Source: Streptomyces mobaraensis (GTDB taxonomy: Bacteria; Actinomycetota; Actinomycetes; Streptomycetales; Streptomycetaceae). From it: a DNA stretch of 64,000 nucleotides. The notes below the pieces were generated by a model. It did not search any database. It saw only the letters and a list, made by a program, of their open reading frames with translations, and was not told the DNA's origin. Numbering within the stretch: position 1 is the first letter of the stretch; every line of letters starts with the position of its first letter. The DNA lies in the NCBI RefSeq assembly GCF_020099395.1, contig NZ_CP083590.1, forward strand, positions 5,642,001-5,706,000, in the 5' to 3' direction. This document shows, piece after piece, positions 1 through 64,000 of the stretch. A program made the translations under genes and the position numbers.

Positions 1-816
1 GCCGGTGAGCAGGTAGGTCCGCTCGTTGGGGTAGAGGGCGAAGTAGTAGTACAGGCGGCCGTCGTTCACGGCGCGCAGCCGCCGCTCGGCGTCCGGCTTG
101 CACAGGCCGCGGGCCTTGTCCTGGATCTCCGACTCGGTCAGCAGGCCGTTGCTCAGTGTCCGGTTGGTGATCGCCTCGCCGTCGTGGCTGCCGTCGCAGG
201 ACTTCTTCTCGACGCGGGTGACGGACGGGGTCATCGCCGGGTGGTCGAAGCACTCGCCGGGCTTGACGACGACCATGGGGACCACGATCGACGAGGAACC
301 GGAGGGCGACGGCTCGGCGGAGGTCGTCGGCGGCAGGGGTATGTGCGGGAGCGTCGGCAGCGGCGACGGTCTGAACGTCGGGGCCTCGCTCGACGAGGTG
401 CTGGGCGTGGAAGAGCCCTTCGCGGACGGTTTGTCGTCGCCACCCGAGTCCCTGGTCGCGAAGATGATGCCACCCACGATCAGGCCGACCACCAGCACCG
501 CGCACACCACGATGGCGGCGACCTTCGCTCCGCCGCCCCCCGAGGGCGGCGGATTCATGCCGGGCTGTGCCCCGTAAGGGCCGTATCCGGGCGGCTGGTT
601 CTGGCCGTACGGCTGCGGGCCCTGCCCGTACGGGGACTGGCCGCCGTAGGGCGGCTGCCCGCCGTACGGGGGCTGCCCGCCGGGGCCCTGCTGTCCGTCG
701 CCGTAGGGCGGGGGCTGCTCGGGCGGCGGGCCGAAGCCCGACGGCGGTCCGAAGCCGCCGCCGCCCCCGGGCGGCTGCGGCGGGTTGGAGGGAGGGGGAG
801 GAGGCGGTGAGGTCAT
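1..816 (-). CDS. Membrane-anchored protein with septum-formation-like extracellular domain (3' end outside window)
   Basis: The gene starts at ATG 816 and runs off the left edge after 272 codons. The first ~95 residues are a disordered Pro/Gly/Gln/Tyr-rich cytoplasmic tail with PPYGGQ-type repeats. One membrane helix follows (about residues 98-120, [17 protein letters not shown]), then a Ser/Thr/Pro linker. The external part has a GECFDHP ... [13 protein letters not shown] pattern, which resembles the 'septum formation' family with its paired Cys and SHD/HD motif. I infer a type II membrane protein with an extracytoplasmic domain of unknown ligand. It is divergent from hisI across about 64 bp. 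The family placement is tentative because the C-terminus is missing. Confidence 0.75.
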
Positions 817-880
817 GACGGAAGCATGCCGTATCCCTCGGACATCCATGCGACCGGTCCAGGAGCGGCACAATGGCTCC

Positions 881-1306
881 ATGACCGGCAAGCCCCTTTC
901 CAGTTCCGAGACCGGCCCCACCGGCTCCTCTCGCTCCTCCCGTCCCGCCGTCCCCGGCAGCACCGCGCTCGACCCCGCCGTCGCCGCGCGCCTCAAGCGC
1001 ACCGCCGAGGGCCTGGTGCCGGCCGTCGCCCAGCAGTACGACACCGGCGAGGTGCTGATGCTCGGCTGGATGGACGACGAGGCGCTGCACCGCACCCTCA
1101 CCACCGGCCGGTGCACCTACTGGAGCCGCAGCCGCAACGAGTACTGGGTCAAGGGCGACACCTCCGGCCACGTCCAGCACGTCAAGTCCGTGGCCCTGGA
1201 CTGCGACGGCGACACCCTCCTCGTCAAGGTCGACCAGACCGGCCCGGCGTGCCACACCGGGACGCGCACCTGTTTCGACGCCGGAGAGCTGCCGTTGGGC
1301 CAGTAG
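881..1306 (+). CDS. hisI: Phosphoribosyl-AMP cyclohydrolase
   Basis: HisI opens the purine ring of phosphoribosyl-AMP, the third step of histidine synthesis, in the cytoplasm. The 141-aa product carries the family motifs [24 protein letters not shown], the metal-binding stretch [11 protein letters not shown] and the C-terminal CHTGTRTCF. The frame is open upstream to 785, but ATG 881 gives the usual length with a short disordered N-terminus. An AGGAG lies 15 nt upstream, which is rather far. The stop is 11 nt before trpE, so the two are probably co-transcribed. Confidence 0.93.
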
Positions 1307-1317
1307 GCTCCGCTGGC

Positions 1318-2868
1318 ATGGCTGCCACCTCCACCGCTCCGGGGCCCGCTCAGGTCCCCGACGCCGACACCTTCCGCGCGCTGGCCAAGGACCGCCGGGT
1401 CATCCCGGTCACCCGGCGCTTCCTGGCCGACGGCGACACCCCCGTCGCCCTCTACCGCAAGCTCGCCGCCGAACGGCCGGGCACGTTCCTGCTGGAGTCC
1501 GCGGAACAGGGCCGGAGCTGGTCGCGCTACTCGTTCATCGGCGTCCGCAGCGCCGCCACCCTCACGGCGCGGAACGGGGAGACCCACTGGCTGGGCACCC
1601 CGCCCGTCGGCGTCCCCACCGACGGCGACCCGCTGCGCACCCTGCGGGCCACGGTCGAGGCCCTGCACACCCCGCGCGACCTGATCGAGGGCGCCGGGCT
1701 GCCGCCCTTCACCGGCGGCATGGTCGGCTACCTGGGCTACGACGTCGTCCGCCGCCTGGAGAGGATCGGCGACCGGCAGGGGAAGGGCGACGGCCTCGGG
1801 CTGCCCGAGCTCACCATGCTGCTCACCTCGGACCTCGCCGTGCTCGACCACTGGAACGGCACGGTCCTGCTGATCGCCAACGCGATCAACCACAACGACC
1901 TGGAGACGGGCGTCGACGAGGCGTACGCGGACGCCGTGGCCCGCCTCGACGCGATGACCGCCGATCTGCACCGGCCCGTCCCCACCCACCCGACCGTGCT
2001 GCCGTCCGCCGAGCTGCCGGAGTTCACCGCCCGCTGGGGCGGCGCCGACTACCAGGCGGCCGTCGAGGACATCAAGGAGCGCATCCGGGCGGGCGAGGCG
2101 TTCCAGGTGGTGCCCTCGCAGCGGTTCGAGACGCCGTGCGCGGCCTCCGCGCTGGACGTCTACCGGGTGCTGCGGGCCACCAACCCCAGCCCGTACATGT
2201 ACCTCTTCCAGTTCGACGGCTTCGAGGTCGTCGGCTCCAGCCCCGAGGCGCTGGTGAAGGTCGAGGACGGGCGGGCCATGGTCCACCCCATCGCCGGCAC
2301 CCGCCCGCGCGGCGCCACCCCGCAGGCCGACGCCGCGCTCGCCGAGGAGCTCCTCGCCGACCCGAAGGAGCGCGCCGAGCACCTGATGCTCGTCGACCTC
2401 GGCCGCAACGACCTGGGCCGGGTCTGCGCGCCCGGCAGCGTCGAGGTCGTCGACTTCATGTCGATCGAGCGCTACAGCCACGTCATGCACATCGTCTCCA
2501 CGGTCACCGGCCGCCTCGCGCCCGGCCGGACGGCGTTCGACGTGCTCACCGCCTGCTTCCCGGCCGGCACCCTCTCCGGCGCGCCCAAGCCCCGGGCCAT
2601 GCAGATCATCGAGGAGCTCGAACCGTCCCGCCGCGGCCTGTACGGCGGCTGCGTCGGCTACCTGGACTTCGCCGGGGACTCCGACACCGCCATCGCCATC
2701 CGCACCGCCGTGCTGCGCGACGGCACCGCCTACGTCCAGGCGGGCGCGGGCGTCGTCGCCGACTCCGACCCGGTGGCGGAGGACACCGAGTGCCGCAACA
2801 AGGCCGCCGCCGTGCTGCGGGCCGTGCACGGCGCCGCCCGGCTCACCCGCCCGGGGGCACCCGCGTGA
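1318..2868 (+). CDS. trpE: Anthranilate synthase component I
   Basis: TrpE converts chorismate and ammonia (from a glutaminase partner, TrpG) to anthranilate, the first committed step of tryptophan synthesis. The 516-aa product has the LLES motif at residues 58-61, which in this family forms part of the Trp feedback site. It also has the chorismate-binding C-terminal domain with [35 protein letters not shown] and [14 protein letters not shown] 1318 is chosen because it follows hisI by 11 nt and gives the normal N-terminus. No trpG is visible nearby, so the amidotransferase must lie elsewhere. Confidence 0.95.
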
Positions 2869-2911
2869 CCCCGGCTGCGCGGCGCGCGCGGGCGCAGGGG
2901 ATAGTGGAAGG

Positions 2912-3562
2912 GTGAGCGCAGCCGTACCCCACCCCCGCACCCGCACCGAGCCCGCACCCGGCCGGAGCGCCCGGCGCAGCGTCGGCGCCGCCCTCTTCCT
3001 GACGGCGGCCGGCGCCGCGCTCGTGCTGCTCGCCGGCGGCCGGACGTGGGTCGAGGGCACGGCGGCGGGCGTCCGCGACGCGGCCCGCGAGCAGGCCACC
3101 GGCCAGGACGTCACCGGTCTGCCCGGTGCCCTCGCCATCGTCGGGCTCGCCGCGCTCGTCGCGGTCTTCGCCGTGCGGCGGGCCGGCCGGACGCTGGTCG
3201 CCGCGGTGCTGGCGCTCTGCGGCGCGGGCGTCGTCGTCGGCTCCGTCACCGGCGCGTCCGACACCGGGGCCCTGGAGGAGAAGGCGGCCAGGACCACCGG
3301 CCTGTCCAGCGCCGCCGTCGAGCACGTCAGCCACACCCCCTGGCCCTGGGTGGCCCTCGCCGGCGGCGTCCTGCTGCTGCTCGCCGGGCTGCTCGCGCTG
3401 CGCTACGGCCGGCACTGGCCCGCCATGGGCGGCCGGTACGAGCGCGACGGCAGCCCGCGCCCCCGCCGGCCGCGCCGCACGCCGGACCCGGAGCGGCCCG
3501 AGGAGATCTGGAAGGCCCTCGACCGGGGGGAGGACCCCACCGGCGACGCCGCGCCCCGGTAG
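2912..3562 (+). CDS. Trp biosynthesis-associated membrane protein (TIGR02234 type)
   Basis: This 216-aa integral membrane protein starts at GTG 2912 behind GGAAG. It has four predicted membrane segments (roughly residues 22-43, 72-88, 93-113 and 147-167) and a charged Arg/Pro-rich C-terminal tail. A membrane protein of this kind sits between trpE and trpC in most Streptomyces and many other actinobacteria, which gave the family its name. No biochemical role is established. It lies 43 nt after trpE in the same direction and is probably in the same transcription unit. Confidence 0.85.
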   Translation: MSAAVPHPRTRTEPAPGRSARRSVGAALFLTAAGAALVLLAGGRTWVEGTAAGVRDAAREQATGQDVTGLPGALAIVGLAALVAVFAVRRAGRTLVAAVLALCGAGVVVGSVTGASDTGALEEKAARTTGLSSAAVEHVSHTPWPWVALAGGVLLLLAGLLALRYGRHWPAMGGRYERDGSPRPRRPRRTPDPERPEEIWKALDRGEDPTGDAAPR

Positions 3563-3690
3563 CTCCCTCTGGGCCGCCTCAGGGCCACCCCACGTCGAGA
3601 CGGTCACGGGCCGTCAGGGACAATGACCGCGAGGGTCATGCGCCGCCCGCAGGCGCGATTCGGCGACCCCCAGCAACGAGGAGTCAAGTC

Positions 3691-3933
3691 ATGTCGGGTC
3701 AGGTACACCACGGACAGACCCCGGCCGCCTGGACCGGTGTCATCATTTCCTTCATCGGCTTCTGCGTCGCCAGCGCGTTCATCGTGATGGCCAAGCCGGT
3801 CGGTTTCTGGGCCGGTGTCGGCGTCATCCTGCTCGGCGCGGTCGTCGGCGGCATCATGCGCCTCATGGGCCTCGGCCAGGCCCCCAAGGCGGGCTCGCGG
3901 CCCAAGGCCGAGGCGCAGCCGCAGAACGGCTGA
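3691..3933 (+). CDS. Small membrane protein, HGxxPAAW family
   Basis: This 80-aa protein begins MSGQVHHGQTPAAWTG and so contains the HGxxPAAW signature that names the family. Two hydrophobic helices follow (about residues 17-33 and 38-60), then a basic soluble tail. The start ATG 3691 has CGAGGAG 7 nt upstream. The family is restricted to actinobacteria, is usually located beside trp genes, and has no known function. The 128-bp gap before it holds a small ATGACC/GGTCAT hairpin near 3620-3637. Confidence 0.88.
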   Translation: MSGQVHHGQTPAAWTGVIISFIGFCVASAFIVMAKPVGFWAGVGVILLGAVVGGIMRLMGLGQAPKAGSRPKAEAQPQNG

Positions 3934-4064
3934 CCGGCGGTCCCCGTACCCGTACCGCCCTCGCGCGAAGGCGCGGCCCGGAACCCGTATCCGATCGATC
4001 ACTCCGGTCATCCGTACGGGCGTCCCGAGCCGCGCCTTCGCGCGTTCCGGCGGACACTGGCGGG

Positions 4065-4514
4065 GTGAGGGAGCCCGCTTCCGGCCCGGGCCCTGCCCCC
4101 GGCCGGGTCGTCGCGCCGTCCATCCGCCGGCTGGGCGTGCCGCTCGGCGTCGCCGCGGGGCTCGGCGCGGCGGCGGCCCTGGTCCGGGCGGTGGACCCGA
4201 ACGAGCCCGGCCACTACACCGTCTGCCCGCTGCTCCACTTCACCGGCCTGCTCTGCCCCGCCTGCGGCGGCTTGCGCGGGCTGCACGCCCTGCTGCACGG
4301 CGACCTCCCCGCCGCCCTGCGCGCCAACGCCCTCGCCGTCCCCGGCTACGCCGTCTTCGCCGTCCTCTGGGCGGTCTGGTGCGTCCGCGCGGTGCGCCGG
4401 GACGGCGGGATGCCGCTGGCCCTGCGGCCGGTCCACTGGTGGGGGATCGGTCTGCTCGTGCTGGCGTTCACCGTGGTGCGGAACCTGCCCTGCGGGGCGG
4501 TGCTCGCGCCGTGA
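4065..4514 (+). CDS. DUF2752 membrane protein
   Basis: This 149-aa protein shows the DUF2752 core: a Cys followed by [15 protein letters not shown], then a helix starting near [15 protein letters not shown]. The CPxCG pair suggests a metal or thiol role, but none is proven. Three membrane segments are predicted. The start is GTG 4065 just after GGCGGG. It sits between the HGxxPAAW gene and trpC, a conserved placement in streptomycetes from memory. Confidence 0.85.
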
Positions 4515-4582
4515 CACCCGGCGGCCGCGACGCCGCCGTCAACCGGATGCGCGACCCGCGCCCGGCGGCAAGTACCATCACA

Positions 4583-4654
4583 GTGTGCTGGTGGGACGAG
4601 TACGAACCGCATCAGCCCAGATCATCCGAGCCCGGAAGGGGGCCGCTCGCGTGA
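4583..4654 (+). CDS. Possible Trp-codon leader peptide in front of trpC
   Basis: A 23-codon frame begins GTG TGC TGG TGG at 4583 and ends with TGA at 4652-4654, which overlaps the GTG of trpC (4651). Tandem Trp codons at positions 3 and 4 are what a tryptophan-responsive leader would carry. A TACCAT box at 4573-4578 could place the transcript start at or very near this GTG, making it leaderless. Against it, the frame lies in a longer open stretch, no terminator or antiterminator pair is obvious, and GTG 4585 in the next frame could instead extend TrpC. Treat this as a hypothesis. Confidence 0.3.
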
Positions 4655-5460
4655 GTGTGCTCGACGAGATCATCGACGGAGTCCGTGCCGACCTCGCGGA
4701 ACGGCAGGCGCGCGTCGGCCTCGACGAGCTCAAGGAGCGGGCCGCGAAGGCCCCGCAGGCCAGGGACGGCGCCGCCGCCCTCCGCGGTGAGAACGTCTCC
4801 GTGATCTGCGAGGTCAAGCGCTCCAGCCCGTCCAAGGGCGCGCTGGCCGCGATCGCCGACCCCGCAGGGCTCGCCGCCGACTACGAGGCCGGTGGCGCCT
4901 CCGTCATCAGCGTGCTGACCGAGCAGCGCCGCTTCGGCGGCTCGCTCGCCGACCTGGAGGCCGTCCGCGCCAAGGTCGACATCCCGGTCCTGCGCAAGGA
5001 CTTCATCGTCACCGCCTACCAGCTCTGGGAGGCCCGCGCCTACGGCGCCGACCTCGCCCTGCTGATCGTCGCCGCGCTGGAGCAGGAGGCCCTGGTCTCC
5101 CTGATCGAGCGGGCCGAGTCCATCGGGCTCACCCCGCTGGTCGAGGTGCACGACGAGGACGAGGTCGAGCGGGCGGTGGCCGCCGGCGCCCGCGTCATCG
5201 GCGTCAACGCGCGCGACCTGAAGACGCTGGAGGTCGACCGGGGCACCTTCGCCCGGGTCGCCCCCGAGATCCCGGACGGCATCGTGAAGATCGCCGAGTC
5301 GGGTGTGCGCGGCCCGCACGACCTCATCGCCTACGCCAACGACGGTGCCGACGCGGTGCTCGTCGGCGAGTCCCTGGTCACCGGGCGCGACCCGAAGGGG
5401 GCCGTCGCCGACCTGGTCGCCGCCGGCGCCCACCCGGCCCTGCGGCACGGCAGGAGCTGA
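4651..5460 (+). CDS. trpC: Indole-3-glycerol phosphate synthase
   Basis: TrpC closes the indole ring to give indole-3-glycerol phosphate, the substrate of TrpA. The 269-aa TIM barrel shows the diagnostic [13 protein letters not shown] (catalytic Lys), [24 protein letters not shown] and [15 protein letters not shown] 4651 gives the usual start [10 protein letters not shown] and has GGAAGGGGG 9 nt upstream. An in-frame GTG at 4585 would add 22 basic residues and cannot be excluded. It is the first gene of the trpCMBA unit and is followed 7 nt later by trpM. Confidence 0.95.
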
Positions 5461-5467
5461 GGACGGC

Positions 5468-5620
5468 ATGACCGCGTACGCGCGCCTGGCCCGGGGGTGC
5501 CGCCCCCGGGGCTGCCGCGCGCCGGCGCGGCGGGTGCGCGGCCGCAGGGTGCGCTACCACATCGGGTGCGAGCCCGGACAGATCAACGGGCGCCGATGGC
5601 GCGGGACCGCTCAGCAGTAG
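5468..5620 (+). CDS. trpM: Small tryptophan biosynthesis modulator TrpM
   Basis: This 50-aa, very Arg-rich protein begins MTAYARLARGCRPRGCRAP and ends near GQINGRRWRG. It lies between trpC and trpB, exactly where the small gene trpX/trpM lies in S. coelicolor. There, TrpM was reported to modulate tryptophan synthesis and differentiation. GAGGA overlaps the trpC stop and sits 4 nt before ATG 5468. Two CRPRGC-like Cys residues at 11 and 15 are notable. The identification rests on position and remembered sequence. Confidence 0.78.
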   Translation: MTAYARLARGCRPRGCRAPARRVRGRRVRYHIGCEPGQINGRRWRGTAQQ

Positions 5621-5690
5621 CCGGTCCCTTCGGTGAGCGCGGGGTGCCTTCTCCGCGCCCGCCGCCCTTTTCTGTCACAGGAGTACCTCC

Positions 5691-6974
5691 GTGTCCTCTG
5701 AGTTCTTCGTTCCCGACCCCGCGGGCCAGGTGCCCAGCGCGGCGGGCTACTTCGGCGCCTTCGGCGGCACCTTCATCCCCGAGGCGCTGGTCGCCGCCGT
5801 GGACGAGGTCGCCGTCGCCTACGAGAAGGCCAAGTCCGACCCGTCGTTCGCCGCCGAGCTCGACGACCTGATGGTCCACTACACCGGGCGTCCCAGCTCC
5901 CTCACCGAGGTGCCGCGGTTCGCCGAACACGCGGGCGGCGCCCGGGTGTTCCTCAAGCGTGAGGACCTGAATCACACCGGTTCCCACAAGATCAACAACG
6001 TGCTGGGTCAGGCCCTGCTCACCAAGCGGATGGGCAAGACGCGCGTCATCGCGGAGACCGGCGCCGGCCAGCACGGCGTCGCCACCGCCACCGCCTGCGC
6101 CCTCTTCGGCCTCGACTGCACCATCTACATGGGCGAGGTCGACACCGAGCGGCAGGCCCTCAACGTCGCCCGGATGCGGATGCTCGGCGCCGAGGTCATC
6201 GCCGTGAAGTCCGGCAGCCGCACCTTGAAGGACGCCATCAACGAGGCGTTCCGCGACTGGGTCGCCAACGTCGACCGCACCCACTACCTCTTCGGCACGG
6301 TCGCCGGGCCGCACCCCTTCCCGGCCATGGTCCGCGACTTCCACCGGGTCATCGGCGTCGAGGCCCGCCGGCAGATCCTGGAGCGCGCCGGGCGGCTGCC
6401 CGACGCGGCCGTCGCCTGCGTCGGCGGCGGCTCCAACGCCATCGGCCTGTTCCACGCCTTCATCCCCGACGCGGGCGTCCGGCTCATCGGCTGCGAGCCC
6501 GCCGGGCACGGTGTCGAGACCGGCGAGCACGCGGCCACCCTGACCGCGGGCGAGCCGGGCATCCTGCACGGCTCCCGGTCCTACGTCCTCCAGGACGACG
6601 AGGGGCAGATCACCGAGCCGTACTCCATCTCGGCCGGCCTGGACTACCCCGGCGTCGGCCCCGAGCACGCCTACCTCAAGGACTCCGGCCGCGGCGAGTA
6701 CCGCGCGGTCACCGACGACGCCGCGATGCGGGCGCTGCGCCTGCTGTCCCGCACCGAGGGCATCATCCCGGCCATCGAGAGCGCCCACGCGCTCGCCGGG
6801 GCCCTGGAGGTCGGCCGGGAGCTGGGCGAGGACGGCCTGATCGTCGTCAACCTGTCCGGCCGCGGCGACAAGGACATGGACACCGCCGCCCGCTACTTCG
6901 GCCTCTACGACACCGACGCCGAGGTGGCCGCCGACCGCACCGCCACCGCAGAGATCGAGGGGGACGCCAAGTGA
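5691..6974 (+). CDS. trpB: Tryptophan synthase beta chain
   Basis: TrpB condenses indole with serine using PLP in the alpha2-beta2 complex. The 427-aa product has the PLP lysine in [13 protein letters not shown], the phosphate-binding GGGSNAIG loop, and the [11 protein letters not shown] and [11 protein letters not shown] segments typical of TrpB1. GTG 5691 is preceded by CAGGAG at about 8 nt. The 70-bp gap after trpM holds a short GC hairpin but no clear terminator. Its stop overlaps the trpA start. Confidence 0.96.
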
Positions 6975-7789
6975 GCGGGAACGTACGACTGTTGGCCGAC
7001 ACCCTCGCCGCCGCGAAGGCCGAGGACCGCGCCGCGCTCATCGCCTACCTCCCGGCCGGCTTCCCGACCGTGGACGGCGGCATCGCGGCGATCAAGGCCG
7101 TCTTCGACGGCGGGGCGGACGTGGTGGAGGTGGGGCTGCCGCACAGCGACCCGGTCCTCGACGGCCCGGTCATCCAGACCGCCGACGACATCGCCCTGAA
7201 GGGCGGCGTCCGGATCGCGGACGTCATGCGGACGGTCCGGGAGGCCCACGCGGCCACCGGCAAGCCCGTGCTCGTCATGACGTACTGGAACCCCATCGAC
7301 CGCTACGGCGTCGAGCGCTTCACCGCCGAGCTCGCCGAGGCGGGCGGCGCGGGCTGCATCCTGCCCGACCTGCCGGTGCAGGAGTCGGACCTGTGGCGGG
7401 AGCACGCGGGCAAGCACGGGCTGGCGACGGTCTTCGTCGTCGCGCCGAGCAGCAAGGACGAGCGGCTCGCCACGATCACCGCGGCGGGCAGCGGCTTCGT
7501 CTACGCGGCGTCGCTGATGGGCGTCACCGGCACCCGGGCGTCCGTCGGCGCCCAGGCGAAGGAGCTCGTCGAGCGCACCCGCGCCACCGGCACCGCGCTG
7601 CCCGTCTGCGTCGGGCTCGGCGTCTCCGACGCGGCGCAGGCCGCCGAGGTCGCCGGGTTCGCGGACGGGGTCATCGTCGGCTCGGCGTTCGTCAAGCGGA
7701 TGCTGGACGCTCCGGACGAGGCGGCCGGGCTCGCGGCCGTACGGGAGCTGGCCGGGGAGCTGGCGGAGGGCGTCCGCAAGCGGGGCTGA
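6971..7789 (+). CDS. trpA: Tryptophan synthase alpha chain
   Basis: TrpA cleaves indole-3-glycerol phosphate and channels indole to TrpB. The 272-aa barrel contains the catalytic Glu in [16 protein letters not shown] and the catalytic Asp in the same segment. It also has the [10 protein letters not shown] and [10 protein letters not shown] loops and the phosphate-binding GLGVSDAAQ and GVIVGSAFV. The GTG start overlaps the trpB stop by 4 nt (GTGA), so the subunits are translationally coupled. A strong hairpin at 7860-7889 ends the operon. Confidence 0.96.
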
Positions 7790-7859
7790 CCCCGGGACTG
7801 ATCCTTGGGCGTGATCCCGGACCGCGTAGGACCGGGTAATCCGTTCGAAGGAACCTGGG

Positions 7860-7889
7860 ACCGGGGGTGCGCTGGGGCGCACCCCCGGT
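7860..7889 (+). terminator. Perfect 13-bp hairpin after trpA
   Basis: ACCGGGGGTGCGC and its exact complement are separated by TGGG. It is 70 nt after trpA and only 15 nt before the next start codon. It most likely terminates the trp operon, but it could also lie in the dsbA leader. Confidence 0.75.
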
Positions 7890-7904
7890 TCGTTGTACGG
7901 GGAC

Positions 7905-8693
7905 GTGAGCGAGAAGAACAGCGACGGAAAGCGCAGCGCCCGCGAGCGGCTGCAGGAACAGCGCCAGAAGGACGCCGCCCGCGCCAAGCGCAAACGGGCG
8001 ATGATCGCGGGGCTGGCGGTGGTGGGGGTGCTGGGGACCGGCGCCGGGGTCGCGGCGGTCGTCGCGAACACGGGCGGGGGCACGAAGGACGAGGCGGCGG
8101 GCCCGCCCCTGCCGCCGCAGGGGGCGCTCGGCAAGGACGGCTCCACCATCCCGGTCGGCAAGAAGGCCGCCAAGGCCACCCTCACCGTCTACGAGGACTT
8201 CCGCTGCCCGGCCTGCGGCCTGTTCGAGAACGCGTACCGGGACACCGTGCGCGACCTGGAGCAGGAGGGCAAGCTCAAGACCGAGTACCACATCGTCACC
8301 CTCATCGACCGGAACCTGGGCGGCACGGGCTCGCTCCGGGCCGCCAACGCGGCGGCGTGCGCGCAGGACGTCGGCAAGTTCGCGGCGTTCCACGACGTCC
8401 TCTACAAGAACCAGCCGCCCGAGACGAAGGACGCCTTCGCCGAGACCTCCCGGCTGTACGAGCTCGCCGGGCAGGTGCCCGGGCTGAACACCCCCGGCTT
8501 CCAGAAGTGCGTGGACGACGGCATGCACGACAGCTGGGTGAAGCAGGCGCACGAGGCGTTCCGGAAGGGCGCCTACAAGGCGACGCCGACCGTGCTGCTC
8601 AACGGGAAGAGCGTCTACGGGGACCCCGCGCATCCGCTGACCCCGGCGAAGCTGCGGGAGATGACGGTGGCGGCTGCCAAGAAGAAGCACTGA
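7905..8693 (+). CDS. DsbA/thioredoxin-like membrane-tethered oxidoreductase
   Basis: This is a 262-aa protein with a basic coiled cytoplasmic N-terminus (ARERLQEQRQKDAARAK) and one membrane helix at about residues 32-55. The extracytoplasmic thioredoxin fold carries FRCPACGLFENAYRD. The CPAC pair and the cis-Pro region KATPTVLLNG mark the DsbA/BdbD group, which exchanges disulfides in exported proteins. GTG 7905 begins the conserved SEKN start; an in-frame TTG at 7893 is the alternative. It lies upstream of lgt, so both genes serve exported proteins. Confidence 0.88.
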   Translation: MSEKNSDGKRSARERLQEQRQKDAARAKRKRAMIAGLAVVGVLGTGAGVAAVVANTGGGTKDEAAGPPLPPQGALGKDGSTIPVGKKAAKATLTVYEDFRCPACGLFENAYRDTVRDLEQEGKLKTEYHIVTLIDRNLGGTGSLRAANAAACAQDVGKFAAFHDVLYKNQPPETKDAFAETSRLYELAGQVPGLNTPGFQKCVDDGMHDSWVKQAHEAFRKGAYKATPTVLLNGKSVYGDPAHPLTPAKLREMTVAAAKKKH

Positions 8694-8804
8694 GGCGACG
8701 GGCCGGGAGCCTGTTCCGCGTGCGGGGCACGGGGCCCGTTACGCAGCTGTTGTCCCGGGTGGGTTGCCGGTCGCGCGCCCCGGCAGGGTAGCGTCGGTGG
8801 TGCC

Positions 8805-9716
8805 ATGAATCTCGCATACATTCCCAGCCCGTCGACCGGCGTCCTCCACCTGGGGCCGGTCCCGCTGCGCGGCTATGCCTTCTGCATCATCATCGGTGTC
8901 TTCGCCGCCGTCTGGCTCGGCAACCGACGCTGGGTCGCGCGCGGCGGCCGGGCCGGGACCGTCGCCGACATCGCCGTCTGGGCCGTGCCCTTCGGCCTCG
9001 TCGGCGGCCGGCTCTACCACGTGATCACCGACTACGAGCTGTACTTCGGCGAGGGCCGGAACTGGGTCGACTCCTTCAAGATCTGGGAGGGCGGCCTCGG
9101 CATCTGGGGCGCCGTGGCCCTGGGCGCGGTCGGCGCCTGGATCGGCTGCCGCCGGCGCGGCATCCCGCTGCCCGCCTGGGCCGACGCCGTCGCCCCCGGC
9201 ATCGCCGTGGCCCAGGCGATCGGCCGCTGGGGCAACTGGTTCAACCAGGAGCTCTACGGCAAGCCGACGGACCTGCCCTGGGCGCTGAAGATCGACGCGG
9301 ACCCCGGGATCGGGCGGGTCGCCGGTACGTACCATCCGACGTTCCTGTACGAGTCGCTGTGGTGCCTCGGCGTCGCCGCCCTGGTGATCTGGGCCGACCG
9401 GCGCTTCAAGCTGGGGCACGGGCGGGCGTTCGCGCTGTACGTCGCGGCGTACACGGTGGGGCGCTTCTGGACGGAGTACCTGCGGGTGGACGACGCGCAT
9501 CATGTGCTGGGGCTGCGGCTCAACGGGTGGACGTCGATTCTGGTGTTCGTCGCGGCGGTGGTGTACATGGTCGTGTCCTCGAAGAAGGTCCCTGGGCGGG
9601 AGGCCGTGGTCGAGCCGGGCGTCTCCGACGCGGCGGTGGACGAGTCCGGTTCGGACGTGAAGGATGCTCCTCCGGCGAAGCCGGTGGATGGGGCGAAGCC
9701 GGCCAAGAAGCTTTAG
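8805..9716 (+). CDS. lgt: Prolipoprotein diacylglyceryl transferase
   Basis: Lgt transfers diacylglycerol to the lipobox Cys of prelipoproteins in the membrane, such as LivK and the GH113-like lipoprotein in this window. The 303-aa multispanning protein has the signature IGRWGNWFNQELYG and the start region IPSPSTGVLHLGPVPLRGYA. The C-terminus is a hydrophilic Ala/Lys/Asp-rich tail, as usual in actinobacterial Lgt. ATG 8805 follows GGTGGTGCC and lacks a strong ribosome site. A giant palindrome follows downstream. Confidence 0.95.
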   Translation: MNLAYIPSPSTGVLHLGPVPLRGYAFCIIIGVFAAVWLGNRRWVARGGRAGTVADIAVWAVPFGLVGGRLYHVITDYELYFGEGRNWVDSFKIWEGGLGIWGAVALGAVGAWIGCRRRGIPLPAWADAVAPGIAVAQAIGRWGNWFNQELYGKPTDLPWALKIDADPGIGRVAGTYHPTFLYESLWCLGVAALVIWADRRFKLGHGRAFALYVAAYTVGRFWTEYLRVDDAHHVLGLRLNGWTSILVFVAAVVYMVVSSKKVPGREAVVEPGVSDAAVDESGSDVKDAPPAKPVDGAKPAKKL

Positions 9717-9831
9717 CGCTGCGCTGGGGCGGGATGGGGGGGTTGCCCCTGTCCCTCCCCCAGAGGGGGCACCCCCATTCGCCGTTTCCTGGGGCTGCGC
9801 CCCAGACCCCCTTTTCGCGGCTTCGCCGCTC

Positions 9832-9935
9832 GTCCTCAAACTCCCCCAGAGGGGGTACCCCCAACGGGCTGAATCGTGCGCCCGGGCGCGATTGTCAGCC
9901 CGTTGGGGGTCCCCCCTCTGGGGGAGTTTGAGGAC
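9832..9935. repeat. 104-bp near-perfect palindrome in the lgt-VIT intergenic gap
   Basis: Two arms of about 48 bp, starting GTCCTCAAACTCCCCC and ending GGGGGAGTTTGAGGAC, meet at GCGCCCGGGCGC near 9878-9890. They differ at only a few positions. A third partial copy of CCCCCAGAGGGGG lies at about 9757-9769. Long stems of this sequence are common between Streptomyces genes. It may end lgt transcription. The rest of the 426-bp gap (9717-10142) shows no gene. Confidence 0.85.
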
Positions 9936-10142
9936 AACCGCGCGGAGCGCGGTTTCAGGGGGTGCGGGGCCCTCCCCGCAGAAACGGTGAAAGGGCGGGA
10001 CCGGGGCTAGGCACAAACCCGCAGGTCAGCGAGGTAAGTTCGGCCTTCCTTGCTAGCGCGCACGCGCTATTCGTGCGTACCTTCGAACCGTAGGGGGAGG
10101 GCACAAGGCCCGCCCTCCGGGCGAAGGAGCACCGAACCCACC

Positions 10143-10874
10143 ATGGCCGTCCTCGACACCGCCGCCACCACGCACATAGCCCACCGCGACAACCACACGC
10201 ACCGCGATGTGAACGGCGGCTGGCTGCGCCCGGCCGTGTTCGGGGCGATGGACGGTCTCGTGTCGAACCTGGCGCTGCTGACGGGCGTCGCGGGCGGGGA
10301 GGCCACCTCCAAGACGCTGGTGATCACGGGGCTCGCCGGCCTCGCCGCGGGTGCGTTCTCGATGGCGGTGGGGGAGTACACGTCCGTCGCGTCGCAGCGC
10401 GAGCTGGTCCTCGCGGAGCTGGACATCGAGCGGCGTGAGCTGCGGAAGCACCCGACCGACGAGCTGGAGGAGCTGGCCGCGCTCTATGAGTCGCGCGGGG
10501 TGGAGCCGGCGCTCGCGCGGGAGGTGGCGCGGCAGCTGTCGAAGGACCCGGAGCAGGCGCTGGAGATCCATGCCCGGGAGGAGCTGGGCATCGACCCCTC
10601 CGATCTGCCCTCGCCGATGACGGCGGCGCTCGCCTCGTTCGGTTCGTTCGCGCTGGGGGCGCTGCTGCCCGTCCTCCCGTATCTGCTGGGTGCCACGCAG
10701 CTGTGGCCCGCGGTGCTGCTGGCGCTGCTGGGGCTGTTCGCGTGCGGTGCGGTCGTCGCCCGGGTGACAGCGCGCAGCTGGTGGTTCAGCGGGCTGCGGC
10801 AGCTGCTGCTGGGCGGGGCGGCGGCCGGTGTGACGTATCTCCTGGGTATTGCCTTCGGGACCGCTGTCGGGTGA
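10143..10874 (+). CDS. VIT1/CCC1-type transporter
   Basis: This 243-aa membrane protein has the VIT family start VFGAMDGLVSNLALLTGVAGG, the AAGAFSMAVGEYTSVASQRE helix, a cytoplasmic helical insert, and three more C-terminal helices. Eukaryotic and bacterial members export Fe2+ or Mn2+ from the cytosol. Which metal is moved here cannot be read from sequence. The charged insert contains the ELxxLAxLYESRG type helices used for metal binding. ATG 10143 is chosen, with GAAGGAG about 15 nt upstream. It is monocistronic. Confidence 0.9.
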   Translation: MAVLDTAATTHIAHRDNHTHRDVNGGWLRPAVFGAMDGLVSNLALLTGVAGGEATSKTLVITGLAGLAAGAFSMAVGEYTSVASQRELVLAELDIERRELRKHPTDELEELAALYESRGVEPALAREVARQLSKDPEQALEIHAREELGIDPSDLPSPMTAALASFGSFALGALLPVLPYLLGATQLWPAVLLALLGLFACGAVVARVTARSWWFSGLRQLLLGGAAAGVTYLLGIAFGTAVG

Positions 10875-10879
10875 TGCTC

Positions 10880-10897
10880 TATGCGGGTCGCCGCATA
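10880..10897. promoter_or_regulatory. Perfect 7-bp inverted repeat after the VIT gene
   Basis: TATGCGG and CCGCATA are separated by GTCG, 6 nt after the VIT stop. It could be a small terminator or an operator for the region leading to gltB. Confidence 0.4.
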
Positions 10898-11044
10898 ACG
10901 AACGAGCGTCACGAGCTGGTTTCCGCGCGGTTTCAACCCTTCGACAACAGGGCACATCTTCACAAGCGCCCGCGGGCAGTGCGGCCCGCGCCGTATGCGC
11001 TCCACCCCTCGTGGATCTCGTCAAGCCTGCCTTGTTGTCCACAT

Positions 11045-11064
11045 AGTGGAATCCATCTTCCACT
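11045..11064. promoter_or_regulatory. Candidate operator upstream of gltB
   Basis: AGTGGAA and TTCCACT are separated by TCCATC, about 105 bp before the gltB start. A TAGCCT box at 11087-11092 could be the -10. The arrangement resembles sites of IclR-type regulators (for example NdgR, which controls amino-acid genes in Streptomyces), but the regulator is a guess. No gene is seen in the rest of 10875-11169. Confidence 0.45.
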
Positions 11065-11169
11065 GTGCGAGAAGCGGGTCATCATGTAGCCTGCACCAAA
11101 TTTCGCGGAGGGCCAGCGTCGTCCCTCGGCACATGCACCGCCATGAATGCCAAGACGACGGGAGCGCCG

Positions 11170-15718
<4,549 letters not shown>

Positions 15719-15726
<8 letters not shown>

Positions 15727-17179
15727 TCCGAAGGGCTTTCTGACCACCGGGCGCGAGGTCGCCCGCACCCGTCCCGTCGAGGAGCGCGTCCGCGACTGGA
15801 ACGAGGTGTACGTTCCGGGCTCGCTGCTGCCGGTTATTTCGAAGCAGGCCGGGCGGTGCATGGACTGCGGCATCCCGTTCTGCCACAACGGCTGTCCGCT
15901 GGGGAACCTCATCCCCGAGTGGAACGACTACGCGTGGCGGGGCGACTGGCGGGCGGCGAGCGAGCGGCTGCACGCGACGAACAACTTCCCCGAGTTCACG
16001 GGCCGGTTGTGCCCGGCGCCGTGCGAGTCGGCGTGCGTCCTGGGCATCAACCAGGATCCCGTCACCATCAAGAACGTCGAGGTGACGATCGTCGACAAGG
16101 CGTGGGAGGCGGGCGACGTCACGCCGCAGCCGCCGGAGCGGTTGTCGGGCAAGACGGTCGCCGTCATCGGCTCGGGCCCGGCCGGCCTGGCGGCGGCGCA
16201 GCAGTTGACCCGGGCGGGTCATACGGTGGCGGTGTACGAGCGCGCGGATCGTATTGGTGGGCTGCTGCGGTACGGCATCCCCGAGTTCAAGATGGAGAAG
16301 CGCCACATCAACCGGCGCATCGAGCAGATGCGGGCGGAGGGGACGAAGTTCCGCACGGAGGTCGAGATCGGCCGCGACATCGACGGCGCGAAGCTGCGCG
16401 GGCGGTATGACGCGGTGGTCGTGGCGGCGGGTGCGACGACGTCGCGCGACCTGCCGGTGCCGGGGCGGGAGCTGCGGGGGATCCACTTCGCGATGGAGTA
16501 CCTGCCGGTCGCCAACAAGGTGCAGGAGGGCGACTACGTGGCGCCCACCATCACGGCGGAGGGCAAGCACGTGGTGGTGATCGGTGGCGGTGACACGGGC
16601 GCGGACTGCGTCGGGACGGCCCACCGGCAGGGTGCGTTGTCGGTGACGCAGCTGGAGATCATGCCGCGGCCGGGGGAGGAGCGGTCGGCTGGTCAGCCGT
16701 GGCCGACGTTCCCGATGCTGTACAAGGTCACGTCGGCGCATGAGGAGGGCGGGGAGCGGGTGTACTCCGTGTCCACCACGCGCTTCGAAGGCGACGAGGA
16801 CGGCAATGTGCAGTGGCTGCACCTGGTGGAGGTGGAGTTCCGGGAAGGGAAGCTGGAGCAGAAGCCGGGGACGGAGCGGCGGATTCCGGCCCAGTTGGTG
16901 ACGCTGGCGATGGGCTTCACGGGCACGGATCGCGAGAACGGCTTGGTGGAGCAGCTGGGGTTGGCGCTGGACGCACGCGGAAACGTGGCGCGGGACGAGT
17001 CGTACGCGACGAACGTGCCGGGTGTTTTCGTGGCGGGTGACGCGGGGCGTGGCCAGTCGCTGATCGTCTGGGCGATCGCGGAGGGCCGCTCGGCGGCACG
17101 GGCCGTCGACCGCTACCTGACGGGCGCGAGCACGCTGCCGGCACCGATCCGGCCGACGGACCGGGCGCTGGCGGTCTGA
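15719..17179 (+). CDS. gltD: Glutamate synthase small subunit
   Basis: GltD takes electrons from NADPH through FAD and 4Fe-4S clusters to GltB. The 486-aa protein has the N-terminal cluster ligands [17 protein letters not shown] and [12 protein letters not shown]. The FAD-binding [13 protein letters not shown] is at about residues 150-162, the NADPH-binding GGGDTGADC follows, and the closing motif is [18 protein letters not shown] 15719 lies inside the end of gltB, so translation is coupled. A 14-bp hairpin ends the operon. Confidence 0.96.
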
Positions 17180-17198
17180 GGCGCTTGCCGGACGTGTG

Positions 17199-17236
17199 AC
17201 GTCCGTGCTCCCGATGTCGGCCGGGGGCACGGACGT
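17199..17236 (+). terminator. Hairpin after gltD
   Basis: ACGTCCGTGCTCCC pairs with GGGGGCACGGACGT (one mismatch) around a 10-nt loop, 19 nt after the gltD stop. Confidence 0.7.
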
Positions 17237-17367
17237 TGCGTTTACGCCGAGTTGGTGGTGGGTCGTGGCCGAAAGGGGTGCCGGCGCTGGCGCCGGTGCG
17301 TCGCGCGGTGGTCGTATCGCATGCGTCTGATCGACATCGACAACGGCTCTCATAGGAGGCACACGAC

Positions 17368-17937
17368 ATGCGACGGCTGACGACAGCGGCCACGGTCTTG
17401 GTGCTGGCGGCGGGCATCGGCCTGACGAGCACGGCGGGGATGGCGGACGCGGCGCCTGCGGGGACCTCTGCCGGGGTTGAGTGCCCGACGGACTGGGGCA
17501 GCGCGGACAAGTCGTCGGAGGGACACGAGTACCGCGTGCTGAAGAACATCCGCACCGGCAGCCACGCGTGCTACGACCGCATCGTCTTCGACCTGGGGAG
17601 CGCGGCGCCAGGGCTGGGGTACCGGGTCGGATACGTGGACGAGTTCCACCAGGACGGCTCGGGCGACCTGATACCGGTCAAGGGCGGCGCGATCCTGCAG
17701 GTGTACGTCAACGCCCCGAGCTACGACCCGAACACGGGCCAGCGCACTTACCCTGGCCGCGGCCGCCAGCCCCTGCCGGGTGTGGATCTCACCGGTTACC
17801 GCACCTTCCAGGACACGAAGTTCGGCGCGAGCTTCGAGGGACAGACTCAGGTGGCCGTGGGGGTACGGGCCCGGCTGCCGTTCCGGGCGGAGCAGGTGGG
17901 GGACGAGTTGGTGGTGGATGTGGCGCATAGCTGGTGA
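17368..17937 (+). CDS. Secreted AMIN-like domain protein
   Basis: This 189-aa exported protein has a Sec signal peptide at residues 1-29 (cleavage near ADAAPAG). It is followed by a beta-rich domain with RTGSHACYDRIVFDLG, GYRVGYVDEF, PGVDLTGYRTFQD and LPFRAEQVGDELVVDVAH. This matches a widespread actinobacterial 'AMIN-like' family. True AMIN domains bind peptidoglycan or polysaccharide at the cell envelope, but the function of this subgroup is not known. AGGAGG is 11 nt upstream of ATG 17368. The gene stands alone. Confidence 0.8.
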   Translation: MRRLTTAATVLVLAAGIGLTSTAGMADAAPAGTSAGVECPTDWGSADKSSEGHEYRVLKNIRTGSHACYDRIVFDLGSAAPGLGYRVGYVDEFHQDGSGDLIPVKGGAILQVYVNAPSYDPNTGQRTYPGRGRQPLPGVDLTGYRTFQDTKFGASFEGQTQVAVGVRARLPFRAEQVGDELVVDVAHSW

Positions 17938-18027
17938 GGTGGGGTGGGTGGTATGTCGGCTTCGTCGGACTCTCGGGAAGTGAATGAAAATCCGGGTCAG
18001 CCCGGGTAAAACCGCAGGTGGCGAAGT

Positions 18028-18237
18028 GTGGTCCCCGCACGCGCGGGGGTGGCCCTGTAGGCGGCACGCTGGGAGGCCGCCCACAGACGTGGTCCCCGCA
18101 CGTGCGGGGGTGGTCCGGCGTGCGACCGCATCGCCAAGCAACTGGAGGAGTGGTATCCGCACGGGCGGGGGGTGGTCCTCCGGCCCTCGCACTGGCTCAG
18201 GAGGAGTCGGTGGGGCCGCATGCGAGGGTGGCTCACC
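18028..18237. CRISPR. Relic of a type I-E-like CRISPR array, four repeats
   Basis: Two good 28-nt repeats (18028-18055 and 18089-18116, consensus start GTGGTCCCCGCAC) are separated by a 33-nt spacer. They are followed by two decayed copies at 18150-18178 and 18210-18237, with spacers of 33 and 31 nt. The decay away from the left end fits a leader on the left. The 30 bp before the first repeat (TAAAACCGCAGGTGGCGAAG) looks leader-like. No cas gene is present in the window. Confidence 0.85.
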
Positions 18238-18294
18238 TGCGGTTACGGGGCTCCGGGATTAGCCAGCGATCCCAAGCCCGCCCAGCTCAGTTCG

Positions 18295-18747
18295 TCAACC
18301 TCCGTCTTCCTGGCGGTGGTCGGACAGGAGCAGGGCGAGGGGCCCGGCGGGGAGCAGGAATCGGCCTTCCTGGGCGGCGGCGACGGCCTCGGCCATGGGC
18401 CACCAGGACAGTTTGAAGTCTTGCTCGGTGGGAGTGAGCTGCTGCGGCCCGAGGGTCAGGCCGCGGGCTTCGAAGAGGTGGACGCGGGCGGTGGACTCCA
18501 GGGTGATGGCGTACGCGCCCAGCGAGTGCCATCGCCGGGCAGTGATGCCGGCTTCCTCTTGGAGTTCGCGGCGCGCGCATTCCTCGGGACTTTCGCCATC
18601 CTCGCGCCGCCCGCCGGGCAGGAAAAGGTATTCGCCGCCGTGGGCGGGGAAGTCGGCGCTGAGGACGGCGACGAGGCCCTGGCCGTCGCGGGCCACCACT
18701 ACGGCGGCGTCGCGGGCCGGGCCTCGTCGGTACTCGTCGTCGCTCAT
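18295..18747 (-). CDS. NUDIX hydrolase
   Basis: This 150-aa protein has a perfect Nudix box, GRREDGESPEECARRELQEE followed by AGI, at about residues 46-68. Nudix enzymes hydrolyse nucleoside diphosphates linked to another moiety, and the substrate is not predictable here. It lies between two CRISPR relics and beside a gene fragment, which suggests this segment was shuffled in as a unit. The ATG at 18747 is the natural start. No operon partner is seen. Confidence 0.88.
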   Translation of the reverse strand: MSDDEYRRGPARDAAVVVARDGQGLVAVLSADFPAHGGEYLFLPGGRREDGESPEECARRELQEEAGITARRWHSLGAYAITLESTARVHLFEARGLTLGPQQLTPTEQDFKLSWWPMAEAVAAAQEGRFLLPAGPLALLLSDHRQEDGG

Positions 18748-18771
18748 GGCGCGGAGCTTAGTGGAGGGCGT

Positions 18772-18891
18772 CTACTTCACCATGGCGGCGAAGGGCACGT
18801 TCATCACTACGGGGTGGGCGGTGCCGCGGCCGTGGTATCCGTCGTCGCCGTAGGCGTCCCCGTGGTCGGAACACAGGATGATCAACCACCG
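18772..18891 (-). pseudogene. C-terminal fragment of an STM4013/SEN3800-like hydrolase
   Basis: Reading leftward from 18891 to the TAG at 18774-18772 gives LCSDHGDAYGDDGYHGRGTA followed by HPVVMNVPFAAMVK. This resembles the end of STM4013/SEN3800 family sulfatase-fold hydrolases, with the metal-binding DHG motif. Only about 39 codons remain. The upstream part is missing and is replaced at 18896 by a CRISPR repeat. I read it as a truncated remnant rather than a small gene. Confidence 0.55.
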
Positions 18892-18895
18892 CTGC

Positions 18896-18984
18896 GTGGT
18901 CCCCGCTCACGCGGGGGTGGTCCACAGGCTTCCACCTGCGCAGTTAGTGGAGACCCGTGGTCCCCGCGCACGCGGGGGTGTCCG
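18896..18984. CRISPR. Second CRISPR relic, two repeats and one spacer
   Basis: A 28-nt repeat at 18896-18923, a 33-nt spacer (18924-18956) and a repeat with one deletion at 18957-18984 share the repeat consensus of the array 660 bp away. No leader or cas gene is beside them. Confidence 0.8.
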
Positions 18985-19071
18985 GCCTGGCAGGAGGGCC
19001 CGCCCCCTAGGGCACCTTCGTTGCTCAGGCATGTGCGTACCACTGGCGCGATGCTCAGTTCGCTACCGTGG

Positions 19072-19284
19072 CTATTCGCCGGCGAGGAAGGAGCAAAAAG
19101 CGCTCCAACTTTCCGAAGGCAAGCGGAAGTGCCCGCGACCGTGGTCCTTGGAGTCTCGGACGGCGATTTCGGGACCGGGCAGTTCGGTTATCTCGACGCA
19201 GCCGTTGCCGCCGTTGCTATGCGAAGACTTGCGCCAAGTGGCACCTGTCAGATCGAGGGTGCAGAGGTCTGCCTTGCGGTTCAT
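19072..19284 (-). CDS. DUF397 protein
   Basis: This 70-aa protein has the DUF397 core ATWRKSSHSNGGNGCVEI followed by IAVRDSKD. Such proteins are partners of XRE/DUF5753 regulators in streptomycetes (the BldB/WhiJ-type modules), where they counteract or tune the regulator. The start codon overlaps the end of the upstream regulator gene by 4 nt, which confirms the pair. Confidence 0.88.
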   Translation of the reverse strand: MNRKADLCTLDLTGATWRKSSHSNGGNGCVEITELPGPEIAVRDSKDHGRGHFRLPSESWSAFCSFLAGE

Positions 19285-20162
19285 GACGAGTCGGTCTCCA
19301 TGGTCTTCTTGATGATCTCCCGGGACTGGTCCACCGGGAGAGCGGCGGCGACCGTGCGGTCGAAGGCGCCCTCGAACATCGCCACGTGCTCGGTGCCCTC
19401 CACGAACTGTCCGCCGACGACGTTCTCGGTGACTACGACCGTCGGCCAGGGGGAGGGGAACCGGACGATCTCGAACAGGCCCATCATGGCCGGGTTCGGT
19501 GCCATGGCCATGGGCAGGATCTGGATGGTGATGTTCGGCAGGCCCGACATGTCGAGCAGGTGACGGAGCTGGTCACGCATCAGCGTCGGGTGGGCCGCGA
19601 ATCGCTGGTGCAGTACCGCCTCGTGGATGACGGCCCAGAAGTTCAGGGGCGGGCGCCCGCCTTCCCTCCTCGTCGTCAGGACGGCCTGCCGGGCCTTGCG
19701 GACCTCGGCGAAGGCGGTGACCTCATCGGCGGGTCGCCAGAACGAGGAAGCGGCGATGATCTCCCGGGCGTAGGGGCCGGTCTGGAAGAGGCCCGGGATC
19801 AGGTTCGGTGAGCAGATCCGGGTGCTCTCGGCGTCGGACTCCAGGGACAGGTAGTCCTTGACGTGCGCGTCCACCACGCTGGCGTAGGTCGTCCACCAGC
19901 CCTTCTTCGCCGCGTCTCTGGCCAGTGCCTCGATCGCCATGAGGATGTCCGGGGCGTCCACGCCGTAGATGCCCAGCAGCTTCGACGCCTCGACGGGGCG
20001 GATGTGCGCCTTGGCGTTCTCGATCTTGGACAGCTTGGTGCGGTCCCACCCCATGACCTCGGCGACGCGATCGAGGCTCATGCCCGCCTGGTTGCGGTAC
20101 TTGCGAAGCGCTTCGCCGAGGCGCCGCCTTCGCAGGGTCGGCTGGGCTGGTTGGTTCGGCAT
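19281..20162 (-). CDS. XRE-family regulator with DUF5753 domain
   Basis: This 293-aa protein has an N-terminal helix-turn-helix (residues about 12-65: LGEALRKYRNQAGMSLDRVAE, then WDRTKLSKIEN) and a C-terminal DUF5753 sensor-like domain starting near SPNLIPGLFQTGPYARE. WhiJ-type proteins of this architecture act with a DUF397 partner in development or local regulation. The start ATG 20162 lies in a 283-bp gap, divergent from the next gene. That gap probably holds promoters for both, but no clear box was found. Confidence 0.9.
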   Translation of the reverse strand: MPNQPAQPTLRRRRLGEALRKYRNQAGMSLDRVAEVMGWDRTKLSKIENAKAHIRPVEASKLLGIYGVDAPDILMAIEALARDAAKKGWWTTYASVVDAHVKDYLSLESDAESTRICSPNLIPGLFQTGPYAREIIAASSFWRPADEVTAFAEVRKARQAVLTTRREGGRPPLNFWAVIHEAVLHQRFAAHPTLMRDQLRHLLDMSGLPNITIQILPMAMAPNPAMMGLFEIVRFPSPWPTVVVTENVVGGQFVEGTEHVAMFEGAFDRTVAAALPVDQSREIIKKTMETDSS

Positions 20163-20445
20163 GGACTGATCGTCCTCCAGGGGTGGCGAACTGCCGCGCG
20201 GTGGTTACGGTTTGGCCCGTGGGGGTTGCATTGTGCCCGCGCGGGGTCGCGCGAGTCGATAGAACGGAAATTCGGCATGTGCCAATCCAGGTAGCTAGGT
20301 TGCTTGACCGGGTTCCGTGCGGGCATCCTGCCCGAGTCAGGGTGATGAGCGTCACAGCCGCGTTCGCCGTGGTGATCAGCGTTCGGTCGGCTGTCGCCCC
20401 GTCCGTCGTCCCAGTCCGCGCCTTCGCTCACGCTGGAGTTCCCCC

Positions 20446-20982
20446 ATGCCCTCGCAGCCCTCGCGGGAAGAGCACAGTCGCCCGACGTTGCATCAGCAGC
20501 TCAAGGCCAGACACCCACTCGTACCGTCGGCCCTGGCGCACGACGCACCCGGCGACCGGAATCGGCCGGTGGGTGTCATCGGGTACGCCGTGCTGCGTAT
20601 CGACGCCGAGCACGGCGCCGCCCTGGCCCCCTTGGACGTGATGACGATCAAGGCGTCGATCAGGAGGTCCCTCGGTGCGCCGCTGTCGGCGGACGAGCGG
20701 AGCGCGGTCAACGACGACCTCAAGGGCCATCTTGGGCTGCTGATGCCGATCGTCGCCGGGGCGCACCCCGAGCTCGTCGCCTCGGTCGGGCGCCGGCTTG
20801 AGTATGAGCCGCCGGACGGGTACCGGTATCCGCGATGCGCCCGGCAGTGGGGCGAGGAATCCGCCCGCACCGCCGAACAACTGCTCGGACTCGCCCTTGC
20901 CGACGAAGACGCCGAGCATCGGCACGCCGGAGTGGAAGCGCGGCTGCACCTGCCGTCGCGTGGATCGTATCCAGGCGGCTAA
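20446..20982 (+). CDS. DUF6415-like protein
   Basis: This is a 178-aa soluble protein. The segment MTIKASIRRSLGAPLSADER then LKGHLGLLMPIV, followed later by ARTAEQLLGLALA, resembles the DUF6415 family, which is annotated near natural-product genes and has no known activity. ATG 20446 has GGAG 7 nt upstream. It is divergent from the XRE/DUF397 pair and may be under its control. A GGCGG/CCGCC hairpin spans its stop codon. Confidence 0.6.
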   Translation: MPSQPSREEHSRPTLHQQLKARHPLVPSALAHDAPGDRNRPVGVIGYAVLRIDAEHGAALAPLDVMTIKASIRRSLGAPLSADERSAVNDDLKGHLGLLMPIVAGAHPELVASVGRRLEYEPPDGYRYPRCARQWGEESARTAEQLLGLALADEDAEHRHAGVEARLHLPSRGSYPGG

Positions 20983-21115
20983 ACCGCCGCTTTGCCGAAG
21001 CCCGGTGTACTCACGCGGCGCGCGGAAGGGCGGCGGGCGCCCCTGCGCTCACACGTTCAGGTGAGCGACGTGATCAGACGGTCATATCCATTGCGCCGCA
21101 CCCTATGCAGGACGC

Positions 21116-23104
21116 ATGGATGAACTCCCCACCCCCGACGGCCAACCGGCCGTCTCGCGCCGACAGTTCGCCGTCGCCGCCGGCGCGACCACCGCCGCCG
21201 TCGCCGCGCTCGGTGTGCCCGCCGCCGTACCGGCGGAAGCCGCGCCCGCCAAGTCCACCGCCGACTGGGACACCTGCGTGGAAGTGGCCAGAGCCCTGCT
21301 CGTGGTCGACGAGCACGATCGGCCGCTGGTGCCCGAGTACAAGAAGATTCTCGACGACGGGCTGCCGCGTACCGGCAAGAAAGCAAGCCGGAAGGTGCTC
21401 GTCGTGGGCGCCGGGCCCGCCGGGCTCGTGGCGGCGTGGCTGTTGAAGCGGGCCGGGCATCACGTGACGTTGCTGGAGGCCAACGGGAACCGGGTCGGCG
21501 GGCGGATCAAGACGTTCCGGAAGGGCGGGCACGAGCACGCGGCGCAGCCGTTCGCCGATCCCCGGCAGTACGCGGAGGCCGGAGCCATGCGCATCCCCGG
21601 CAGCCACCCGCTGGTGATGAGCCTGATCGACGGGCTCGGGGTGAAGCGCCGGCCCTTCTACCTCGTGGATGTGGACGGGCAGGGCAAGCCCGTCAATCAT
21701 GCCTGGTTGCACGTCAACGGGATCCGCATGCGGCGTGCCGACTACGCCAAGGATCCTCGGAAGATCAATCGGTCGTTCGGCGTTCCGCGTGAGCTGTGGG
21801 ACACGCCGTCGTCCACGATCCTGCGGCGCGTGCTCGACCCCGTCCGCGACGAGTTCAGCACGGCCGGGGCCGACGGCAAGCGGGTCGACAAGCCGATGCC
21901 CGAGCGGGTCAAGGGGTGGGCCCGGGTCATCCAGAAGTACGGGGACTGGTCGATGTACCGGTTCCTCACCGAGGAGGCCGGGTTCGACGAGCGCACGCTC
22001 GACCTCGTCGGGACGCTGGAGAATCTCACGTCCCGGCTGCCGCTGTCGTTCGTGCACAGCTTCATCAGCCAGTCGCTGATCAGTCCGGACACCGCGTTCT
22101 GGGAGCTGGTCGGCGGGACGGCCGCGCTGCCGGACGCGCTGCTCAAGAAGGTCGACGACGTGCTGCGGCTCGACCGGCGGGCGACGCGCATCGAGTACTG
22201 GTCGCCGGACCGGACGGGAGCCGATCGCGCGACGCATGTCCGTGAAGGCGGGCCGCACGTGTGGGTCGACACCGTGTCCGAGGGCCGTGACGGCAAGGTC
22301 GTCCGCGAGCAGTTCACCGGCGACCTCGCGATCGTCACCGTGCCGTTCACGGGGCTGCGGCACGTGCAGGTCAGCCCGCTGATGTCGTACGGCAAGCGGC
22401 GTGCGGTCACCGAGCTGCACTACGACAGCGCCACCAAGGTGCTGCTCGAATTCAGCCGCCGGTGGTGGGAGTTCACGGAGGAGGACTGGAAGCGGGAGCT
22501 GGAGGAGGTACGGCCGGGGCTGTACGCCGCGTACCGGGACGGCAAGGCGCCCGCCGACGGCAGTCTCCTCGGCACCCACCCCTCCGTCCCGCACGGACAC
22601 ATCAGCCAGGCCCAGCGCGCCCACTACGCCGCCAACTACTGGGAAGGGCGCGACCAGCCCGAGGCGGCGCACATCGTCGGCGGGGGGTCCATCTCCGACA
22701 ACCCCAACCGGTTCATGATCAACCCCTCCCACCCGGTGCCCGGCAGCGAGGGCGGTGTCGTCCTCGCCGTCTACTGCTGGGCCGACGACGCCGCGCGCTG
22801 GGACTCCCTCGACGACGAGGCCCGCTACCCGCACGCCCTCTGCGGGCTGCAACAGGTCTACGGGCAGCGCGTCGAGGTCTTCTACACCGGCGCCGGCCGC
22901 ACCCAGAGCTGGCTGCGCGACCCGTACGCGTACGGTGAGGCGTCCGTCCTCCTGCCCGGCCAGCACACCGAACTGCTCGGCGCCATCCGGGAACCCGAGG
23001 GTCCGCTTCATTTCGCCGGCGACCACACCTCCGTCAAGCCGTCCTGGATCGAGGGCGCCGTCGAATCCGGTGTCCGGGCGGCGCTGGAGGCGCACCTCGC
23101 CTGA
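21116..23104 (+). CDS. Tat-exported flavin amine/amino-acid oxidase, L-glutamate oxidase-like
   Basis: This 662-aa enzyme has a Tat signal ([11 protein letters not shown], residues 14-24). The FAD-binding [17 protein letters not shown] lies at about 94-110, followed by [14 protein letters not shown]. Most of the length aligns from memory with Streptomyces L-glutamate oxidase: [15 protein letters not shown] contains the Arg that binds the substrate carboxylate, and [30 protein letters not shown] and [17 protein letters not shown] are shared. Such enzymes oxidatively deaminate L-amino acids outside the cell, releasing H2O2. Substrate choice is not certain. Confidence 0.85.
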
Positions 23105-23129
23105 GGGGGAGGCGTGGGCGGCTGGGATC

Positions 23130-24050
23130 ATGGCAGACCCTGCCGCCCGCCCCCGAGGTGAGTTCTTGAGGAACACCGCCCTCCGTCCGCACGCGACGCT
23201 GCCCGGCCCGTACGACGCCGGGACCGTCCTGGCCACCACCGTCGATGCCCGGGGCAACGCCCTGTGGCTGCTCTGCCCGGACGCGGAAACCGTACGGAAC
23301 CCGTACGGGCCGTCGTACCCGAAGCCCCGCCGGTACCCCTACGACGCCCTGCTCGTCAGCAGCGACGGCACGCCCCCGGTCGACCGCACCCTGACCGGGG
23401 TGCGGGTGCGGCCGTCCGCCCTGGACGTCCTGCCCGACGGCCGGGTCCTCCTGGTCGGGGGCGGCGCCGGTGAGTCGAACGCCCAACTCCTCGGGCGTGA
23501 CGGCCGGCCCCCGCACCGCTTCTCCATCGGCCGCGGAGCCCGCTTCGTACGGGCCGACCGCCAAGGCACCCTGTGGAGCGCCTACTCCGACGAGGGGGTC
23601 TACGGTGACCCGCTCGCCGCCGCCGGCCTCGTCCGCTGGGACGGCCACGGCAACCGGCAGTGGTCCCTCACGCCCCCGGACGGCCTCCCGCACCCGGTCG
23701 ACGCGCACGCCCTCAACGTCGACGACGACGGTGGCGCCTGGTTCGCCTACCACCCGTCGCCCCGTCTCCTTCACGTCCGAGCCGACGGCCGGGTCGCGTC
23801 CTGGACCACACCGGTCGCCCGCCCCCGGGGCATCGCGGCCCACGGCGCGGAGGTCGCCCTCCTCGCCGACGGCCTGCTGCACCGCTGCCGGGCCTCCGCC
23901 GGCACCCTCGACCCGCTCGAGGAAACCCGGCTCACCCTCCCCGACGGCACACCCCTCACGCGGTACACCGACGTCGTCGGACGCGGGCGGCGGCTCTACG
24001 TGCGCGGGAAGTCCGTGCGGCAGTGGTACGTCCTGGACATCGACATGTGA
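23130..24050 (+). CDS. Uncharacterised beta-propeller-like protein
   Basis: This is a 306-aa soluble protein without a signal peptide. It is rich in short repeats of the type 'DGRVLLVGGGAG', 'GTLWSAYSDEGVYGD', 'GGAWFAYHPSP' and 'GRRLYVRGKSVRQWY', which suggest beta-propeller blades. I do not recognise a family or active site. ATG 23130 is used; a TTG at 23166 behind GAGGTGAG is an alternative. It starts 25 nt after the oxidase gene, so it is probably co-transcribed. Confidence 0.7.
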   Translation: MADPAARPRGEFLRNTALRPHATLPGPYDAGTVLATTVDARGNALWLLCPDAETVRNPYGPSYPKPRRYPYDALLVSSDGTPPVDRTLTGVRVRPSALDVLPDGRVLLVGGGAGESNAQLLGRDGRPPHRFSIGRGARFVRADRQGTLWSAYSDEGVYGDPLAAAGLVRWDGHGNRQWSLTPPDGLPHPVDAHALNVDDDGGAWFAYHPSPRLLHVRADGRVASWTTPVARPRGIAAHGAEVALLADGLLHRCRASAGTLDPLEETRLTLPDGTPLTRYTDVVGRGRRLYVRGKSVRQWYVLDIDM

Positions 24051-24101
24051 GCGCCGGGGCCGGCCCGGGCGTGGCGTCTCCGCTCCTCAACTCATGGTGG
24101 A

Positions 24102-24758
24102 TCAGCCCTTGATGGAGAAGAAGAGGGTGTCCTGCGTGTACCAGTCGAGCCGCTCGCGGGCCCATATCCAGTTGTCGTGTTCGTCGTCCAGCATCTCGAT
24201 CAGAATCGTGACGTCGTGGGTGAGACCGGGGTCGATCCGGTCCAGGACCCGGCGGTAGGCGTCGGCGGCGGGCTTGGCCTTGGCCAGCGGGAGCCGGCCG
24301 AAGTCCGGGGATCCGTCCGTGGGGTAGGGGAGGGGGAAGGGGATTCCGTCGGGCGGTCCGGCGAAGAGGTATCCGTAGGGCAGCAGGTCGGCGTCCACGC
24401 CCAGGCGGCGGAGCTCGTCGTCCAGCAGGCCGAAGAAGGTGGAGGGCTTGGAGTACGAGCCCAGGTCGGCGGGGTCGGAGGCGTTGGCGTCGATGATGTG
24501 CTGGAGCGCGCTGTAGTAGGCGTTGGCCGCGTACTCGGCCGTCGAGTCGGCGTGGCCGGCTATGAGGTGGTCGAGGGCATCGGGGATGGTCAGGCCCCAG
24601 TCGATGTCCTGTTGTTCGAGCCGGAGTTGGTCGGCCTCCGCGCATGCGCGCATGTCGGCGAGGACGTCGCGCTGGTCGGCGGAGAGGCTGTCCCCGGCGC
24701 CGAGGAAGGCCACGACGTGCGCTTGGTCCGCGGTGCTGTACGAGATGATCCGGCTCAT
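24102..24758 (-). CDS. Uncharacterised cytoplasmic protein
   Basis: This 218-aa acidic protein begins MSRIISYSTADQAHVVAFLG. A helical middle (RDVLADMRACAEADQLRLEQ) and a C-terminal part rich in Asp and aromatics (DDEHDNWIWARERLDWYTQD) follow. No signal, membrane segment or catalytic motif is evident. Several homologues of this general look exist in Streptomyces, but I cannot name the family safely. ATG 24758 has AGGA about 8 nt upstream; an in-frame start 30 nt earlier is possible. It is convergent with the upstream gene. Confidence 0.65.
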   Translation of the reverse strand: MSRIISYSTADQAHVVAFLGAGDSLSADQRDVLADMRACAEADQLRLEQQDIDWGLTIPDALDHLIAGHADSTAEYAANAYYSALQHIIDANASDPADLGSYSKPSTFFGLLDDELRRLGVDADLLPYGYLFAGPPDGIPFPLPYPTDGSPDFGRLPLAKAKPAADAYRRVLDRIDPGLTHDVTILIEMLDDEHDNWIWARERLDWYTQDTLFFSIKG

Positions 24759-24892
24759 GGTCGTCATCCTGTCACCCACCACTGACATCGCGGGCGTCAG
24801 GCGGGGGCGGGTGGCCGCTGAGCAGTTGGCTGACCGTGGGGTTATCGTTCTCGCCGTCCGGACGGGGGAGCGACAACGGGGGGCAGAGAGGC

Positions 24893-25438
24893 ATGAGCGA
24901 GCGCCTGGGGCCGATCGAGCGGGTCGGCGGCCGGTGGGTCGTCGGGGACACGGAGTGGGAGAAACGGCCCCACCTGGAGTTCGGGGCGGAGGGGGTGCTG
25001 CGGCACGAGCCGGGGAAGGGCGGGCCCGAGCTGGTCCCGTGGGGCAGGTTCATGAGCCTGCACCTGGCGGCCACGCGCACCCGGCTGGAGTCCTCGACGA
25101 CGCTGGCCGTGCTGTCCGGTGGGGAATTCCTGGGCCGGCGCACCTGCTCCCTGCAGGGGACGCTGCGGCATCCCTACGAGCCGTGGACCGCCCGCTTCGG
25201 ACACCACGAGCGGCGCTACGGCACCAGCGAACTCGTCCTCGCGCAGTTCCTCGTCTCGCTGGCCTTCGAGGCGGGGCCGGCCCGGCGGCTCGGTGACCCG
25301 CGGTGGATGGCGGAGGCCGTCGGACGGCTGGCGCCGCTGCGGGTGCGCAGACTGCGCGAGGCGCGGGCGACGGTGGCGGAGGTCGTCCGGGACCTCGACG
25401 AGGCCGTGGTGAGAGGCGCGGACCGAGCCGCGGAGTGA
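24893..25438 (+). CDS. Uncharacterised protein
   Basis: This 181-aa soluble protein begins MSERLGPIERVGGRWVVGDT. The N-terminal half is beta-rich (a PH-like or bacterial PH fold is possible), with VPWGRFMSLHLAATRTR. The C-terminal half is helical and basic (RWMAEAVGRLAPLRVRRL). No catalytic motif is visible. ATG 24893 follows GAGAGG closely. It is divergent from the preceding gene and convergent with the jelly-roll gene. Confidence 0.65.
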   Translation: MSERLGPIERVGGRWVVGDTEWEKRPHLEFGAEGVLRHEPGKGGPELVPWGRFMSLHLAATRTRLESSTTLAVLSGGEFLGRRTCSLQGTLRHPYEPWTARFGHHERRYGTSELVLAQFLVSLAFEAGPARRLGDPRWMAEAVGRLAPLRVRRLREARATVAEVVRDLDEAVVRGADRAAE

Positions 25439-25478
25439 GGCGGGCGCGGAGTGAGCCGCCTCCCCGGCGGCCATGCCT

Positions 25479-26147
25479 TCACGTCTCCGCCGACCGTGCC
25501 ACCACCTCGCTGAACACCACCCGCGCGTCCTCCGTGTACACCCCCACGCTCCCTTTCAGATAAGGGCGTTCGTGGTCCTCGTACGCGACGAGGCCGCGGC
25601 CGTCGACGCTGATCTCCATGCGGGCGCCGCGCTGGGCGACGCGGACGTCCGAGGTGCGGCCGACGGGGAAGGACTCGCCGCCGGTGGCGAGGAAGCGCTG
25701 GCCGCCGGGGTAGGCGGGGTCGCGTTTGCCGAGCTCCCAGCCGTTGGGCTTGAGGGTGATGTAGTAGAAGTGCTCGGGGTCGGTGTAGGCCCAGACCAGC
25801 CAGGGCACTTCCCACGGGTTCGGCTTGGGGGTGCGGAGTTGGGCGACGGTGCGCATGCGGGCCTCGTAGTCCACGTTCTCGTACGTCGCCGTGGAGACGA
25901 CGAGGCCGGCGTGGGTCTCTTCGGGGCGCCGGGCCGGCTTGGGGGAGAGGGCCAGGCCGTCGTGGCGGCCGACGGTGGTGCCGTGGCCGTCGAAGACCGC
26001 CCGCCACGGGCCGTGGACCGTGCCCTCGGCCCACGGCCGTTCCGGCGCGCCCCCGCCGCCCCACAGGGCGTCCGCCGCGAAACCGAGGCCGACGAGCACG
26101 GCGACGGCGAGGGCGGCGAGGGCGAGCTGCCGGTGAACTCTGCTCAT
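25479..26147 (-). CDS. Secreted jelly-roll-like protein linked to wecB
   Basis: This 222-aa protein has an uncleaved or cleaved signal helix at residues 7-27, then a beta-sandwich-like domain. Motifs include TAAYENVDYEAR-like strands (STATYENVDYEARMRT), DPEHFYYITLKPNGWELGK, ARMEISVDGRGLV and YLKGSVGVYTEDARVVFSEV. The pattern resembles DUF1080/LamG folds that bind or act on sugars, but no catalytic residue is certain. ATG 26147 overlaps the wecB stop by 4 nt, so it is translationally coupled to the UDP-ManNAc-forming enzyme. An extracellular role in polysaccharide binding is inferred. Confidence 0.75.
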   Translation of the reverse strand: MSRVHRQLALAALAVAVLVGLGFAADALWGGGGAPERPWAEGTVHGPWRAVFDGHGTTVGRHDGLALSPKPARRPEETHAGLVVSTATYENVDYEARMRTVAQLRTPKPNPWEVPWLVWAYTDPEHFYYITLKPNGWELGKRDPAYPGGQRFLATGGESFPVGRTSDVRVAQRGARMEISVDGRGLVAYEDHERPYLKGSVGVYTEDARVVFSEVVARSAET

Positions 26148-27400
26148 GCCGTCGAGTATGACCCCGGACCCTCGGGAAGGCGGGCGATCACCGGATCGGT
26201 GGACTGATCGGTGGACGGGAGGCCCGTGTCGGTGGACGGCACGCCCGCGTCCGTGGACGGAACGTCCGCGTCCGCGCCGAAGTCCTCCGCGAGCTGGGCG
26301 ATGATGCGTTCGGTCGCGTGGCCGTCGCCGAACGGATTTCCGGCTTCCGCCATGCGGGCGTACTCGGCGGGGTCGTCCAGGAGCCGTTCCGTCGCCGCCA
26401 GGATCGCGTCGGGCACGGTGCCGACGAGCCGGGCCGCGCCCGCGTCGACGGCCTCCGGGCGTTCGGTCGTGGTGCGCAGGACGAGGGCCGGCTTGCCGAG
26501 GGAGGGGGCCTCCTCCTGGACGCCGCCGGAGTCGGTGAGGACGAGGTCGCAGGCGGCCAGGGTGGCCGAGAAGTCGAGGTAGCCGAGGGGCTCGACGACG
26601 CGGACGCGCGGGTGGCCGGACAGCTCGGGCAGCAGCGCGTCGCGCACGGCCGGGCTCTTGTGCAGCGGGAGCAGGATCTCGACGTCGCCGCGGGCGGCCA
26701 GACGGCGTATCGCCCGGCCCATGCCGCGCATGGTGTCGCCCTGGTTCTCGCGGCGGTGGAGGGTGAGGAGGACGCGGCGCAGGCCGGTGGCGGGGTCGGC
26801 GGTGAACTGGCTCTGACCGGTGCCTCGTTCGAGTACCCAGAGGAGGTTGTCGATGACCGTGTTGCCGGTGGTGAAGACCTCCGAGGCGGGCACCCCTTCG
26901 GCCGTGAGGTGGTGGGCGGCGCGCGGCGTCGGGGCGAAGTGCCAGCGGGCCACCCGGCCGATGAGCCGCCGGTTGAGCTCCTCGGGGAACGGGTTGTCGA
27001 GGACGCCGGTGCGCAGCCCCGCCTCGACGTGGGCGACCGGCACGTGCTCGTAGAAGGCGGCGAGCGCGCCGGTGAGGGCGGTGGTGGTGTCGCCCTGGAC
27101 GAGGACGACGTCCGGGCGCAGGCCGCGGACCACCTCGCCGAGGCCGTCCACGAGCCGGGCGGTGAGGGTGGACAGCTCCTGCCGGTCGCGCATGACGTCG
27201 AGTTCCGTGCGGTCGGGCACTTGGAGCAGGTCCAGCATCTGGTGGAGCATCTCGCGGTGCTGCCCGGTGGTCACGACGAGGGGTTCGAACAGCGGTGAGG
27301 CCGCCATGGCGCGGGCCACGGGGGCGAGTTTGATGGCCTCCGGGCGGGTGCCGAGGATGAGCATGGCGCGCACCGGGGCGCTGATCATGTTCGGGGACAC
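26144..27400 (-). CDS. wecB: UDP-N-acetylglucosamine 2-epimerase (non-hydrolysing)
   Basis: The enzyme interconverts UDP-GlcNAc and UDP-ManNAc in the cytoplasm. The 418-aa product has the family motifs GTRPEAIKLAPV, VQGDTTTALTGALAAFYE, HVEAGLRTG, NPFPEELNRR, LTLHRREN, DSGGVQEEAPSLGKP and VLRTTTERPEA. The last ~30 residues are an unusual PSTDxG repeat tail. GTG 27400 has GGGAG 5 nt upstream. It is coupled to the secreted gene downstream and follows the GT2 synthase after 351 bp, so it probably supplies that synthase. Confidence 0.93.
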   Translation of the reverse strand: MSPNMISAPVRAMLILGTRPEAIKLAPVARAMAASPLFEPLVVTTGQHREMLHQMLDLLQVPDRTELDVMRDRQELSTLTARLVDGLGEVVRGLRPDVVLVQGDTTTALTGALAAFYEHVPVAHVEAGLRTGVLDNPFPEELNRRLIGRVARWHFAPTPRAAHHLTAEGVPASEVFTTGNTVIDNLLWVLERGTGQSQFTADPATGLRRVLLTLHRRENQGDTMRGMGRAIRRLAARGDVEILLPLHKSPAVRDALLPELSGHPRVRVVEPLGYLDFSATLAACDLVLTDSGGVQEEAPSLGKPALVLRTTTERPEAVDAGAARLVGTVPDAILAATERLLDDPAEYARMAEAGNPFGDGHATERIIAQLAEDFGADADVPSTDAGVPSTDTGLPSTDQSTDPVIARLPEGPGSYSTA

Positions 27401-27751
27401 GGGTCTCCCTTGGTGTGGGTGGTGCTGGTGGGCGGGGTGGACGAGCCGGCCGCACGGGTCGGGTGGGTGGGGTGGGTACGGCGTGGGGTGCCCGGCGTAC
27501 GCTCCGGGCGGGCGTGGTGGGTGTACGCGCCGGGCGGGCGTGGGGCGCGGGCGTGGCGAACGGATGTGTCGGGTCGGCGTTTTGGGCGGGCAGGCGAGGT
27601 GGGGTGGGGCGAGCGGCGTGGGGTCTGGCAGGCGTGCACGCCCCGCGCCCGCGCCTTCACGCCTGCGCCTTCAGCCCGCGTCGTCAGGCGCGGCATCGTC
27701 GTCAGGAGTGCGTCGGCCTCGCCGCACGCCGCCCTCGGACGCGCGCCGCGC
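27401..27751. other. Gene-free GC-rich gap between the GT2 gene and wecB
   Basis: The 351 bp are G-rich on the plus strand, with a partial direct repeat CCGGGCGGGCGTGG at about 27507 and 27531. Frames here have no family features. It may carry a wecB promoter on the minus strand, but I see no clear boxes. Confidence 0.5.
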
Positions 27752-29134
27752 TCACGTGCGCGCCGTCTTGAGCCAGGTGCGCTTGCCCGTGATCATCCGC
27801 CACAGGCCCCACCACCCGGCGGCGAACCAGATGTAGCCGTAGAAGATGAAGACGTGGGAGAGCAGGACCGCCCGGACGAAGCCGAGGCCCTGCTCCCGCC
27901 GCGAGTACACCCAGCCGTACACGTAGGCCGCGGTGAAGGAGAGGACGTACGGGCCGAGCACCCACATGGGGGAGATCAGCGGCCGTCCGGCCTCGATCGA
28001 GCCGACGGCCGTGCCGGCGACGGCGACCAGGAAGGACACCGGAAGCAGCGAGGTCAGCAGGATCAGCACCGGGCTGGAAAGGTGGTAGAGCAGGTCCACG
28101 GCGGCCCGGGTGGGCACCTCCTTGACGATCAGCGGGACGAGCCCGGCCGACTGGAGGTGGCCCTGGAACCAGCGCGACCGCTGCCGCACCAGCCGCCGGA
28201 CGTCGAGGACGGCCTGCTGGGAGACGGCGGCGGAGGTGCAGTGCTGGTTGGTCCAGCCGCGGGCGATCAGCCGGACGCCGAGGTCCAGGTCCTCGGTCAG
28301 CGAGTCGCTCCACGGGCCGGAACCGTCCGGGCCCAGCAGGGTGTCCAGCGCGGCCAGCCGCATGAACTGCCCGTTCCCGCCCATCCCGACGCTGCCGATG
28401 TAGCGGCGGGCGCTCTGGAAGATGTCGCCGTAGATGACGAACTCCATGTCCTGGAGCCGGGCGAGCAGGCCCTTGTGCCGGTTGTACATCCGCACACCGA
28501 TCTGGGTGCCGCCGGTGCGCGGGTTGTCGAAGTACGGGTCGACCGCCTGGACCACGTGCGGGTCGAGCCGGCCGTCGGCGTCCACGACGCAGACGATGAC
28601 GTCACGGGGGTCGCGGCCGTCCAGCAGGCCCGACGAACGCAGGTGCGCGATACCGGCGTTGAGGGCCGCGCCCTTGCCCTTGCGGGCGTTCGGCAGGTGT
28701 CTCTGGAGCAGGTGCACGGTGCCCGGGTGGGCGGCGCAGGCCGCACGGGCGATGTCGGCCGTGCGGTCGTCGGAGGCGTCGTCGATGACCAGGGCCAGGG
28801 TGTTGCGGGCCGGCAGCGCGGTGATCCGCGCCAGGCTCTCGGCCAGCACCTTCTCCTCGTTCAGGCACGCGAGGAGGAAGACGTAGCAGCGCTGTTCCCG
28901 GGGCCCGCGCGCACGGCGGAAGCGCCGCCGGGAGATGAGGAACAGGGAGGTGTTGTAGACGCCGGCCATCACGATGATGGCGATGCTCGACCAGAGCAGC
29001 AGCTCGTCGAGCGGGAGGCCGCCGATGAGGGCGCCGTCGGTCGTGGACGCGTCGGTGGTGAGCGTGCCGGGCGCGAGTGCGCCGGTGGTGGGCGCGCCGT
29101 TGGTGAGCGCGGCGGTGGCGAGTGCGTCGGTCAT
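27752..29134 (-). CDS. Processive family 2 glycosyltransferase (polysaccharide synthase)
   Basis: This 460-aa membrane enzyme is predicted to polymerise a sugar nucleotide and extrude the chain. Order: a low-complexity N-terminus, a membrane helix at 45-66, the GT-A domain with IDDASDD (118-124), DADG (185-188), GGNGQF (252-257) and TED (280-282), and the processivity motif QRSRW (318-322). Three or more C-terminal helices follow. These are the hyaluronan/PNAG/cellulose synthase hallmarks. No PilZ domain is present. ATG 29134 overlaps the stop of the 66-aa gene. Substrate is unknown; nearby wecB suggests UDP-ManNAc or UDP-GlcNAc. Confidence 0.88.
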   Translation of the reverse strand: MTDALATAALTNGAPTTGALAPGTLTTDASTTDGALIGGLPLDELLLWSSIAIIVMAGVYNTSLFLISRRRFRRARGPREQRCYVFLLACLNEEKVLAESLARITALPARNTLALVIDDASDDRTADIARAACAAHPGTVHLLQRHLPNARKGKGAALNAGIAHLRSSGLLDGRDPRDVIVCVVDADGRLDPHVVQAVDPYFDNPRTGGTQIGVRMYNRHKGLLARLQDMEFVIYGDIFQSARRYIGSVGMGGNGQFMRLAALDTLLGPDGSGPWSDSLTEDLDLGVRLIARGWTNQHCTSAAVSQQAVLDVRRLVRQRSRWFQGHLQSAGLVPLIVKEVPTRAAVDLLYHLSSPVLILLTSLLPVSFLVAVAGTAVGSIEAGRPLISPMWVLGPYVLSFTAAYVYGWVYSRREQGLGFVRAVLLSHVFIFYGYIWFAAGWWGLWRMITGKRTWLKTART

Positions 29135-29331
29135 GAGCGGCCACCGACATTCTTTATCGCGTACCAGAATTTCAGCGAAAGCAGGACGGCGGCTATCGAA
29201 CAGTAGAGCAGGAAGCCGGCCCCCGCCGCCTCCTGGAGCCCTTTCGCGTAGGGCAGGCCCGGCAGCACTTTCGGTGCCGCAGTCAGACCGGCCAAGGGCA
29301 CAACGGTGCCCAGTGCAGGTTTTCCGTACAT
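29131..29331 (-). CDS. Small membrane protein coupled to the GT2 synthase
   Basis: This 66-aa protein begins MYGKPALGTVVPLAGL and has two hydrophobic stretches. The C-terminal one (about 38-58, GAGFLLYCSIAAVLLSLKFW) is a clear membrane helix. GGGGGGAA is placed 5 nt before ATG 29331, and the TGA overlaps the GT2 ATG. I do not know a family. By position it could be an accessory subunit like PgaD in PNAG synthesis, but no sequence similarity is claimed. Confidence 0.7.
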   Translation of the reverse strand: MYGKPALGTVVPLAGLTAAPKVLPGLPYAKGLQEAAGAGFLLYCSIAAVLLSLKFWYAIKNVGGRS

Positions 29332-29704
29332 GGGTTCCCCCCCATTTTCCGCCTCCTGCGAGGCGTGCGCTGGGAACGTACCAGACCTTCGGTCGTACCG
29401 GTCCTACATCAGGGAAGTCATGGAATTCAAGGGCGTAAATTCTTGTGACTGATCGGTAGTTCTGGCAGTTCACGCCGGGGGTGGTGCTGGTGTGACCTGC
29501 GGTCTGAACCATTCACCCGGCGGGAATCGACGGAGGGGGGAGTCGGCCGGGATCGGAAGAGAGCGGTCCGCCTTTCCGGAATTGTAACGAGGGTGTCACT
29601 GATATTCGGAAGCGTATTGACGCTCCGTCGGACGCCCCACCAGAATCTGCCAACTGTCGGCGCGATGCCGGCCATGCCTCGACGGCAGTCAGGGGGGAAT
29701 GAGG
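29332..29704. promoter_or_regulatory. Divergent promoter region of the polysaccharide module
   Basis: The 373-bp gap separates the minus-strand synthase unit from the plus-strand deacetylase unit. TTGACG (29617-29622) and CAGAAT (29641-29646), spaced 18 bp, are a plausible plus-strand promoter. The region is AT-richer than its surroundings around 29420-29460. No gene is seen. Confidence 0.5.
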
Positions 29705-31726
29705 ATGAGAATTTCCCGCAGAGGCCCGGGAAAGACCAGAATTTCGCTAACGCTTTCGATGGTCGCGGCCCTCGTGGGCGGATTCGCGATATCCGAGGGT
29801 TCCGGAGCCGCCGGTGCGCCGGCGGACGCCCGGTCCCGCGCGTCCCACGCCCTGCAGGGCGCCGGGCCGGCCGCGCTCTCCGGGGTCGGCGTCAAGGACC
29901 TCAAGTCCTGGGAGTCCGCCCGGCTCTCCAACGACCGGCTGCGCCGGTCGGGCAAGCTCGTCGTCCGGCGGGCGGCGGCGAGCGGGAAGACGGCGGGCGG
30001 TACCAGCGGCACCGGTAGTACGGGCGGCACCAGCGGCACCAGCGGCATCAGCGGTACCGGTAGTACGGGCGGGACCGGCGGGACGAGCGCCCGGCCGGCC
30101 GTCGCACCCCGCAGCACCACCGCGGCCACGACGGCCGTCCCCGCCGTCGCCCCGGCCACCGCCGGGACCCAGGGTCCGGCCGTCGTCCAGCCGGCCGCCG
30201 CGGCCGGGACCTCGGCGCTGGTCCTCTACGACAACACCGGCCCCTACGGTTACCTGGGCGAGCTCTACGCCATGGCAGCCGCCAACCTCGCCGGCCACTT
30301 CGGCACCGTGACCGCCAAGCCCGTCTCGGCGTACACCGCGGGCATGGTCAACCAGTACACGGCCACGGTGTACATGGGCTCGACGTACTACGGCGGGACC
30401 GTCCCGGACGCCGTCCCCGCCGCGTTCTACCAGGACGCGCTGGCCACCACCCACCCGGTCACCTGGGTCGGGGACAACATCTGGGGCATGGCCAACGCCG
30501 TCGGCGTCGACGCCTTCAAGCAGCACTACGGCTGGGACCCCACCAACTCGTTCTACGAGAGCGGCGGCACGGTCGGGAACATCACCCAGGTCACGTACAA
30601 GGGGCAGCAGCTCACCCGGAAGATCCCCGCCGGATACGACGGCGGAGTGCTGCACCCGGCGCTGCTGACCGGGCCGGGCTACCCCCAGGTCACCCAGCTG
30701 GCCCAGGCCACCGACACCAACTCCGGTGACACCAGCCCCTGGGCGATCCGTTCGGGCAACCTCACCTACGTCGGCGAGATCCCGTTCACCTACGTCTCCG
30801 AGAGCGACCGGGTGATCGTCTTCGAGGACCTGCTCTTCGACGGGCTGGCCCCCGCCACCGCCGAACGGCACCGGGCGTTCGTCCGGCTGGAGGACATCAG
30901 TCCGAAGTCCGACCCCAACGAGCTGCGCCAGATGGCGGATTACCTCTCCGGCCAGAAGATCCCCTACGGGATCAACGTCATCCCCGTCTACACGGACCCC
31001 AAGGGCGTCTACAACGGCGGGAAGGCCGAGACCGTCACGCTCGCCCAGAGCCCCCAGGTCGTCTCCGCGCTCAAGTACATGCTGGCGCACGGCGCGGTGC
31101 TGATGGACCACGGCTACACCCACCAGTACAGCAACGTGAACAACCCGTACAGCGGAGTCACCGGCGACGACTTCGAGTTCTTCCGCGCGCACGTCGACGC
31201 GTCCGACAACGTGATCTACGACGGGCCGCCCGCCGAGGACTCAACTCTCTGGGCGCAAACGCGAGTTACGTCCGCCCTCGCGGGCTTCGCGGCGGCCGGG
31301 CTGCCGAAGCCGACGCTGTGGACAACGCCACACTACGCGGCCTCCGCGACCGACTACCGTGTCGTCGGTCAGAACTTCTCCGCGCGTCTGGAGAGAACCT
31401 TGTACTTCGCAGGAACCCTGCCCGGCACCACCGTGAACGCCGGCCGGTACATCGGCCAGTTCTTCCCGTACGCCGTGAAGGACGTCTACGGCACCACGGT
31501 CCTGCCGGAGAACCTCGGCAACTACGAGCCCGAGCCGTACAACAACCACCCGGCCCGGCTCCCCGCCGACCTGGTCGCCTCCGCCAAGGCCAACCTGGCC
31601 GTCCGCGACGGCGTGGCCAGCTTCTTCTACCACCCGTACTACGGGACGGCCCCGCTCCAGCAGACGGTGGACGGCATCCGCGCCCTCGGGTACACCTTCG
31701 TCGGCCCCACGGACCTGAACCAGTGA
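29705..31726 (+). CDS. Exported DUF2334 polysaccharide-deacetylase-like protein
   Basis: This 673-aa exported protein has a signal peptide at 1-35 and an 80-residue disordered region with GTSGTGSTGGT repeats. An N-terminal Rossmann-like half starts at SALVLYDNTGPYGYLGELY. The DUF2334 domain carries RLEDISP (Asp397), DHGYTHQ (His469, His473), TPHYAAS (His543) and FFYHPYYG, the metal-site pattern of NodB-like deacetylases. ATG 29705 is preferred over 29699 because GGGGGG lies 7 nt upstream. Its stop overlaps the GH113-like start. I infer N-deacetylation or modification of the nascent polymer outside the cell. Confidence 0.85.
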   Translation: MRISRRGPGKTRISLTLSMVAALVGGFAISEGSGAAGAPADARSRASHALQGAGPAALSGVGVKDLKSWESARLSNDRLRRSGKLVVRRAAASGKTAGGTSGTGSTGGTSGTSGISGTGSTGGTGGTSARPAVAPRSTTAATTAVPAVAPATAGTQGPAVVQPAAAAGTSALVLYDNTGPYGYLGELYAMAAANLAGHFGTVTAKPVSAYTAGMVNQYTATVYMGSTYYGGTVPDAVPAAFYQDALATTHPVTWVGDNIWGMANAVGVDAFKQHYGWDPTNSFYESGGTVGNITQVTYKGQQLTRKIPAGYDGGVLHPALLTGPGYPQVTQLAQATDTNSGDTSPWAIRSGNLTYVGEIPFTYVSESDRVIVFEDLLFDGLAPATAERHRAFVRLEDISPKSDPNELRQMADYLSGQKIPYGINVIPVYTDPKGVYNGGKAETVTLAQSPQVVSALKYMLAHGAVLMDHGYTHQYSNVNNPYSGVTGDDFEFFRAHVDASDNVIYDGPPAEDSTLWAQTRVTSALAGFAAAGLPKPTLWTTPHYAASATDYRVVGQNFSARLERTLYFAGTLPGTTVNAGRYIGQFFPYAVKDVYGTTVLPENLGNYEPEPYNNHPARLPADLVASAKANLAVRDGVASFFYHPYYGTAPLQQTVDGIRALGYTFVGPTDLNQ

Positions 31727-32805
31727 GCGCGAAGAAGAGGGCGGTCGCCGCGCTGGCGGCCGCGGCCGCCCTCTTCCTCGCGGGCTGCTCCTCCGACGAC
31801 TCCTCGGACGCGCCCGCGACCCCGCCCGCCGGCACCGCGAGCGGCGGGGCGAGCAAGCGCCCCGACAGCCGGAAGGAGGTCCCGCTGAAAGGGATCACGC
31901 TCCCCGCCTGGAACCGCAAGGACTACGAGAAGCCCGAGGCCAAAACGTATCTGCGGCAGATCGCCGCCACCGGCGCCCGCTGGGTGACCTTCACCCCCAC
32001 CTGGTACCAGGACAAGCTCACCGACTCCGGTATGCGCCCCACCGACGAGACCGCCGACGACGACAGCCTGCGCCACATCGTCCGCCTCGCCCACGACGCC
32101 GGCCTCAAGACCATGATCAAGCCGCATGTGGACCTGAAGGGCGGCGAGGACCGCTCCGGCATCCGGCCCGCCGACCCCGACGCCTGGTTCACGGCGTACG
32201 AACGCTTCATCACCCACTACGCGGACCTCGCCCGCGAGACCGGCGCCGAGCAGTTCTCCGTCGGCACCGAACTCACCGGCGTCTCGCGGGACGGCGACCA
32301 CTGGAAGAAGACCGTCGCCGCCGTCCGCGCCCACTACAAGGGCCCGCTCACCTACGCGGCCAACTACGACGAGTACCGCGACGTCGCGTTCTGGAAGAGC
32401 CTCGACCTCATCGGCATCGACGCCTACTGGCCGCTCGGCGACAAACCCACCGCCGACGTGGGGCGGCTGCGCGAGGCGTGGCAGCCGGTGGTGAAGGAAC
32501 TGGCCGCGTTCTCCGCCGCCCAGGGGCGCAGGATCCTCTTCACCGAGGCCGGCTACGTCAGCCAGAAGGGCAGCACCACCGCCCCGTACTCCTGGACCGT
32601 CAGCAAGTCCGCCGGCGACGCCGAACAGGCCGCCGGATACGAGGCGTTGCTGGCCGCCTTCGAGGGGCAGAAGTGGTGGGCCGGGGTGTGCTGGTGGATG
32701 TGGGACGACTGGCCGGACACGGGGGAGACGCCGAAGAAGCTCGCGTACACGCCGCACGGGAAGCCGGCGGAGAAGGTGCTGCGGAAGTGGTGGGGGAATG
32801 GGTGA
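31723..32805 (+). CDS. GH113-like glycoside hydrolase lipoprotein
   Basis: This 360-aa lipoprotein has the lipobox LAGC (Cys22) and a Ser/Ala/Pro linker. The TIM barrel starts at KGITLPAWNRKDY. SVGTELTG (Glu183) and LFTEAGYVS (Glu275) fit the acid/base and nucleophile pair of GH113, a family of beta-mannanases and related enzymes. GTG 31723 overlaps the DUF2334 stop (GTGA). A hydrolase coupled to a deacetylase mirrors PgaB and PelA, where both activities shape the exported polymer. Its actual substrate is unknown. Confidence 0.85.
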   Translation: MSAKKRAVAALAAAAALFLAGCSSDDSSDAPATPPAGTASGGASKRPDSRKEVPLKGITLPAWNRKDYEKPEAKTYLRQIAATGARWVTFTPTWYQDKLTDSGMRPTDETADDDSLRHIVRLAHDAGLKTMIKPHVDLKGGEDRSGIRPADPDAWFTAYERFITHYADLARETGAEQFSVGTELTGVSRDGDHWKKTVAAVRAHYKGPLTYAANYDEYRDVAFWKSLDLIGIDAYWPLGDKPTADVGRLREAWQPVVKELAAFSAAQGRRILFTEAGYVSQKGSTTAPYSWTVSKSAGDAEQAAGYEALLAAFEGQKWWAGVCWWMWDDWPDTGETPKKLAYTPHGKPAEKVLRKWWGNG

Positions 32806-32862
32806 GGGCGCCGGTCGTGGGTGGTGGGAGGCTCACGTCTCGGGTCGTGGGCGGTGGGAGGC

Positions 32863-33759
32863 TCACGTCTCGCAGTCGTGCACGCTCCCGCACAGGCCGC
32901 ACCGGGCCCGCAGTCGCCCCTGGACCGGGACCCGGATGCGCTGGTGGCAGGTGGGGCAGGGGAAGCTGACGCGCTGCGGGTCGCGCCCCTCGAACGCGTA
33001 CCCGGCGGCGGGTGACGCCTGGCCCGTGCCGCGCTCGGCCGCCCGGCGGTCGCGCGCGTAGCGGTGCCGCCCGAGCCGGCCCGCCGCGGCCAGCGGCGGA
33101 CGCCGCGCCTCCTGGCGGGCCCGCGCCGCGCCCGCGACGTAGGCGTCGTGGGCGCGCGGGCTGGTGAACCAGATCCGGGGGTCCTCGGCGAAGACCTCGG
33201 CGCGCTGGGCCAGGACGTAGCCGAACTCCTCCGGGGTGAGGTAGCCGAGCTTCTGCGTGCTGACCGCGTCCTCGCGGTACGCGTCGAGCAGCAGCCAGCC
33301 GGCGCCGAGGTAGGCGGCGACGGTGTCGGTGAGGATCTCGTTGTCCCGGGTGCCGGGGAAGGCGAGGCCGAGCCGGTGGAGGTAGACGTGCGTCACCTCG
33401 TGGGCGAGGGCCGCGCCGATGTCCTTGCGGTGCTTCTTGAAGCGGGAGTTGAGCTCGATGAAGTACTCGGGCCCCGCGGCGAGTTCGACGTTCCCGGCGT
33501 GCCGCATGTCGCGGAAGGAGACGATCATCCGGGCGTCCGGGAGCCGCAGGTGCCGCACCATGACGCCGGCGATCCGCTGGACGCCGAGGTAGGGGTCCTC
33601 GTCGTCGGAGAACGCGACGTCGGACGGCGGGACGCTGAGCGCGAAGGTGCGCAGGGTGTCGGGCGAGATCCGCCGGTAGAGGGCGGTGATCGCGGAGTGC
33701 ACCGTGTCCAGGTGCGGGAACCCGTGGAGGATCTCGACGTCCGTGCCCACCAGCACCAC
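32863..33759 (-). CDS. Putative zinc metallopeptidase-like protein with C-terminal zinc ribbon
   Basis: This 298-aa cytoplasmic protein has ALAHEVTHVYLHRLGL in the middle, an HExxH motif, with a downstream NEILTDTVAAYLG that could supply the third ligand. The last 35 residues form a ribbon, CPTCHQ ... CGLCGS. GTG 33759 has GGAG 8 nt upstream, and the conserved sequence begins VVLVGTDVEILHGFP. Whether it is an active peptidase is not known. It is convergent with the GH113-like gene. Confidence 0.75.
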   Translation of the reverse strand: MVLVGTDVEILHGFPHLDTVHSAITALYRRISPDTLRTFALSVPPSDVAFSDDEDPYLGVQRIAGVMVRHLRLPDARMIVSFRDMRHAGNVELAAGPEYFIELNSRFKKHRKDIGAALAHEVTHVYLHRLGLAFPGTRDNEILTDTVAAYLGAGWLLLDAYREDAVSTQKLGYLTPEEFGYVLAQRAEVFAEDPRIWFTSPRAHDAYVAGAARARQEARRPPLAAAGRLGRHRYARDRRAAERGTGQASPAAGYAFEGRDPQRVSFPCPTCHQRIRVPVQGRLRARCGLCGSVHDCET

Positions 33760-33956
33760 CCCCGCGGCTCCGCCAGCCCCCTGCCCTCCCACCTTACGCG
33801 CACACCGGCGCACACCGGGCCCCACCGGATCCGACTGGCCGGAAGCCTCCTTGCCGCCGCCGGCGCACGCTCCGATACTCGGCACACCGCGTCCACCGGA
33901 TTCCGCTGGGGCAACAAGCATCGGCAGCTTGTCATGGGCATGATTACACAGGATCG

Positions 33957-34846
<890 letters not shown>

Positions 34847-34860
34847 GCGCGGGAGGGACA

Positions 34861-34924
34861 GACGCCGGACGGGCGGACGCCGGACGGGCAGACGCCGGAC
34901 GGGCCGGTTCAGCCCGTCCGGCGT
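34861..34924 (+). terminator. Terminator with a triplicated left arm
   Basis: GACGCCGGACGGGC occurs three times at 15-bp intervals (34861, 34876, 34891). The last copy pairs over 13 bp with GCCCGTCCGGCGT (34912-34924) around CGGTTCA. It follows the trypsin gene by 14 nt. Confidence 0.7.
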
Positions 34925-35177
34925 GTGAGGACAGCGCGGGCAGCGTGTTGTGTGTGTGGGGGGGCTCGCCCTCGTGACAAACGGGAAGGAGCGGGACCGG
35001 GGCATCCCCCACCACGCGACCCCGGTATGACGCCCGGCACCTCATCGTCATCCTTTCGGCCGAGCCGGAACACCCCCAAGATGGCCCGCCGGTCGAGGTG
35101 TACGCGGCACGAAGGCCCGTAACGTGGATCCGCGGCCCCCGCCGCACCCGCAGGACCACGACAGAAAGAGCACCCCC

Positions 35178-35834
35178 GTGCCCGCCAGGACCCGTATCGC
35201 CGCCGTCACCCTCCTCGCCGCCGCGAGCGCGGTGCTCCTGCCGGTGACCGGCGCGGAGGCGGCGGACGCCGGGCACCGCGACCGCACCGGCGAGGACTGG
35301 GCCGTGGTCCGCCACGACGGAGGCCGCGAACCGTCGGCCGCCCCTGCCGCGTCCCGGGAGCCGTCGGCCGGCCCCGCCGCGTCCCGCGAACCGTCGGCCG
35401 GCCCCGCCGCCCTCCGGGAGGAGACCGCCGTTCACCCGGCCGCGGGAACGGACGGGCACGCCGTGAACCCCCGTAAGCGCGACCCCCGGTTCACCCACCG
35501 GGAGCACCCCGGCGTGTCGCGCCCCGCGGCGCGGCTCCGTCCGGCGGGCCGGCTCCACGGGGTGCGGCAGGCCGAGCAGATCACGCGGGCCGGGCAGGGG
35601 ACGAAGGCCGAACCGGCGGGGGTCAAGCCCGTCAAGTCCGTCAAGCCGGTGAAGCGCCATGAGGCCGCCAGCAACCCCGTCCGCCGCATGGTGCAGGCCG
35701 GCCAGACGGTCGGGGGCCGGCGGGACGTCGGCAAGCCGCTCGCCGTGGGCGGCGCGGCGCTCCTGGCCGCCGGCGGGGGCGCGTACGGGCTGCGCCTCGC
35801 GAGCCGCCGCCGCGCGGCGCGCGCCGACGCGTAA
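35178..35834 (+). CDS. Secreted repeat protein with C-terminal membrane anchor
   Basis: This 218-aa protein has a signal peptide of about 29 residues ending near AEAADAG. Three tandem 11-residue repeats (REPSAGPAAS) lie around residues 54-83, followed by a long basic Pro/Lys region. A C-terminal membrane helix (LAVGGAALLAAGGGAYGL) is followed by a basic tail. There is no LPXTG. It is probably a surface-displayed stalk of unknown role. GTG 35178 has AAAGAG about 9 nt upstream. It is monocistronic. Confidence 0.7.
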   Translation: MPARTRIAAVTLLAAASAVLLPVTGAEAADAGHRDRTGEDWAVVRHDGGREPSAAPAASREPSAGPAASREPSAGPAALREETAVHPAAGTDGHAVNPRKRDPRFTHREHPGVSRPAARLRPAGRLHGVRQAEQITRAGQGTKAEPAGVKPVKSVKPVKRHEAASNPVRRMVQAGQTVGGRRDVGKPLAVGGAALLAAGGGAYGLRLASRRRAARADA

Positions 35835-36029
35835 GACCGCACGCCCCCCCCGCTCCCGTTCCCGGCTCCCCGTGCCCGCTGCTGTTGCGGCCCCACGCCA
35901 CCCCCGGTGACATGGAGGGACGCGCGGCGGACGGCCGGAACCGGCCAGGGGCCGGCCCGAGGACTACCTGACGACGACCTGACGACGACCCGGCGACGAC
36001 CCGGTGACCGCCCGGTGACCGCCCGGGCG

Positions 36030-36091
36030 GGACGAGCACCTAGGGGACCGGACGAGCACCTAGGGGATTAGAGAACTAGGGGACTAGGGGA
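36030..36091. repeat. CTAGGGGA direct repeats ahead of the response regulator
   Basis: CTAGGGGA occurs four times (36040, 36060, 36076, 36084). The first two are within an 18-bp direct repeat, GGACGAGCACCTAGGGGA (36030-36047 and 36050-36067). The last copy supplies the ribosome site. Upstream, 35965-36020 holds GACGAC and CCGGTGACCG repeats. No gene is seen in 35835-36095. Confidence 0.65.
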
Positions 36092-36095
36092 CGAC

Positions 36096-36782
36096 ATGGC
36101 GATCAGCGTCGTCATCGCGGACGACCAGGAGATGGTCCGCACCGGCTTCCGCATGATCCTGGAGAGCCAGCCCGACATCGACGTCGTCGCCGACGTCGTG
36201 GACGGCGAGGCCGCGCTGGCCGCCGTCGAGGAGCACCGGCCCGACGTGCTGCTCCTCGACATCCGCATGCCCAAGCTGGACGGGCTGGAGGTCACCCGCC
36301 GGCTCTCCGCGCTCACCGCCGCCGAACCGGAGCGCGGCGGGCGCCCCCGCATCGTCATCGTCACCACCTTCGACCTCGACGAGTACGTCCACTCGGCGCT
36401 CCGCGACGGCGCCTCCGGGTTCCTGCTGAAGGACGCCAGCCCGGCCATGCTCGTCGAGGCGGTGCACGCCGCCGCCGTCGGCGACTCCCTGATCTCACCC
36501 GCCATCACCGTGCGGCTGCTCCGCGACCTCGCCCCGGCCGGGACCGCTGGTACGGAACACCCCATGAGGACCCCCTCCGAGCCGCTGACCGAGCGCGAGG
36601 AGGACGTCGTCCGCTGTCTCGCGCGTGGCGCCACCAACGCCGAGATCGCCGCCGAGCTGTTCATCTCCCTGTCCACGGTCAAGACCCACCTGGCCAACGT
36701 GCAGCTGAAGCTCGACGCCCGGAACCGCGTCGAGATCGCCGCCTGGGCCTGGGAGAGCGGGCTGGCCACGGGCGGTACGTGA
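36096..36782 (+). CDS. NarL/LuxR-type response regulator
   Basis: This 228-aa protein has a receiver domain (residues 4-128, phospho-acceptor Asp55 in LLLDIRMP, Lys111 region FLLKDAS). A LuxR helix-turn-helix follows at about 160-220 ([20 protein letters not shown], then [12 protein letters not shown]). It activates or represses genes after phosphorylation by its partner. It overlaps the kinase gene by 4 nt, so the pair is cognate. The signal and target genes are not evident. Confidence 0.93.
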
Positions 36783-37933
36783 GCGGGCGCGCCGGGTTCG
36801 CCGCCCGGCACCCGAGCCGGGCCACCGTCGCCAAGGGCGTGCTCGCCCTCTTCCTGCTCGGCCTGGTCGGCTTCGAGGGCTTCGTCCTCGCCCGGCAGCC
36901 CAGCCCGCCGCACGCCGTCGTCCTGGCGTCGGGCGTCGCCGTCTGCCTGTGCGCCGTCCCGTACGCGTGGATCCCCCTCGACCTGCGCGCGGGTGTCGCG
37001 GCCGGCGTGTCCTGGACGACGTCCGCCGTGCTGATGGCCGGGCCGCACCCCGGCGCGGTCTGGGGGATGGGGGAGGACGTGGCCCTGCTGGTGCTGCTCA
37101 CCAACGTCGTCCAGCGCTCCCCGGCCCGGCGCGCGGCCGTCCTCGGTCCCGCGCTCGCCCTGGCGGCGCTCGCCGCGCCGGTGCGCGACCTCGACCCGGG
37201 CCGGTTCACGGCCGTGTTCACCCTGCTGACGGTGGTCGTCGGCGCGTACTCGCTGCTGCTGCGCTCCCAGTCGGCCCAGCGCGTCCGCGACATGGCGGCG
37301 GTCCGGACCGCCGAGCGCCTGGAACTCGCCCGCGAACTCCACGACCTCGTCGCCCACCACGTCACCGGCATCGCCGTGCAGGCCCAGGCGGCCCGTTTCA
37401 CCTCGGTCGAGGGGGACGCCGCCGCCCGCGCGTTCGAGCGCATCGAGGGGTCGGCCGGGGAGGCGCTCGGCGCCATGCGCCGCCTCGTCGGCATCCTGCG
37501 AGAGGGCGCCGAACCCGAGACCGAGCCCGTCGCCGGCCTCCCCGAGGTGCGGACGCTCACGGAACAGTTCACCCGCACCGGCCCGCCCGTCGCCCTCTAC
37601 ATCGAACAGGGCATGGAGAACTGGCTCCCGGGCGACGTCGCCGCCGCCGTCCACCGCGTCGTCCGCGAGGCCCTGACCAACATCCGCAAGCACGCCGCCG
37701 ACGCCACGGCCGTCCGCATCGGCGTCCGCGGCGTCCCCGAGGGCGTCGAACTGCGCATCGCCGACGACGGCCGCCGCCCCGCCCAGCTCACCGACGCGGC
37801 GCGTGGGGGCGGCTTCGGCCTCGTCGGGCTGGCGGAACGCGCCAAGGCCATGGGCGGGCGGCTCACCGCCGGGCCGGCGCCGGAGGGCGGGTGGCTGATC
37901 ACGGCGGTGTTTCCGGTGGATCGGCGGCGTTAG
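36779..37933 (+). CDS. Sensor histidine kinase
   Basis: This 384-aa membrane kinase starts at GTG 36779 within the end of the regulator gene. Five or so membrane segments span residues 18-165. The HisKA_3 dimerisation domain has His188 in [14 protein letters not shown]. The HATPase domain has [11 protein letters not shown] (N box), IADDGRRPA and a [12 protein letters not shown] box. It has no large extracytoplasmic loop, so it may sense the membrane. It phosphorylates the NarL-type regulator. Confidence 0.92.
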
Positions 37934-37982
37934 GCGGCGATGGCGGTGGGGTTGGGCTGGGCAGCGGCGATAAACGGCAGGG

Positions 37983-38660
37983 CTAGGCGGCGGCGCGGAA
38001 TCCGGAGAGCTCGTCCGCCGAGGCGATCACACGGTCGACGAAGCCGTACTCCAGGGCCTCCTGGGCCGTGAAGTAGTGGTCCCGGTCGGAGTCCGCCTCG
38101 ATCTGCTCCACCGGCCGGCCCGTGTGGTGGGCGATCCGCTCCTGCACCAGCCGCTTGACCGCCCGCATCTGGTCGATCTGGATCCTGATGTCCGACGCGG
38201 AACCCGCGAGTCCAGCCGACGGCTGGTGCATGAGGATGCTCGCGTGCGGCAGCGCGTACCGCTTTCCGGGCGCCCCCGCGCAGAGCAGGAACTGTCCCAT
38301 GGACGCCGTGAAGCCCAGGGAGAGGGTGGCGACGTCGTTCGGGATGAACTGCATGACGTCGTAAATGGCCAGCCCGGCGGTGATCGAGCCGCCGGGGGAG
38401 TTGATGTAGAGGTGGATGTCGCGGTGCCGGTCCTCGGCGGAGAGGAGCAGCATCTCGGCGCAGATCCGGTTGGCGATCTCGTCGTCGACCTGCTGCCCGA
38501 GCACGATGATCCGGTTCCGCAGCAGCCGCTGGAAGACGGGCTCCGCGGCGGGGGTGGCGGGGGCGGGGACGGGGGAGGACGAGGTGGGCCGGGCAAGGGG
38601 GGCGAGGGGGACGAGTGGGGTGACGGGGGAGGGACCGGACGACGACGGATATGCGCTCAT
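37983..38660 (-). CDS. clpP: ClpP-type protease subunit (stand-alone)
   Basis: This 225-aa proteolytic subunit would form a barrel with Clp ATPases. The core starts after a 38-residue Pro/Ser-rich N-terminus and has LYINSPGGSITAGLAIYDVM, the nucleophile Ser in TASMGQFLL, and the catalytic His in ILMHQPSAGL. Asp follows in ADSDRDHYFTAQEALEYG. Streptomycetes carry several clpP genes, some single and some paired. The paralogue number is not assigned here. It shares a promoter gap with a LysR regulator. No second clpP or ATPase gene is adjacent. Confidence 0.9.
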   Translation of the reverse strand: MSAYPSSSGPSPVTPLVPLAPLARPTSSSPVPAPATPAAEPVFQRLLRNRIIVLGQQVDDEIANRICAEMLLLSAEDRHRDIHLYINSPGGSITAGLAIYDVMQFIPNDVATLSLGFTASMGQFLLCAGAPGKRYALPHASILMHQPSAGLAGSASDIRIQIDQMRAVKRLVQERIAHHTGRPVEQIEADSDRDHYFTAQEALEYGFVDRVIASADELSGFRAAA

Positions 38661-38715
38661 GACGTCAGGAAAACCGCAGCTCAGGGCTGGTGTCCAACAA
38701 CTTTTGCGGACGCTT

Positions 38716-38734
38716 TGACAACCCCGGGTTGTCA
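38716..38734. promoter_or_regulatory. Palindromic operator between clpP and lysR
   Basis: TGACAACC and GGTTGTCA are perfect 8-bp arms separated by CCG. The left arm includes a TTGACA that could be the -35 of the LysR gene. It lies 16 bp before that start codon. LysR regulators usually bind such a T-N11-A dyad in a divergent gap. Confidence 0.7.
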
Positions 38735-38749
38735 GTTGAGGCTGGCGCC

Positions 38750-39787
38750 ATGGAACCCGATCTCCCGGGCATGCGCGCCTTCGTCGCCGTCGCCGAGGAA
38801 CTGCACTTCGGCCGGGCCGCCGCCCGCCTCTTCCTTACCCAGCAGGCGCTGTCCAAGCGCGTCCGCCGCCTGGAGGACGCCCTCGGCGCGCCGCTCCTCG
38901 AACGCACCACCCGCAGCGTCGAACTCACCGCCGCCGGGCGGCGGTTGCTGCCGCTCGCCGTCGACGCCGTCGCCGCCTTCGACGCGGCCGTCCACGCCGC
39001 CCGGGGCACGGTGCGCGCGCTGCGCGTCGAGGTGTTCGCCGAGCGGTTCACGCCGCTGCGGGTGCTGCGCGACACGGTCGCCCGGACGCCCGGGGTCCGC
39101 GTCGACCCCAGCATGCGGCAGGGGCTGGCGCTCGCCCTCCCGGCCGTGCTGGGCCGGGAGCTCGACGCCGCGTTCGGCCGCGTCCACGACCTCGGCCGGC
39201 CCTGGCCCGCCGATCTCCTGCACCGGCCGGTCCACCTCGAACCGCTGCACGCCTATGTGCTCGCCGGGCACCCCCTCGCCGAGCGGACGGCCGTCCGCCC
39301 GGCCGATCTGCGGGACGGCGGGATCGCCATGCCCGACCCCGGCGGCGCGGAGGAGTGGCGCGGCTATCTGACCCGGTACTGCACGGAGTTCGGCATTCCG
39401 CTGCGCTTCACCGCACCGGCGGTGGGCGCCCGCGACTACGACGAACACATGCGGCGCGAAGGGCGCGCGGTGGCGGTGGGGGAGGCCGGGATGGACCTGC
39501 CGCACGACGGGCGCCTGCGCCGCCTCCCGATCGTGGACCCCACGCCCCTGCATCTGTGGTCCGTCACCTGGCACCGCTCGAACCGTGATCCCCAGTTGGC
39601 CGCCTTGTTGCGTGCCTTGCCGCACCCGGAGGTGCCCGGTGGGAGGCGGTCCGGTTCCACCGTGGCGGTTGGGGGCGAGGGGCGGCCGGACGACGTCTGG
39701 CTGCCGGAACCCGACCGGGCGGAACTGGCGGAGTACCGGACGCGCCGACCTGGGGCCGGTGAGGCCGTGACGTCGACGAACCCGTAA
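38750..39787 (+). CDS. LysR-family transcriptional regulator
   Basis: This 345-aa protein has an N-terminal winged helix (MRAFVAVAEELHFGRAAARL, then LTQQALSKRVRRLEDALGAP) and an effector-binding domain over the rest. ATG 38750 is used; an upstream in-frame codon at 38690 lies inside the operator. Divergence from clpP and the shared palindrome suggest it controls clpP and itself. The effector is unknown. Confidence 0.9.
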   Translation: MEPDLPGMRAFVAVAEELHFGRAAARLFLTQQALSKRVRRLEDALGAPLLERTTRSVELTAAGRRLLPLAVDAVAAFDAAVHAARGTVRALRVEVFAERFTPLRVLRDTVARTPGVRVDPSMRQGLALALPAVLGRELDAAFGRVHDLGRPWPADLLHRPVHLEPLHAYVLAGHPLAERTAVRPADLRDGGIAMPDPGGAEEWRGYLTRYCTEFGIPLRFTAPAVGARDYDEHMRREGRAVAVGEAGMDLPHDGRLRRLPIVDPTPLHLWSVTWHRSNRDPQLAALLRALPHPEVPGGRRSGSTVAVGGEGRPDDVWLPEPDRAELAEYRTRRPGAGEAVTSTNP

Positions 39788-39878
39788 CGCCGGTGAACCT
39801 CTGAGGCCGGTGAACCTCTGACGCCGGTGAACCAGTGAGGCGGGTGAGCCCGTGATGCGGGTGAGCCCGTGACGGCCG
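39788..39878. repeat. Five imperfect 18-bp tandem repeats after lysR
   Basis: Units of the form CCGGTGAACCTCTGAGG repeat every 18 bp with increasing divergence toward the right (GGGTGAGCCCGTGATGC). They contain stops and do not encode a protein on this strand. Confidence 0.7.
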
Positions 39879-39896
39879 GCTGAGAGGCGGAACCGG

Positions 39897-40271
39897 CTAT
39901 CCGTAGCAGAGGCAGAACGGGTGCCCCGCCGGGTCGGCGAAGACCCGGAACCCCGACGTCGTCCCGCCGCTGTCGTGCAGGAACCGTGCGCCGAGACCGG
40001 TCACCTCCCGCTGCGCGCGCTCCAGCTCGTCCCGGGTGCCGACGGAGAAGTCCAGGTGGAACTGCTGGGGGTGCTCCGGATCAGGCCAACGCGGCGGACG
40101 GTGGTCCTCCGCCTTCTGGAAGGCGATCCGGGTGCTGCTCTCGGGATCGTTCAGCCACACCCAGGCGGGGTCGCTCGCGTCGACCTTCCAGCCCAGGACC
40201 GCCCCGTAGAAGGCCGCGAGCGCCGAGGGGTCCGGACAGTCGATGACGGTGCAGTCCAGTTTCGCGATCAT
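39897..40271 (-). CDS. VOC/glyoxalase-like protein
   Basis: This 124-aa single-domain protein of two beta-alpha-beta-beta-beta units begins MIAKLDCTVIDCPDPSALA. FYGAVLGWKVDASD and the closing FADPAGHPFCLC are typical of the 'glyoxalase-like' subgroup, often seen in antibiotic binding or dioxygenase-type proteins. No specific function can be assigned. AAGGAG lies 10 nt before ATG 40271. It is convergent with lysR. Confidence 0.85.
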   Translation of the reverse strand: MIAKLDCTVIDCPDPSALAAFYGAVLGWKVDASDPAWVWLNDPESSTRIAFQKAEDHRPPRWPDPEHPQQFHLDFSVGTRDELERAQREVTGLGARFLHDSGGTTSGFRVFADPAGHPFCLCYG

Positions 40272-40795
40272 GTTGCGATGCTCCTTCACCCCCGGTGGGT
40301 TGTCCACCGGGCAAGAACAAACCGTGCGTCCTGGGGTTGGGGTGGCGTATGTGACGTGAGGGAATGGCTGAGGCGAACATCCGACCAGTTGGTTCGGTCC
40401 GGACGGCTTCACGCCGCACCATCTGGGAACAACACCTCCACAGGGCCCGTCCCGCTGGTCACCGTCATCGGCCGGTGATCAGCGGGACGGAGGTATGTAC
40501 CGCTCCGATCCGCCGGCCGTCCGTCGATCCGTCGGTCCGCCCGCCCGGCGGCCTGACAACTCGGCCGTCCGGCAGGCCGGCCGCCGCCGGGTCCGCCGTC
40601 CGGTCCGTCGACCGCTCCACATCACCGAGCCGACCGGTCCGTCGGCCGCTCCGCCGACCGCTGTGCACGCCGCCGCACCGATCGCCGTGCACGCCGCCGC
40701 GGGGACGGCTCGCCGGCGACGGGAGGAGAAGGAGCACTTCGCTCGGCTCCGGCTCCGCCGGGTCACTCGCCCCGCGACCTGTCATGCCGTTCCGC
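40272..40795. other. 524-bp gap with a 16-bp hairpin
   Basis: GTCCCGCTGGTCACCG (40449-40464) pairs with CGGTGATCAGCGGGAC (40473-40488), with one wobble. The rest is rich in CCGTCCG and CCGCCG words, so reading frames are open on both strands but show no family features. I see no gene. Confidence 0.6.
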
Positions 40796-42550
40796 CTACC
40801 CCGGAACCGGCTCCAGCAACGGCCGCATCGTTCCCGCCCGTTCCATCTCCAGCACCAGCAGCTCGTTCCGTCCCGCACGTAACGCCGGCCCCGGTACCCA
40901 GAGAGCGTGCTGCGGCCCGGCGGACCAGTACCGGCCCAGGCAGAAACCGTTCACCCAGACGAACCCCCGTACCCACCCCGGCAGTCGGAGCACCGCATCA
41001 CCGCCCTCCGGCACCCGGAAGGCCCCTCGGTAGAGCCCCGGCTCCCGGCCGGCGGCCGGCCGCCACCGCACCACCGCGAGCGCGCCCTCCTCTTCGAACG
41101 CCGCGAGCCGGAGCCCCCGCGCCCGTACGCCGTGGACGTACTGCCCTCCGTGCAGCAGCCCACCCGTCAGCCCCTTCCGTTCGCCCAGCCGCGGACCGTA
41201 GTTGACCCTCCCCAGCGATTCCACCCACAACTCGACCGACGCCGGCCCCGGTACGTCCCCGATCAGCCCGTCCTCGTCACGGAGCACGGCCGTCCGCACC
41301 CCGTCCACGGCCACGACCGCCAGGTCCCGCAGCCCGGCCACCCGCAGAGGCAGCGCCCGGCGCGGTCCCGGGACCGTGAACCGGTAGCGGACGATCCCCC
41401 GGTCCACCCCCAGCTCCTCGAACGACGGCGGCAGCACGGCCTCCCGCGCGGACCCGCCGAGCGCGTCCATCACCTCGGCGGGCGGCGCCCACCGCGTGAG
41501 CTCCGCGCGCACCGGCTCCCGCAGCACCGGGGGAACTGGCGGCGGCTCCGGCGGCGGACCGTCCCCGTAGGCGGCCAGCACCTCGCGGAAGGCATGGAAC
41601 TTGGCGGTCGGCCGGCCGTACTCGTCGACGGGCGCGTCGTAGTCGTACGACGTCGTCGTCGGGCGGAGCGCGCCCCGGTGCTCCGCGCCGGCTCGGTTCG
41701 CCCCCGCCCAGCCGCCGAAGTTCGTTCCGCCGTGTGCCATATAGACGTTCACGGACGCCCCGCACTCCAGGATCTCCCGCAGTGCCTCCGCCGCCTCCCC
41801 GGCGTCCCGCGCGGCCGGCGCGCCACCCCAGTGGGCGAACCATCCGCACCAGAACTCCATGCACATCGACGGCCCGGCCGGCCGGTGCCGGCGCAGCACC
41901 CGGAACGCCTCCCGCGCCCCCGAACCGAAGTTCACCGTCGCCGTGGCACCGGGGACCGTCCCGCCGGTGAGCATGTGGTCCTCCGGCCCGTCCGACGTCA
42001 CCAGCGGCACCACCACCCCCGAGGCCCGCAGCCGGCCCACGAGGTGCTCGAGGTAGGGCTGATCGCTGCCGTACGAGCCGTACTCGTTCTCCACCTGCAC
42101 CAGCACGACCGGCCCGCCCCGGCCGAACTGCCGCCCGGCGAGCTCGGCGCCCACCGCCTCCAGCCAGCCGTCCACCGCGCGCAGGAACTCGGGATCGCTC
42201 GTCCGTACCCGGCGTCCCAGCCGCCCTGTGAGCCAGTGCGGTAACCCCCCGTTCTCCCACTCCGCGCAGATGTACGGCCCGGGGCGCACGATCGCGTACA
42301 GGCCCGCCGCGTCGGCCGCGTCCAGGAACCGGCCCAGCTCGCCCACGTCGTGGGGCCGTCCCTCGACGGGCTCGTGCCGGTTCCACGGGACGTACGTCTC
42401 CACGCAGTTGAGCCCCATCGCCCGCAGCATCGCCAGCCGGTGCGGCCAGTGCCCCTCGTGCACCCGGAAGTAGTGCAGCGCCCCCGACAGCAGCCGCACC
42501 TCGCGCCCGTCGATCCGGAACCCGTCCTCCGCCACGGTGAAGTCCGGCAC
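40796..42550 (-). CDS. GH35 beta-galactosidase
   Basis: This 584-aa enzyme has the GH35 signature GGPVVLVQVENEYGSYG with the acid/base Glu, and the nucleophile Glu in MCMEFWCGWFAHWGG. The start segment is LLSGALHYFRVHEGHWPHRL. A C-terminal beta-sandwich pair follows the barrel. It has no signal peptide, so it is intracellular and probably acts on imported galactosides. GTG 42550 is preferred because GGGGGG lies 5-6 nt upstream and the conserved part begins at once; the frame is open to 42613. Confidence 0.9.
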   Translation of the reverse strand: MPDFTVAEDGFRIDGREVRLLSGALHYFRVHEGHWPHRLAMLRAMGLNCVETYVPWNRHEPVEGRPHDVGELGRFLDAADAAGLYAIVRPGPYICAEWENGGLPHWLTGRLGRRVRTSDPEFLRAVDGWLEAVGAELAGRQFGRGGPVVLVQVENEYGSYGSDQPYLEHLVGRLRASGVVVPLVTSDGPEDHMLTGGTVPGATATVNFGSGAREAFRVLRRHRPAGPSMCMEFWCGWFAHWGGAPAARDAGEAAEALREILECGASVNVYMAHGGTNFGGWAGANRAGAEHRGALRPTTTSYDYDAPVDEYGRPTAKFHAFREVLAAYGDGPPPEPPPVPPVLREPVRAELTRWAPPAEVMDALGGSAREAVLPPSFEELGVDRGIVRYRFTVPGPRRALPLRVAGLRDLAVVAVDGVRTAVLRDEDGLIGDVPGPASVELWVESLGRVNYGPRLGERKGLTGGLLHGGQYVHGVRARGLRLAAFEEEGALAVVRWRPAAGREPGLYRGAFRVPEGGDAVLRLPGWVRGFVWVNGFCLGRYWSAGPQHALWVPGPALRAGRNELLVLEMERAGTMRPLLEPVPG

Positions 42551-42920
42551 AGCAGCCCCCCAGCCCCGTCGGCCCGCCCGAGCGGCCCGGGCCGCGCCCA
42601 TCCTGACCCACACCGGGGGCCGCCGTCACCGGGGCGACGGGCGCGACGAGGGGCGTACCACCGGACCACCGGACCGCCGGAGCACGGGCCGCGACACCGT
42701 CCGCCATACGGCACCCGGCCCGCTCCACCTCCCACTCCACCTCCCGTTCCACTTCTCGCCCCACCTTCCGCCCCATCGGTCCCGCTCGTCCCACCCGTCC
42801 CGCTGGTCCTCTCCTCCCGACCATCGGCCGCCGCCCCCGCGCCTTCCGGGGCCACCGGACCGGCACCGGCCGGATCATCGAGTCGGCACGGGCCGCCCGT
42901 TGCGCATAAGGTCGGTCGAT
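42551..42920. other. Divergent gap between the GH35 gene and chorismate mutase
   Basis: A pyrimidine-rich stretch with repeated CCACCTCCC-like words lies at 42722-42790. No gene or clear promoter was identified. Confidence 0.4.
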
Positions 42921-43316
42921 ATGAACGACAGCACCAATTCCGACCGCCTCGGCGCCGACCGCTCCGGCCCCGTCTCGTCCGGCGATGCGGGCCCGGCCAC
43001 CGCCGCCGCGGCCGGAGCGGGCGCGCCCGACGACGCCGTCCGGGCCGAGCTCTCCCGGCTGCGGGACAGCATCGACAACATCGACGCCGCGGTGATCCAT
43101 ATGCTCGCCGAGCGTTTCAAGTGCACCCAGCAGGTCGGCCACCTCAAGGCCGCGCACAAGATGCCGCCCGCCGACCCGGGCCGGGAGGCCCGCCAGATCG
43201 CCCGGCTGCGCCTCCTCGCCGAGAACGCGAAGCTCGATCCGGCCTTCGCCGAGAAGTTCCTCAACTTCATCATCGCCGAGGTCATCCGGCACCACGAGAC
43301 CATCGCCCGCGCCTGA
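42921..43316 (+). CDS. Chorismate mutase (AroQ type)
   Basis: This 131-aa protein has a 40-residue Ala/Gly-rich N-terminus and then the helical AroQ core. That core is ELSRLRDSIDNIDAAVIHML, LAERFKCTQQVGHLKAAHKM, REARQIARLRLLAENAKL and FLNFIIAEVIRHH. It makes prephenate, the branch point to Phe and Tyr. ATG 42921 follows AAGGTCGG. It is monocistronic, separate from the trp cluster that competes for the same substrate. Confidence 0.92.
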   Translation: MNDSTNSDRLGADRSGPVSSGDAGPATAAAAGAGAPDDAVRAELSRLRDSIDNIDAAVIHMLAERFKCTQQVGHLKAAHKMPPADPGREARQIARLRLLAENAKLDPAFAEKFLNFIIAEVIRHHETIARA

Positions 43317-43541
43317 CAGCCGTCCGCCCACCGGAGAGCCCCGGCGCCCACGCCGGGGGCGCTCCGGCGGACGGCCGGGACCGGGCCGCCGGCCCTCGCC
43401 GTCCCCGCCGTCCCCCGCGCCCGCACAGCCTTCCCCCGGCCGTGCCTCCGCCGGCCGCCCACGTGCCCGGCCGCCGTCCCCCGCGCGACGGGCCGGCCCG
43501 CTCCCCAAACGCCTCGTCCCCCGCCGGGGCGCTGCGGCAGC

Positions 43542-46058
43542 ATGGCCCCTATGACCGTACTGACGCGCGACGAAGCACAGGCCAGGGCCCGGCTCCTGGA
43601 CGTCCACAGTTATGACATCGACCTCGACCTCACCCGCGGCGAAGAGCACTTCCGCTCCACCACGGTCATCCGCTTCCACGCCCGCACCCCAGGCGACACC
43701 TTCGTCGAAGTCCGCCCCGCCGCGCTCCTGAGCGCCACCCTCGACGGCCACCCCCTCGACACCGCCACCCTCGACGACAACCGGCTCCCCCTCGCCGCAC
43801 TCACCCCCGGCGACCACGAACTCCGCGTCGAGGCGGACATGCGCTACTCCCGCACCGGCGAGGGCATGCACCGCTTCACCGACCCCGTCGACGGCGAGAC
43901 CTACCTCTACACCCAGCTGTTCCTCGACGACGTCCAGCGCGTCTTCGCCGCCTTCGACCAGCCCGACCTCAAGGCCGTCTTCTCCGCCACCGTCACCGCG
44001 CCCCCCGCCTGGACGGTCCTCGGCAACACCGTCGCCACCCGCGTCGGACCGCCCGCCGAAGGCCGCTGGAAGCTGCCCGCCGGCCGGCCCCTCAGCACGT
44101 ACTTCGTCGCCTTCGCCGCCGGCCCCTGGCACACCGTCCGCACCGAACACGCCGGGCTGCCCTTCGCCCTGCACTGCCGCCGGTCCCTCGCCCCGCACCT
44201 GGACGCGGACGCCGAGGAACTCCTCGACCTCACCCGCCGCTGCTTCGACCGCTTCCACCAGATCTTCGACGAGCCCTACCCGTTCGACTCCTACGACCAG
44301 GCGTTCGTCCCCGAATACAACTTCGGCGCCATGGAGAACCCCGGACTCGTCGTCCTCCGCGACGAATACGTCTTCCGCTCCGCCGCCACCGACACCGAGC
44401 GGCAGACCCGCGCCGTCACCATCGCCCACGAGATGGCCCACATGTGGTTCGGCGACCTCGTCACCCTGAAGTGGTGGGACGACATCTGGCTCAACGAGTC
44501 CTTCGCCGAGTACATGGGCTACCAGGTCCTCACCGACGCCACCCATCTCACCGGCACCTGGACCGAGTTCGGCATCAGCCGCAAGGCCTGGGGCTACGCC
44601 GCCGACCAGCGCGAGACCACCCACCCCGTCGCCCCCGAACCCGGCGCCGTACACGACACCGCCACCGCCCTCCTCAACTTCGACGGCATCTCCTACGCCA
44701 AGGGCGCCTCCGCCCTGCGCCAACTCGTCGCCTGGCTCGGCGAAAAGGACTTCCTCGCCGGCATCAACGCCCACTTCACCCGGCACCGCTTCGGCAACGC
44801 CACCCTCGCCGACTTCCTCGACTCCCTCGCCGGCGCCACCGAACGCGACGTCCACGCCTGGGCCGCCCGCTGGCTCCGCACCACCGGCGTCGACACCCTC
44901 ACCCCCCGGATCACCACCACGGACAGCGGCTGGGAACTCACCGTCGACCACGAGGGCACCCGCCCCCACCGCATCGCCGTCGGCCTCTACGACCACGCCC
45001 TCGACGCCCCCCGGCGCCTCACCGCCCGCGCCCGCACGGAGATCGACCTCCCCGGTCCCCCCGGCCCCGCCCTCACCGGCACCGGCCCCCGGCCCGCCCT
45101 CGTCCTCCTCAACGACGGCGACCTCGGCTACGCCAAGATCCGCCTCGACCCCACCTCCCACGACACCGCCCTCGGCGCCCTCTCCAGCCTGCCCGCCCCC
45201 CTCACCCGCGCGGTCGTCTGGAACGCCCTCCGCGACCAGGTCCGCGACGGCCTGCTGGCCCCCGCCGCCTACCTGCGGGCCACCCGCGACCACCTGCCGC
45301 ACGAGACCGACAACGCCGTCGTCGAAGGCGTCCTCACCTTCGCCCGCGACCAGATCGCCGACGTCTACCTCCCCGCCGACCACCGCGACGACGCCCTCGC
45401 CACCCTCCGCGACACCTGCCACGACCTCCTGCGCCGCACCGAGCGGGGCACCGCCCCCGGCCCCCGCCTCGCCGCCGTCCGCACCCTCATCGACAGCACC
45501 GCCACGGACTCCGCCCTCCACGACTGGCTCCGAACCGGCACCGTCCCCGGCGGACCCGCCCTCGACCCCGAACTCCGCTGGCGCGTCCTCACCCGCCTCG
45601 CCGTCCTCGGCGCCGTCACCCCCGACGCCATCGACGCCGAACTCGCCGCGGACCCCAGCGCCACCGGCCGGGAAGGCGCCGCCCGCTGCCACGCCGCCCT
45701 CCCCGACTCCGCCGCCAAGCAAGCGGCCTGGCACGCCCTCTACGAGGACGACAGCCTCTCCGCCTACCTCTGGACCGCCACCGCCCAGGGCTTCTGGCAG
45801 GCCGAACAGCTCGACCTCACCCGCCCCTACCGCGACCGCTACCACCCCGACGCGACGGCGCTCGCCGCCCGCCGCGGCACCGCCCTCGCCAAAGCCGCCG
45901 GCAACCATGGATTCCCCCGTCCCCACATCGACCACGACACCCTGCGCCTCGGCGAGGAATGCCTGAGCGGCACGGAACCGACCCCCGCGCTCAGGCGGCA
46001 GCTCCGCGACCGGCTCGACGACCTCCGCCGAGCCCTCACCGTTCGCTACACACAGTGA
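43542..46058 (+). CDS. pepN: Aminopeptidase N (M1 family)
   Basis: This 838-aa cytoplasmic zinc aminopeptidase removes N-terminal residues from peptides. The exopeptidase motif FGAMENPGLVVL and the zinc site HEMAHMWFGDLVTLKWWDD, then NESFAEY, lie near residues 260-320. The C-terminal half is the helical M1 cap ('ERAP1-like'). The length fits S. lividans PepN. The start could be 43542 or 43551 (MTVLTRDEAQ); neither has a strong ribosome site. A bidirectional terminator follows. Confidence 0.94.
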   Translation: MAPMTVLTRDEAQARARLLDVHSYDIDLDLTRGEEHFRSTTVIRFHARTPGDTFVEVRPAALLSATLDGHPLDTATLDDNRLPLAALTPGDHELRVEADMRYSRTGEGMHRFTDPVDGETYLYTQLFLDDVQRVFAAFDQPDLKAVFSATVTAPPAWTVLGNTVATRVGPPAEGRWKLPAGRPLSTYFVAFAAGPWHTVRTEHAGLPFALHCRRSLAPHLDADAEELLDLTRRCFDRFHQIFDEPYPFDSYDQAFVPEYNFGAMENPGLVVLRDEYVFRSAATDTERQTRAVTIAHEMAHMWFGDLVTLKWWDDIWLNESFAEYMGYQVLTDATHLTGTWTEFGISRKAWGYAADQRETTHPVAPEPGAVHDTATALLNFDGISYAKGASALRQLVAWLGEKDFLAGINAHFTRHRFGNATLADFLDSLAGATERDVHAWAARWLRTTGVDTLTPRITTTDSGWELTVDHEGTRPHRIAVGLYDHALDAPRRLTARARTEIDLPGPPGPALTGTGPRPALVLLNDGDLGYAKIRLDPTSHDTALGALSSLPAPLTRAVVWNALRDQVRDGLLAPAAYLRATRDHLPHETDNAVVEGVLTFARDQIADVYLPADHRDDALATLRDTCHDLLRRTERGTAPGPRLAAVRTLIDSTATDSALHDWLRTGTVPGGPALDPELRWRVLTRLAVLGAVTPDAIDAELAADPSATGREGAARCHAALPDSAAKQAAWHALYEDDSLSAYLWTATAQGFWQAEQLDLTRPYRDRYHPDATALAARRGTALAKAAGNHGFPRPHIDHDTLRLGEECLSGTEPTPALRRQLRDRLDDLRRALTVRYTQ

Positions 46059-46109
46059 ACACCACCCCACTGACAATGACCCCCGACGGACCCGTCGCCG
46101 CATGACAAA

Positions 46110-46142
46110 GGCGCCCGCACCCCGGTCGGGGGTGCGGGCGCC
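46110..46142. terminator. Bidirectional hairpin between pepN and the atpF-like gene
   Basis: GGCGCCCGCACCCC and its complement flank GGTC. It lies between convergent genes and can serve both. Confidence 0.8.
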
Positions 46143-46165
46143 AGGCCCGAAAAACGCTGCCTACG

Positions 46166-46720
46166 TCAGCCGCGCTTGTCCTCGATCGCGTCCGCCGGCT
46201 CGGCCGTGCGGAGCTCCTCCAGGAAGCGGTCCACGATGCCGCTCTCCCGCGCGTACGTCTCGACCGACTCGCCGACGATGCGGCCCGCCAGCTCGGTGGC
46301 CAGCGCGCCCACCTGCTCGCGCAGCTGCGCCTCGGCCATCGTGCGCTCCGCGTCGATCATCGCGTGACCGGCGGAGATGATCTCGTCGCGCTGGCGCTGG
46401 CCCTCGGCCCGCAGCTCGGCGATGATCGCGTTGCCCTGCTCGACCGACTCCTGGCGCAGCCGCGCGGCCTCGTGCCGGGCCTCGGCCAGCAGCGCCTGGT
46501 ACTCGGCGTGGACCCGCTCCGCCTCGGCGCGCGTCTCCTCCGCCTCGCCGATGCGCCCCTCTGTGGCCTGCTCACGCTCGGTGAGGACCTTGTTGATCCG
46601 GGGCAGGATCCCCTTCGCGATCACCGCGAAGACGAGGAAAAACAGCACCAGACCGAGGACGAGCGGGGCAACGTCCGGCTTCAGCGGTCCGATGTCGAGA
46701 GCGAGGTTCATCATGGCCAT
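46166..46720 (-). CDS. Lone paralogue of F0F1 ATP synthase subunit b
   Basis: This 184-aa protein has the architecture of AtpF: a single N-terminal membrane helix (about 18-38, VLGLVLFFLVFAVIAKGI) and PRINKVLTEREQATEGRIGE, then a long amphipathic coiled coil. That coiled coil has EARHEAARLRQESVEQGNAI and a C-terminal domain ending SGIVDRFLEELRT, as in subunit b that binds delta. It is not in an atp operon. ATG 46720 is the first likely start but lacks a clear ribosome site; 46711 is also possible. A stator variant or assembly role is only speculation. Confidence 0.82.
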   Translation of the reverse strand: MAMMNLALDIGPLKPDVAPLVLGLVLFFLVFAVIAKGILPRINKVLTEREQATEGRIGEAEETRAEAERVHAEYQALLAEARHEAARLRQESVEQGNAIIAELRAEGQRQRDEIISAGHAMIDAERTMAEAQLREQVGALATELAGRIVGESVETYARESGIVDRFLEELRTAEPADAIEDKRG

Positions 46721-46971
46721 GAGGTGCAGGGTAGTCGAAGCCGCCCCCGGGGCGCGCCCCGCACCCCGTCCCGCGCCCCTTTGCCGTGTGCGACCCCCAA
46801 CTCCCCGCCCTCGAGCGGACCGTCCCCCCATCGGGGGAAACATCCCCCACAAGGCGTCACGCCGCAGGTGCAGCCGGTAGCTTGAAGCGGTCCTGATGTA
46901 TCAAACAAAAAGGGCATAAACGACTTGTCCGGCTGTGTTCGCCGCCGCCCACGGGAAGGCCGCACCCCCGC
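46721..46971. promoter_or_regulatory. Divergent gap ahead of the hydroxylase gene
   Basis: An unusually AT-rich patch lies at 46895-46925 (around TATCAAACAAAAAGGGCATA), a likely promoter or operator. I searched for the 19-bp DmdR/IdeR iron box and did not find it. Confidence 0.45.
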
Positions 46972-48402
46972 ATGAGCAACCCTCCGAGCTCCGACCACGC
47001 CCCCGACGCGCCCCTCGACTTCGTGGGCATCGGCATCGGCCCCTTCAACCTCTCCCTGGCGGCCCTCGCCCACCCGCTGTCCGACCTCCACGCGGCCTTC
47101 TATGACGAGAATCACACCTTCCGCTGGCACCCCGGGCTGCTCATCGACGGCACCCGCATCCAGGTCCCGTTCCTCGCCGACCTCGTGACCCTCGCCGACC
47201 CCACCAGCCCCTGGACCTTCCTCAACTACCTCAAGACCCGCGAACGCCTCTACCCCTTCTACTTCGCCGAGCGCTTCCACATCACCCGCGCCGAATACGA
47301 CGCCTACTGCCGCTGGGTCAGCGAGAACCTCACCGGCCTCCACTTCGGCCACCACATCGACGCCGTCCGCTGGAACCCCGAACGCGTCCTCTTCGAAATC
47401 GACTACACCCAGCTCGACCGCGACGGCGAGGCCGAAGCCCTGGGCCGCACCTACGCCCGCAACGTCGTCCTCGGCATCGGCACCACCCCCGACATCCCCG
47501 AACCCCTCCGCCCCCTCGTCGAGGCCCACGGCGTCCCCGTCCACCACTCCGCCGACTACCTCGACCACCGCGCCGACCTCCTCGCCGCCGACCACGTCAC
47601 CGTCATCGGCTCCGGGCAGTCCGGCGCCGAGATCTTCCTCGACCTGCTCCGCCACCGCCCCGTCGGCCGCGAGAAGCTCCACTGGCTCGCCCGCACCCCC
47701 GCCTTCGCCCCCACCGAGACCAGCCGGCTCGGCCGCGAACACTTCACCCCCGACTACGGCCAGTACTTCCACGCCCTCCCCGAACCCGTCCGCGACCAGG
47801 CGCTGCCCCAGCAGTGGCAGCTCCAACAGGGCATCGACCCCGCCACCATCACCGCCATCCACGACGAGCTCTACCGCCGCAGCCTCCACGGCGGCTGGCC
47901 CGACACCACCCTCACCCCGGGCGTCTTCGTCCGCACCGCCGGACGCGTCGGCACCACCCGCGTCGAGCTCCACCTCGAACACCACCAGCAAGGCACCCGC
48001 TCACGCCTCACCACCGACGCCGTCGTCCTCGCCACCGGCTACCGCGAACGCCGCGTCGACCGCCTCCTCGCCGCCCTCGACCCCTACATCCGCCGCGACT
48101 CCGGTGGCCGGCCCCGCATCGACGCCCAGCACCGCCTCGTCCTCGACCCCCTGGTCAAGGGCGCCGTCCACGTCCAGAACGCCGAAACCCACGCCCACGG
48201 CATCGGCAGCTCCGACCTCGGCCTCGCCGCCTGGCGCAGCGCCACCATCCTCAACGCCGTCACCGGCACCACCCACTACCCCCTGCCCCACCGCACCGCC
48301 TTCACCACCTTCGGCCTGGAGCCGCGGCCCACGCCACGGCCCCACACCGCGTCCGCCTCAGAAAAGCGGCACACCATCCCGCGTCAGCTTCCAGTCCACT
48401 GA
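46972..48402 (+). CDS. SidA/IucD/PvdA-type lysine or ornithine N-monooxygenase
   Basis: This 476-aa flavoprotein N-hydroxylates the side-chain amine of Lys, Orn or a diamine, usually for hydroxamate siderophores. Visible are the FAD motif VGIGIGPFNLSLAAL, the FRWHPGLLIDGTRIQVPFLA segment, the NADPH motif VIGSGQSGAEIFLD and the C-terminal VVLATGYRERRVD. No decarboxylase, acyltransferase or NIS synthetase gene accompanies it, unlike desABCD. It overlaps the convergent 5'-nucleotidase gene by 45 bp at the stops. Confidence 0.9.
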   Translation: MSNPPSSDHAPDAPLDFVGIGIGPFNLSLAALAHPLSDLHAAFYDENHTFRWHPGLLIDGTRIQVPFLADLVTLADPTSPWTFLNYLKTRERLYPFYFAERFHITRAEYDAYCRWVSENLTGLHFGHHIDAVRWNPERVLFEIDYTQLDRDGEAEALGRTYARNVVLGIGTTPDIPEPLRPLVEAHGVPVHHSADYLDHRADLLAADHVTVIGSGQSGAEIFLDLLRHRPVGREKLHWLARTPAFAPTETSRLGREHFTPDYGQYFHALPEPVRDQALPQQWQLQQGIDPATITAIHDELYRRSLHGGWPDTTLTPGVFVRTAGRVGTTRVELHLEHHQQGTRSRLTTDAVVLATGYRERRVDRLLAALDPYIRRDSGGRPRIDAQHRLVLDPLVKGAVHVQNAETHAHGIGSSDLGLAAWRSATILNAVTGTTHYPLPHRTAFTTFGLEPRPTPRPHTASASEKRHTIPRQLPVH

Positions 48403-50190
48403 CGCGAACTTCGCCACATCGATCACCTGCTGGGCCTTCACCCAACCGATGATCGTGTTACGGATCTCCTCCGAATTCGCCCACACCTGCTTCGCCCGCG
48501 CCACATGCGGGAAATTCCCGCCACCGCTCGCCCGGTAGTTGTTCACCGCCAGCACGAACTGCGCGGCATCGTCCAGCGGCTTCCCGTCGAACAGCAGCTT
48601 CCCGATCCGCGCACCCGGCGCCTTCGCGACGTCCACCTCGTAGGAGAGACCGCTCACCACGTCGTAGTTGTAATCCGGAATGCTCTCCGCGTTCGTGAGC
48701 TTCGCCGGATCCACCGGAGCGCCCACCGGCGTCCGCACGTAATACCGCGCCGAGAACTCCAGATACTCCCGCAGCTGCGCGCCGGTCAGCACCCGCGCCT
48801 CCAGCGTGTTCTCGAACGGATACAGCCCCGCCACCTGGCGGACCGACACCGGACCCGACGGAACCGCCGCCGTCCGCGAGAAACACGACGCCTGCGACAG
48901 CACCGGCAACGACGCGTACGCCGTGCCCTTCAGCGCCGCACGCACCGTCTCCGCCTGGACGTGATTGATGAAATCGATGATCGGCGTGTCCCGGTACGGC
49001 GCCTCCGCCGCGTCCATCGCCGCCGTCGACGTCCCGATCCGCTGGTTCACATAGGCCACCACCTTCCGGTGCTGCCCCCGCACCAGACCGGTGACCGCCG
49101 CGTCCTCCTCGGCCGTATTCGAGTTCAGCACCTTCGACGACACCGACGCGACCTGCCAGCGGCCCCGCTCCCACACCAGATCGAAGTCGAACAGCGTCAA
49201 CCGCTGCCCCCACTTCAACGGCTCGGACAGCACCACCGGCCGACCCGTCTCCTTGTTCACCACCCGGTACTCCGGCACCTCCACATGCGCGTGCCCCACG
49301 AGAATCGCGTCGATCCCCGGCACCCGCTCCGCCACCAACGCCGCCGCGTTCTCCACATAAGGCAGCGCGTCACCGTAGGACGACGTACCGCTCGTCCCCG
49401 AATGCGCCGCCACGATCACCACGTCCGCACCCATCGACCGCAGCCGCGGCACCCACTTCGCCGCCTGCTCCTCAAGGCCCGGGAAAACCATCTTCCCCTG
49501 CACATTCGCCTTGTCCCAGATCGCGATCCCCGGATTCGTCAGACCCAGCACCGCCACCCGCACATCCCGCCCGTGCGGCGTCCGCATCCGCTTGATGACA
49601 TACGGCCGGAACGCCGGCCGCATCGTCTTCGCGTCCAGCGCGTTCGCCCCCAGCAGCGGGAAGTGGCATTGCTGCTCGAACTTCCGCAGCACCGGAATGC
49701 CGTAATTGAACTCGTGGTTGCCCAGGGCCGCCGCGTCATACCCCATGGAGTTCATCGCCAGCGCCATCGGATGCACCGGACCGTGCGCCTTGGTGATCGG
49801 CTCCACCCGCGCGTAGTAGTACGCGAGCTGCGTCCCCTGAATCGTGTCGCCCGCGTCGATGAGCAGCGTGTTCCGCCGCCCCTTCTCCTTGCGGACCTGC
49901 TTCACCAGCGTCGAGATCTTCGCCAGGCCCACGTCGTTGTGCGCCTTGTCGTCGAACTCGGCATCGGTGAAATAGTCCCAGTTGAAGACGTTCCCGTGCA
50001 GATCCGTGGTGCCCATGACGGTGAACGCGTACCGCTTCGTCCTGCCGTGCCCGCGGCCCCCGTGCGCCCCCTGTCCCGCGAGGGGCTGCTCGGCGGCCGC
50101 CGCCGACGCGGCGCCCACCGCACCGGTCAGGGCCATACCCGCCCCCGTAGCAGCCGTACGCCCCAGGAAACGCCTGCGGTTCAGCGGCAT
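48358..50190 (-). CDS. Tat-exported 5'-nucleotidase/2',3'-cyclic phosphodiesterase family
   Basis: This 610-aa secreted phosphoesterase has a Tat signal (LNRRRFLGRTAATGAG). The metallophosphatase domain has TTDLHGNVFNWD, LLIDAGDTIQGTQ, LGNHEFNYG, VAAHSGTSG and VGHAHVEV. The C-terminal 5'-nucleotidase domain has GLYPFENTL and GLSYEVDV. It scavenges phosphate and nucleosides outside the cell. ATG 50190 is preferred because GGGATGGGG lies 6 nt upstream. It is convergent with the hydroxylase gene. Confidence 0.92.
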   Translation of the reverse strand: MPLNRRRFLGRTAATGAGMALTGAVGAASAAAAEQPLAGQGAHGGRGHGRTKRYAFTVMGTTDLHGNVFNWDYFTDAEFDDKAHNDVGLAKISTLVKQVRKEKGRRNTLLIDAGDTIQGTQLAYYYARVEPITKAHGPVHPMALAMNSMGYDAAALGNHEFNYGIPVLRKFEQQCHFPLLGANALDAKTMRPAFRPYVIKRMRTPHGRDVRVAVLGLTNPGIAIWDKANVQGKMVFPGLEEQAAKWVPRLRSMGADVVIVAAHSGTSGTSSYGDALPYVENAAALVAERVPGIDAILVGHAHVEVPEYRVVNKETGRPVVLSEPLKWGQRLTLFDFDLVWERGRWQVASVSSKVLNSNTAEEDAAVTGLVRGQHRKVVAYVNQRIGTSTAAMDAAEAPYRDTPIIDFINHVQAETVRAALKGTAYASLPVLSQASCFSRTAAVPSGPVSVRQVAGLYPFENTLEARVLTGAQLREYLEFSARYYVRTPVGAPVDPAKLTNAESIPDYNYDVVSGLSYEVDVAKAPGARIGKLLFDGKPLDDAAQFVLAVNNYRASGGGNFPHVARAKQVWANSEEIRNTIIGWVKAQQVIDVAKFASVDWKLTRDGVPLF

Positions 50191-50412
50191 CGAATTCCCC
50201 ATCCCTTTACCTGTCACCTGACGATCTCACCGCGGCCGGCCGAGAGCCGGCCGCGTCCGACAGCGGCACCGGACGGCCGCAACACCACGAGCCCCCGGTA
50301 CAACGCGCGTAGATTCTGGCCCCCACAGGCACCACGGCAACACCCTTACAAGGTTGCGATCCGATGACTCCGGACAGTCCCGCCGACGAACACGGACTGG
50401 GACGCTAGCCCC

Positions 50413-51105
50413 ATGACCGCAACCGAGCCGTTGCCCTACGGAACCCCCGACACCCCACGCGTCGCCGTCCGGGGCGAGGCCCACCTCGAAGTCGATCCCG
50501 AAATCGCCCGCCTCGGAATCACCATCAGCGCCCGCGGCACCGACCGTCACAAAGCCCTGGACGACCTCACCCGACGCAACAACCACATCATCGAACTCCT
50601 CAAAACCCACGGCGACGCCGTCGAGAAAATCGAAACCGGCGCCGTGACCATCACCCCCCAACTCAACGACAAAGGCCGCCACGAACGCATCCGCGCCTAC
50701 CGCGGCCACGTCCACCTCACCGCAACCCTCAGCGACTTCACCATCCTCGGCGAACTCACCACCCGCCTCTCCGACCTCGAACTCACCCGCATCGACGGCC
50801 CCTGGTGGGCCCTCCGCGCCAACTCGCCCGCCCACCGCGAAGCCCGCCGCCAAGCCGTCCACGACGCCGTCCAACGCGCTCGCGAATACGCCGAAGCACT
50901 CGGCTCCCACCTCGTCGCCCTCGTCGAACTCGCCGACACCGGCGCCGAACACCCCGCACCCGCCGCACCCCCCGCCCGCCCCGCCATACTCCGCAGCGCC
51001 GGCTACGCCGGCTCCGCCCCACCCGCGCTCGACCTCGAACCCCAGCGCCAGAGCGTCTACGCCCACGTCAACGCACGGTTGACCATGACCCCACCGATCC
51101 TGTGA
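50413..51105 (+). CDS. SIMPL (DUF541) domain protein
   Basis: This 230-aa protein begins with a DUF541 core: VRGEAHLEVDPEIARLGITI, GAVTITPQLNDKGRHERIRA and YRGHVHLTATLSDF. SIMPL proteins are periplasmic or secreted in Gram-negatives and assemble into rings. This one has no signal peptide, so it is probably cytoplasmic. Function is unknown. It is divergent from the nucleotidase and upstream of pyk. Confidence 0.88.
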   Translation: MTATEPLPYGTPDTPRVAVRGEAHLEVDPEIARLGITISARGTDRHKALDDLTRRNNHIIELLKTHGDAVEKIETGAVTITPQLNDKGRHERIRAYRGHVHLTATLSDFTILGELTTRLSDLELTRIDGPWWALRANSPAHREARRQAVHDAVQRAREYAEALGSHLVALVELADTGAEHPAPAAPPARPAILRSAGYAGSAPPALDLEPQRQSVYAHVNARLTMTPPIL

Positions 51106-51109
51106 ACCG

Positions 51110-51184
51110 GTGCGCGCGGGGGCGTTGACAAGGTCTCCCGCCGCTCATCGGAGCGCCCCCGCGCACGTTTCACTAGTTGTCAAC
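51110..51184. terminator. Nested inverted repeats between the SIMPL gene and pyk
   Basis: GTGCGCG...GGGGGCG (51110-51124) pairs with CGCCCCCGCGCAC (51154-51166). A second 8-bp pair, GTTGACAA (51124-51131) and TTGTCAAC (51177-51184), overlaps it, so two exclusive folds are possible. It probably terminates the SIMPL gene; TTGACA at 51125 might also be a pyk -35. Confidence 0.55.
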
Positions 51185-51260
51185 AGACCTTTACCCAACG
51201 GACTTTGGGCGGCCGTGTCCGGCAGATTCTCTACCCGCCGGTAGGTCATAAGGTCGTGCC

Positions 51261-52697
51261 ATGCGCCGAGCGAAAATCGTCTGCACCCTGGGGCCCGCCA
51301 CCGACTCGTACGAGCAGATCAAGGCCCTCGTCGAAGCCGGCATGGACGTCGCCCGCTTCAATCTGAGCCATGGCACCCACGCCGACCACGAGGCGCGGTA
51401 CGAACGGGTGCGCAAGGCCGCCGAGGAGACCGGCCGCAACGTCGGCGTCCTCGCCGACCTTCAAGGCCCGAAGATCCGCCTCGGCCGGTTCCTCGAAGGC
51501 CCGGTACTCCTTGAACGCGGCGACACCTTCACCATCACCGTCGAGGACGTGCTCGGCGACCGCCACCGCTGCGGCACCACCTACGACGGCCTCGCCGCCG
51601 ACGTCACCCGCGGCGAACGCATCCTCGTCGACGACGGCCGCGTCACCCTCGAGGTCACCGAAGTCAACGGACCGCGCGTCCACACCGTCGTCCTTGAGGG
51701 CGGCATGGTCTCCGACCACAAGGGCCTCAACCTCCCCGGCGTCGCCGTCTCCGTCCCCGCCCTCTCCGAGAAGGACGTCGAAGACCTGCGCTGGGCCATC
51801 ACCACCGGCGCCGACATCGTCGCCCTCTCCTTCGTCCGCAGCGCGCGGGACATCGACGACGTCCACCGCGTCATGGACGAGGAAGGCCGCCGCCTCCCCG
51901 TCCTCGCGAAGATCGAGAAGCCGCAGGCGGTCGAGAACCTCGACGGCATCGTCGCCGCCTTCGACGGCATCATGGTCGCGCGCGGCGACCTCGGCGTCGA
52001 AATGCCGCTCGAAACGGTCCCGATCGTCCAGAAGCGCGCCATCAAGCTGGCCAAGCGCAATGCCAAACCCGTCATCGTCGCCACCCAGATGCTCGACTCC
52101 ATGATCGACGCATCCCGTCCCACCCGCGCCGAGGCATCCGACGTCGCCAACGCCGTCATCGACGGCACCGACGCCGTGATGCTCTCCGGCGAGACCAGCG
52201 TCGGCAAATACCCCATCGAAACCGTCCGCACCATGAGCCGCATCCTCCAGGCGGCCGAAGAGGACATCCTCGCCCAGGGGCTCCCCCCGCTCACCGAACG
52301 CAGCAAGCCCCGCACCCAGGGCGGCGCCGTCGCCCGCGCCGCCGCCGAGATGGGCGACTTCCTCGGCGCCAAGTTCCTCGTCGCCTTCACCCAGTCCGGC
52401 GACACCGTCCGCCGCCTCTCCCGCTACCGCTCACCCATCCCCCTCCTCGCCTTCACCCCCGAACCCGCCACCCGCTCCCAACTCAACCTCACCTGGGGCG
52501 TCGAGACCTTCCTCGGGCCCATGGTGCAGACCACCGACGAAATGGTCAGCCAGGTCGACGAATACCTGCTCCGCATCGGCCGCTGCCGCAAGGGTGACAT
52601 GGTCATCATCACGGCCGGCTCCCCGCCCGGCACGCCTGGTACGACCAACCTCGTGCGGGTGCACCACATCGGGGAGGACGACGGGCCGAAGGGGTAG
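51261..52697 (+). CDS. pyk: Pyruvate kinase
   Basis: Pyk transfers phosphate from PEP to ADP, the last step of glycolysis. The 478-aa product has the start RRAKIVCTLGPATDSYEQI, then NLSHGTHADH, the active-site IEKPQAVEN, the signature MVARGDLGVEMP with its Mg-binding residues, and the allosteric C-domain. Streptomycetes have two pyk genes; by position this is the pyk2-like one. AAGGT lies 6-10 nt before ATG 51261. Confidence 0.96.
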   Translation: MRRAKIVCTLGPATDSYEQIKALVEAGMDVARFNLSHGTHADHEARYERVRKAAEETGRNVGVLADLQGPKIRLGRFLEGPVLLERGDTFTITVEDVLGDRHRCGTTYDGLAADVTRGERILVDDGRVTLEVTEVNGPRVHTVVLEGGMVSDHKGLNLPGVAVSVPALSEKDVEDLRWAITTGADIVALSFVRSARDIDDVHRVMDEEGRRLPVLAKIEKPQAVENLDGIVAAFDGIMVARGDLGVEMPLETVPIVQKRAIKLAKRNAKPVIVATQMLDSMIDASRPTRAEASDVANAVIDGTDAVMLSGETSVGKYPIETVRTMSRILQAAEEDILAQGLPPLTERSKPRTQGGAVARAAAEMGDFLGAKFLVAFTQSGDTVRRLSRYRSPIPLLAFTPEPATRSQLNLTWGVETFLGPMVQTTDEMVSQVDEYLLRIGRCRKGDMVIITAGSPPGTPGTTNLVRVHHIGEDDGPKG

Positions 52698-52712
52698 GCG
52701 GGGCCCGGGAGA

Positions 52713-53486
52713 TCAGTGTTTCGGGCCGATGTGGGCGTCCATGAGGGCGACGGACGCGCGCCGGGCGACCGAGACGTTGAACGGTATGCCGTCGCGGCGG
52801 GTGACCGTCCACTCGACGCCGACCCTGTCGAGGGTGTCGCAGTACAGGCGCCGGATGTCGTCGGACTTGTTGGTGAAGAAGTAGCGGGGGTACTCGTAGC
52901 GCTTGCGCTCACCTCCGATGAGGCGCGTAGTCCAGTTCGTCATCCGGCAGCCGTCGGAGTGGACGAGGCCCCTCAGGAAGTCCCATGGATGCGCGTCGAC
53001 GATGCGCTGCTGCCAGGGGACTAACGAGATGGACCGCTCGTGCTTCTTGCCCGGGCCGTGCTGGGGGAAGAGGCACGGCCAGTGCTTGCTGCCACTGGCG
53101 ACGGCCACGCAGCCCTGCCGCTGGACGACGCAGACGCTGTTCTCGGGGAGCACGCGTTTCATCGCGGTTCCGCAAGCCTCGATGAGGCCCGGCCACGCGT
53201 CCGCGCAGACGATGCGGAGCGTAAAACTGCCGTTGGGGTGCTTGCTGACACAGCCGTCGCCGAGATAAAGCCCCAGGAGGTAGGCGTAGGCGCGCGCATC
53301 GGCGGGTGGCTCGGAATCGGCGCGGCACAGTGAGCACAGTGAACGGCTGGGCTGCCTGGGCTCGACCCGAGTGAGCCATTGGCGGAGCGCGTGCCGGGAT
53401 ATGCCGGTCTGCTTGCTGACTGAGTTGAGACTGAAACCCCGGTCGACCAGGGCGAGGGCGCGTCGGCGCGTGGCGAGGTCGTACAT
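52713..53486 (-). CDS. Helix-turn-helix protein with LAGLIDADG-type endonuclease fold
   Basis: This 257-aa protein begins MYDLATRRRALALVDRG. A helix-turn-helix follows (FSLNSVSKQTGISRHALRQW), then a CSLC pair and two LAGLIDADG-type helices, YLLGLYLGDGCVS and FLRGLVHSDGC. The acidic residues in GDG and SDG are kept, as in active homing enzymes and in WhiA. It is common in Streptomyces and usually called a regulator. It lies 119 bp downstream of a tRNA gene on the same strand. ATG 53486 gives the conserved start. Confidence 0.82.
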   Translation of the reverse strand: MYDLATRRRALALVDRGFSLNSVSKQTGISRHALRQWLTRVEPRQPSRSLCSLCRADSEPPADARAYAYLLGLYLGDGCVSKHPNGSFTLRIVCADAWPGLIEACGTAMKRVLPENSVCVVQRQGCVAVASGSKHWPCLFPQHGPGKKHERSISLVPWQQRIVDAHPWDFLRGLVHSDGCRMTNWTTRLIGGERKRYEYPRYFFTNKSDDIRRLYCDTLDRVGVEWTVTRRDGIPFNVSVARRASVALMDAHIGPKH

Positions 53487-53605
53487 GAGAACGAGCCTGA
53501 CGTGACGAACGCCACTGCACTGGAATTCGCGCAGATGTTCACCGCAAGGGATGAAGATCCCCAATGTCGGCACTCAATGGCGTGACCTTCGAAATGAAGG
53601 TAAAG

Positions 53606-53680
53606 TGCCCCGGGTCGGATTCGAACCGACACTGTATGGGTTTTGAATCCATTGCCTGCTGCCAGTTGGGCTACCGGGGC
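53606..53680 (-). tRNA. tRNA with CAA anticodon (nominal Leu), short variable loop
   Basis: Reverse strand: acceptor GCCCCGG/CCGGGGC, D arm with a 3-bp stem, anticodon arm AUGGA-UUCAAAA-CCCAU, variable loop ACAGU, T arm GUCGG-UUCGAAU-CCGAC and discriminator A, 75 nt in all. The anticodon CAA would read UUG. The 5-nt variable loop is class I, whereas normal tRNA-Leu is class II, and the base pair 31-39 is A-C. CCA is not encoded. Confidence 0.85.
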
Positions 53681-53776
53681 CTTGTAATGCAAGGAGAGTG
53701 TATACCCCTCCGGTACTCAAAACTACAGCACTCGGTACGCTCATGGAGCACCGCCTGTCCTGGACTGAGGAGACCC

Positions 53777-54436
53777 GTGAGCGCCGCCGAGCCCCAGCCG
53801 CCCGTCGACGACGAGCCGCAGCACACCCCTCCGCACACCACCCGTGTCGTGATCGCCGAGGACGAGGCCCTCATCCGCCTCGACCTCAAGGAGATGCTCG
53901 AGGAAGAGGGCTACTCCGTCGTGGGTGAGGCGGGCGACGGGGAGACGGCGGTCGCGCTGGCGCGGGAGCACCGGCCGGACCTGGTGATCCTCGACGTGAA
54001 GATGCCCGTGCTCGACGGGATCTCCGCGGCCGAGCGGATCGCGGCCGAGTCGATCGCGCCCGTACTGATGCTCACCGCGTTCTCGCAGCGTGAGCTCGTG
54101 GAGCGGGCGCGGGACGCCGGGGCCATGGCGTACCTGGTGAAGCCGTTCAGCAAGAGCGACGTCGTGCCGGCGATCGAGATGGCCGTCTCGCGGTTCACGG
54201 AGCTGAAGGCGCTGGAGAAGGAGGTCGCAGACCTCTCCCAGCGGCTGGAGACGCGCAAGCTGGTGGACCGCGCGAAGAGCGTTCTGCAGACGCAGTACGG
54301 GCTGACGGAGCCGGCGGCGTTCCGGTGGATCCAGAAGACGTCGATGGACCGCCGGATGTCGATGCAGCAGGTGGCGGAGGCCGTCATCGAGGACGCCCGG
54401 GAGAAGAAGGCGGCGAAGGAGCAGCAGTCGCAGTAG
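53777..54436 (+). CDS. pdtaR: ANTAR response regulator (PdtaR)
   Basis: This 219-aa protein has a receiver domain (RVVIAEDEALIRLDL; phospho-acceptor Asp73 in LVILDVKMP; KPFSKSD). A coiled coil (ALEKEVADLSQRLETR) and a C-terminal ANTAR domain (LVDRAKSVLQTQYGLTEPAA, then RMSMQQVAEAVI) follow. ANTAR domains bind RNA hairpins and stop termination when phosphorylated, here by a PdtaS kinase located elsewhere. GTG 53777 has TGAGGAG just upstream. RNA targets are not visible nearby. Confidence 0.93.
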   Translation: MSAAEPQPPVDDEPQHTPPHTTRVVIAEDEALIRLDLKEMLEEEGYSVVGEAGDGETAVALAREHRPDLVILDVKMPVLDGISAAERIAAESIAPVLMLTAFSQRELVERARDAGAMAYLVKPFSKSDVVPAIEMAVSRFTELKALEKEVADLSQRLETRKLVDRAKSVLQTQYGLTEPAAFRWIQKTSMDRRMSMQQVAEAVIEDAREKKAAKEQQSQ

Positions 54437-54456
54437 TGGCTGGTGAGTTGGGTGTG

Positions 54457-54486
54457 GGGTCCGTGTCCGGATGGGGACGCGGGCCC
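54457..54486. terminator. Hairpin between convergent pdtaR and livF
   Basis: GGGTCCGTGTCC pairs with GGACGCGGGCCC with two G-U pairs around GGATGG. It is 20 nt after the pdtaR stop. Confidence 0.55.
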
Positions 54487-54525
54487 TTCGTGCTGTTCGG
54501 GGTCTTGGGGGCTTTGGGGTTCCGG

Positions 54526-55238
<713 letters not shown>

Positions 55239-55242
<4 letters not shown>

Positions 55243-56234
55243 CGGGGGTCGTTCTCCTCGGGGTGGGGGCGGGTCGTGTCGTCGTCCGGGGCCGTCGGCG
55301 GGCTTGCGTTCCTCCGGGCCGCTGCCTCCGCCTGGGCGCGTGCCGTCGTGGCCGCCGTGGCGGTCGCCGCTTCCGCCGCTCGGGCCGCTTCCGCCGCCTC
55401 GACCTCGGCGGCCTCGTCCTGTCCCGGTGCGCCCTCGAAGGGGGTGCCGAGATAGGCGGCGATGACGCGGTCGTCGCTCTGGACGGTGCGCGGGGTGCCC
55501 TCGACGAGCTTCCGGCCCTGGACGAGGACGGCGACGTGGTCGCAGAGGTTGAAGATGAAGCGCATGTCGTGCTCGATGACGAGGACGGCGATGCCCTGGT
55601 CGCGGATGGCGAGGACGAGGCGTTCGGCGGCGCGGGTCTCCTGGGGGTTCATGCCGGCGGTGGGTTCGTCGAGGAGGAGCAGGCCGGGGTCGCTGGCGAG
55701 GGCGCGGGCGATTTCGAGCCTGCGCTGTTCGCCGTAGGGGAGGTTGCGGGCGAGGTGGTCGGCCTTGTCGGCGAGGCCGGTGAATTCCAGGAGTTCGCGG
55801 GCGCGTTGGTGGGAGGCGCGTTCGGCGCGGTGGAAGCCGGGGCTGCGGAGGAGGGCGGAGAGGAGGCCCTCGTGGGTGCGGGTGTGGCGGCCGACGAGGA
55901 CGTTCTCCAGGACGGTCATGCTGGGGAAGAGCCGGATGTTCTGGAAGGTGCGGGCGATGCCCGCCTGCGTGACGAGGTGGGGTTTGGCGGGGAGGATGGT
56001 GTCGCGGTAGACGACGGTGCCTTGGGTCGGGACGTAGAGGCCCGTGAGGCAGTTGAAGAAGGTGGTTTTTCCCGCGCCGTTGGGGCCGATGAGTCCGACG
56101 ATCTGCCGGTCGTGCACGGTGAGGTCGACGGAGCGTACGGCGGTGAGGCCGCCGAAGCGCATGGTGACGCCGGTGGCGGTGAGGACGGGTGCGGCACTGG
56201 TGGCAGCGGTGGCGTCGGGGGCCCTGGTGGTCAC
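55239..56234 (-). CDS. livG: Branched-chain amino-acid ABC transporter ATPase LivG
   Basis: This 331-aa ATPase has Walker A GPNGAGKTT, the LivG-typical GIARTFQNIRLFPSMTV, signature LPYGEQRRLEIARAL (a variant of LSGGQ, as usual in LivG) and Walker B LLLLDEPTAGM. About 70 extra C-terminal residues are Ala/Glu-rich and disordered, longer than E. coli LivG (255 aa). It begins 5 nt after livM. Confidence 0.94.
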
Positions 56235-56239
56235 GGTGG

Positions 56240-58276
56240 TTACGCCTCCGCTCGGGTGAGGGTCGCGGTGTCGGGAGCGGCGTCGTCGTGGAATTCGAGC
56301 TGTTTCCGGCGGTCGGCGACGAGGCCCTCGGGGCGGAAGCGCATCAGGAGGATGAGGGCGACTCCGAAGAGCAGGAGTTGGTAGTCCTGCATGAAGTCCA
56401 TTTTGTTCGGGATGAGATAGAGGAGGGCGGCGCCGACGAGCGGGCCGGTGATGGTGCCCATGCCGCCGAGGATGACGGCGGCCAGGAGGAAGGCGGAGTT
56501 GGGCGGGACGGTTCCGGCGAACTGGTACTGGTCGGGGGTGGCGGTGGTGATGACGTGGGCCTGGACGGTGCCGGCGAGGCCGGCGAGCGCGGCGCCGAGG
56601 GCGAAGGCCAGGAGTTTGAGGCGGAAGGCGTTGATCCCCATGGCGGTGGCGGCCGTCTCGTCCTCGCGGATGGCGATCCAGGCGCGGCCGATGCGGGAGG
56701 CGGCGGCGCGGCGGAAGACGAGGACGACGGCGATGGTGGCGAGGAGCATGAGGAGGTAGTAGTTGCCGAAGCGGCCGATGGGGGTGCCCAGGAGGTCGTG
56801 GGTGTCGCCGAAGTCAAAGCCGCCGACGGCGAGATCGGGGATGTTGGGGATGCCCATGGCGCCGTTGGTGATGTCGGGACCGGTCTTTCCATTGAGGTTG
56901 AGCATGGTGATGCGGAAGATCTCGCCGAAGCCGAGGGTGACGATGGCGAGGTAGTCGCCGCGGAGGCGGAGGGTGGGGGCGCCGATGAGGACGCCGAAGA
57001 CGAGGGAGGTTCCGATGCCGGTGAGGACGGCCGCCCAGAACGGGAAGTGGACGCCGGCGGCGGATTCCGGGGAGCCGGAGACGAGGGCCGCGGTGTAGGC
57101 GCCGACGCCGAGGAAGGCGACGTAGCCGAGGTCGAGGAGGCCGGCGAGGCCGACGACGACGTTGAGGCCCAGGGCGACGGTGGCGAAGATGAGGATGCTG
57201 GTGGCCAGGTTGGTGTAGGTGTCGCTGGTGAGGGTGAGAGGGAAGGCCGCGGCGGCGACGAAGGCGGCGGTGAGGGTGATGGTGCGGTGCCGGGCCGTGA
57301 GGGCGCTGAGGCGGGTGGTGAGGCCGGAGCGGCCGACGGCGGCGAGCCCGGCGCCGGCGAGCAGGAGGTAGCCGACGAAGAGTTCGCCGTATTCGGCTTC
57401 GATGCCGTAGGTGAAGAGGGCGAGTCCTAGGGCGAACGCGGCGGCGATGAGGAGGATGTCGGCCCAGGTGGGGAGTGGGGTGGGGGCGGGGGGACGGCCG
57501 GGGGTGAGGGTGTGGCGGAAACGGTGCCAGGGGTTGGCGGGGGCGGTGTTCTCCGGGCGGTCGGTGCCGGGTCCGTGATCCCTGTCGTCCCTGCCGTCCC
57601 GGCTGCCCTTGCCGCCCTTGCCATCCCGGCCGCCTCCGCCGTCGCCGCCATCCCCGGCCCCGCGGCCATCCCCGCCGTCTCCGTTGTCCGTGCCGTCTGT
57701 GTCGGCGGTGCCGTCCGTGCCGTCTGTGGCTTCGACGTCCTCCATGCCCTCCACGCCGGCCGGGTAAGGCCGCGCCGGGGGCAGGGCGAGGGCGCCGAGG
57801 GCGGCGGCGAGGGTCGCGCCGCCGGCGAGGAAGCCGCCGGGCTCGAGGTTGACGAGGCCGCCGAGGTCGGAGGTGATGGCGCCGAGCGTGTACCAGGTGG
57901 CGGCGAAGGTGCCGAGGGCCAGGAGGAGGGTGGGGGCCGTGGTGCCCGAGGGGGCGAGCCAGCGGAGTCCGCGGATGCCGTAGCCGGCCAGGACGTGCAG
58001 CAGGGTGAGGGCGGCACCGGCGAGGGTGATGTTCTGGAGGCCGCCGGGATAGCCGGTGACGGTGAGGTTGCCGGGGAACGCGGTGGTCCAGGTCCAGGCG
58101 AGGAAGGTGGAGACGATCGCGAGGAGCGCTCCCGCACCCGTGAGCAGACGGGCGGTCGCCGGAGGCAGCGGAATGGTGGCGGGTACCGGCGTCGTGGCGG
58201 CCGGGGGCGTGGCGGCCGGCGTCGTGGCGGACGGTCGTCCTCCGGTGGGGTGGCGGTCGAGGGACATGGCCGTCAC
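56240..58276 (-). CDS. livM: Branched-chain amino-acid ABC permease LivM with an extra N-terminal membrane domain
   Basis: This 678-aa permease is about twice the usual length. Residues 1-170 form an added domain with four membrane helices. A Gly/Asp/Arg linker of about 60 residues (TDGTDGTADTDGTD and onward) follows, then the LivM core with GLLDLGYVAFLGVGAYTAAL, RLRGDYLAIVTLGFGEI, FRRAAASRIGRAWIAIREDE and GGMGTITGPLVGA. GTG 58276 overlaps the livH stop by 4 nt. The extension is likely regulatory or structural; its role is unknown. Confidence 0.92.
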   Translation of the reverse strand: MTAMSLDRHPTGGRPSATTPAATPPAATTPVPATIPLPPATARLLTGAGALLAIVSTFLAWTWTTAFPGNLTVTGYPGGLQNITLAGAALTLLHVLAGYGIRGLRWLAPSGTTAPTLLLALGTFAATWYTLGAITSDLGGLVNLEPGGFLAGGATLAAALGALALPPARPYPAGVEGMEDVEATDGTDGTADTDGTDNGDGGDGRGAGDGGDGGGGRDGKGGKGSRDGRDDRDHGPGTDRPENTAPANPWHRFRHTLTPGRPPAPTPLPTWADILLIAAAFALGLALFTYGIEAEYGELFVGYLLLAGAGLAAVGRSGLTTRLSALTARHRTITLTAAFVAAAAFPLTLTSDTYTNLATSILIFATVALGLNVVVGLAGLLDLGYVAFLGVGAYTAALVSGSPESAAGVHFPFWAAVLTGIGTSLVFGVLIGAPTLRLRGDYLAIVTLGFGEIFRITMLNLNGKTGPDITNGAMGIPNIPDLAVGGFDFGDTHDLLGTPIGRFGNYYLLMLLATIAVVLVFRRAAASRIGRAWIAIREDETAATAMGINAFRLKLLAFALGAALAGLAGTVQAHVITTATPDQYQFAGTVPPNSAFLLAAVILGGMGTITGPLVGAALLYLIPNKMDFMQDYQLLLFGVALILLMRFRPEGLVADRRKQLEFHDDAAPDTATLTRAEA

Positions 58277-59202
58277 GCCCGATCCGCGACGCGTTCGCCG
58301 AGCAGGCCCTGGGGCCTGAGCAGCAGGACGAGGATGAGGAGGACGAAGGCCCAGACGTCCTTCCAGGAGCCGCCGCCGAACTGGGACATGCCGGGGATCT
58401 CCTCGATGTAGCCGGTGGCGAGGGCTTCCGCGACGCCGAGGACGACGCCGCCCAGCATGGCGCCGTAGATGTTGCCGATGCCGCCGAGGACGGCCGCGGT
58501 GAAGGCTTTGAGGCCGGTGATGAAGCCCATGCGGAAGTCCACCTGTCCGTATTTGAGGCCGTGGGCGACGGCGGCGACGGCGGCGAAGGTGGCGCCGATG
58601 GCGAAGGCGATGACGATGATGCGGTCGGTGTTGATGCCCATGAGCTTCGCGGTGTCGGGGTCCTGGGCGGTGGCCTGCATGCCGCGGCCGGTGCGGGTTT
58701 TGGCGACGAAGAGGCCGAGGGCGAGCATGCACAGCGGGGCGGCGATCAGCAGGAAGACCTCGCCGCGCTGCACCGTGGCGCCGAGGATCTTGAAGGACTC
58801 GCCCTTGAACTGGGGGAACACCCTGGCCTTCTTGGCGTCGGGGTACCACTTCCAGACGGCCTGCTGGAGGGCGATGGAGAGGCCGATGGCGGTGATGAGC
58901 GGGGCGAGGCGCGGGGCGCCGCGCAGGGGCCGGTAGGCGAAGCGTTCGGCGGCCACCGCGATGGCGACGGCGGCGGCGATGCCGCCGAGGATCATGAGGG
59001 GGAGTGCCAGGAGCAGCGCGGTGCCGTCGGGGAGGGCGAGGTGGACGGTGAGGGCGCCGAAGCCGCCGACCATGAAGATCTCGCCGTGGGCGAAGTTGAT
59101 GAGCTGGACGATGCCGTAGACCATCGTGTAGCCGATCGCGATGAGGCCGTACATCGCGCCGAGGATGAGTCCGTTGGCCAGCTGTTGCGGCAGTTCGTGC
59201 AC
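58273..59202 (-). CDS. livH: Branched-chain amino-acid ABC permease LivH
   Basis: This 309-aa permease begins MHELPQQLANGLILGAMYGL and contains GYTMVYGIVQLINFAHGEI, RGMQATAQDPDTAKLMGIN and TAAVLGGIGNIYGAMLGG, the LivH pattern. GTG 59202 lies behind GGAGG. The 218-bp gap to livK holds two G+C hairpins, which may let livK be expressed at a higher level than the membrane genes. Confidence 0.95.
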   Translation of the reverse strand: MHELPQQLANGLILGAMYGLIAIGYTMVYGIVQLINFAHGEIFMVGGFGALTVHLALPDGTALLLALPLMILGGIAAAVAIAVAAERFAYRPLRGAPRLAPLITAIGLSIALQQAVWKWYPDAKKARVFPQFKGESFKILGATVQRGEVFLLIAAPLCMLALGLFVAKTRTGRGMQATAQDPDTAKLMGINTDRIIVIAFAIGATFAAVAAVAHGLKYGQVDFRMGFITGLKAFTAAVLGGIGNIYGAMLGGVVLGVAEALATGYIEEIPGMSQFGGGSWKDVWAFVLLILVLLLRPQGLLGERVADRA

Positions 59203-59420
59203 CGCCGGGCCTCCGTGGGATGAGACGTGCCGGGGATGTGCGGGGGATGTGCGGGGGAGGGTTGCGGGTGGCCGGCGCGGGCCGGTGGGTCCGCGCCGGG
59301 GTGGTGGGCGCACGGTGAGGGTGGGGAGTGCCGGGGGAATCGTTTCGGCGTCAGTGGTCCGGTGCCGGCTGTCCGGTGTCAGCGGCCCGGCCGGCCGGCT
59401 GACCGACGGGTCGGGCTGGG

Positions 59421-60659
59421 TCAGCGCTTGAACTCGGCGCTGTGGCGGGCCTTCCAGGTGTTCCCCTCGACCTGGTAGGCGGTGATCATGGTGTTGGTGG
59501 TGTCGCCGTACTTGTCGAAGGAGACGGTGCCGGTGACGCCGTCGAATTTGACCTTGTTGAGGGCCTCGACGACCTTGGCGCGGGCACCGTCGGGGAGTTT
59601 GCCGCCGTTGTCGGCGACGACGGCTTTGACGGCCTGGATGATGGCCCAGGCTGCGTCGTAGGTGGAGCCGCCGTATGCCTCGTAGCGGTCCTTGTAGCCC
59701 GCGGCTTTGTAGTCGGCGATGAACTTCTTGGCGGAGTCGAGTTCTTCGACGGGTTTGCCGACGGAGGTGGCGTAGTCGCCGGCGGATTTCTTGTTGAGTT
59801 TGATGTAGTCGGCGCTGTACATGCCGTCGCCGCCCATGAGGGGGGCTTTGACGCCGCTCTCCTTGAGCTGCTGGCTCAGGGGCGCGGCGGCCGGGTATTC
59901 GCCGCCGTAGAAGACGAGGTCGGCTCCGGAGCTCTTGGCCTTGGAGACGATGGCCTTGAAGTCGCGGTCCTCGGGGTTGACGTGTTCGGTGCCGGCGATC
60001 TTTCCGCCGAGTGCGGTGAACTGGGTGGAGAAGGCGGCCGCGAGGCCGACGCCGTAGGTCTTCTGGTCATCGATGACGTAGGCGTTCTTGGCCTTGATCT
60101 GATCGTGGGCGTATTTTCCGCCGAAGGCGCCCTGGACCTCGTCGGTGGTGGCGGTACGGAAATAGGTGGTGAACTGCCGCTTGCGCTGGTCCTGTTTCCA
60201 GTCCTTGCCCTGGGTGAGGTCGGGGGTGGTGTTGGCCGGGGAGATGAGGGCCACGGTGTTGGACTGGGCGACCTGCTGCATGGACTGGGCGACGCTGGAG
60301 TTCAGGGGGCCGACGATGCCGACGACCTTCTTGTCGCCGGCGAGTTTGGTGGCGTTCTGCTGGCCGGAGGTGGGCTGGGCCTGGTCGTCCAGCGCGGACA
60401 GTTCGAAGGTGACGCCGGGGACTTCGTTGCTCTTGTTGGCGTTGGTGACGGCGAGGTGGGCGGAGTTCTTGATGCCCTGGCCCAGGGCGGAGAGGTCGCC
60501 GGTCAGGGGGGCGTCGAGGCCGATCACCACGGTGGTCTTCTTGCCGCCCTTGTCGCCGTTGTCGCCCCCTTTGTCGTCGTCTCGGGAGCCGCAGGCGCTC
60601 AGGGTCAGCGCCCCGGCGGTGAGTGCGGTGGTGAGCAGGAGCAGGGGACGGTGTCGCAC
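59421..60659 (-). CDS. livK: Branched-chain amino-acid substrate-binding lipoprotein
   Basis: This 412-aa lipoprotein has the lipobox LSAC (Cys23) and a Gly/Asp/Lys-rich tether. Two periplasmic-binding lobes follow, with VVIGLDAPLTGDLSALGQGI, VVGIVGPLNSSVAQSMQ, LISPANTTPDLT, YVIDDQKTYGVGLA and TYDAAWAIIQAV. It captures Leu/Ile/Val or related amino acids for LivHMGF. It is the first gene of the operon. A GTCAC/GTGAC repeat at 60813-60829 lies in the 280-bp upstream gap, which shows no gene. Confidence 0.94.
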   Translation of the reverse strand: MRHRPLLLLTTALTAGALTLSACGSRDDDKGGDNGDKGGKKTTVVIGLDAPLTGDLSALGQGIKNSAHLAVTNANKSNEVPGVTFELSALDDQAQPTSGQQNATKLAGDKKVVGIVGPLNSSVAQSMQQVAQSNTVALISPANTTPDLTQGKDWKQDQRKRQFTTYFRTATTDEVQGAFGGKYAHDQIKAKNAYVIDDQKTYGVGLAAAFSTQFTALGGKIAGTEHVNPEDRDFKAIVSKAKSSGADLVFYGGEYPAAAPLSQQLKESGVKAPLMGGDGMYSADYIKLNKKSAGDYATSVGKPVEELDSAKKFIADYKAAGYKDRYEAYGGSTYDAAWAIIQAVKAVVADNGGKLPDGARAKVVEALNKVKFDGVTGTVSFDKYGDTTNTMITAYQVEGNTWKARHSAEFKR

Positions 60660-60940
60660 GGTGGGTCCTTTCCCTGGCGCGGCGGCTTCGCTGTGGTGCG
60701 GGTGCCGTGTCGCTCGCCGGGCAAGGACGAAGGAGGGAACGGGTGCGAACCGCCCGGCGGGGTGGCGGATGGCCGTGACTGTAAGGGCAGGGCGACAGGG
60801 CGGGGCAGAGGTGTCACCCAGGATGTGACTGTCTTGTTATGACGCAGATCACGTTCCGCATCGGCGGATCCCGCCCTGCCGCCGGGAGGTTCACCCGGCG
60901 GCCGTGGAGGGCGCAACTGCCGTCCACGGCCGGGGATTTG

Positions 60941-61408
60941 TCAGGCGGACGCCTGCGGATTGTCGCGGATGACGCAGGTGAGGCGGGCGGAGCAGACGCG
61001 CTTGCCCTGCTCGTCGGTGACGGCGATTTCGTAGGTGGCGCTGGTGCGGCCGCGGTGCACGGGGGTGGCGATGCCGGTGACGAGGCCGGAGCGGAGCCCG
61101 CGGTGGTGGGTGCAGTTGAGGTCGACGCCGACGGCGATCCGCGTGGGGCCGCCGTGCAGCATGGCGCCGACGGAGCCGAGCGTCTCGGCGAGCACGGCGG
61201 AGGCGCCGCCGTGGAGCAGCCCGTACGGCTGGGTGTTGCCCTCGACCGGCATGGTGCCGACGACGCGGTCGGGGGACGCCTCGACGACGCGGACGCCCAT
61301 GCGCTCGCCGAGGTGGCCCGCCGAGAAGAGGGCGGGCAGGTCCAGGCCGCTGTCGGCCCAGGCGTCGAGGATCTCCTGCGGAAAGACGGTCCGGCTCTGT
61401 TCGCCCAT
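60941..61408 (-). CDS. PaaI-type hotdog thioesterase
   Basis: This 155-aa thioesterase has the hotdog core NTQPYGLLHGGASAVLAETL, where the HGG loop and the following Glu form the active site, and VGVDLNCTHHRGLRSG. Such enzymes hydrolyse acyl-CoA thioesters (phenylacetyl- or hydroxybenzoyl-CoA type). ATG 61408 follows AGGGGAG. A long palindrome lies just upstream and could be its operator. Confidence 0.9.
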   Translation of the reverse strand: MGEQSRTVFPQEILDAWADSGLDLPALFSAGHLGERMGVRVVEASPDRVVGTMPVEGNTQPYGLLHGGASAVLAETLGSVGAMLHGGPTRIAVGVDLNCTHHRGLRSGLVTGIATPVHRGRTSATYEIAVTDEQGKRVCSARLTCVIRDNPQASA

Positions 61409-61454
61409 GCTGCTCGGCTCCCCTGGTGCTCGTGGCGTACGTGAGGTGCACGCG

Positions 61455-61481
61455 ACTTCAGGTACGCGAGGTACCTGAAGT
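61455..61481. promoter_or_regulatory. 11-bp perfect palindrome between the thioesterase and fdhF-like genes
   Basis: ACTTCAGGTAC and GTACCTGAAGT are separated by GCGAG. It lies 47 bp upstream of the thioesterase start and 20 bp after the fdhF-like stop, so it may be an operator or a terminator. Confidence 0.6.
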
Positions 61482-61500
61482 GGTGCGTAGACGTTTGTTA

Positions 61501-63795
61501 TCAGGTGGTGCTCTCGGGGCGCTCGGTGGGTTCGAGCCGGATGATGACGGACTTGCTCGCGGGAGTGTTGCTCTGGTCCGCGGTGTGGTCGAGCGGCACC
61601 AGGACGTTTGTCTCCGGGTAGTACGCGGCGGCGCAGCCGCGCGCCGTCGGGTAGTGGACGACGCGGAAGCCGGGGGCGCGCCGTTCGGTGCCATCCGTCC
61701 ACTCGCCGACGAGGTCGGCGTACGCGCCGTCGGCGAGCCCGTGGTCGCGGGCGTCGTCGGGGTGGAGGAGGACGACGCGGCGGCCGTTCTTGATGCCGCG
61801 GTAGCGGTCGTCGAGGCCGTAGATGGTGGTGTTGTACTGGTCGTGGGAGCGGATGGTCTGGAGGAGCAGGCGGCCTTCCGGGACGTGGGGGAACTCGACG
61901 GGCGCCGCGGTGAAGTTGGCCTTCCCGGTGGTGGTGGGGAAGGTGCGCGAGTCGCGGGGCGCGTGGGGCAGGGTGAAGCCGCCGGGGCGGGCGACGCGGG
62001 TGTTGAAGTCCTCGAAGCCGGGGATCACGCGGGCGATGCGGTCGCGGATGGCGCCGTAGTCCTCCTCGAAGCGCTCCCACGGGGTGGTGGAGGCGGTGCC
62101 GAGGACGGCGCGGGCCAGGCGGCAGACGATGGCGGGCTCGGAGAGCAGATGGGGGCTCGCGGGGTCGAGCCGGCCGCGGGAGGCGTGGACCATGCCCATG
62201 GAGTCCTCGACGGTGACGAACTGGTCGCCGCCGCGCTGCCGGTCGCGTTCGGTGCGGCCGAGGGTGGGCAGGATGAGGGCCCGCGCGCCGGTGATCACGT
62301 GCGAGCGGTTGAGCTTGGTGGAGACGTGGACCGTGAGGCGGGCGCGGCGGACGGCCGCTTCCGTGACGTCGGTGTCGGGGGTGGCGGAGACGAAGTTGCC
62401 GCCCATGGCGAGGAAGACCTTGGCCTGTCCGTCGCGGAGCGCCCGGATCGCGCGGACCACGTCGAGGCCGTGCTCGCGGGGCGGGGTGAAGCCGAACTCC
62501 TTCTCCAGGGCGTCGAGGAAGGCGGGGGCGGGGCGTTCGAAGATGCCCATGGTGCGGTCGCCCTGGACGTTGCTGTGGCCGCGGACGGGGCAGACGCCGG
62601 CGCCGGGGCGGCCGATCGCGCCGCGCAGCAGCAGGAGGTTGACGACCTCCTTGATGGTGACGACGGCGTGCTTGTGCTGGGTGAGGCCCATGGCCCAGCA
62701 GACGACGGTGCGCCGGGAGTCGAGGACCATGCGCAGGGCCGCCAGGATCTCCTCCCGGGTCAGCCCGGTGGCGCGCAGGGTCTCGTCCCAGTCGGCGGTG
62801 CGGGCGAGGGCGGTGAACTCCTCGTAGCCGTGGGTGTGTTCGCGGACGAAGTCCTCGTCGACGGCGCCCTCGGTCTCCAGGACCAGCCGGTTGAGGAGGC
62901 GGAAGAGGGCCTGGTCGCCGCCGAGCCGGATCTTGAGGAAGAGGTCGGTGAGGGGGGTGCCGGAGCCGGCGAGGCCGCGCGCGTTCTGCGGGTTCTTGAA
63001 CCGTTCGAGGCCCGCCTCGGGCAGCGGGTTGACGGTCATGATCCTCGTGCCGCCGCGCTTGGCCTTCTCCAGGGCGGAGAGCATCCGGGGGTGGTTGGTG
63101 CCCGGGTTCTGCCCGGCGACGATGATCAGGTCGGCCTTGTAGAGGTCCTCCAGCAGGACGCTGCCCTTGCCGACGCCGAGGGTGTCGGTGAGGGCGGAGC
63201 CGGAGGACTCGTGGCACATGTTGGAGCAGTCGGGCAGGTTGTTGGTGCCGAACTCGCGGGCGAACAACTGGTACAGGAACGCGGCCTCGTTGCTGGTGCG
63301 CCCGGAGGTGTAGAAGACGGCCTCGTCGGGCGACTCCAGGGCGCGCAGCTCGTCGGCGATGATGCCGAAGGCCCGCTCCCAGCTGACCGGCTCGTAGTGG
63401 TCCGCGCCCTCCGCGAGGTACATGGGGCGGGTGAGGCGGCCCTGCTGGCCGAGCCAGTAGCCGCTGCGGCCGGCGAGGTCCGCGACCGAGTGGGCGGCGA
63501 AGAAGGCGGGGGTGATCCGCCGGAGCGTGGCTTCCTCGGCGACGGCCTTGGCGCCGTTCTCGCAGAACTCCGCGGTGTGCCGCTTGTCCGGCTCGGGCCA
63601 GGCGCAGCCCGGGCAGTCGAACCCGTCCTTCTGGTTGACCTTGAGCAGGGTGAGCGCGGTGCGCCGGACGCCCATCTGCCGCTGGGCGGCGCGCAGCGAG
63701 TGCCCGATGGCGGTGAGGCCCGCCGCGGCGTGCTGCGGCGCGGTGACCTCGGGGGCGTCCTGGACGGGGTCGCCGGTCGGTGGTTTGCCTGCCAT
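61501..63795 (-). CDS. FdhF/YdeP family molybdopterin oxidoreductase
   Basis: This 764-aa protein resembles the formate dehydrogenase alpha-like YdeP subgroup. The N-terminal Cys set DGFDCPGCAWPEPDKRH ... EFCENGAKA, LPDCSNMCHESSGSALTD, VAGQNPGTNHPRML and the C-terminal molybdopterin domain (RLLLQTIRSHDQYNTTIYG) are visible. In E. coli YdeP is tied to acid resistance; here the electron donor and acceptor are unknown. ATG 63795 has GGGGGAA 6 nt upstream. Downstream genes give no maturation factor. Confidence 0.9.
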   Translation of the reverse strand: MAGKPPTGDPVQDAPEVTAPQHAAAGLTAIGHSLRAAQRQMGVRRTALTLLKVNQKDGFDCPGCAWPEPDKRHTAEFCENGAKAVAEEATLRRITPAFFAAHSVADLAGRSGYWLGQQGRLTRPMYLAEGADHYEPVSWERAFGIIADELRALESPDEAVFYTSGRTSNEAAFLYQLFAREFGTNNLPDCSNMCHESSGSALTDTLGVGKGSVLLEDLYKADLIIVAGQNPGTNHPRMLSALEKAKRGGTRIMTVNPLPEAGLERFKNPQNARGLAGSGTPLTDLFLKIRLGGDQALFRLLNRLVLETEGAVDEDFVREHTHGYEEFTALARTADWDETLRATGLTREEILAALRMVLDSRRTVVCWAMGLTQHKHAVVTIKEVVNLLLLRGAIGRPGAGVCPVRGHSNVQGDRTMGIFERPAPAFLDALEKEFGFTPPREHGLDVVRAIRALRDGQAKVFLAMGGNFVSATPDTDVTEAAVRRARLTVHVSTKLNRSHVITGARALILPTLGRTERDRQRGGDQFVTVEDSMGMVHASRGRLDPASPHLLSEPAIVCRLARAVLGTASTTPWERFEEDYGAIRDRIARVIPGFEDFNTRVARPGGFTLPHAPRDSRTFPTTTGKANFTAAPVEFPHVPEGRLLLQTIRSHDQYNTTIYGLDDRYRGIKNGRRVVLLHPDDARDHGLADGAYADLVGEWTDGTERRAPGFRVVHYPTARGCAAAYYPETNVLVPLDHTADQSNTPASKSVIIRLEPTERPESTT

Positions 63796-63924
63796 GTCGT
63801 TCCCCCTGAGCGGTGAGGCGGTCGCGTGGAGTGCTGCCGGTGACGATCCTGTCACGGGGGTCGGACAGCCGGGGCGGCGGCGGTGTGGCGGGGATTGTCA
63901 GTGGGTCGTGGCAGGATCGGGGGC

Positions 63925-64000
63925 GTGGCAGCAAAGGCATCGAAATCACCGTCCGACGCGACCGAGCCGACCGGCCCCGAGGCCGTGGGGGGAGGTGCGG
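63925..64000 (+). CDS. Start of an unidentified gene (truncated by window end)
   Basis: GTG 63925 follows AGGATCGGGGG. It begins MAAKASKSPSDATEPTGPEA, a disordered N-terminus. Only 25 codons are visible, so no family can be named. It is divergent from the molybdoprotein gene. Confidence 0.45.
   Translation, partial: MAAKASKSPSDATEPTGPEAVGGGA

Follow-up and report, generated by a model that had tools for sequence, protein, structure and literature searches.

A conserved six-gene unit of Streptomyces mobaraensis that may direct synthesis of an N-acetylmannosamine exopolysaccharide

Six genes of Streptomyces mobaraensis form a conserved unit. They occupy positions 25479 to 32805 of the 64,000-nucleotide stretch of DNA that was analysed (the window), and they probably encode a compact Gram-positive, synthase-dependent exopolysaccharide system that uses UDP-ManNAc and whose chain is deacetylated and trimmed outside the cell. 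We describe gene content, linkage, co-occurrence, gene fusions, predicted folds, and kept catalytic positions, all of them directly seen. From these, we infer a donor sugar, a chain linkage, deacetylation, trimming, and a role at the cell surface. An initial annotation of this DNA had assigned the six genes to one pathway; all six are present, and they recur as a unit in 71 to 80 of 80 related loci and in 7 of 147 genomes of the order.

The open reading frames were placed by an ORF listing and family profiles. The reverse strand carries a 222-residue CBM66-like jelly-roll protein, secreted or membrane-anchored (25479–26147); wecB, for a non-hydrolysing UDP-GlcNAc 2-epimerase (26144–27400); a GT2 membrane polysaccharide synthase (27752–29134); and a 66-residue membrane protein with one likely helix, whose gene overlaps the GT2 start (29131–29331). 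The forward strand carries an exported DUF2334 protein, a predicted polysaccharide N-deacetylase with a Rossmann-like domain followed by a CE4-like barrel (29699–31726), and a GH113 glycoside hydrolase lipoprotein (31723–32805). With the listed starts, there is a 4-base overlap within each of three coupled pairs, as the initial annotation had described them. The true GT2 start may lie downstream of 29134, because its relatives are mostly 412–427 residues long (400–445 overall, among the best 120 of 1685 matches). The divergent intergenic control region (29332–29698) contains a block, 29640–29660, that is largely kept across 24 aligned sequences (the window and 23 loci, L009–L031); a search of 24000–34000 for riboswitches and other Rfam families at E 0.5 gave no match.

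Linkage among the six genes is strong. In 80 GT2-anchored loci, a DUF2334 gene is nearby in all 80, a CBM66-like gene in 77, wecB in 76, and GH113 in 71. Relatives of the small membrane protein, set out in alignment A1, were found by tblastn in 62 of these loci, and an ORF pattern search found a similar ORF, starting with MY and encoding a membrane helix, ahead of the GT2 gene in 77 (all except L074, L080, and L086). Searches that start from DUF2334 or GH113 recover the same linkage. Of 147 order genomes, an identical set of 7 carries window-type GT2, window-type DUF2334, and strong GH113 genes; in these the three lie side by side, and wecB and the CBM66-like gene are present in all 7. Linkage from different anchors rules out chance neighbours. 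Rare co-occurrence, which the initial annotation had named as evidence against its reading, is not what we find in the 80 loci, the 7 genomes, or the loci drawn from the class.

Arrangement and content vary with distance. L094 holds a one-strand operon in the order DUF2334-GH113-GT2-wecB-CBM66, and five loci (L140, L142, L143, L144, and L146) hold one in the order GT2-CBM66-wecB-DUF2334. Gene fusions occur in deeper branches, joining DUF2334 with this GT2 in L121 and L125 and with a CBM66-like domain in L126 and L127. wecB is absent from 4 of the 80 loci, 4 of 10 class loci, and 3 of 10 phylum loci; GH113 is absent from 9 of the 80 and from all 10 loci of each of the other two sets. The 13-kb stretch of L149 includes DUF2334 and CBM66-like genes and no GT2 or wecB, and the stretch of L141 starts at the contig start, 107 bases ahead of the match. 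Part of the locus gene calls were made by a crude script. Flanking genes were rejected as members of the unit, because each is kept in only a portion of the 80 loci: SprT in 26, trypsin in 23, the response regulator in 28, the histidine kinase in 23, and DUF7691 in 1, whereas the 51 amine oxidase matches mostly span 43 residues. Beyond the unit, just two gene families, both glutamate synthase subunits, recur in more than 25 of the loci; rarer neighbours were annotated in part only.

The synthase matches PF13641 at 92 bits and also matches PF00535, and its DD, DAD, TED, and QxxRW motif residues are invariant in 87 of 87 aligned rows. TED and QxxRW are marks of processive synthases. These motifs and the 66-residue protein, for which profile searches found no family, support the earlier description of a processive GT2 with a small membrane partner. 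The closest curated GT2 family is the XrtP-associated NF053846 (284.8 bits, below the cut-off of 520), matched at 1e-40 in one of 14 control genomes, that of Lactococcus lactis. On the PgaC/IcaA equivalog TIGR03937, the synthase reaches 57.9 bits, below the cut-off of 422.3 and above its scores on the NodC and CelA models. Compared directly, it aligns with PgaC at 29% over 244 columns (71 bits) and with E. coli NfrB at 31 bits over 104 columns; the NfrB model is absent from its 13 NCBIfam matches. Since this GT2 is nearer to PgaC than to NfrB, with the L094 enzyme at 81 bits on the PgaC model, donor specificity is not derivable from the GT2. The GT2 tree, in which L094 falls outside a 14-row group containing the window, was left out as evidence on the donor sugar because of its long branches and open forks. 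Genome-wide GT2 counts are lower bounds, since the best 5 or best 10 candidates per genome were scored.

The predicted deacetylase scores 189 bits on PF10096 (cut-off 26), the sole family that it matches at E up to 0.1. Its predicted fold agrees with CE4-type membership, having a CE4-like barrel with metal-site His and Asp positions. At the likely active site, E-D, HxxxH, and a further two His downstream are each conserved in 86 or 87 of 87 aligned rows, two His positions being lost in the L086 relative; the word "divergent", applied to this protein by the initial annotation, does not suit its likely active site. Six relatives among the best 120 of 1942 matches carry the name YdaL at NCBI or JGI. 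In the control genomes, PF10096 is matched at E 1e-40 by B. subtilis only (1 of 14) and at E 1e-3 by 6 or 7 of 14. The B. subtilis match is presumably YdaL, and we likewise take PssB of Listeria to be a DUF2334 protein. The order also contains DUF2334 genes of a different group, most of them shorter; in 12 such regions, tblastn showed none of the other five genes.

The hydrolase matches PF22612 at 199.5 bits (cut-off 27), a family with no match in the 14 control genomes. GH113 is a beta-1,4-mannanase family, and the protein matches solved structures of beta-1,4-mannanases with E-values from 2.9e-35 to 1.7e-27. The Glu residues aligned to AaManA 151 and 231, presumably the catalytic pair, are both kept in 78 of 78 rows. 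Judged from its sequence, the lipoprotein likely cuts the polymer. GH113 also occurs without this gene set in 8 of 147 order genomes. The GH113 genes of six other genomes (L129–L134) have no adjoining wecB or DUF2334 and no close GT2 relative, with two weak GT2 matches of 66 and 46 bits; GH113 alone is therefore not a marker of the system. The CBM66-like protein likely binds the polymer, an enzymatic role being the alternative.

The case for ManNAc starts from wecB, which scores 436 bits on TIGR00236 (cut-off 210) and whose predicted product is UDP-ManNAc. Its place in the cluster makes UDP-ManNAc the best reading of the donor. The initial annotation had drawn this suggestion from a single locus, and the recurrence of wecB beside this GT2 family strengthens it: in 76 of 80 window-type loci, in 7 of 10 further loci of the phylum set, and in the fetched stretches of 11 of 12 XrtP-type GT2 genes above the NF053846 cut-off in order genomes. 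In the S. mobaraensis genome itself, both epimerase genes (PF02350) adjoin a GT2 of this kind. The ManNAc reading is further favoured by the DUF2334 relative that lies with wecB and NfrAB-like genes on a Comamonadaceae plasmid, by the published poly-beta-1,4-ManNAc product of Listeria Pss with its deacetylase PssB, and by the mannanase affiliation of GH113. A wecB unrelated to the synthase, the other outcome that had been envisaged, agrees poorly with its presence in window-type, XrtP-type, deep, and own-genome loci.

We propose that WecB would convert UDP-GlcNAc to UDP-ManNAc, which the GT2 and the small membrane protein would polymerise on the cytoplasmic side while threading the chain through the membrane. 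The product would be a chain of beta-linked ManNAc, with beta-1,4 as the likeliest linkage. Once the chain is outside the cell, the DUF2334 protein may strip part of the N-acetyl groups to leave a cationic chain that adheres to the cell; the GH113 lipoprotein would cut or trim this chain, and the CBM66-like protein would retain it at the surface.

Three other readings were weighed. UDP-ManNAc serves teichoic linkage units, and some relatives among the best 120 of 1685 GT2 matches are labelled 1,2-diacylglycerol 3-beta-glucosyltransferase, so the acceptor of the GT2 might be a lipid carrier or teichoic linkage unit that receives one or a few sugars and is then edited by DUF2334 and GH113. We regard this as very unlikely, given that the processive-synthase marks are invariant, that L121 and L125 each encode a single protein in which a deacetylase domain and hydrophobic stretches precede the GT2, and that the families found in more than 25 of the 80 loci include no lipid-carrier gene. 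A polymer of GlcNAc, of PNAG or chitin type, is rather unlikely; here wecB would serve another product, for example a linkage unit, and be co-located by shared regulation only. The GT2 is closer to PgaC than to NfrB in direct comparison and scores higher with the PgaC model than with those of NodC and CelA, and Streptomyces is described as making PNAG via MatAB (excerpts of PMC5972031). Against it, 58 bits on the PgaC model are far under the cut-off of 422, wecB repeatedly accompanies this GT2 family, whether in window-type, XrtP-type, or deep loci, and the solved structures that the hydrolase matches are mannanases, with no match to a PNAG or chitin hydrolase.

It is also unlikely, if less so than the lipid-linked route, that a ManNAc backbone carries other sugars, such as Listeria-like Gal branches, added by enzymes encoded elsewhere. 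Such mixed polymers have precedents: Listeria Pss bears alpha-1,6-Gal (excerpts of PMC5039582 and PMC5422440), and lectin data on the B. subtilis Yda polymer point to Gal or GalNAc (excerpts of PMC13274460). The neighbourhood of the 80 loci speaks against one here, with the two glutamate synthase subunits alone recurring beyond the set in more than 25 of them, though rarer neighbours are partly annotated. The ManNAc polymer stays our preferred reading.

The initial annotation knew of no actinobacterial system of this make-up and likened the locus to Pga built from other families. We found no earlier description of the six-gene system in actinobacteria in the literature, and that part stands; related systems are, however, known elsewhere. 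Listeria pssA-E makes poly-beta-1,4-ManNAc, whose cell-bound form needs the deacetylase PssB (excerpts of PMC5039582, PMC6307706, and PMC4817252), B. subtilis carries ydaJKLMN (excerpts of PMC5422440 and PMC13274460), and E. coli NfrAB with WecB is a proposed ManNAc polymer maker (excerpts of PMC8669472). Since these are already described, we read the locus as an actinobacterial member of the Pss/YdaJKLMN kind, the nearest known one, and not as Pga from other parts. Judged by family, relatives' names, and published descriptions, the two share a GT2 synthase and a deacetylase of the YdaL/DUF2334 family. They differ in that the BcsB-like PssD/YdaN and the degenerate GGDEF protein PssE/YdaK were not found in a scan of ten genes, the six of the unit and four flanking ones, in that the Streptomyces locus adds an in-cluster wecB, a small membrane protein, and a CBM66-like protein, and in the hydrolase, GH113 here and GH126 for Listeria PssZ (excerpts of PMC7479077).

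Resemblance to PgaABCD/IcaADBC is one of logic only: a GT2, a small membrane protein as its candidate partner, an extracellular deacetylase, and a hydrolase. GT2, deacetylase, and hydrolase all fall outside the Pga families. In control runs PgaB matches PF01522 at 82 bits and PF14883 (GHL13) at 482 bits, whereas the window proteins match PF10096, not PF01522, and PF22612, with no PF14883 match; the predicted deacetylase and hydrolase do come from non-PgaB families, as had been noted. MatB, described as a bifunctional synthase and deacetylase, resembles the DUF2334-GT2 fusions in this respect (excerpts of PMC5972031). The XrtP set shares the closest curated GT2 family and a nearby wecB, but its 12 over-cut-off stretches are without DUF2334, GH113, or CBM66-like genes by tblastn.

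NfrA-NfrB-WecB, the N4 glycan receptor of E. coli, is alike in that WecB would feed UDP-ManNAc to a GT2. NfrB, however, is of a different GT2 branch and c-di-GMP-activated per its annotation, the outer-membrane NfrA has no counterpart in the Streptomyces locus, and no deacetylase is annotated alongside E. coli nfrAB. The Comamonadaceae plasmid CP099603 joins DUF2334 to such an NfrAB-like set: its DUF2334 protein shares 34.6% identity with the window protein over 543 columns, is alignable across both domains of the latter, and lies with wecB, an NfrA_C protein, and an NfrB-like GT2. Plasmid tblastn searches with two DUF2334 proteins returned the same three records.

A wider proposal is possible, and we hold it tentatively. 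DUF2334 would be a dedicated ManNAc-polymer N-deacetylase across bacteria, in three synthase settings (Pss/Yda of Listeria and Bacillus, NfrAB-WecB of proteobacteria, and the actinobacterial GT2 family described here). In actinobacteria, the polymer would be a beta-1,4-mannosamine chain that has lost part of its N-acetyl groups and is epimeric to chitosan at C2, and GH113 proteins of these loci would have a new specificity as poly-ManNAc/ManN hydrolases. If true, DUF2334 would acquire a function, as would a GH113 branch that lacks a known substrate, and wecB, GT2, and DUF2334 together would be a signature of ManNAc polymers in Gram-positive and Gram-negative bacteria. Alongside PNAG (MatAB) and the CslA glucan, Streptomyces would have a further surface polymer, a mannosamine counterpart of chitosan, together with enzymes for its synthesis, deacetylation, and cleavage, in a gene set compact enough for study in a single strain. 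A soluble GH113 of Streptomyces (S. davawensis) had no activity on mannans (PMC9032380); if it is of this type, that inactivity would be explained.

The six genes form a real, conserved actinobacterial version of a known type of system, and the actinobacterial locus is, as far as our searches show, undescribed. The window comes from a Streptomyces: its GT2 matches an S. mobaraensis protein at 96% identity across 97% of the GT2's length. The initial annotation proposed a Pga-like polysaccharide module built from other families, with ManNAc instead of GlcNAc. All six open reading frames that it claimed are present as stated, and the coupling that it reported within gene pairs takes the form of a 4-base frame overlap in each pair. 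Two divergent gene groups flank a 367-base intergenic region: to its left lie the 66-aa membrane protein, the GT2, wecB, and the CBM66-like protein, and to its right the DUF2334 and GH113 genes. Within this region, at window 29640-29660, the block CCAGAATCTGCCAACTGTCGG, close to a TTGACA-like element, is mostly conserved across 24 aligned sequences (the window and fetched loci L009-L031); it is possibly a shared promoter or regulator site. A DUF7691 protein is encoded at window 24102-24788 (203 bits); of 80 GT2-anchored loci, just one has it close to the cluster.

These 80 loci surround the best 80 of 138 GT2 relatives from a scan of GTDB genomes, and a gene beyond a contig end was scored as missing. 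A DUF2334 gene is near the GT2 in all 80, the CBM66-like gene in 77, wecB in 76, and GH113 in 71. Relatives of the 66-aa protein appear in 62 by tblastn, and a pattern search places a short membrane-helix ORF ahead of the GT2 in 77. The genes also share strands: wecB with the CBM66-like gene in 75/75 loci, GT2 with wecB in 74/76, and DUF2334 with GH113 in 61/71. Hosts include Streptomyces, Kitasatospora, Actinacidiphila, Actinomadura, Actinocorallia, Spirillospora, Planomonospora, Planobispora, and one Solirubrobacterales MAG. In Planomonospora, Planobispora, and relatives (L082:9337-12834; L072, L078, L083, L084), two tandem DUF2334 genes follow the GT2, and the fetched stretches are without GH113.

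Linkage was also scored from other anchors. Among 147 genomes of the order, PF10096 (DUF2334) has any match in 30 and passes its cut-off in 22, and close relatives of the window's own DUF2334 protein (window type, E <1e-49) occur in 7. GH113 occurs in 15, with E <1e-56 in 7. The window-type GT2, defined as a match of 275-304 bits to the XrtP-associated glycosyltransferase model NF053846 within a few kb of a window-type DUF2334 gene, occurs in at least 7 (GT2 counts in this sample and in the own-genome and phylum samples are lower bounds, with the best 5 or 10 candidates per genome scored). Window-type DUF2334, GH113 at E <1e-56, and window-type GT2 mark the identical set of 7 genomes; wecB and the CBM66-like gene are present in all 7, the small protein in 6. 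Around other, mostly shorter DUF2334 genes, 12 order-genome regions hold none of the other five genes. At E 1e-40, window-type DUF2334 is found in 12 of 296 class genomes; 10 previously unseen class loci have the GT2 in 8, the CBM66-like gene in 8, and wecB in 6, with GH113 and the small protein each in 0/10 (tblastn). The class, order, and GT2-anchored sets overlap because 3 of the 10 class loci and 4 of the 7 order loci have a sequence the same or nearly the same as one of the 80; the anchors differ nonetheless.

Other arrangements keep the parts together on one strand. In L094 (genome G037), a more distant version (GT2 and DUF2334 at 43-45% identity), the order is DUF2334, GH113, GT2, wecB, and CBM66-like gene; in L140, L142, L143, L144, and L146, it is GT2, CBM66-like, wecB, and DUF2334, and the L140 frames are overlapping or 17 bases apart. 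A further 10 loci of the GT2 family (2 from the own genome and 8 others, from a 296-genome phylum sample) have wecB near in 7, DUF2334 in 5, a CBM66-like domain in 3, and GH113 in 0. Among these 10, single ORFs join DUF2334 to GT2 in L121 (962 aa) and L125 (1032 aa), and DUF2334 to a PF06439 CBM66-like domain in L126 (800 aa) and L127 (825 aa). Such fusions argue strongly that the parts work on a single product.

From the combined evidence, we infer a pathway in which WecB would supply UDP-ManNAc, the GT2 and its small partner would synthesize and pass the chain, the DUF2334 protein would deacetylate it, GH113 would cut it, and the CBM66-like protein would bind it. Two points weigh most against this pathway: taken by itself, the GT2 resembles PgaC more than NfrB (71 versus 31 bits), and neither wecB nor GH113 accompanies it in every locus. 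Several observations favor ManNAc, the Pss, Yda, and plasmid comparisons below among them. The own genome (G000; 7.67 Mb, two contigs) has two PF02350 epimerase genes, each beside a GT2 of the window family. Its second pair (L119:9090-11633; G000:C1 ~5029089-5031632), with valS in the same stretch, includes an XrtP-associated GT2 over the cut-off (700 bits); no exosortase match is listed among the six L119 genes scanned, and we found no literature joining XrtP with an exosortase. Of the 12 XrtP-type GT2 that pass the cut-off in the order sample, 11 come with wecB on the stretch fetched around them (divergent and ~1 kb away in L159), and the stretch of L160 has none. For GT2 of a third type, wecB is on the stretch in 0/3. 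The own genome's third GT2 of this family (L120:9366-11006; G000:C1 ~3079865-3081505) scores 281 bits to NF053846; by tblastn its stretch holds no wecB or DUF2334, and L161 and L162 are alike.

The system's logic is Pga-like, and its parts come nearest to those of Listeria Pss and Bacillus Yda; the tests made prove it a member of neither kind. Listeria PssB is presumably a DUF2334 protein. The pssA-E product is reported as poly-beta-1,4-ManNAc with alpha-1,6-Gal (PMC5039582, PMC5422440), and the cell-bound polymer as requiring the deacetylase PssB (PMC6307706, PMC4817252). PF10096 at 1e-40 matches only B. subtilis among 14 control genomes, and YdaL is the name given (by NCBI or JGI) to 6 of the best 120 of 1942 hits for the window DUF2334 protein. 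Open literature on DUF2334, ManNAc polymers, Streptomyces exopolysaccharide or epimerase, and GH113, with subscription papers largely outside, yielded no description of the locus among the papers listed (for two of these topics, the best 20 of 62 and of 184). Four exopolysaccharide clusters of Actinoplanes are the subject of a 2026 study (PMC13390465), the available portion of which does not mention DUF2334, an epimerase, GH113, or wecB, and the main text of a synthase-dependent operon survey (PMC7112194) has no DUF2334, wecB, mannosamine, Streptomyces, or Listeria. Polymers reported from Streptomyces include PNAG (MatAB) and CslA glucan (PMC5972031).

A plasmid search with the DUF2334 protein returned three records. 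On Burkholderia plasmid NZ_CP091982.1 (L138:9905-11548), a DUF2334 gene with the same two-domain layout lies between diguanylate cyclase genes, and the other cluster parts are absent from the fetched stretch. Comamonadaceae plasmid CP099603.1 (L139:6803-15749) carries wecB, an NfrB-like GT2, a 100-aa protein, DUF2334, a TPR protein with NfrA_C at its C-terminus, and DUF4434. Over 543 columns, its DUF2334 protein shares 34.6% identity with that of the window. Its GT2 shares 39.5% identity with E. coli NfrB (486 columns); this GT2 passes the general glycosyltransferase equivalog NF012033 (600 versus a cut-off of 537 bits) and falls below the NfrB model (507 versus 1170 bits). The E. coli NfrAB-WecB product is a proposed ManNAc polymer (PMC8669472). 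The Comamonadaceae set is a proteobacterial counterpart, in which DUF4434 may provide a separate candidate hydrolase. The whole cluster is present on the 316-kb linear Streptomyces plasmid NZ_CP108510.1 (L137:4637-11650), and therefore may move between replicons.

What the first reader, a model, noticed from the sequence alone, without database searches (positions are those of the whole stretch)
25479..32805. Compact polysaccharide module built like Pga but from other families
Six genes fit one pathway. A UDP-GlcNAc 2-epimerase is coupled to a secreted sugar-binding-like protein, and a processive GT2 synthase is coupled to a 66-aa membrane protein. A divergent exported DUF2334 deacetylase-like protein is coupled to a GH113-like lipoprotein. 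PNAG systems use a GT2 (PgaC), a small membrane partner (PgaD) and a deacetylase plus hydrolase (PgaB). Here the deacetylase and hydrolase come from different families, and an epimerase suggests ManNAc instead of GlcNAc. I know of no described actinobacterial system of this make-up.
Basis: partly seen in the sequence, partly recalled or inferred. Interest (0 to 1): 0.75.

Follow-up and report, generated by a model that had tools for sequence, protein, structure and literature searches.

The report
Predicted mannosamine-polymer module in Streptomyces relatives
Six neighbouring genes in this Streptomyces-like bacterium form a conserved, apparently undescribed kit that seems to make, export, trim and de-acetylate a surface sugar polymer, probably built from N-acetylmannosamine, and it gives a testable job to protein families of unknown function.

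Summary
In detail: six genes at 25479-32805, three start/stop overlaps. They form a real module. In the 80 named loci kept for a related GT2 gene, DUF2334 is nearby in 80, wecB in 76, the secreted protein in 76, GH113 in 71, and the 66-aa protein is recognisable directly upstream in 79, a few weakly; four flanking genes checked turn over. In 295 same-genus genomes, 24 have the GT2 and the same 24 have a full-length DUF2334, 0.3-1.9 kb away. In distant actinobacteria DUF2334 is fused to the GT2 (5 of 16 loci) or to the secreted protein (2 of 16). DUF2334 models as a CE4-like deacetylase with an HxxxH site; the secreted protein as a membrane-anchored CBM66-like sandwich; GH113 is a predicted lipoprotein of a beta-mannanase family. 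The GT2 is not PgaC-like. Best reading: a synthase-dependent exopolysaccharide system using UDP-ManNAc, with deacetylase and hydrolase. The sugar is inferred, not shown. It works like Pga and, by analogy, like Listeria Pss (poly-beta-1,4-ManNAc); it fails the PgaC test, and Pss proteins were not compared. New variant of a known kind.

The parts
25479..26147 (-). SEC: secreted or membrane-anchored protein, one N-terminal hydrophobic helix then a beta-sandwich of the 3-keto-disaccharide hydrolase / CBM66-like kind; likely glycan-binding or glycan-acting
   Evidence: Window copy has no Pfam hit; 29 of 32 members of its alignment match PF06439 at the loose limit E<=1, best 4e-11; AlphaFold2 pLDDT 92; Foldseek best match CBM66 of B. 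subtilis levanase, E 7e-11, TM by target 0.81
26144..27400 (-). wecB: non-hydrolysing UDP-GlcNAc 2-epimerase (UDP-ManNAc supply)
   Evidence: TIGR00236 equivalog 436 bits, cut-off 210; solved relatives at E 8e-103 and weaker; one of only two wecB genes found in the genome, both beside a GT2
27752..29134 (-). GT2: membrane polysaccharide synthase with DD, DAD, TED and QRSRW motifs
   Evidence: PF13641 91.7 bits; motifs invariant in 7 aligned sequences except the S of QRSRW; hydropathy peaks at 37-67, 346-374 and 417-435
29131..29331 (-). S66: 66-aa protein with one clear transmembrane helix, predicted synthase partner; no Pfam or NCBIfam hit
   Evidence: found by BLASTP in 64 of 80 loci and by profile in the other 16, 15 of these adjacent to the GT2; 35 database relatives, none with a Pfam domain; overlaps the GT2 start; not detected in three collinear variants
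29332..29698 (.). divergent intergenic region with promoter-like conserved sites (TTGAC on the DUF2334 side; TCTGnTA on the S66 side)
   Evidence: alignment of the window with 13 relatives, both sites invariant in 14 of 14; function inferred only
29699..31726 (+). DUF2334 protein: signal peptide/anchor, low-complexity linker, probable Rossmann-like domain (about 171-390), CE4-like deacetylase domain (392-659)
31723..32805 (+). GH113-family predicted lipoprotein (lipobox C22, catalytic Glu candidates E183 and E275 invariant)
   Evidence: PF22612 199.5 bits; solved beta-mannanase 3civ E 3e-35; invariant residues in 22 sequences

Best explanation
A synthase-dependent exopolysaccharide system. WecB converts UDP-GlcNAc to UDP-ManNAc; the GT2, with the 66-aa membrane protein as partner, polymerises it and passes the chain through the membrane; outside, the DUF2334 enzyme removes some N-acetyl groups by a metal-dependent CE4-like mechanism, leaving a partly cationic poly-mannosamine; the anchored CBM66-like protein binds the chain; the GH113 lipoprotein cuts it. 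Shown: gene content, co-occurrence, fusions, predicted folds, motif conservation. Inferred: the sugar, the linkage (beta-1,4 by analogy with GH113 mannanases and Listeria Pss), the direction of each step, and a role in adhesion or hyphal aggregation.
For: DUF2334 near the GT2 in 80 of 80 named loci, wecB 76, SEC 76, GH113 71; the same 24 of 295 same-genus genomes hold both GT2 and full-length DUF2334, gap 280-1864 bases. DUF2334-GT2 fusions in 5 and DUF2334-SEC fusions in 2 of 16 distant loci (Pfam confirms both domains in the three scanned); in the fusions a hydrophobic segment lies at the junction of the DUF2334 and GT2 parts, as expected for a deacetylase outside and a GT inside. wecB near 13 of those 16 GT2 genes. 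CE4-like fold with HxxxH. Orders differ between clades, and four flanking genes are mostly lost (g32863 26, g33983 23, g21116 4, g24102 1 of 80), so the link is not inherited neighbourhood alone. Listeria Pss shows that a poly-beta-1,4-ManNAc with a named deacetylase and hydrolase exists.
Against: No biochemistry. wecB is missing near the GT2 in 4 of 80 named loci and 3 of 16 distant ones, and may be supplied elsewhere or not be needed. GH113 is missing in 9 of 80 (L098 ends soon after DUF2334) and in one of three collinear same-genus variants (L150), and S66 is not detected in any of those three. Motif 1 of DUF2334 is Glu-Asp, not the Asp-Asp of CE4, and one distant member (L102) lacks both the first and the late His. 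GH113 enzymes were tested on mannans and other glycans, none named there as ManNAc polymers in the passages I read, and one whole clade showed no activity. The 24-of-24 figure treats related species as independent, and absences rest on the 4-7 best candidates scored per genome.
Confidence: 0.6

Rival explanations
1. The same machinery makes a GlcNAc polymer (PNAG- or chitin-like); wecB serves another pathway or only balances UDP-GlcNAc.
For: Many GT2 synthases use UDP-GlcNAc (established knowledge); the GT2 has a weak PgaC/IcaA match, 58 bits; PNAG is known in Streptomyces.
Against: The GT2 scores 285 bits with another family and groups apart from PgaC (long branch); wecB is near the GT2 in 76 of 80 and 13 of 16 loci; GH113 is known as a beta-mannanase family.
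Confidence: 0.2
2. A wall-linked glycopolymer (teichoic or teichuronic type) in which WecB provides ManNAc for a linkage unit, and the other genes remodel it.
For: UDP-ManNAc is used for teichoic linkage units (established knowledge).
Against: None of the six genes is of the TagO, TagA, ABC-exporter or LCP-ligase kind (the rest of the genome was not searched for them); the GT2 is a synthase-type enzyme and is fused to DUF2334 in 5 distant loci.
Confidence: 0.1
3. A galactosaminoglycan of the Pel/GAG kind, with DUF2334 acting like Agd3 (CE18).
For: Agd3-like genes lie in bacterial clusters, some actinobacterial, with a GT and a hydrolase; DUF2334 is also multi-domain and has an invariant Arg (R566) between the HxxxH and the late His, as Agd3 has.
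Against: The epimerase is a 2-epimerase, no GH114 gene is among the six, and Pfam gives the deacetylase only PF10096.
Confidence: 0.06
4. Neighbours by chance or by shared descent only, without a common pathway.
For: Some flanking genes are also kept in about a quarter of loci (g32863 26 of 80, g33983 23 of 80).
Against: Different orders, 24 of 24 co-occurrence and two kinds of fusion.
Confidence: 0.02

Closest known systems
Listeria monocytogenes Pss exopolysaccharide (pssA-E, PssZ)
   Same: beta-1,4-ManNAc backbone as predicted here; needs PssC, with PssB listed as its deacetylase and PssZ as its hydrolase, in the passages seen; that PssC is a GT2 is recalled
   Different: Pss proteins were not compared here; Pss is c-di-GMP controlled and carries galactose; the passages seen name no DUF2334, GH113 or epimerase in the operon
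E. coli NGR (NfrA, NfrB, WecB)
   Same: GT plus WecB, postulated ManNAc polymer
   Different: Only a remote GT2 match to NfrB (hhalign probability 84, E 8e-6); has an outer-membrane part; no deacetylase or GH113 among the genes named in the passages
PNAG systems PgaABCD / IcaADBC, and Streptomyces MatAB
   Same: GT2, small membrane partner, deacetylase plus hydrolase; MatB joins GT and deacetylase in one protein, as the DUF2334-GT2 fusions do
   Different: GT2 of another clade, DUF2334 without a CE4 Pfam hit, GH113 hydrolase, WecB present, S66 with no family hit
Agd3 / CE18 galactosaminoglycan deacetylases and their bacterial clusters
   Same: multi-domain secreted CE4-like deacetylase beside a GT and a hydrolase
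   Different: 2-epimerase; GH113 in place of GH114; Glu-Asp in motif 1
XrtP-associated glycosyltransferase (NF053846)
   Same: Best NCBIfam match of the GT2, 285 bits over nearly the full length
   Different: Below its cut-off of 520; no paper on XrtP found; exosortase not looked for in the genome

Membership tests
PNAG synthase system (PgaC/IcaA type) | Synthase meets TIGR03937 (cut-off 422) | tested here: not met
   57.9 bits; none of 10 hits in the genome reaches the cut-off
PNAG synthase system (PgaC/IcaA type) | Deacetylase with a Pfam CE4 hit (PF01522, number recalled), as in PgaB/IcaB | tested here: not met
   Only PF10096 hit at E<=0.1; the CE4-like fold is shared
PNAG synthase system (PgaC/IcaA type) | Product is poly-beta-1,6-GlcNAc | not testable with these tools
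   No chemistry
CE4-like polysaccharide deacetylase (fold and site) | Beta/alpha barrel of the deacetylase fold | tested here: met
CE4-like polysaccharide deacetylase (fold and site) | Asp metal ligand plus HxxxH and a late catalytic His | tested here: met
   D399, H475 invariant, H471 and H645 in at least 90% of 31 sequences, both lost in L102; geometry not checked in the model
CE4-like polysaccharide deacetylase (fold and site) | Asp-Asp in motif 1 | tested here: not met
   Glu-Asp (E398, D399) invariant in 31 of 31
GH113 | Pfam GH113 over cut-off and two catalytic Glu | tested here: met
   199.5 bits against 27; E183, E275 invariant in 22 sequences; roles of the two Glu recalled from related barrels
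GH113 | Beta-1,4-mannanase activity | not testable with these tools
   As I read one table row, a Streptomyces clade 3 member was soluble but inactive on the mannans tested
Non-hydrolysing UDP-GlcNAc 2-epimerase (WecB) | TIGR00236 equivalog cut-off | tested here: met
   436 bits against 210
Listeria Pss family | Homologous PssA-E proteins | not tested
   No Pss sequence fetched
Agd3 / CE18 | CM1-CM4 with Asp-Asp and CBM87 domain | tested here: inconclusive
   Motif order resembles it but CM1 is Glu-Asp; Agd3 is not among the 50 rows shown, which does not exclude it

The most novel reading that the evidence does not exclude
A new actinobacterial polysaccharide system making partly de-acetylated poly-beta-mannosamine: DUF2334 as a new carbohydrate-esterase family for it, GH113 lipoproteins as mannosaminan hydrolases, and the 66-aa family as a new kind of synthase subunit, with a form in distant relatives in which deacetylase and synthase are one transmembrane protein.
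Probability: 0.45. Interest if true: 0.75.

Novelty: new variant of a known kind. Interest (0 to 1): 0.62.

Why it matters
It gives a concrete, testable function to DUF2334 (one paper in the searched library names it), to GH113 lipoproteins of actinobacteria, and to an unnamed small-protein family. In Streptomyces, surface glycans such as PNAG decide adhesion and pellet formation, which matters for fermentation; a mannosamine polymer would be a further kind beside PNAG and the CslA product. It would also be a source of enzymes that cut or modify ManNAc polymers.

Tried and rejected
Chance neighbourhood: rejected by co-occurrence and fusions. PgaC-type synthase: rejected by NCBIfam scores. Direct homology to NfrB beyond the GT2 fold: weak. 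Sequence search of DUF2334 against solved structures: nothing meaningful. bldA control: no TTA codon in any of the six genes. XrtP literature: no paper. A replacement hydrolase in loci without GH113: genes were listed for six of the nine such loci and three of those genes, from L087 and L095, were family-scanned (abhydrolase, sugar-binding and MCP proteins); no clear replacement seen, the other genes were not scanned. The two strong phylum-level DUF2334 hits without a GT2 match: the gene of G121 ends 1 kb from a contig end; in G189 none of the six profiles matched an ORF in the 12 kb fetched. Agd3 or PelA folds did not show among the 50 rows listed, which shows nothing either way. The own-genome paralogues (3.08 and 5.03 Mb) showed no DUF2334 in the 17-19 kb fetched, so they are not second copies. 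One search was an idle query of a 20-residue stretch and told nothing.
Full report
Observation. SEC/wecB, GT2/S66 and GH113/DUF2334 each overlap by four bases. The window lies at 5,642,001-5,706,000 of contig 1 of a 7.67 Mb genome; the closest named relatives of its GT2 are from Streptomyces (S. huiliensis, 93% in the best segment).

Is it a module? In 61 genomes (own plus 60 relatives) a first search found five close GT2 orthologues (74-87% identity), all with S66, wecB and DUF2334 and, in the longer fetches, SEC and GH113; a sixth (45%, G006) has DUF2334-GH113-GT2-wecB-SEC in one direction, without a detected S66. From that table 70 of 80 hold all of GT2, DUF2334, wecB, SEC and GH113. With BLASTP on ORFs S66 is found in 64 and with a profile in the other 16; 15 of these lie directly upstream of the GT2, some with weak scores (E up to 5e-4), while the sixteenth (L102) is weak and not adjacent. 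By record titles the hosts are 61 Streptomycetaceae-type loci and 19 others (Actinomadura, Actinocorallia, Planomonospora, Planobispora, Spirillospora, one Solirubrobacterales MAG). Four flanking genes of the window that I checked are kept in 26, 23, 4 and 1 of 80 loci; some loci are cut by contig ends. Gene order varies: GH113 is turned round in nine Actinomadura loci, and parts are rearranged in Planomonospora and its kin.

Wider samples. In 295 same-genus genomes 24 have the GT2 (E at most 1e-100), and the 24 genomes with a DUF2334 hit of at least 160 bits are exactly the same ones; each pair is on one contig, 280 to 1864 bases apart. Six other genomes have only weak DUF2334 hits. Shared descent makes these counts less independent than they look, and the tool scored only the best few candidates per genome. 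Of the 24, the two divergent loci that I fetched beside G006 show DUF2334, GT2, wecB and SEC in one direction, with GH113 in one of the two and S66 in neither. In 396 genomes across the phylum, 17 (16 besides the own) have a GT2 relative at E at most 1e-30 and 40 have DUF2334 at E at most 1e-10; of 11 with more than 160 bits (the own included), 9 lie beside such a GT2. The two exceptions are one gene about 1 kb from a contig end (G121) and one with no recognised partner (G189). The other 29 of the 40 have weaker, mostly partial DUF2334 hits of other kinds.

Fusions. Around the 16 distant GT2 genes, wecB is near in 13 and DUF2334 in 8. In five loci (L125-L129) DUF2334 and GT2 are one open frame of 949-1209 aa, with a hydrophobic segment near the N-terminus and one at the junction, as expected for a deacetylase outside and a GT inside. 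In two (L130, L133) DUF2334 and a SEC-like domain are one protein; in L131 they lie side by side in overlapping frames. Pfam confirms the two domains in the three fusions scanned, L126, L129 and L133. These fusions are the strongest evidence that the three proteins act on one product. The five DUF2334-GT2 fusions come from one family (f38) and the two DUF2334-SEC fusions from another (f29), so they may be two events. The other eight distant loci show no DUF2334; of the six module parts six of them show only wecB and GT2, as does one paralogue of the own genome.

Which sugar? wecB is near the GT2 in 76 of 80 and 13 of 16 loci, and the genome has just two wecB genes, each beside a GT2. GH113 enzymes with shown activity are beta-1,4-mannanases in the paper seen (passages); as I read one table row, a Streptomyces member was soluble without activity on the mannans tested, and a whole other clade showed none. 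Both point, without proof, to a ManNAc or mannosamine polymer. Listeria makes beta-1,4-ManNAc chains, with PssB listed as deacetylase and PssZ as hydrolase (passages), and E. coli NGR is postulated to be a WecB-dependent ManNAc polymer (passages).

Literature seen. Passages of PMC8669472, PMC6307706, PMC5972031, PMC5039582, PMC9032380, PMC11439720 and PMC7112168; abstract and passages of PMC13390465; passages and two sections of PMC7229062; others as search listings only. Searches for DUF2334, Streptomyces with ManNAc, poly-ManNAc, GH113 with exopolysaccharide, and the epimerase with a deacetylase gave no paper that, from its listing, describes this module; the lists show only the top 15 of 256 and of 38 papers, and the library holds open-licence papers only.

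Verdict. It is a conserved synthase-dependent polysaccharide module of a make-up I did not find described: new variant of a known kind, with DUF2334, GH113 and S66 given a testable shared role.

Noticed in passing
L025 (G000:C1:5020000-5039000): A second GT2+wecB pair in the same genome without DUF2334, beside a response-regulator-like gene and, by eye, mreB- and ndk-like genes (names recalled). Similar pairs occur in other genomes (L009, L013-L015).
   Followed up: partly
L024 (G000:C1:3072000-3089000): A third GT2 of the same clade with none of the other five module genes detected nearby.
   Followed up: no
L102:1351-2103 and 11373-12014; L131:10144-10890: Response-regulator-like genes next to the module in a Solirubrobacterales MAG and in a distant genome; possible control of the polymer (read by eye).
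   Followed up: no
L099:9294-12885: A Planomonospora locus carries two DUF2334 genes in tandem after the GT2 and no detected GH113; L095 looks alike by eye.
   Followed up: partly
L028, L031-L035, L038-L042, L045-L048, L082, L097: Many of the closest Streptomyces hits are, by recalled taxonomy, whorl-forming (former Streptoverticillium) species or their kin; whether the module is linked to whorls is untested.
   Followed up: no
window 29332-29698: Divergent intergenic region with a TTGAC site on the DUF2334 side and a TCTGnTA site on the other, both invariant in 14 of 14 aligned sequences.
   Followed up: partly
L126:6274-6411: A 45-aa ORF directly upstream of a fused DUF2334-GT2 gene weakly matches the S66 profile (E 6e-4).
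   Followed up: no
L044 (NZ_PXWG01000046.1): Record named Streptosporangium nondiastaticum has a module laid out like that of Streptomyces klenkii (L046); the name may be wrong.
   Followed up: no
window 24102-24788: DUF7691 protein next to the module, found near only 1 of 80 related modules.
   Followed up: no
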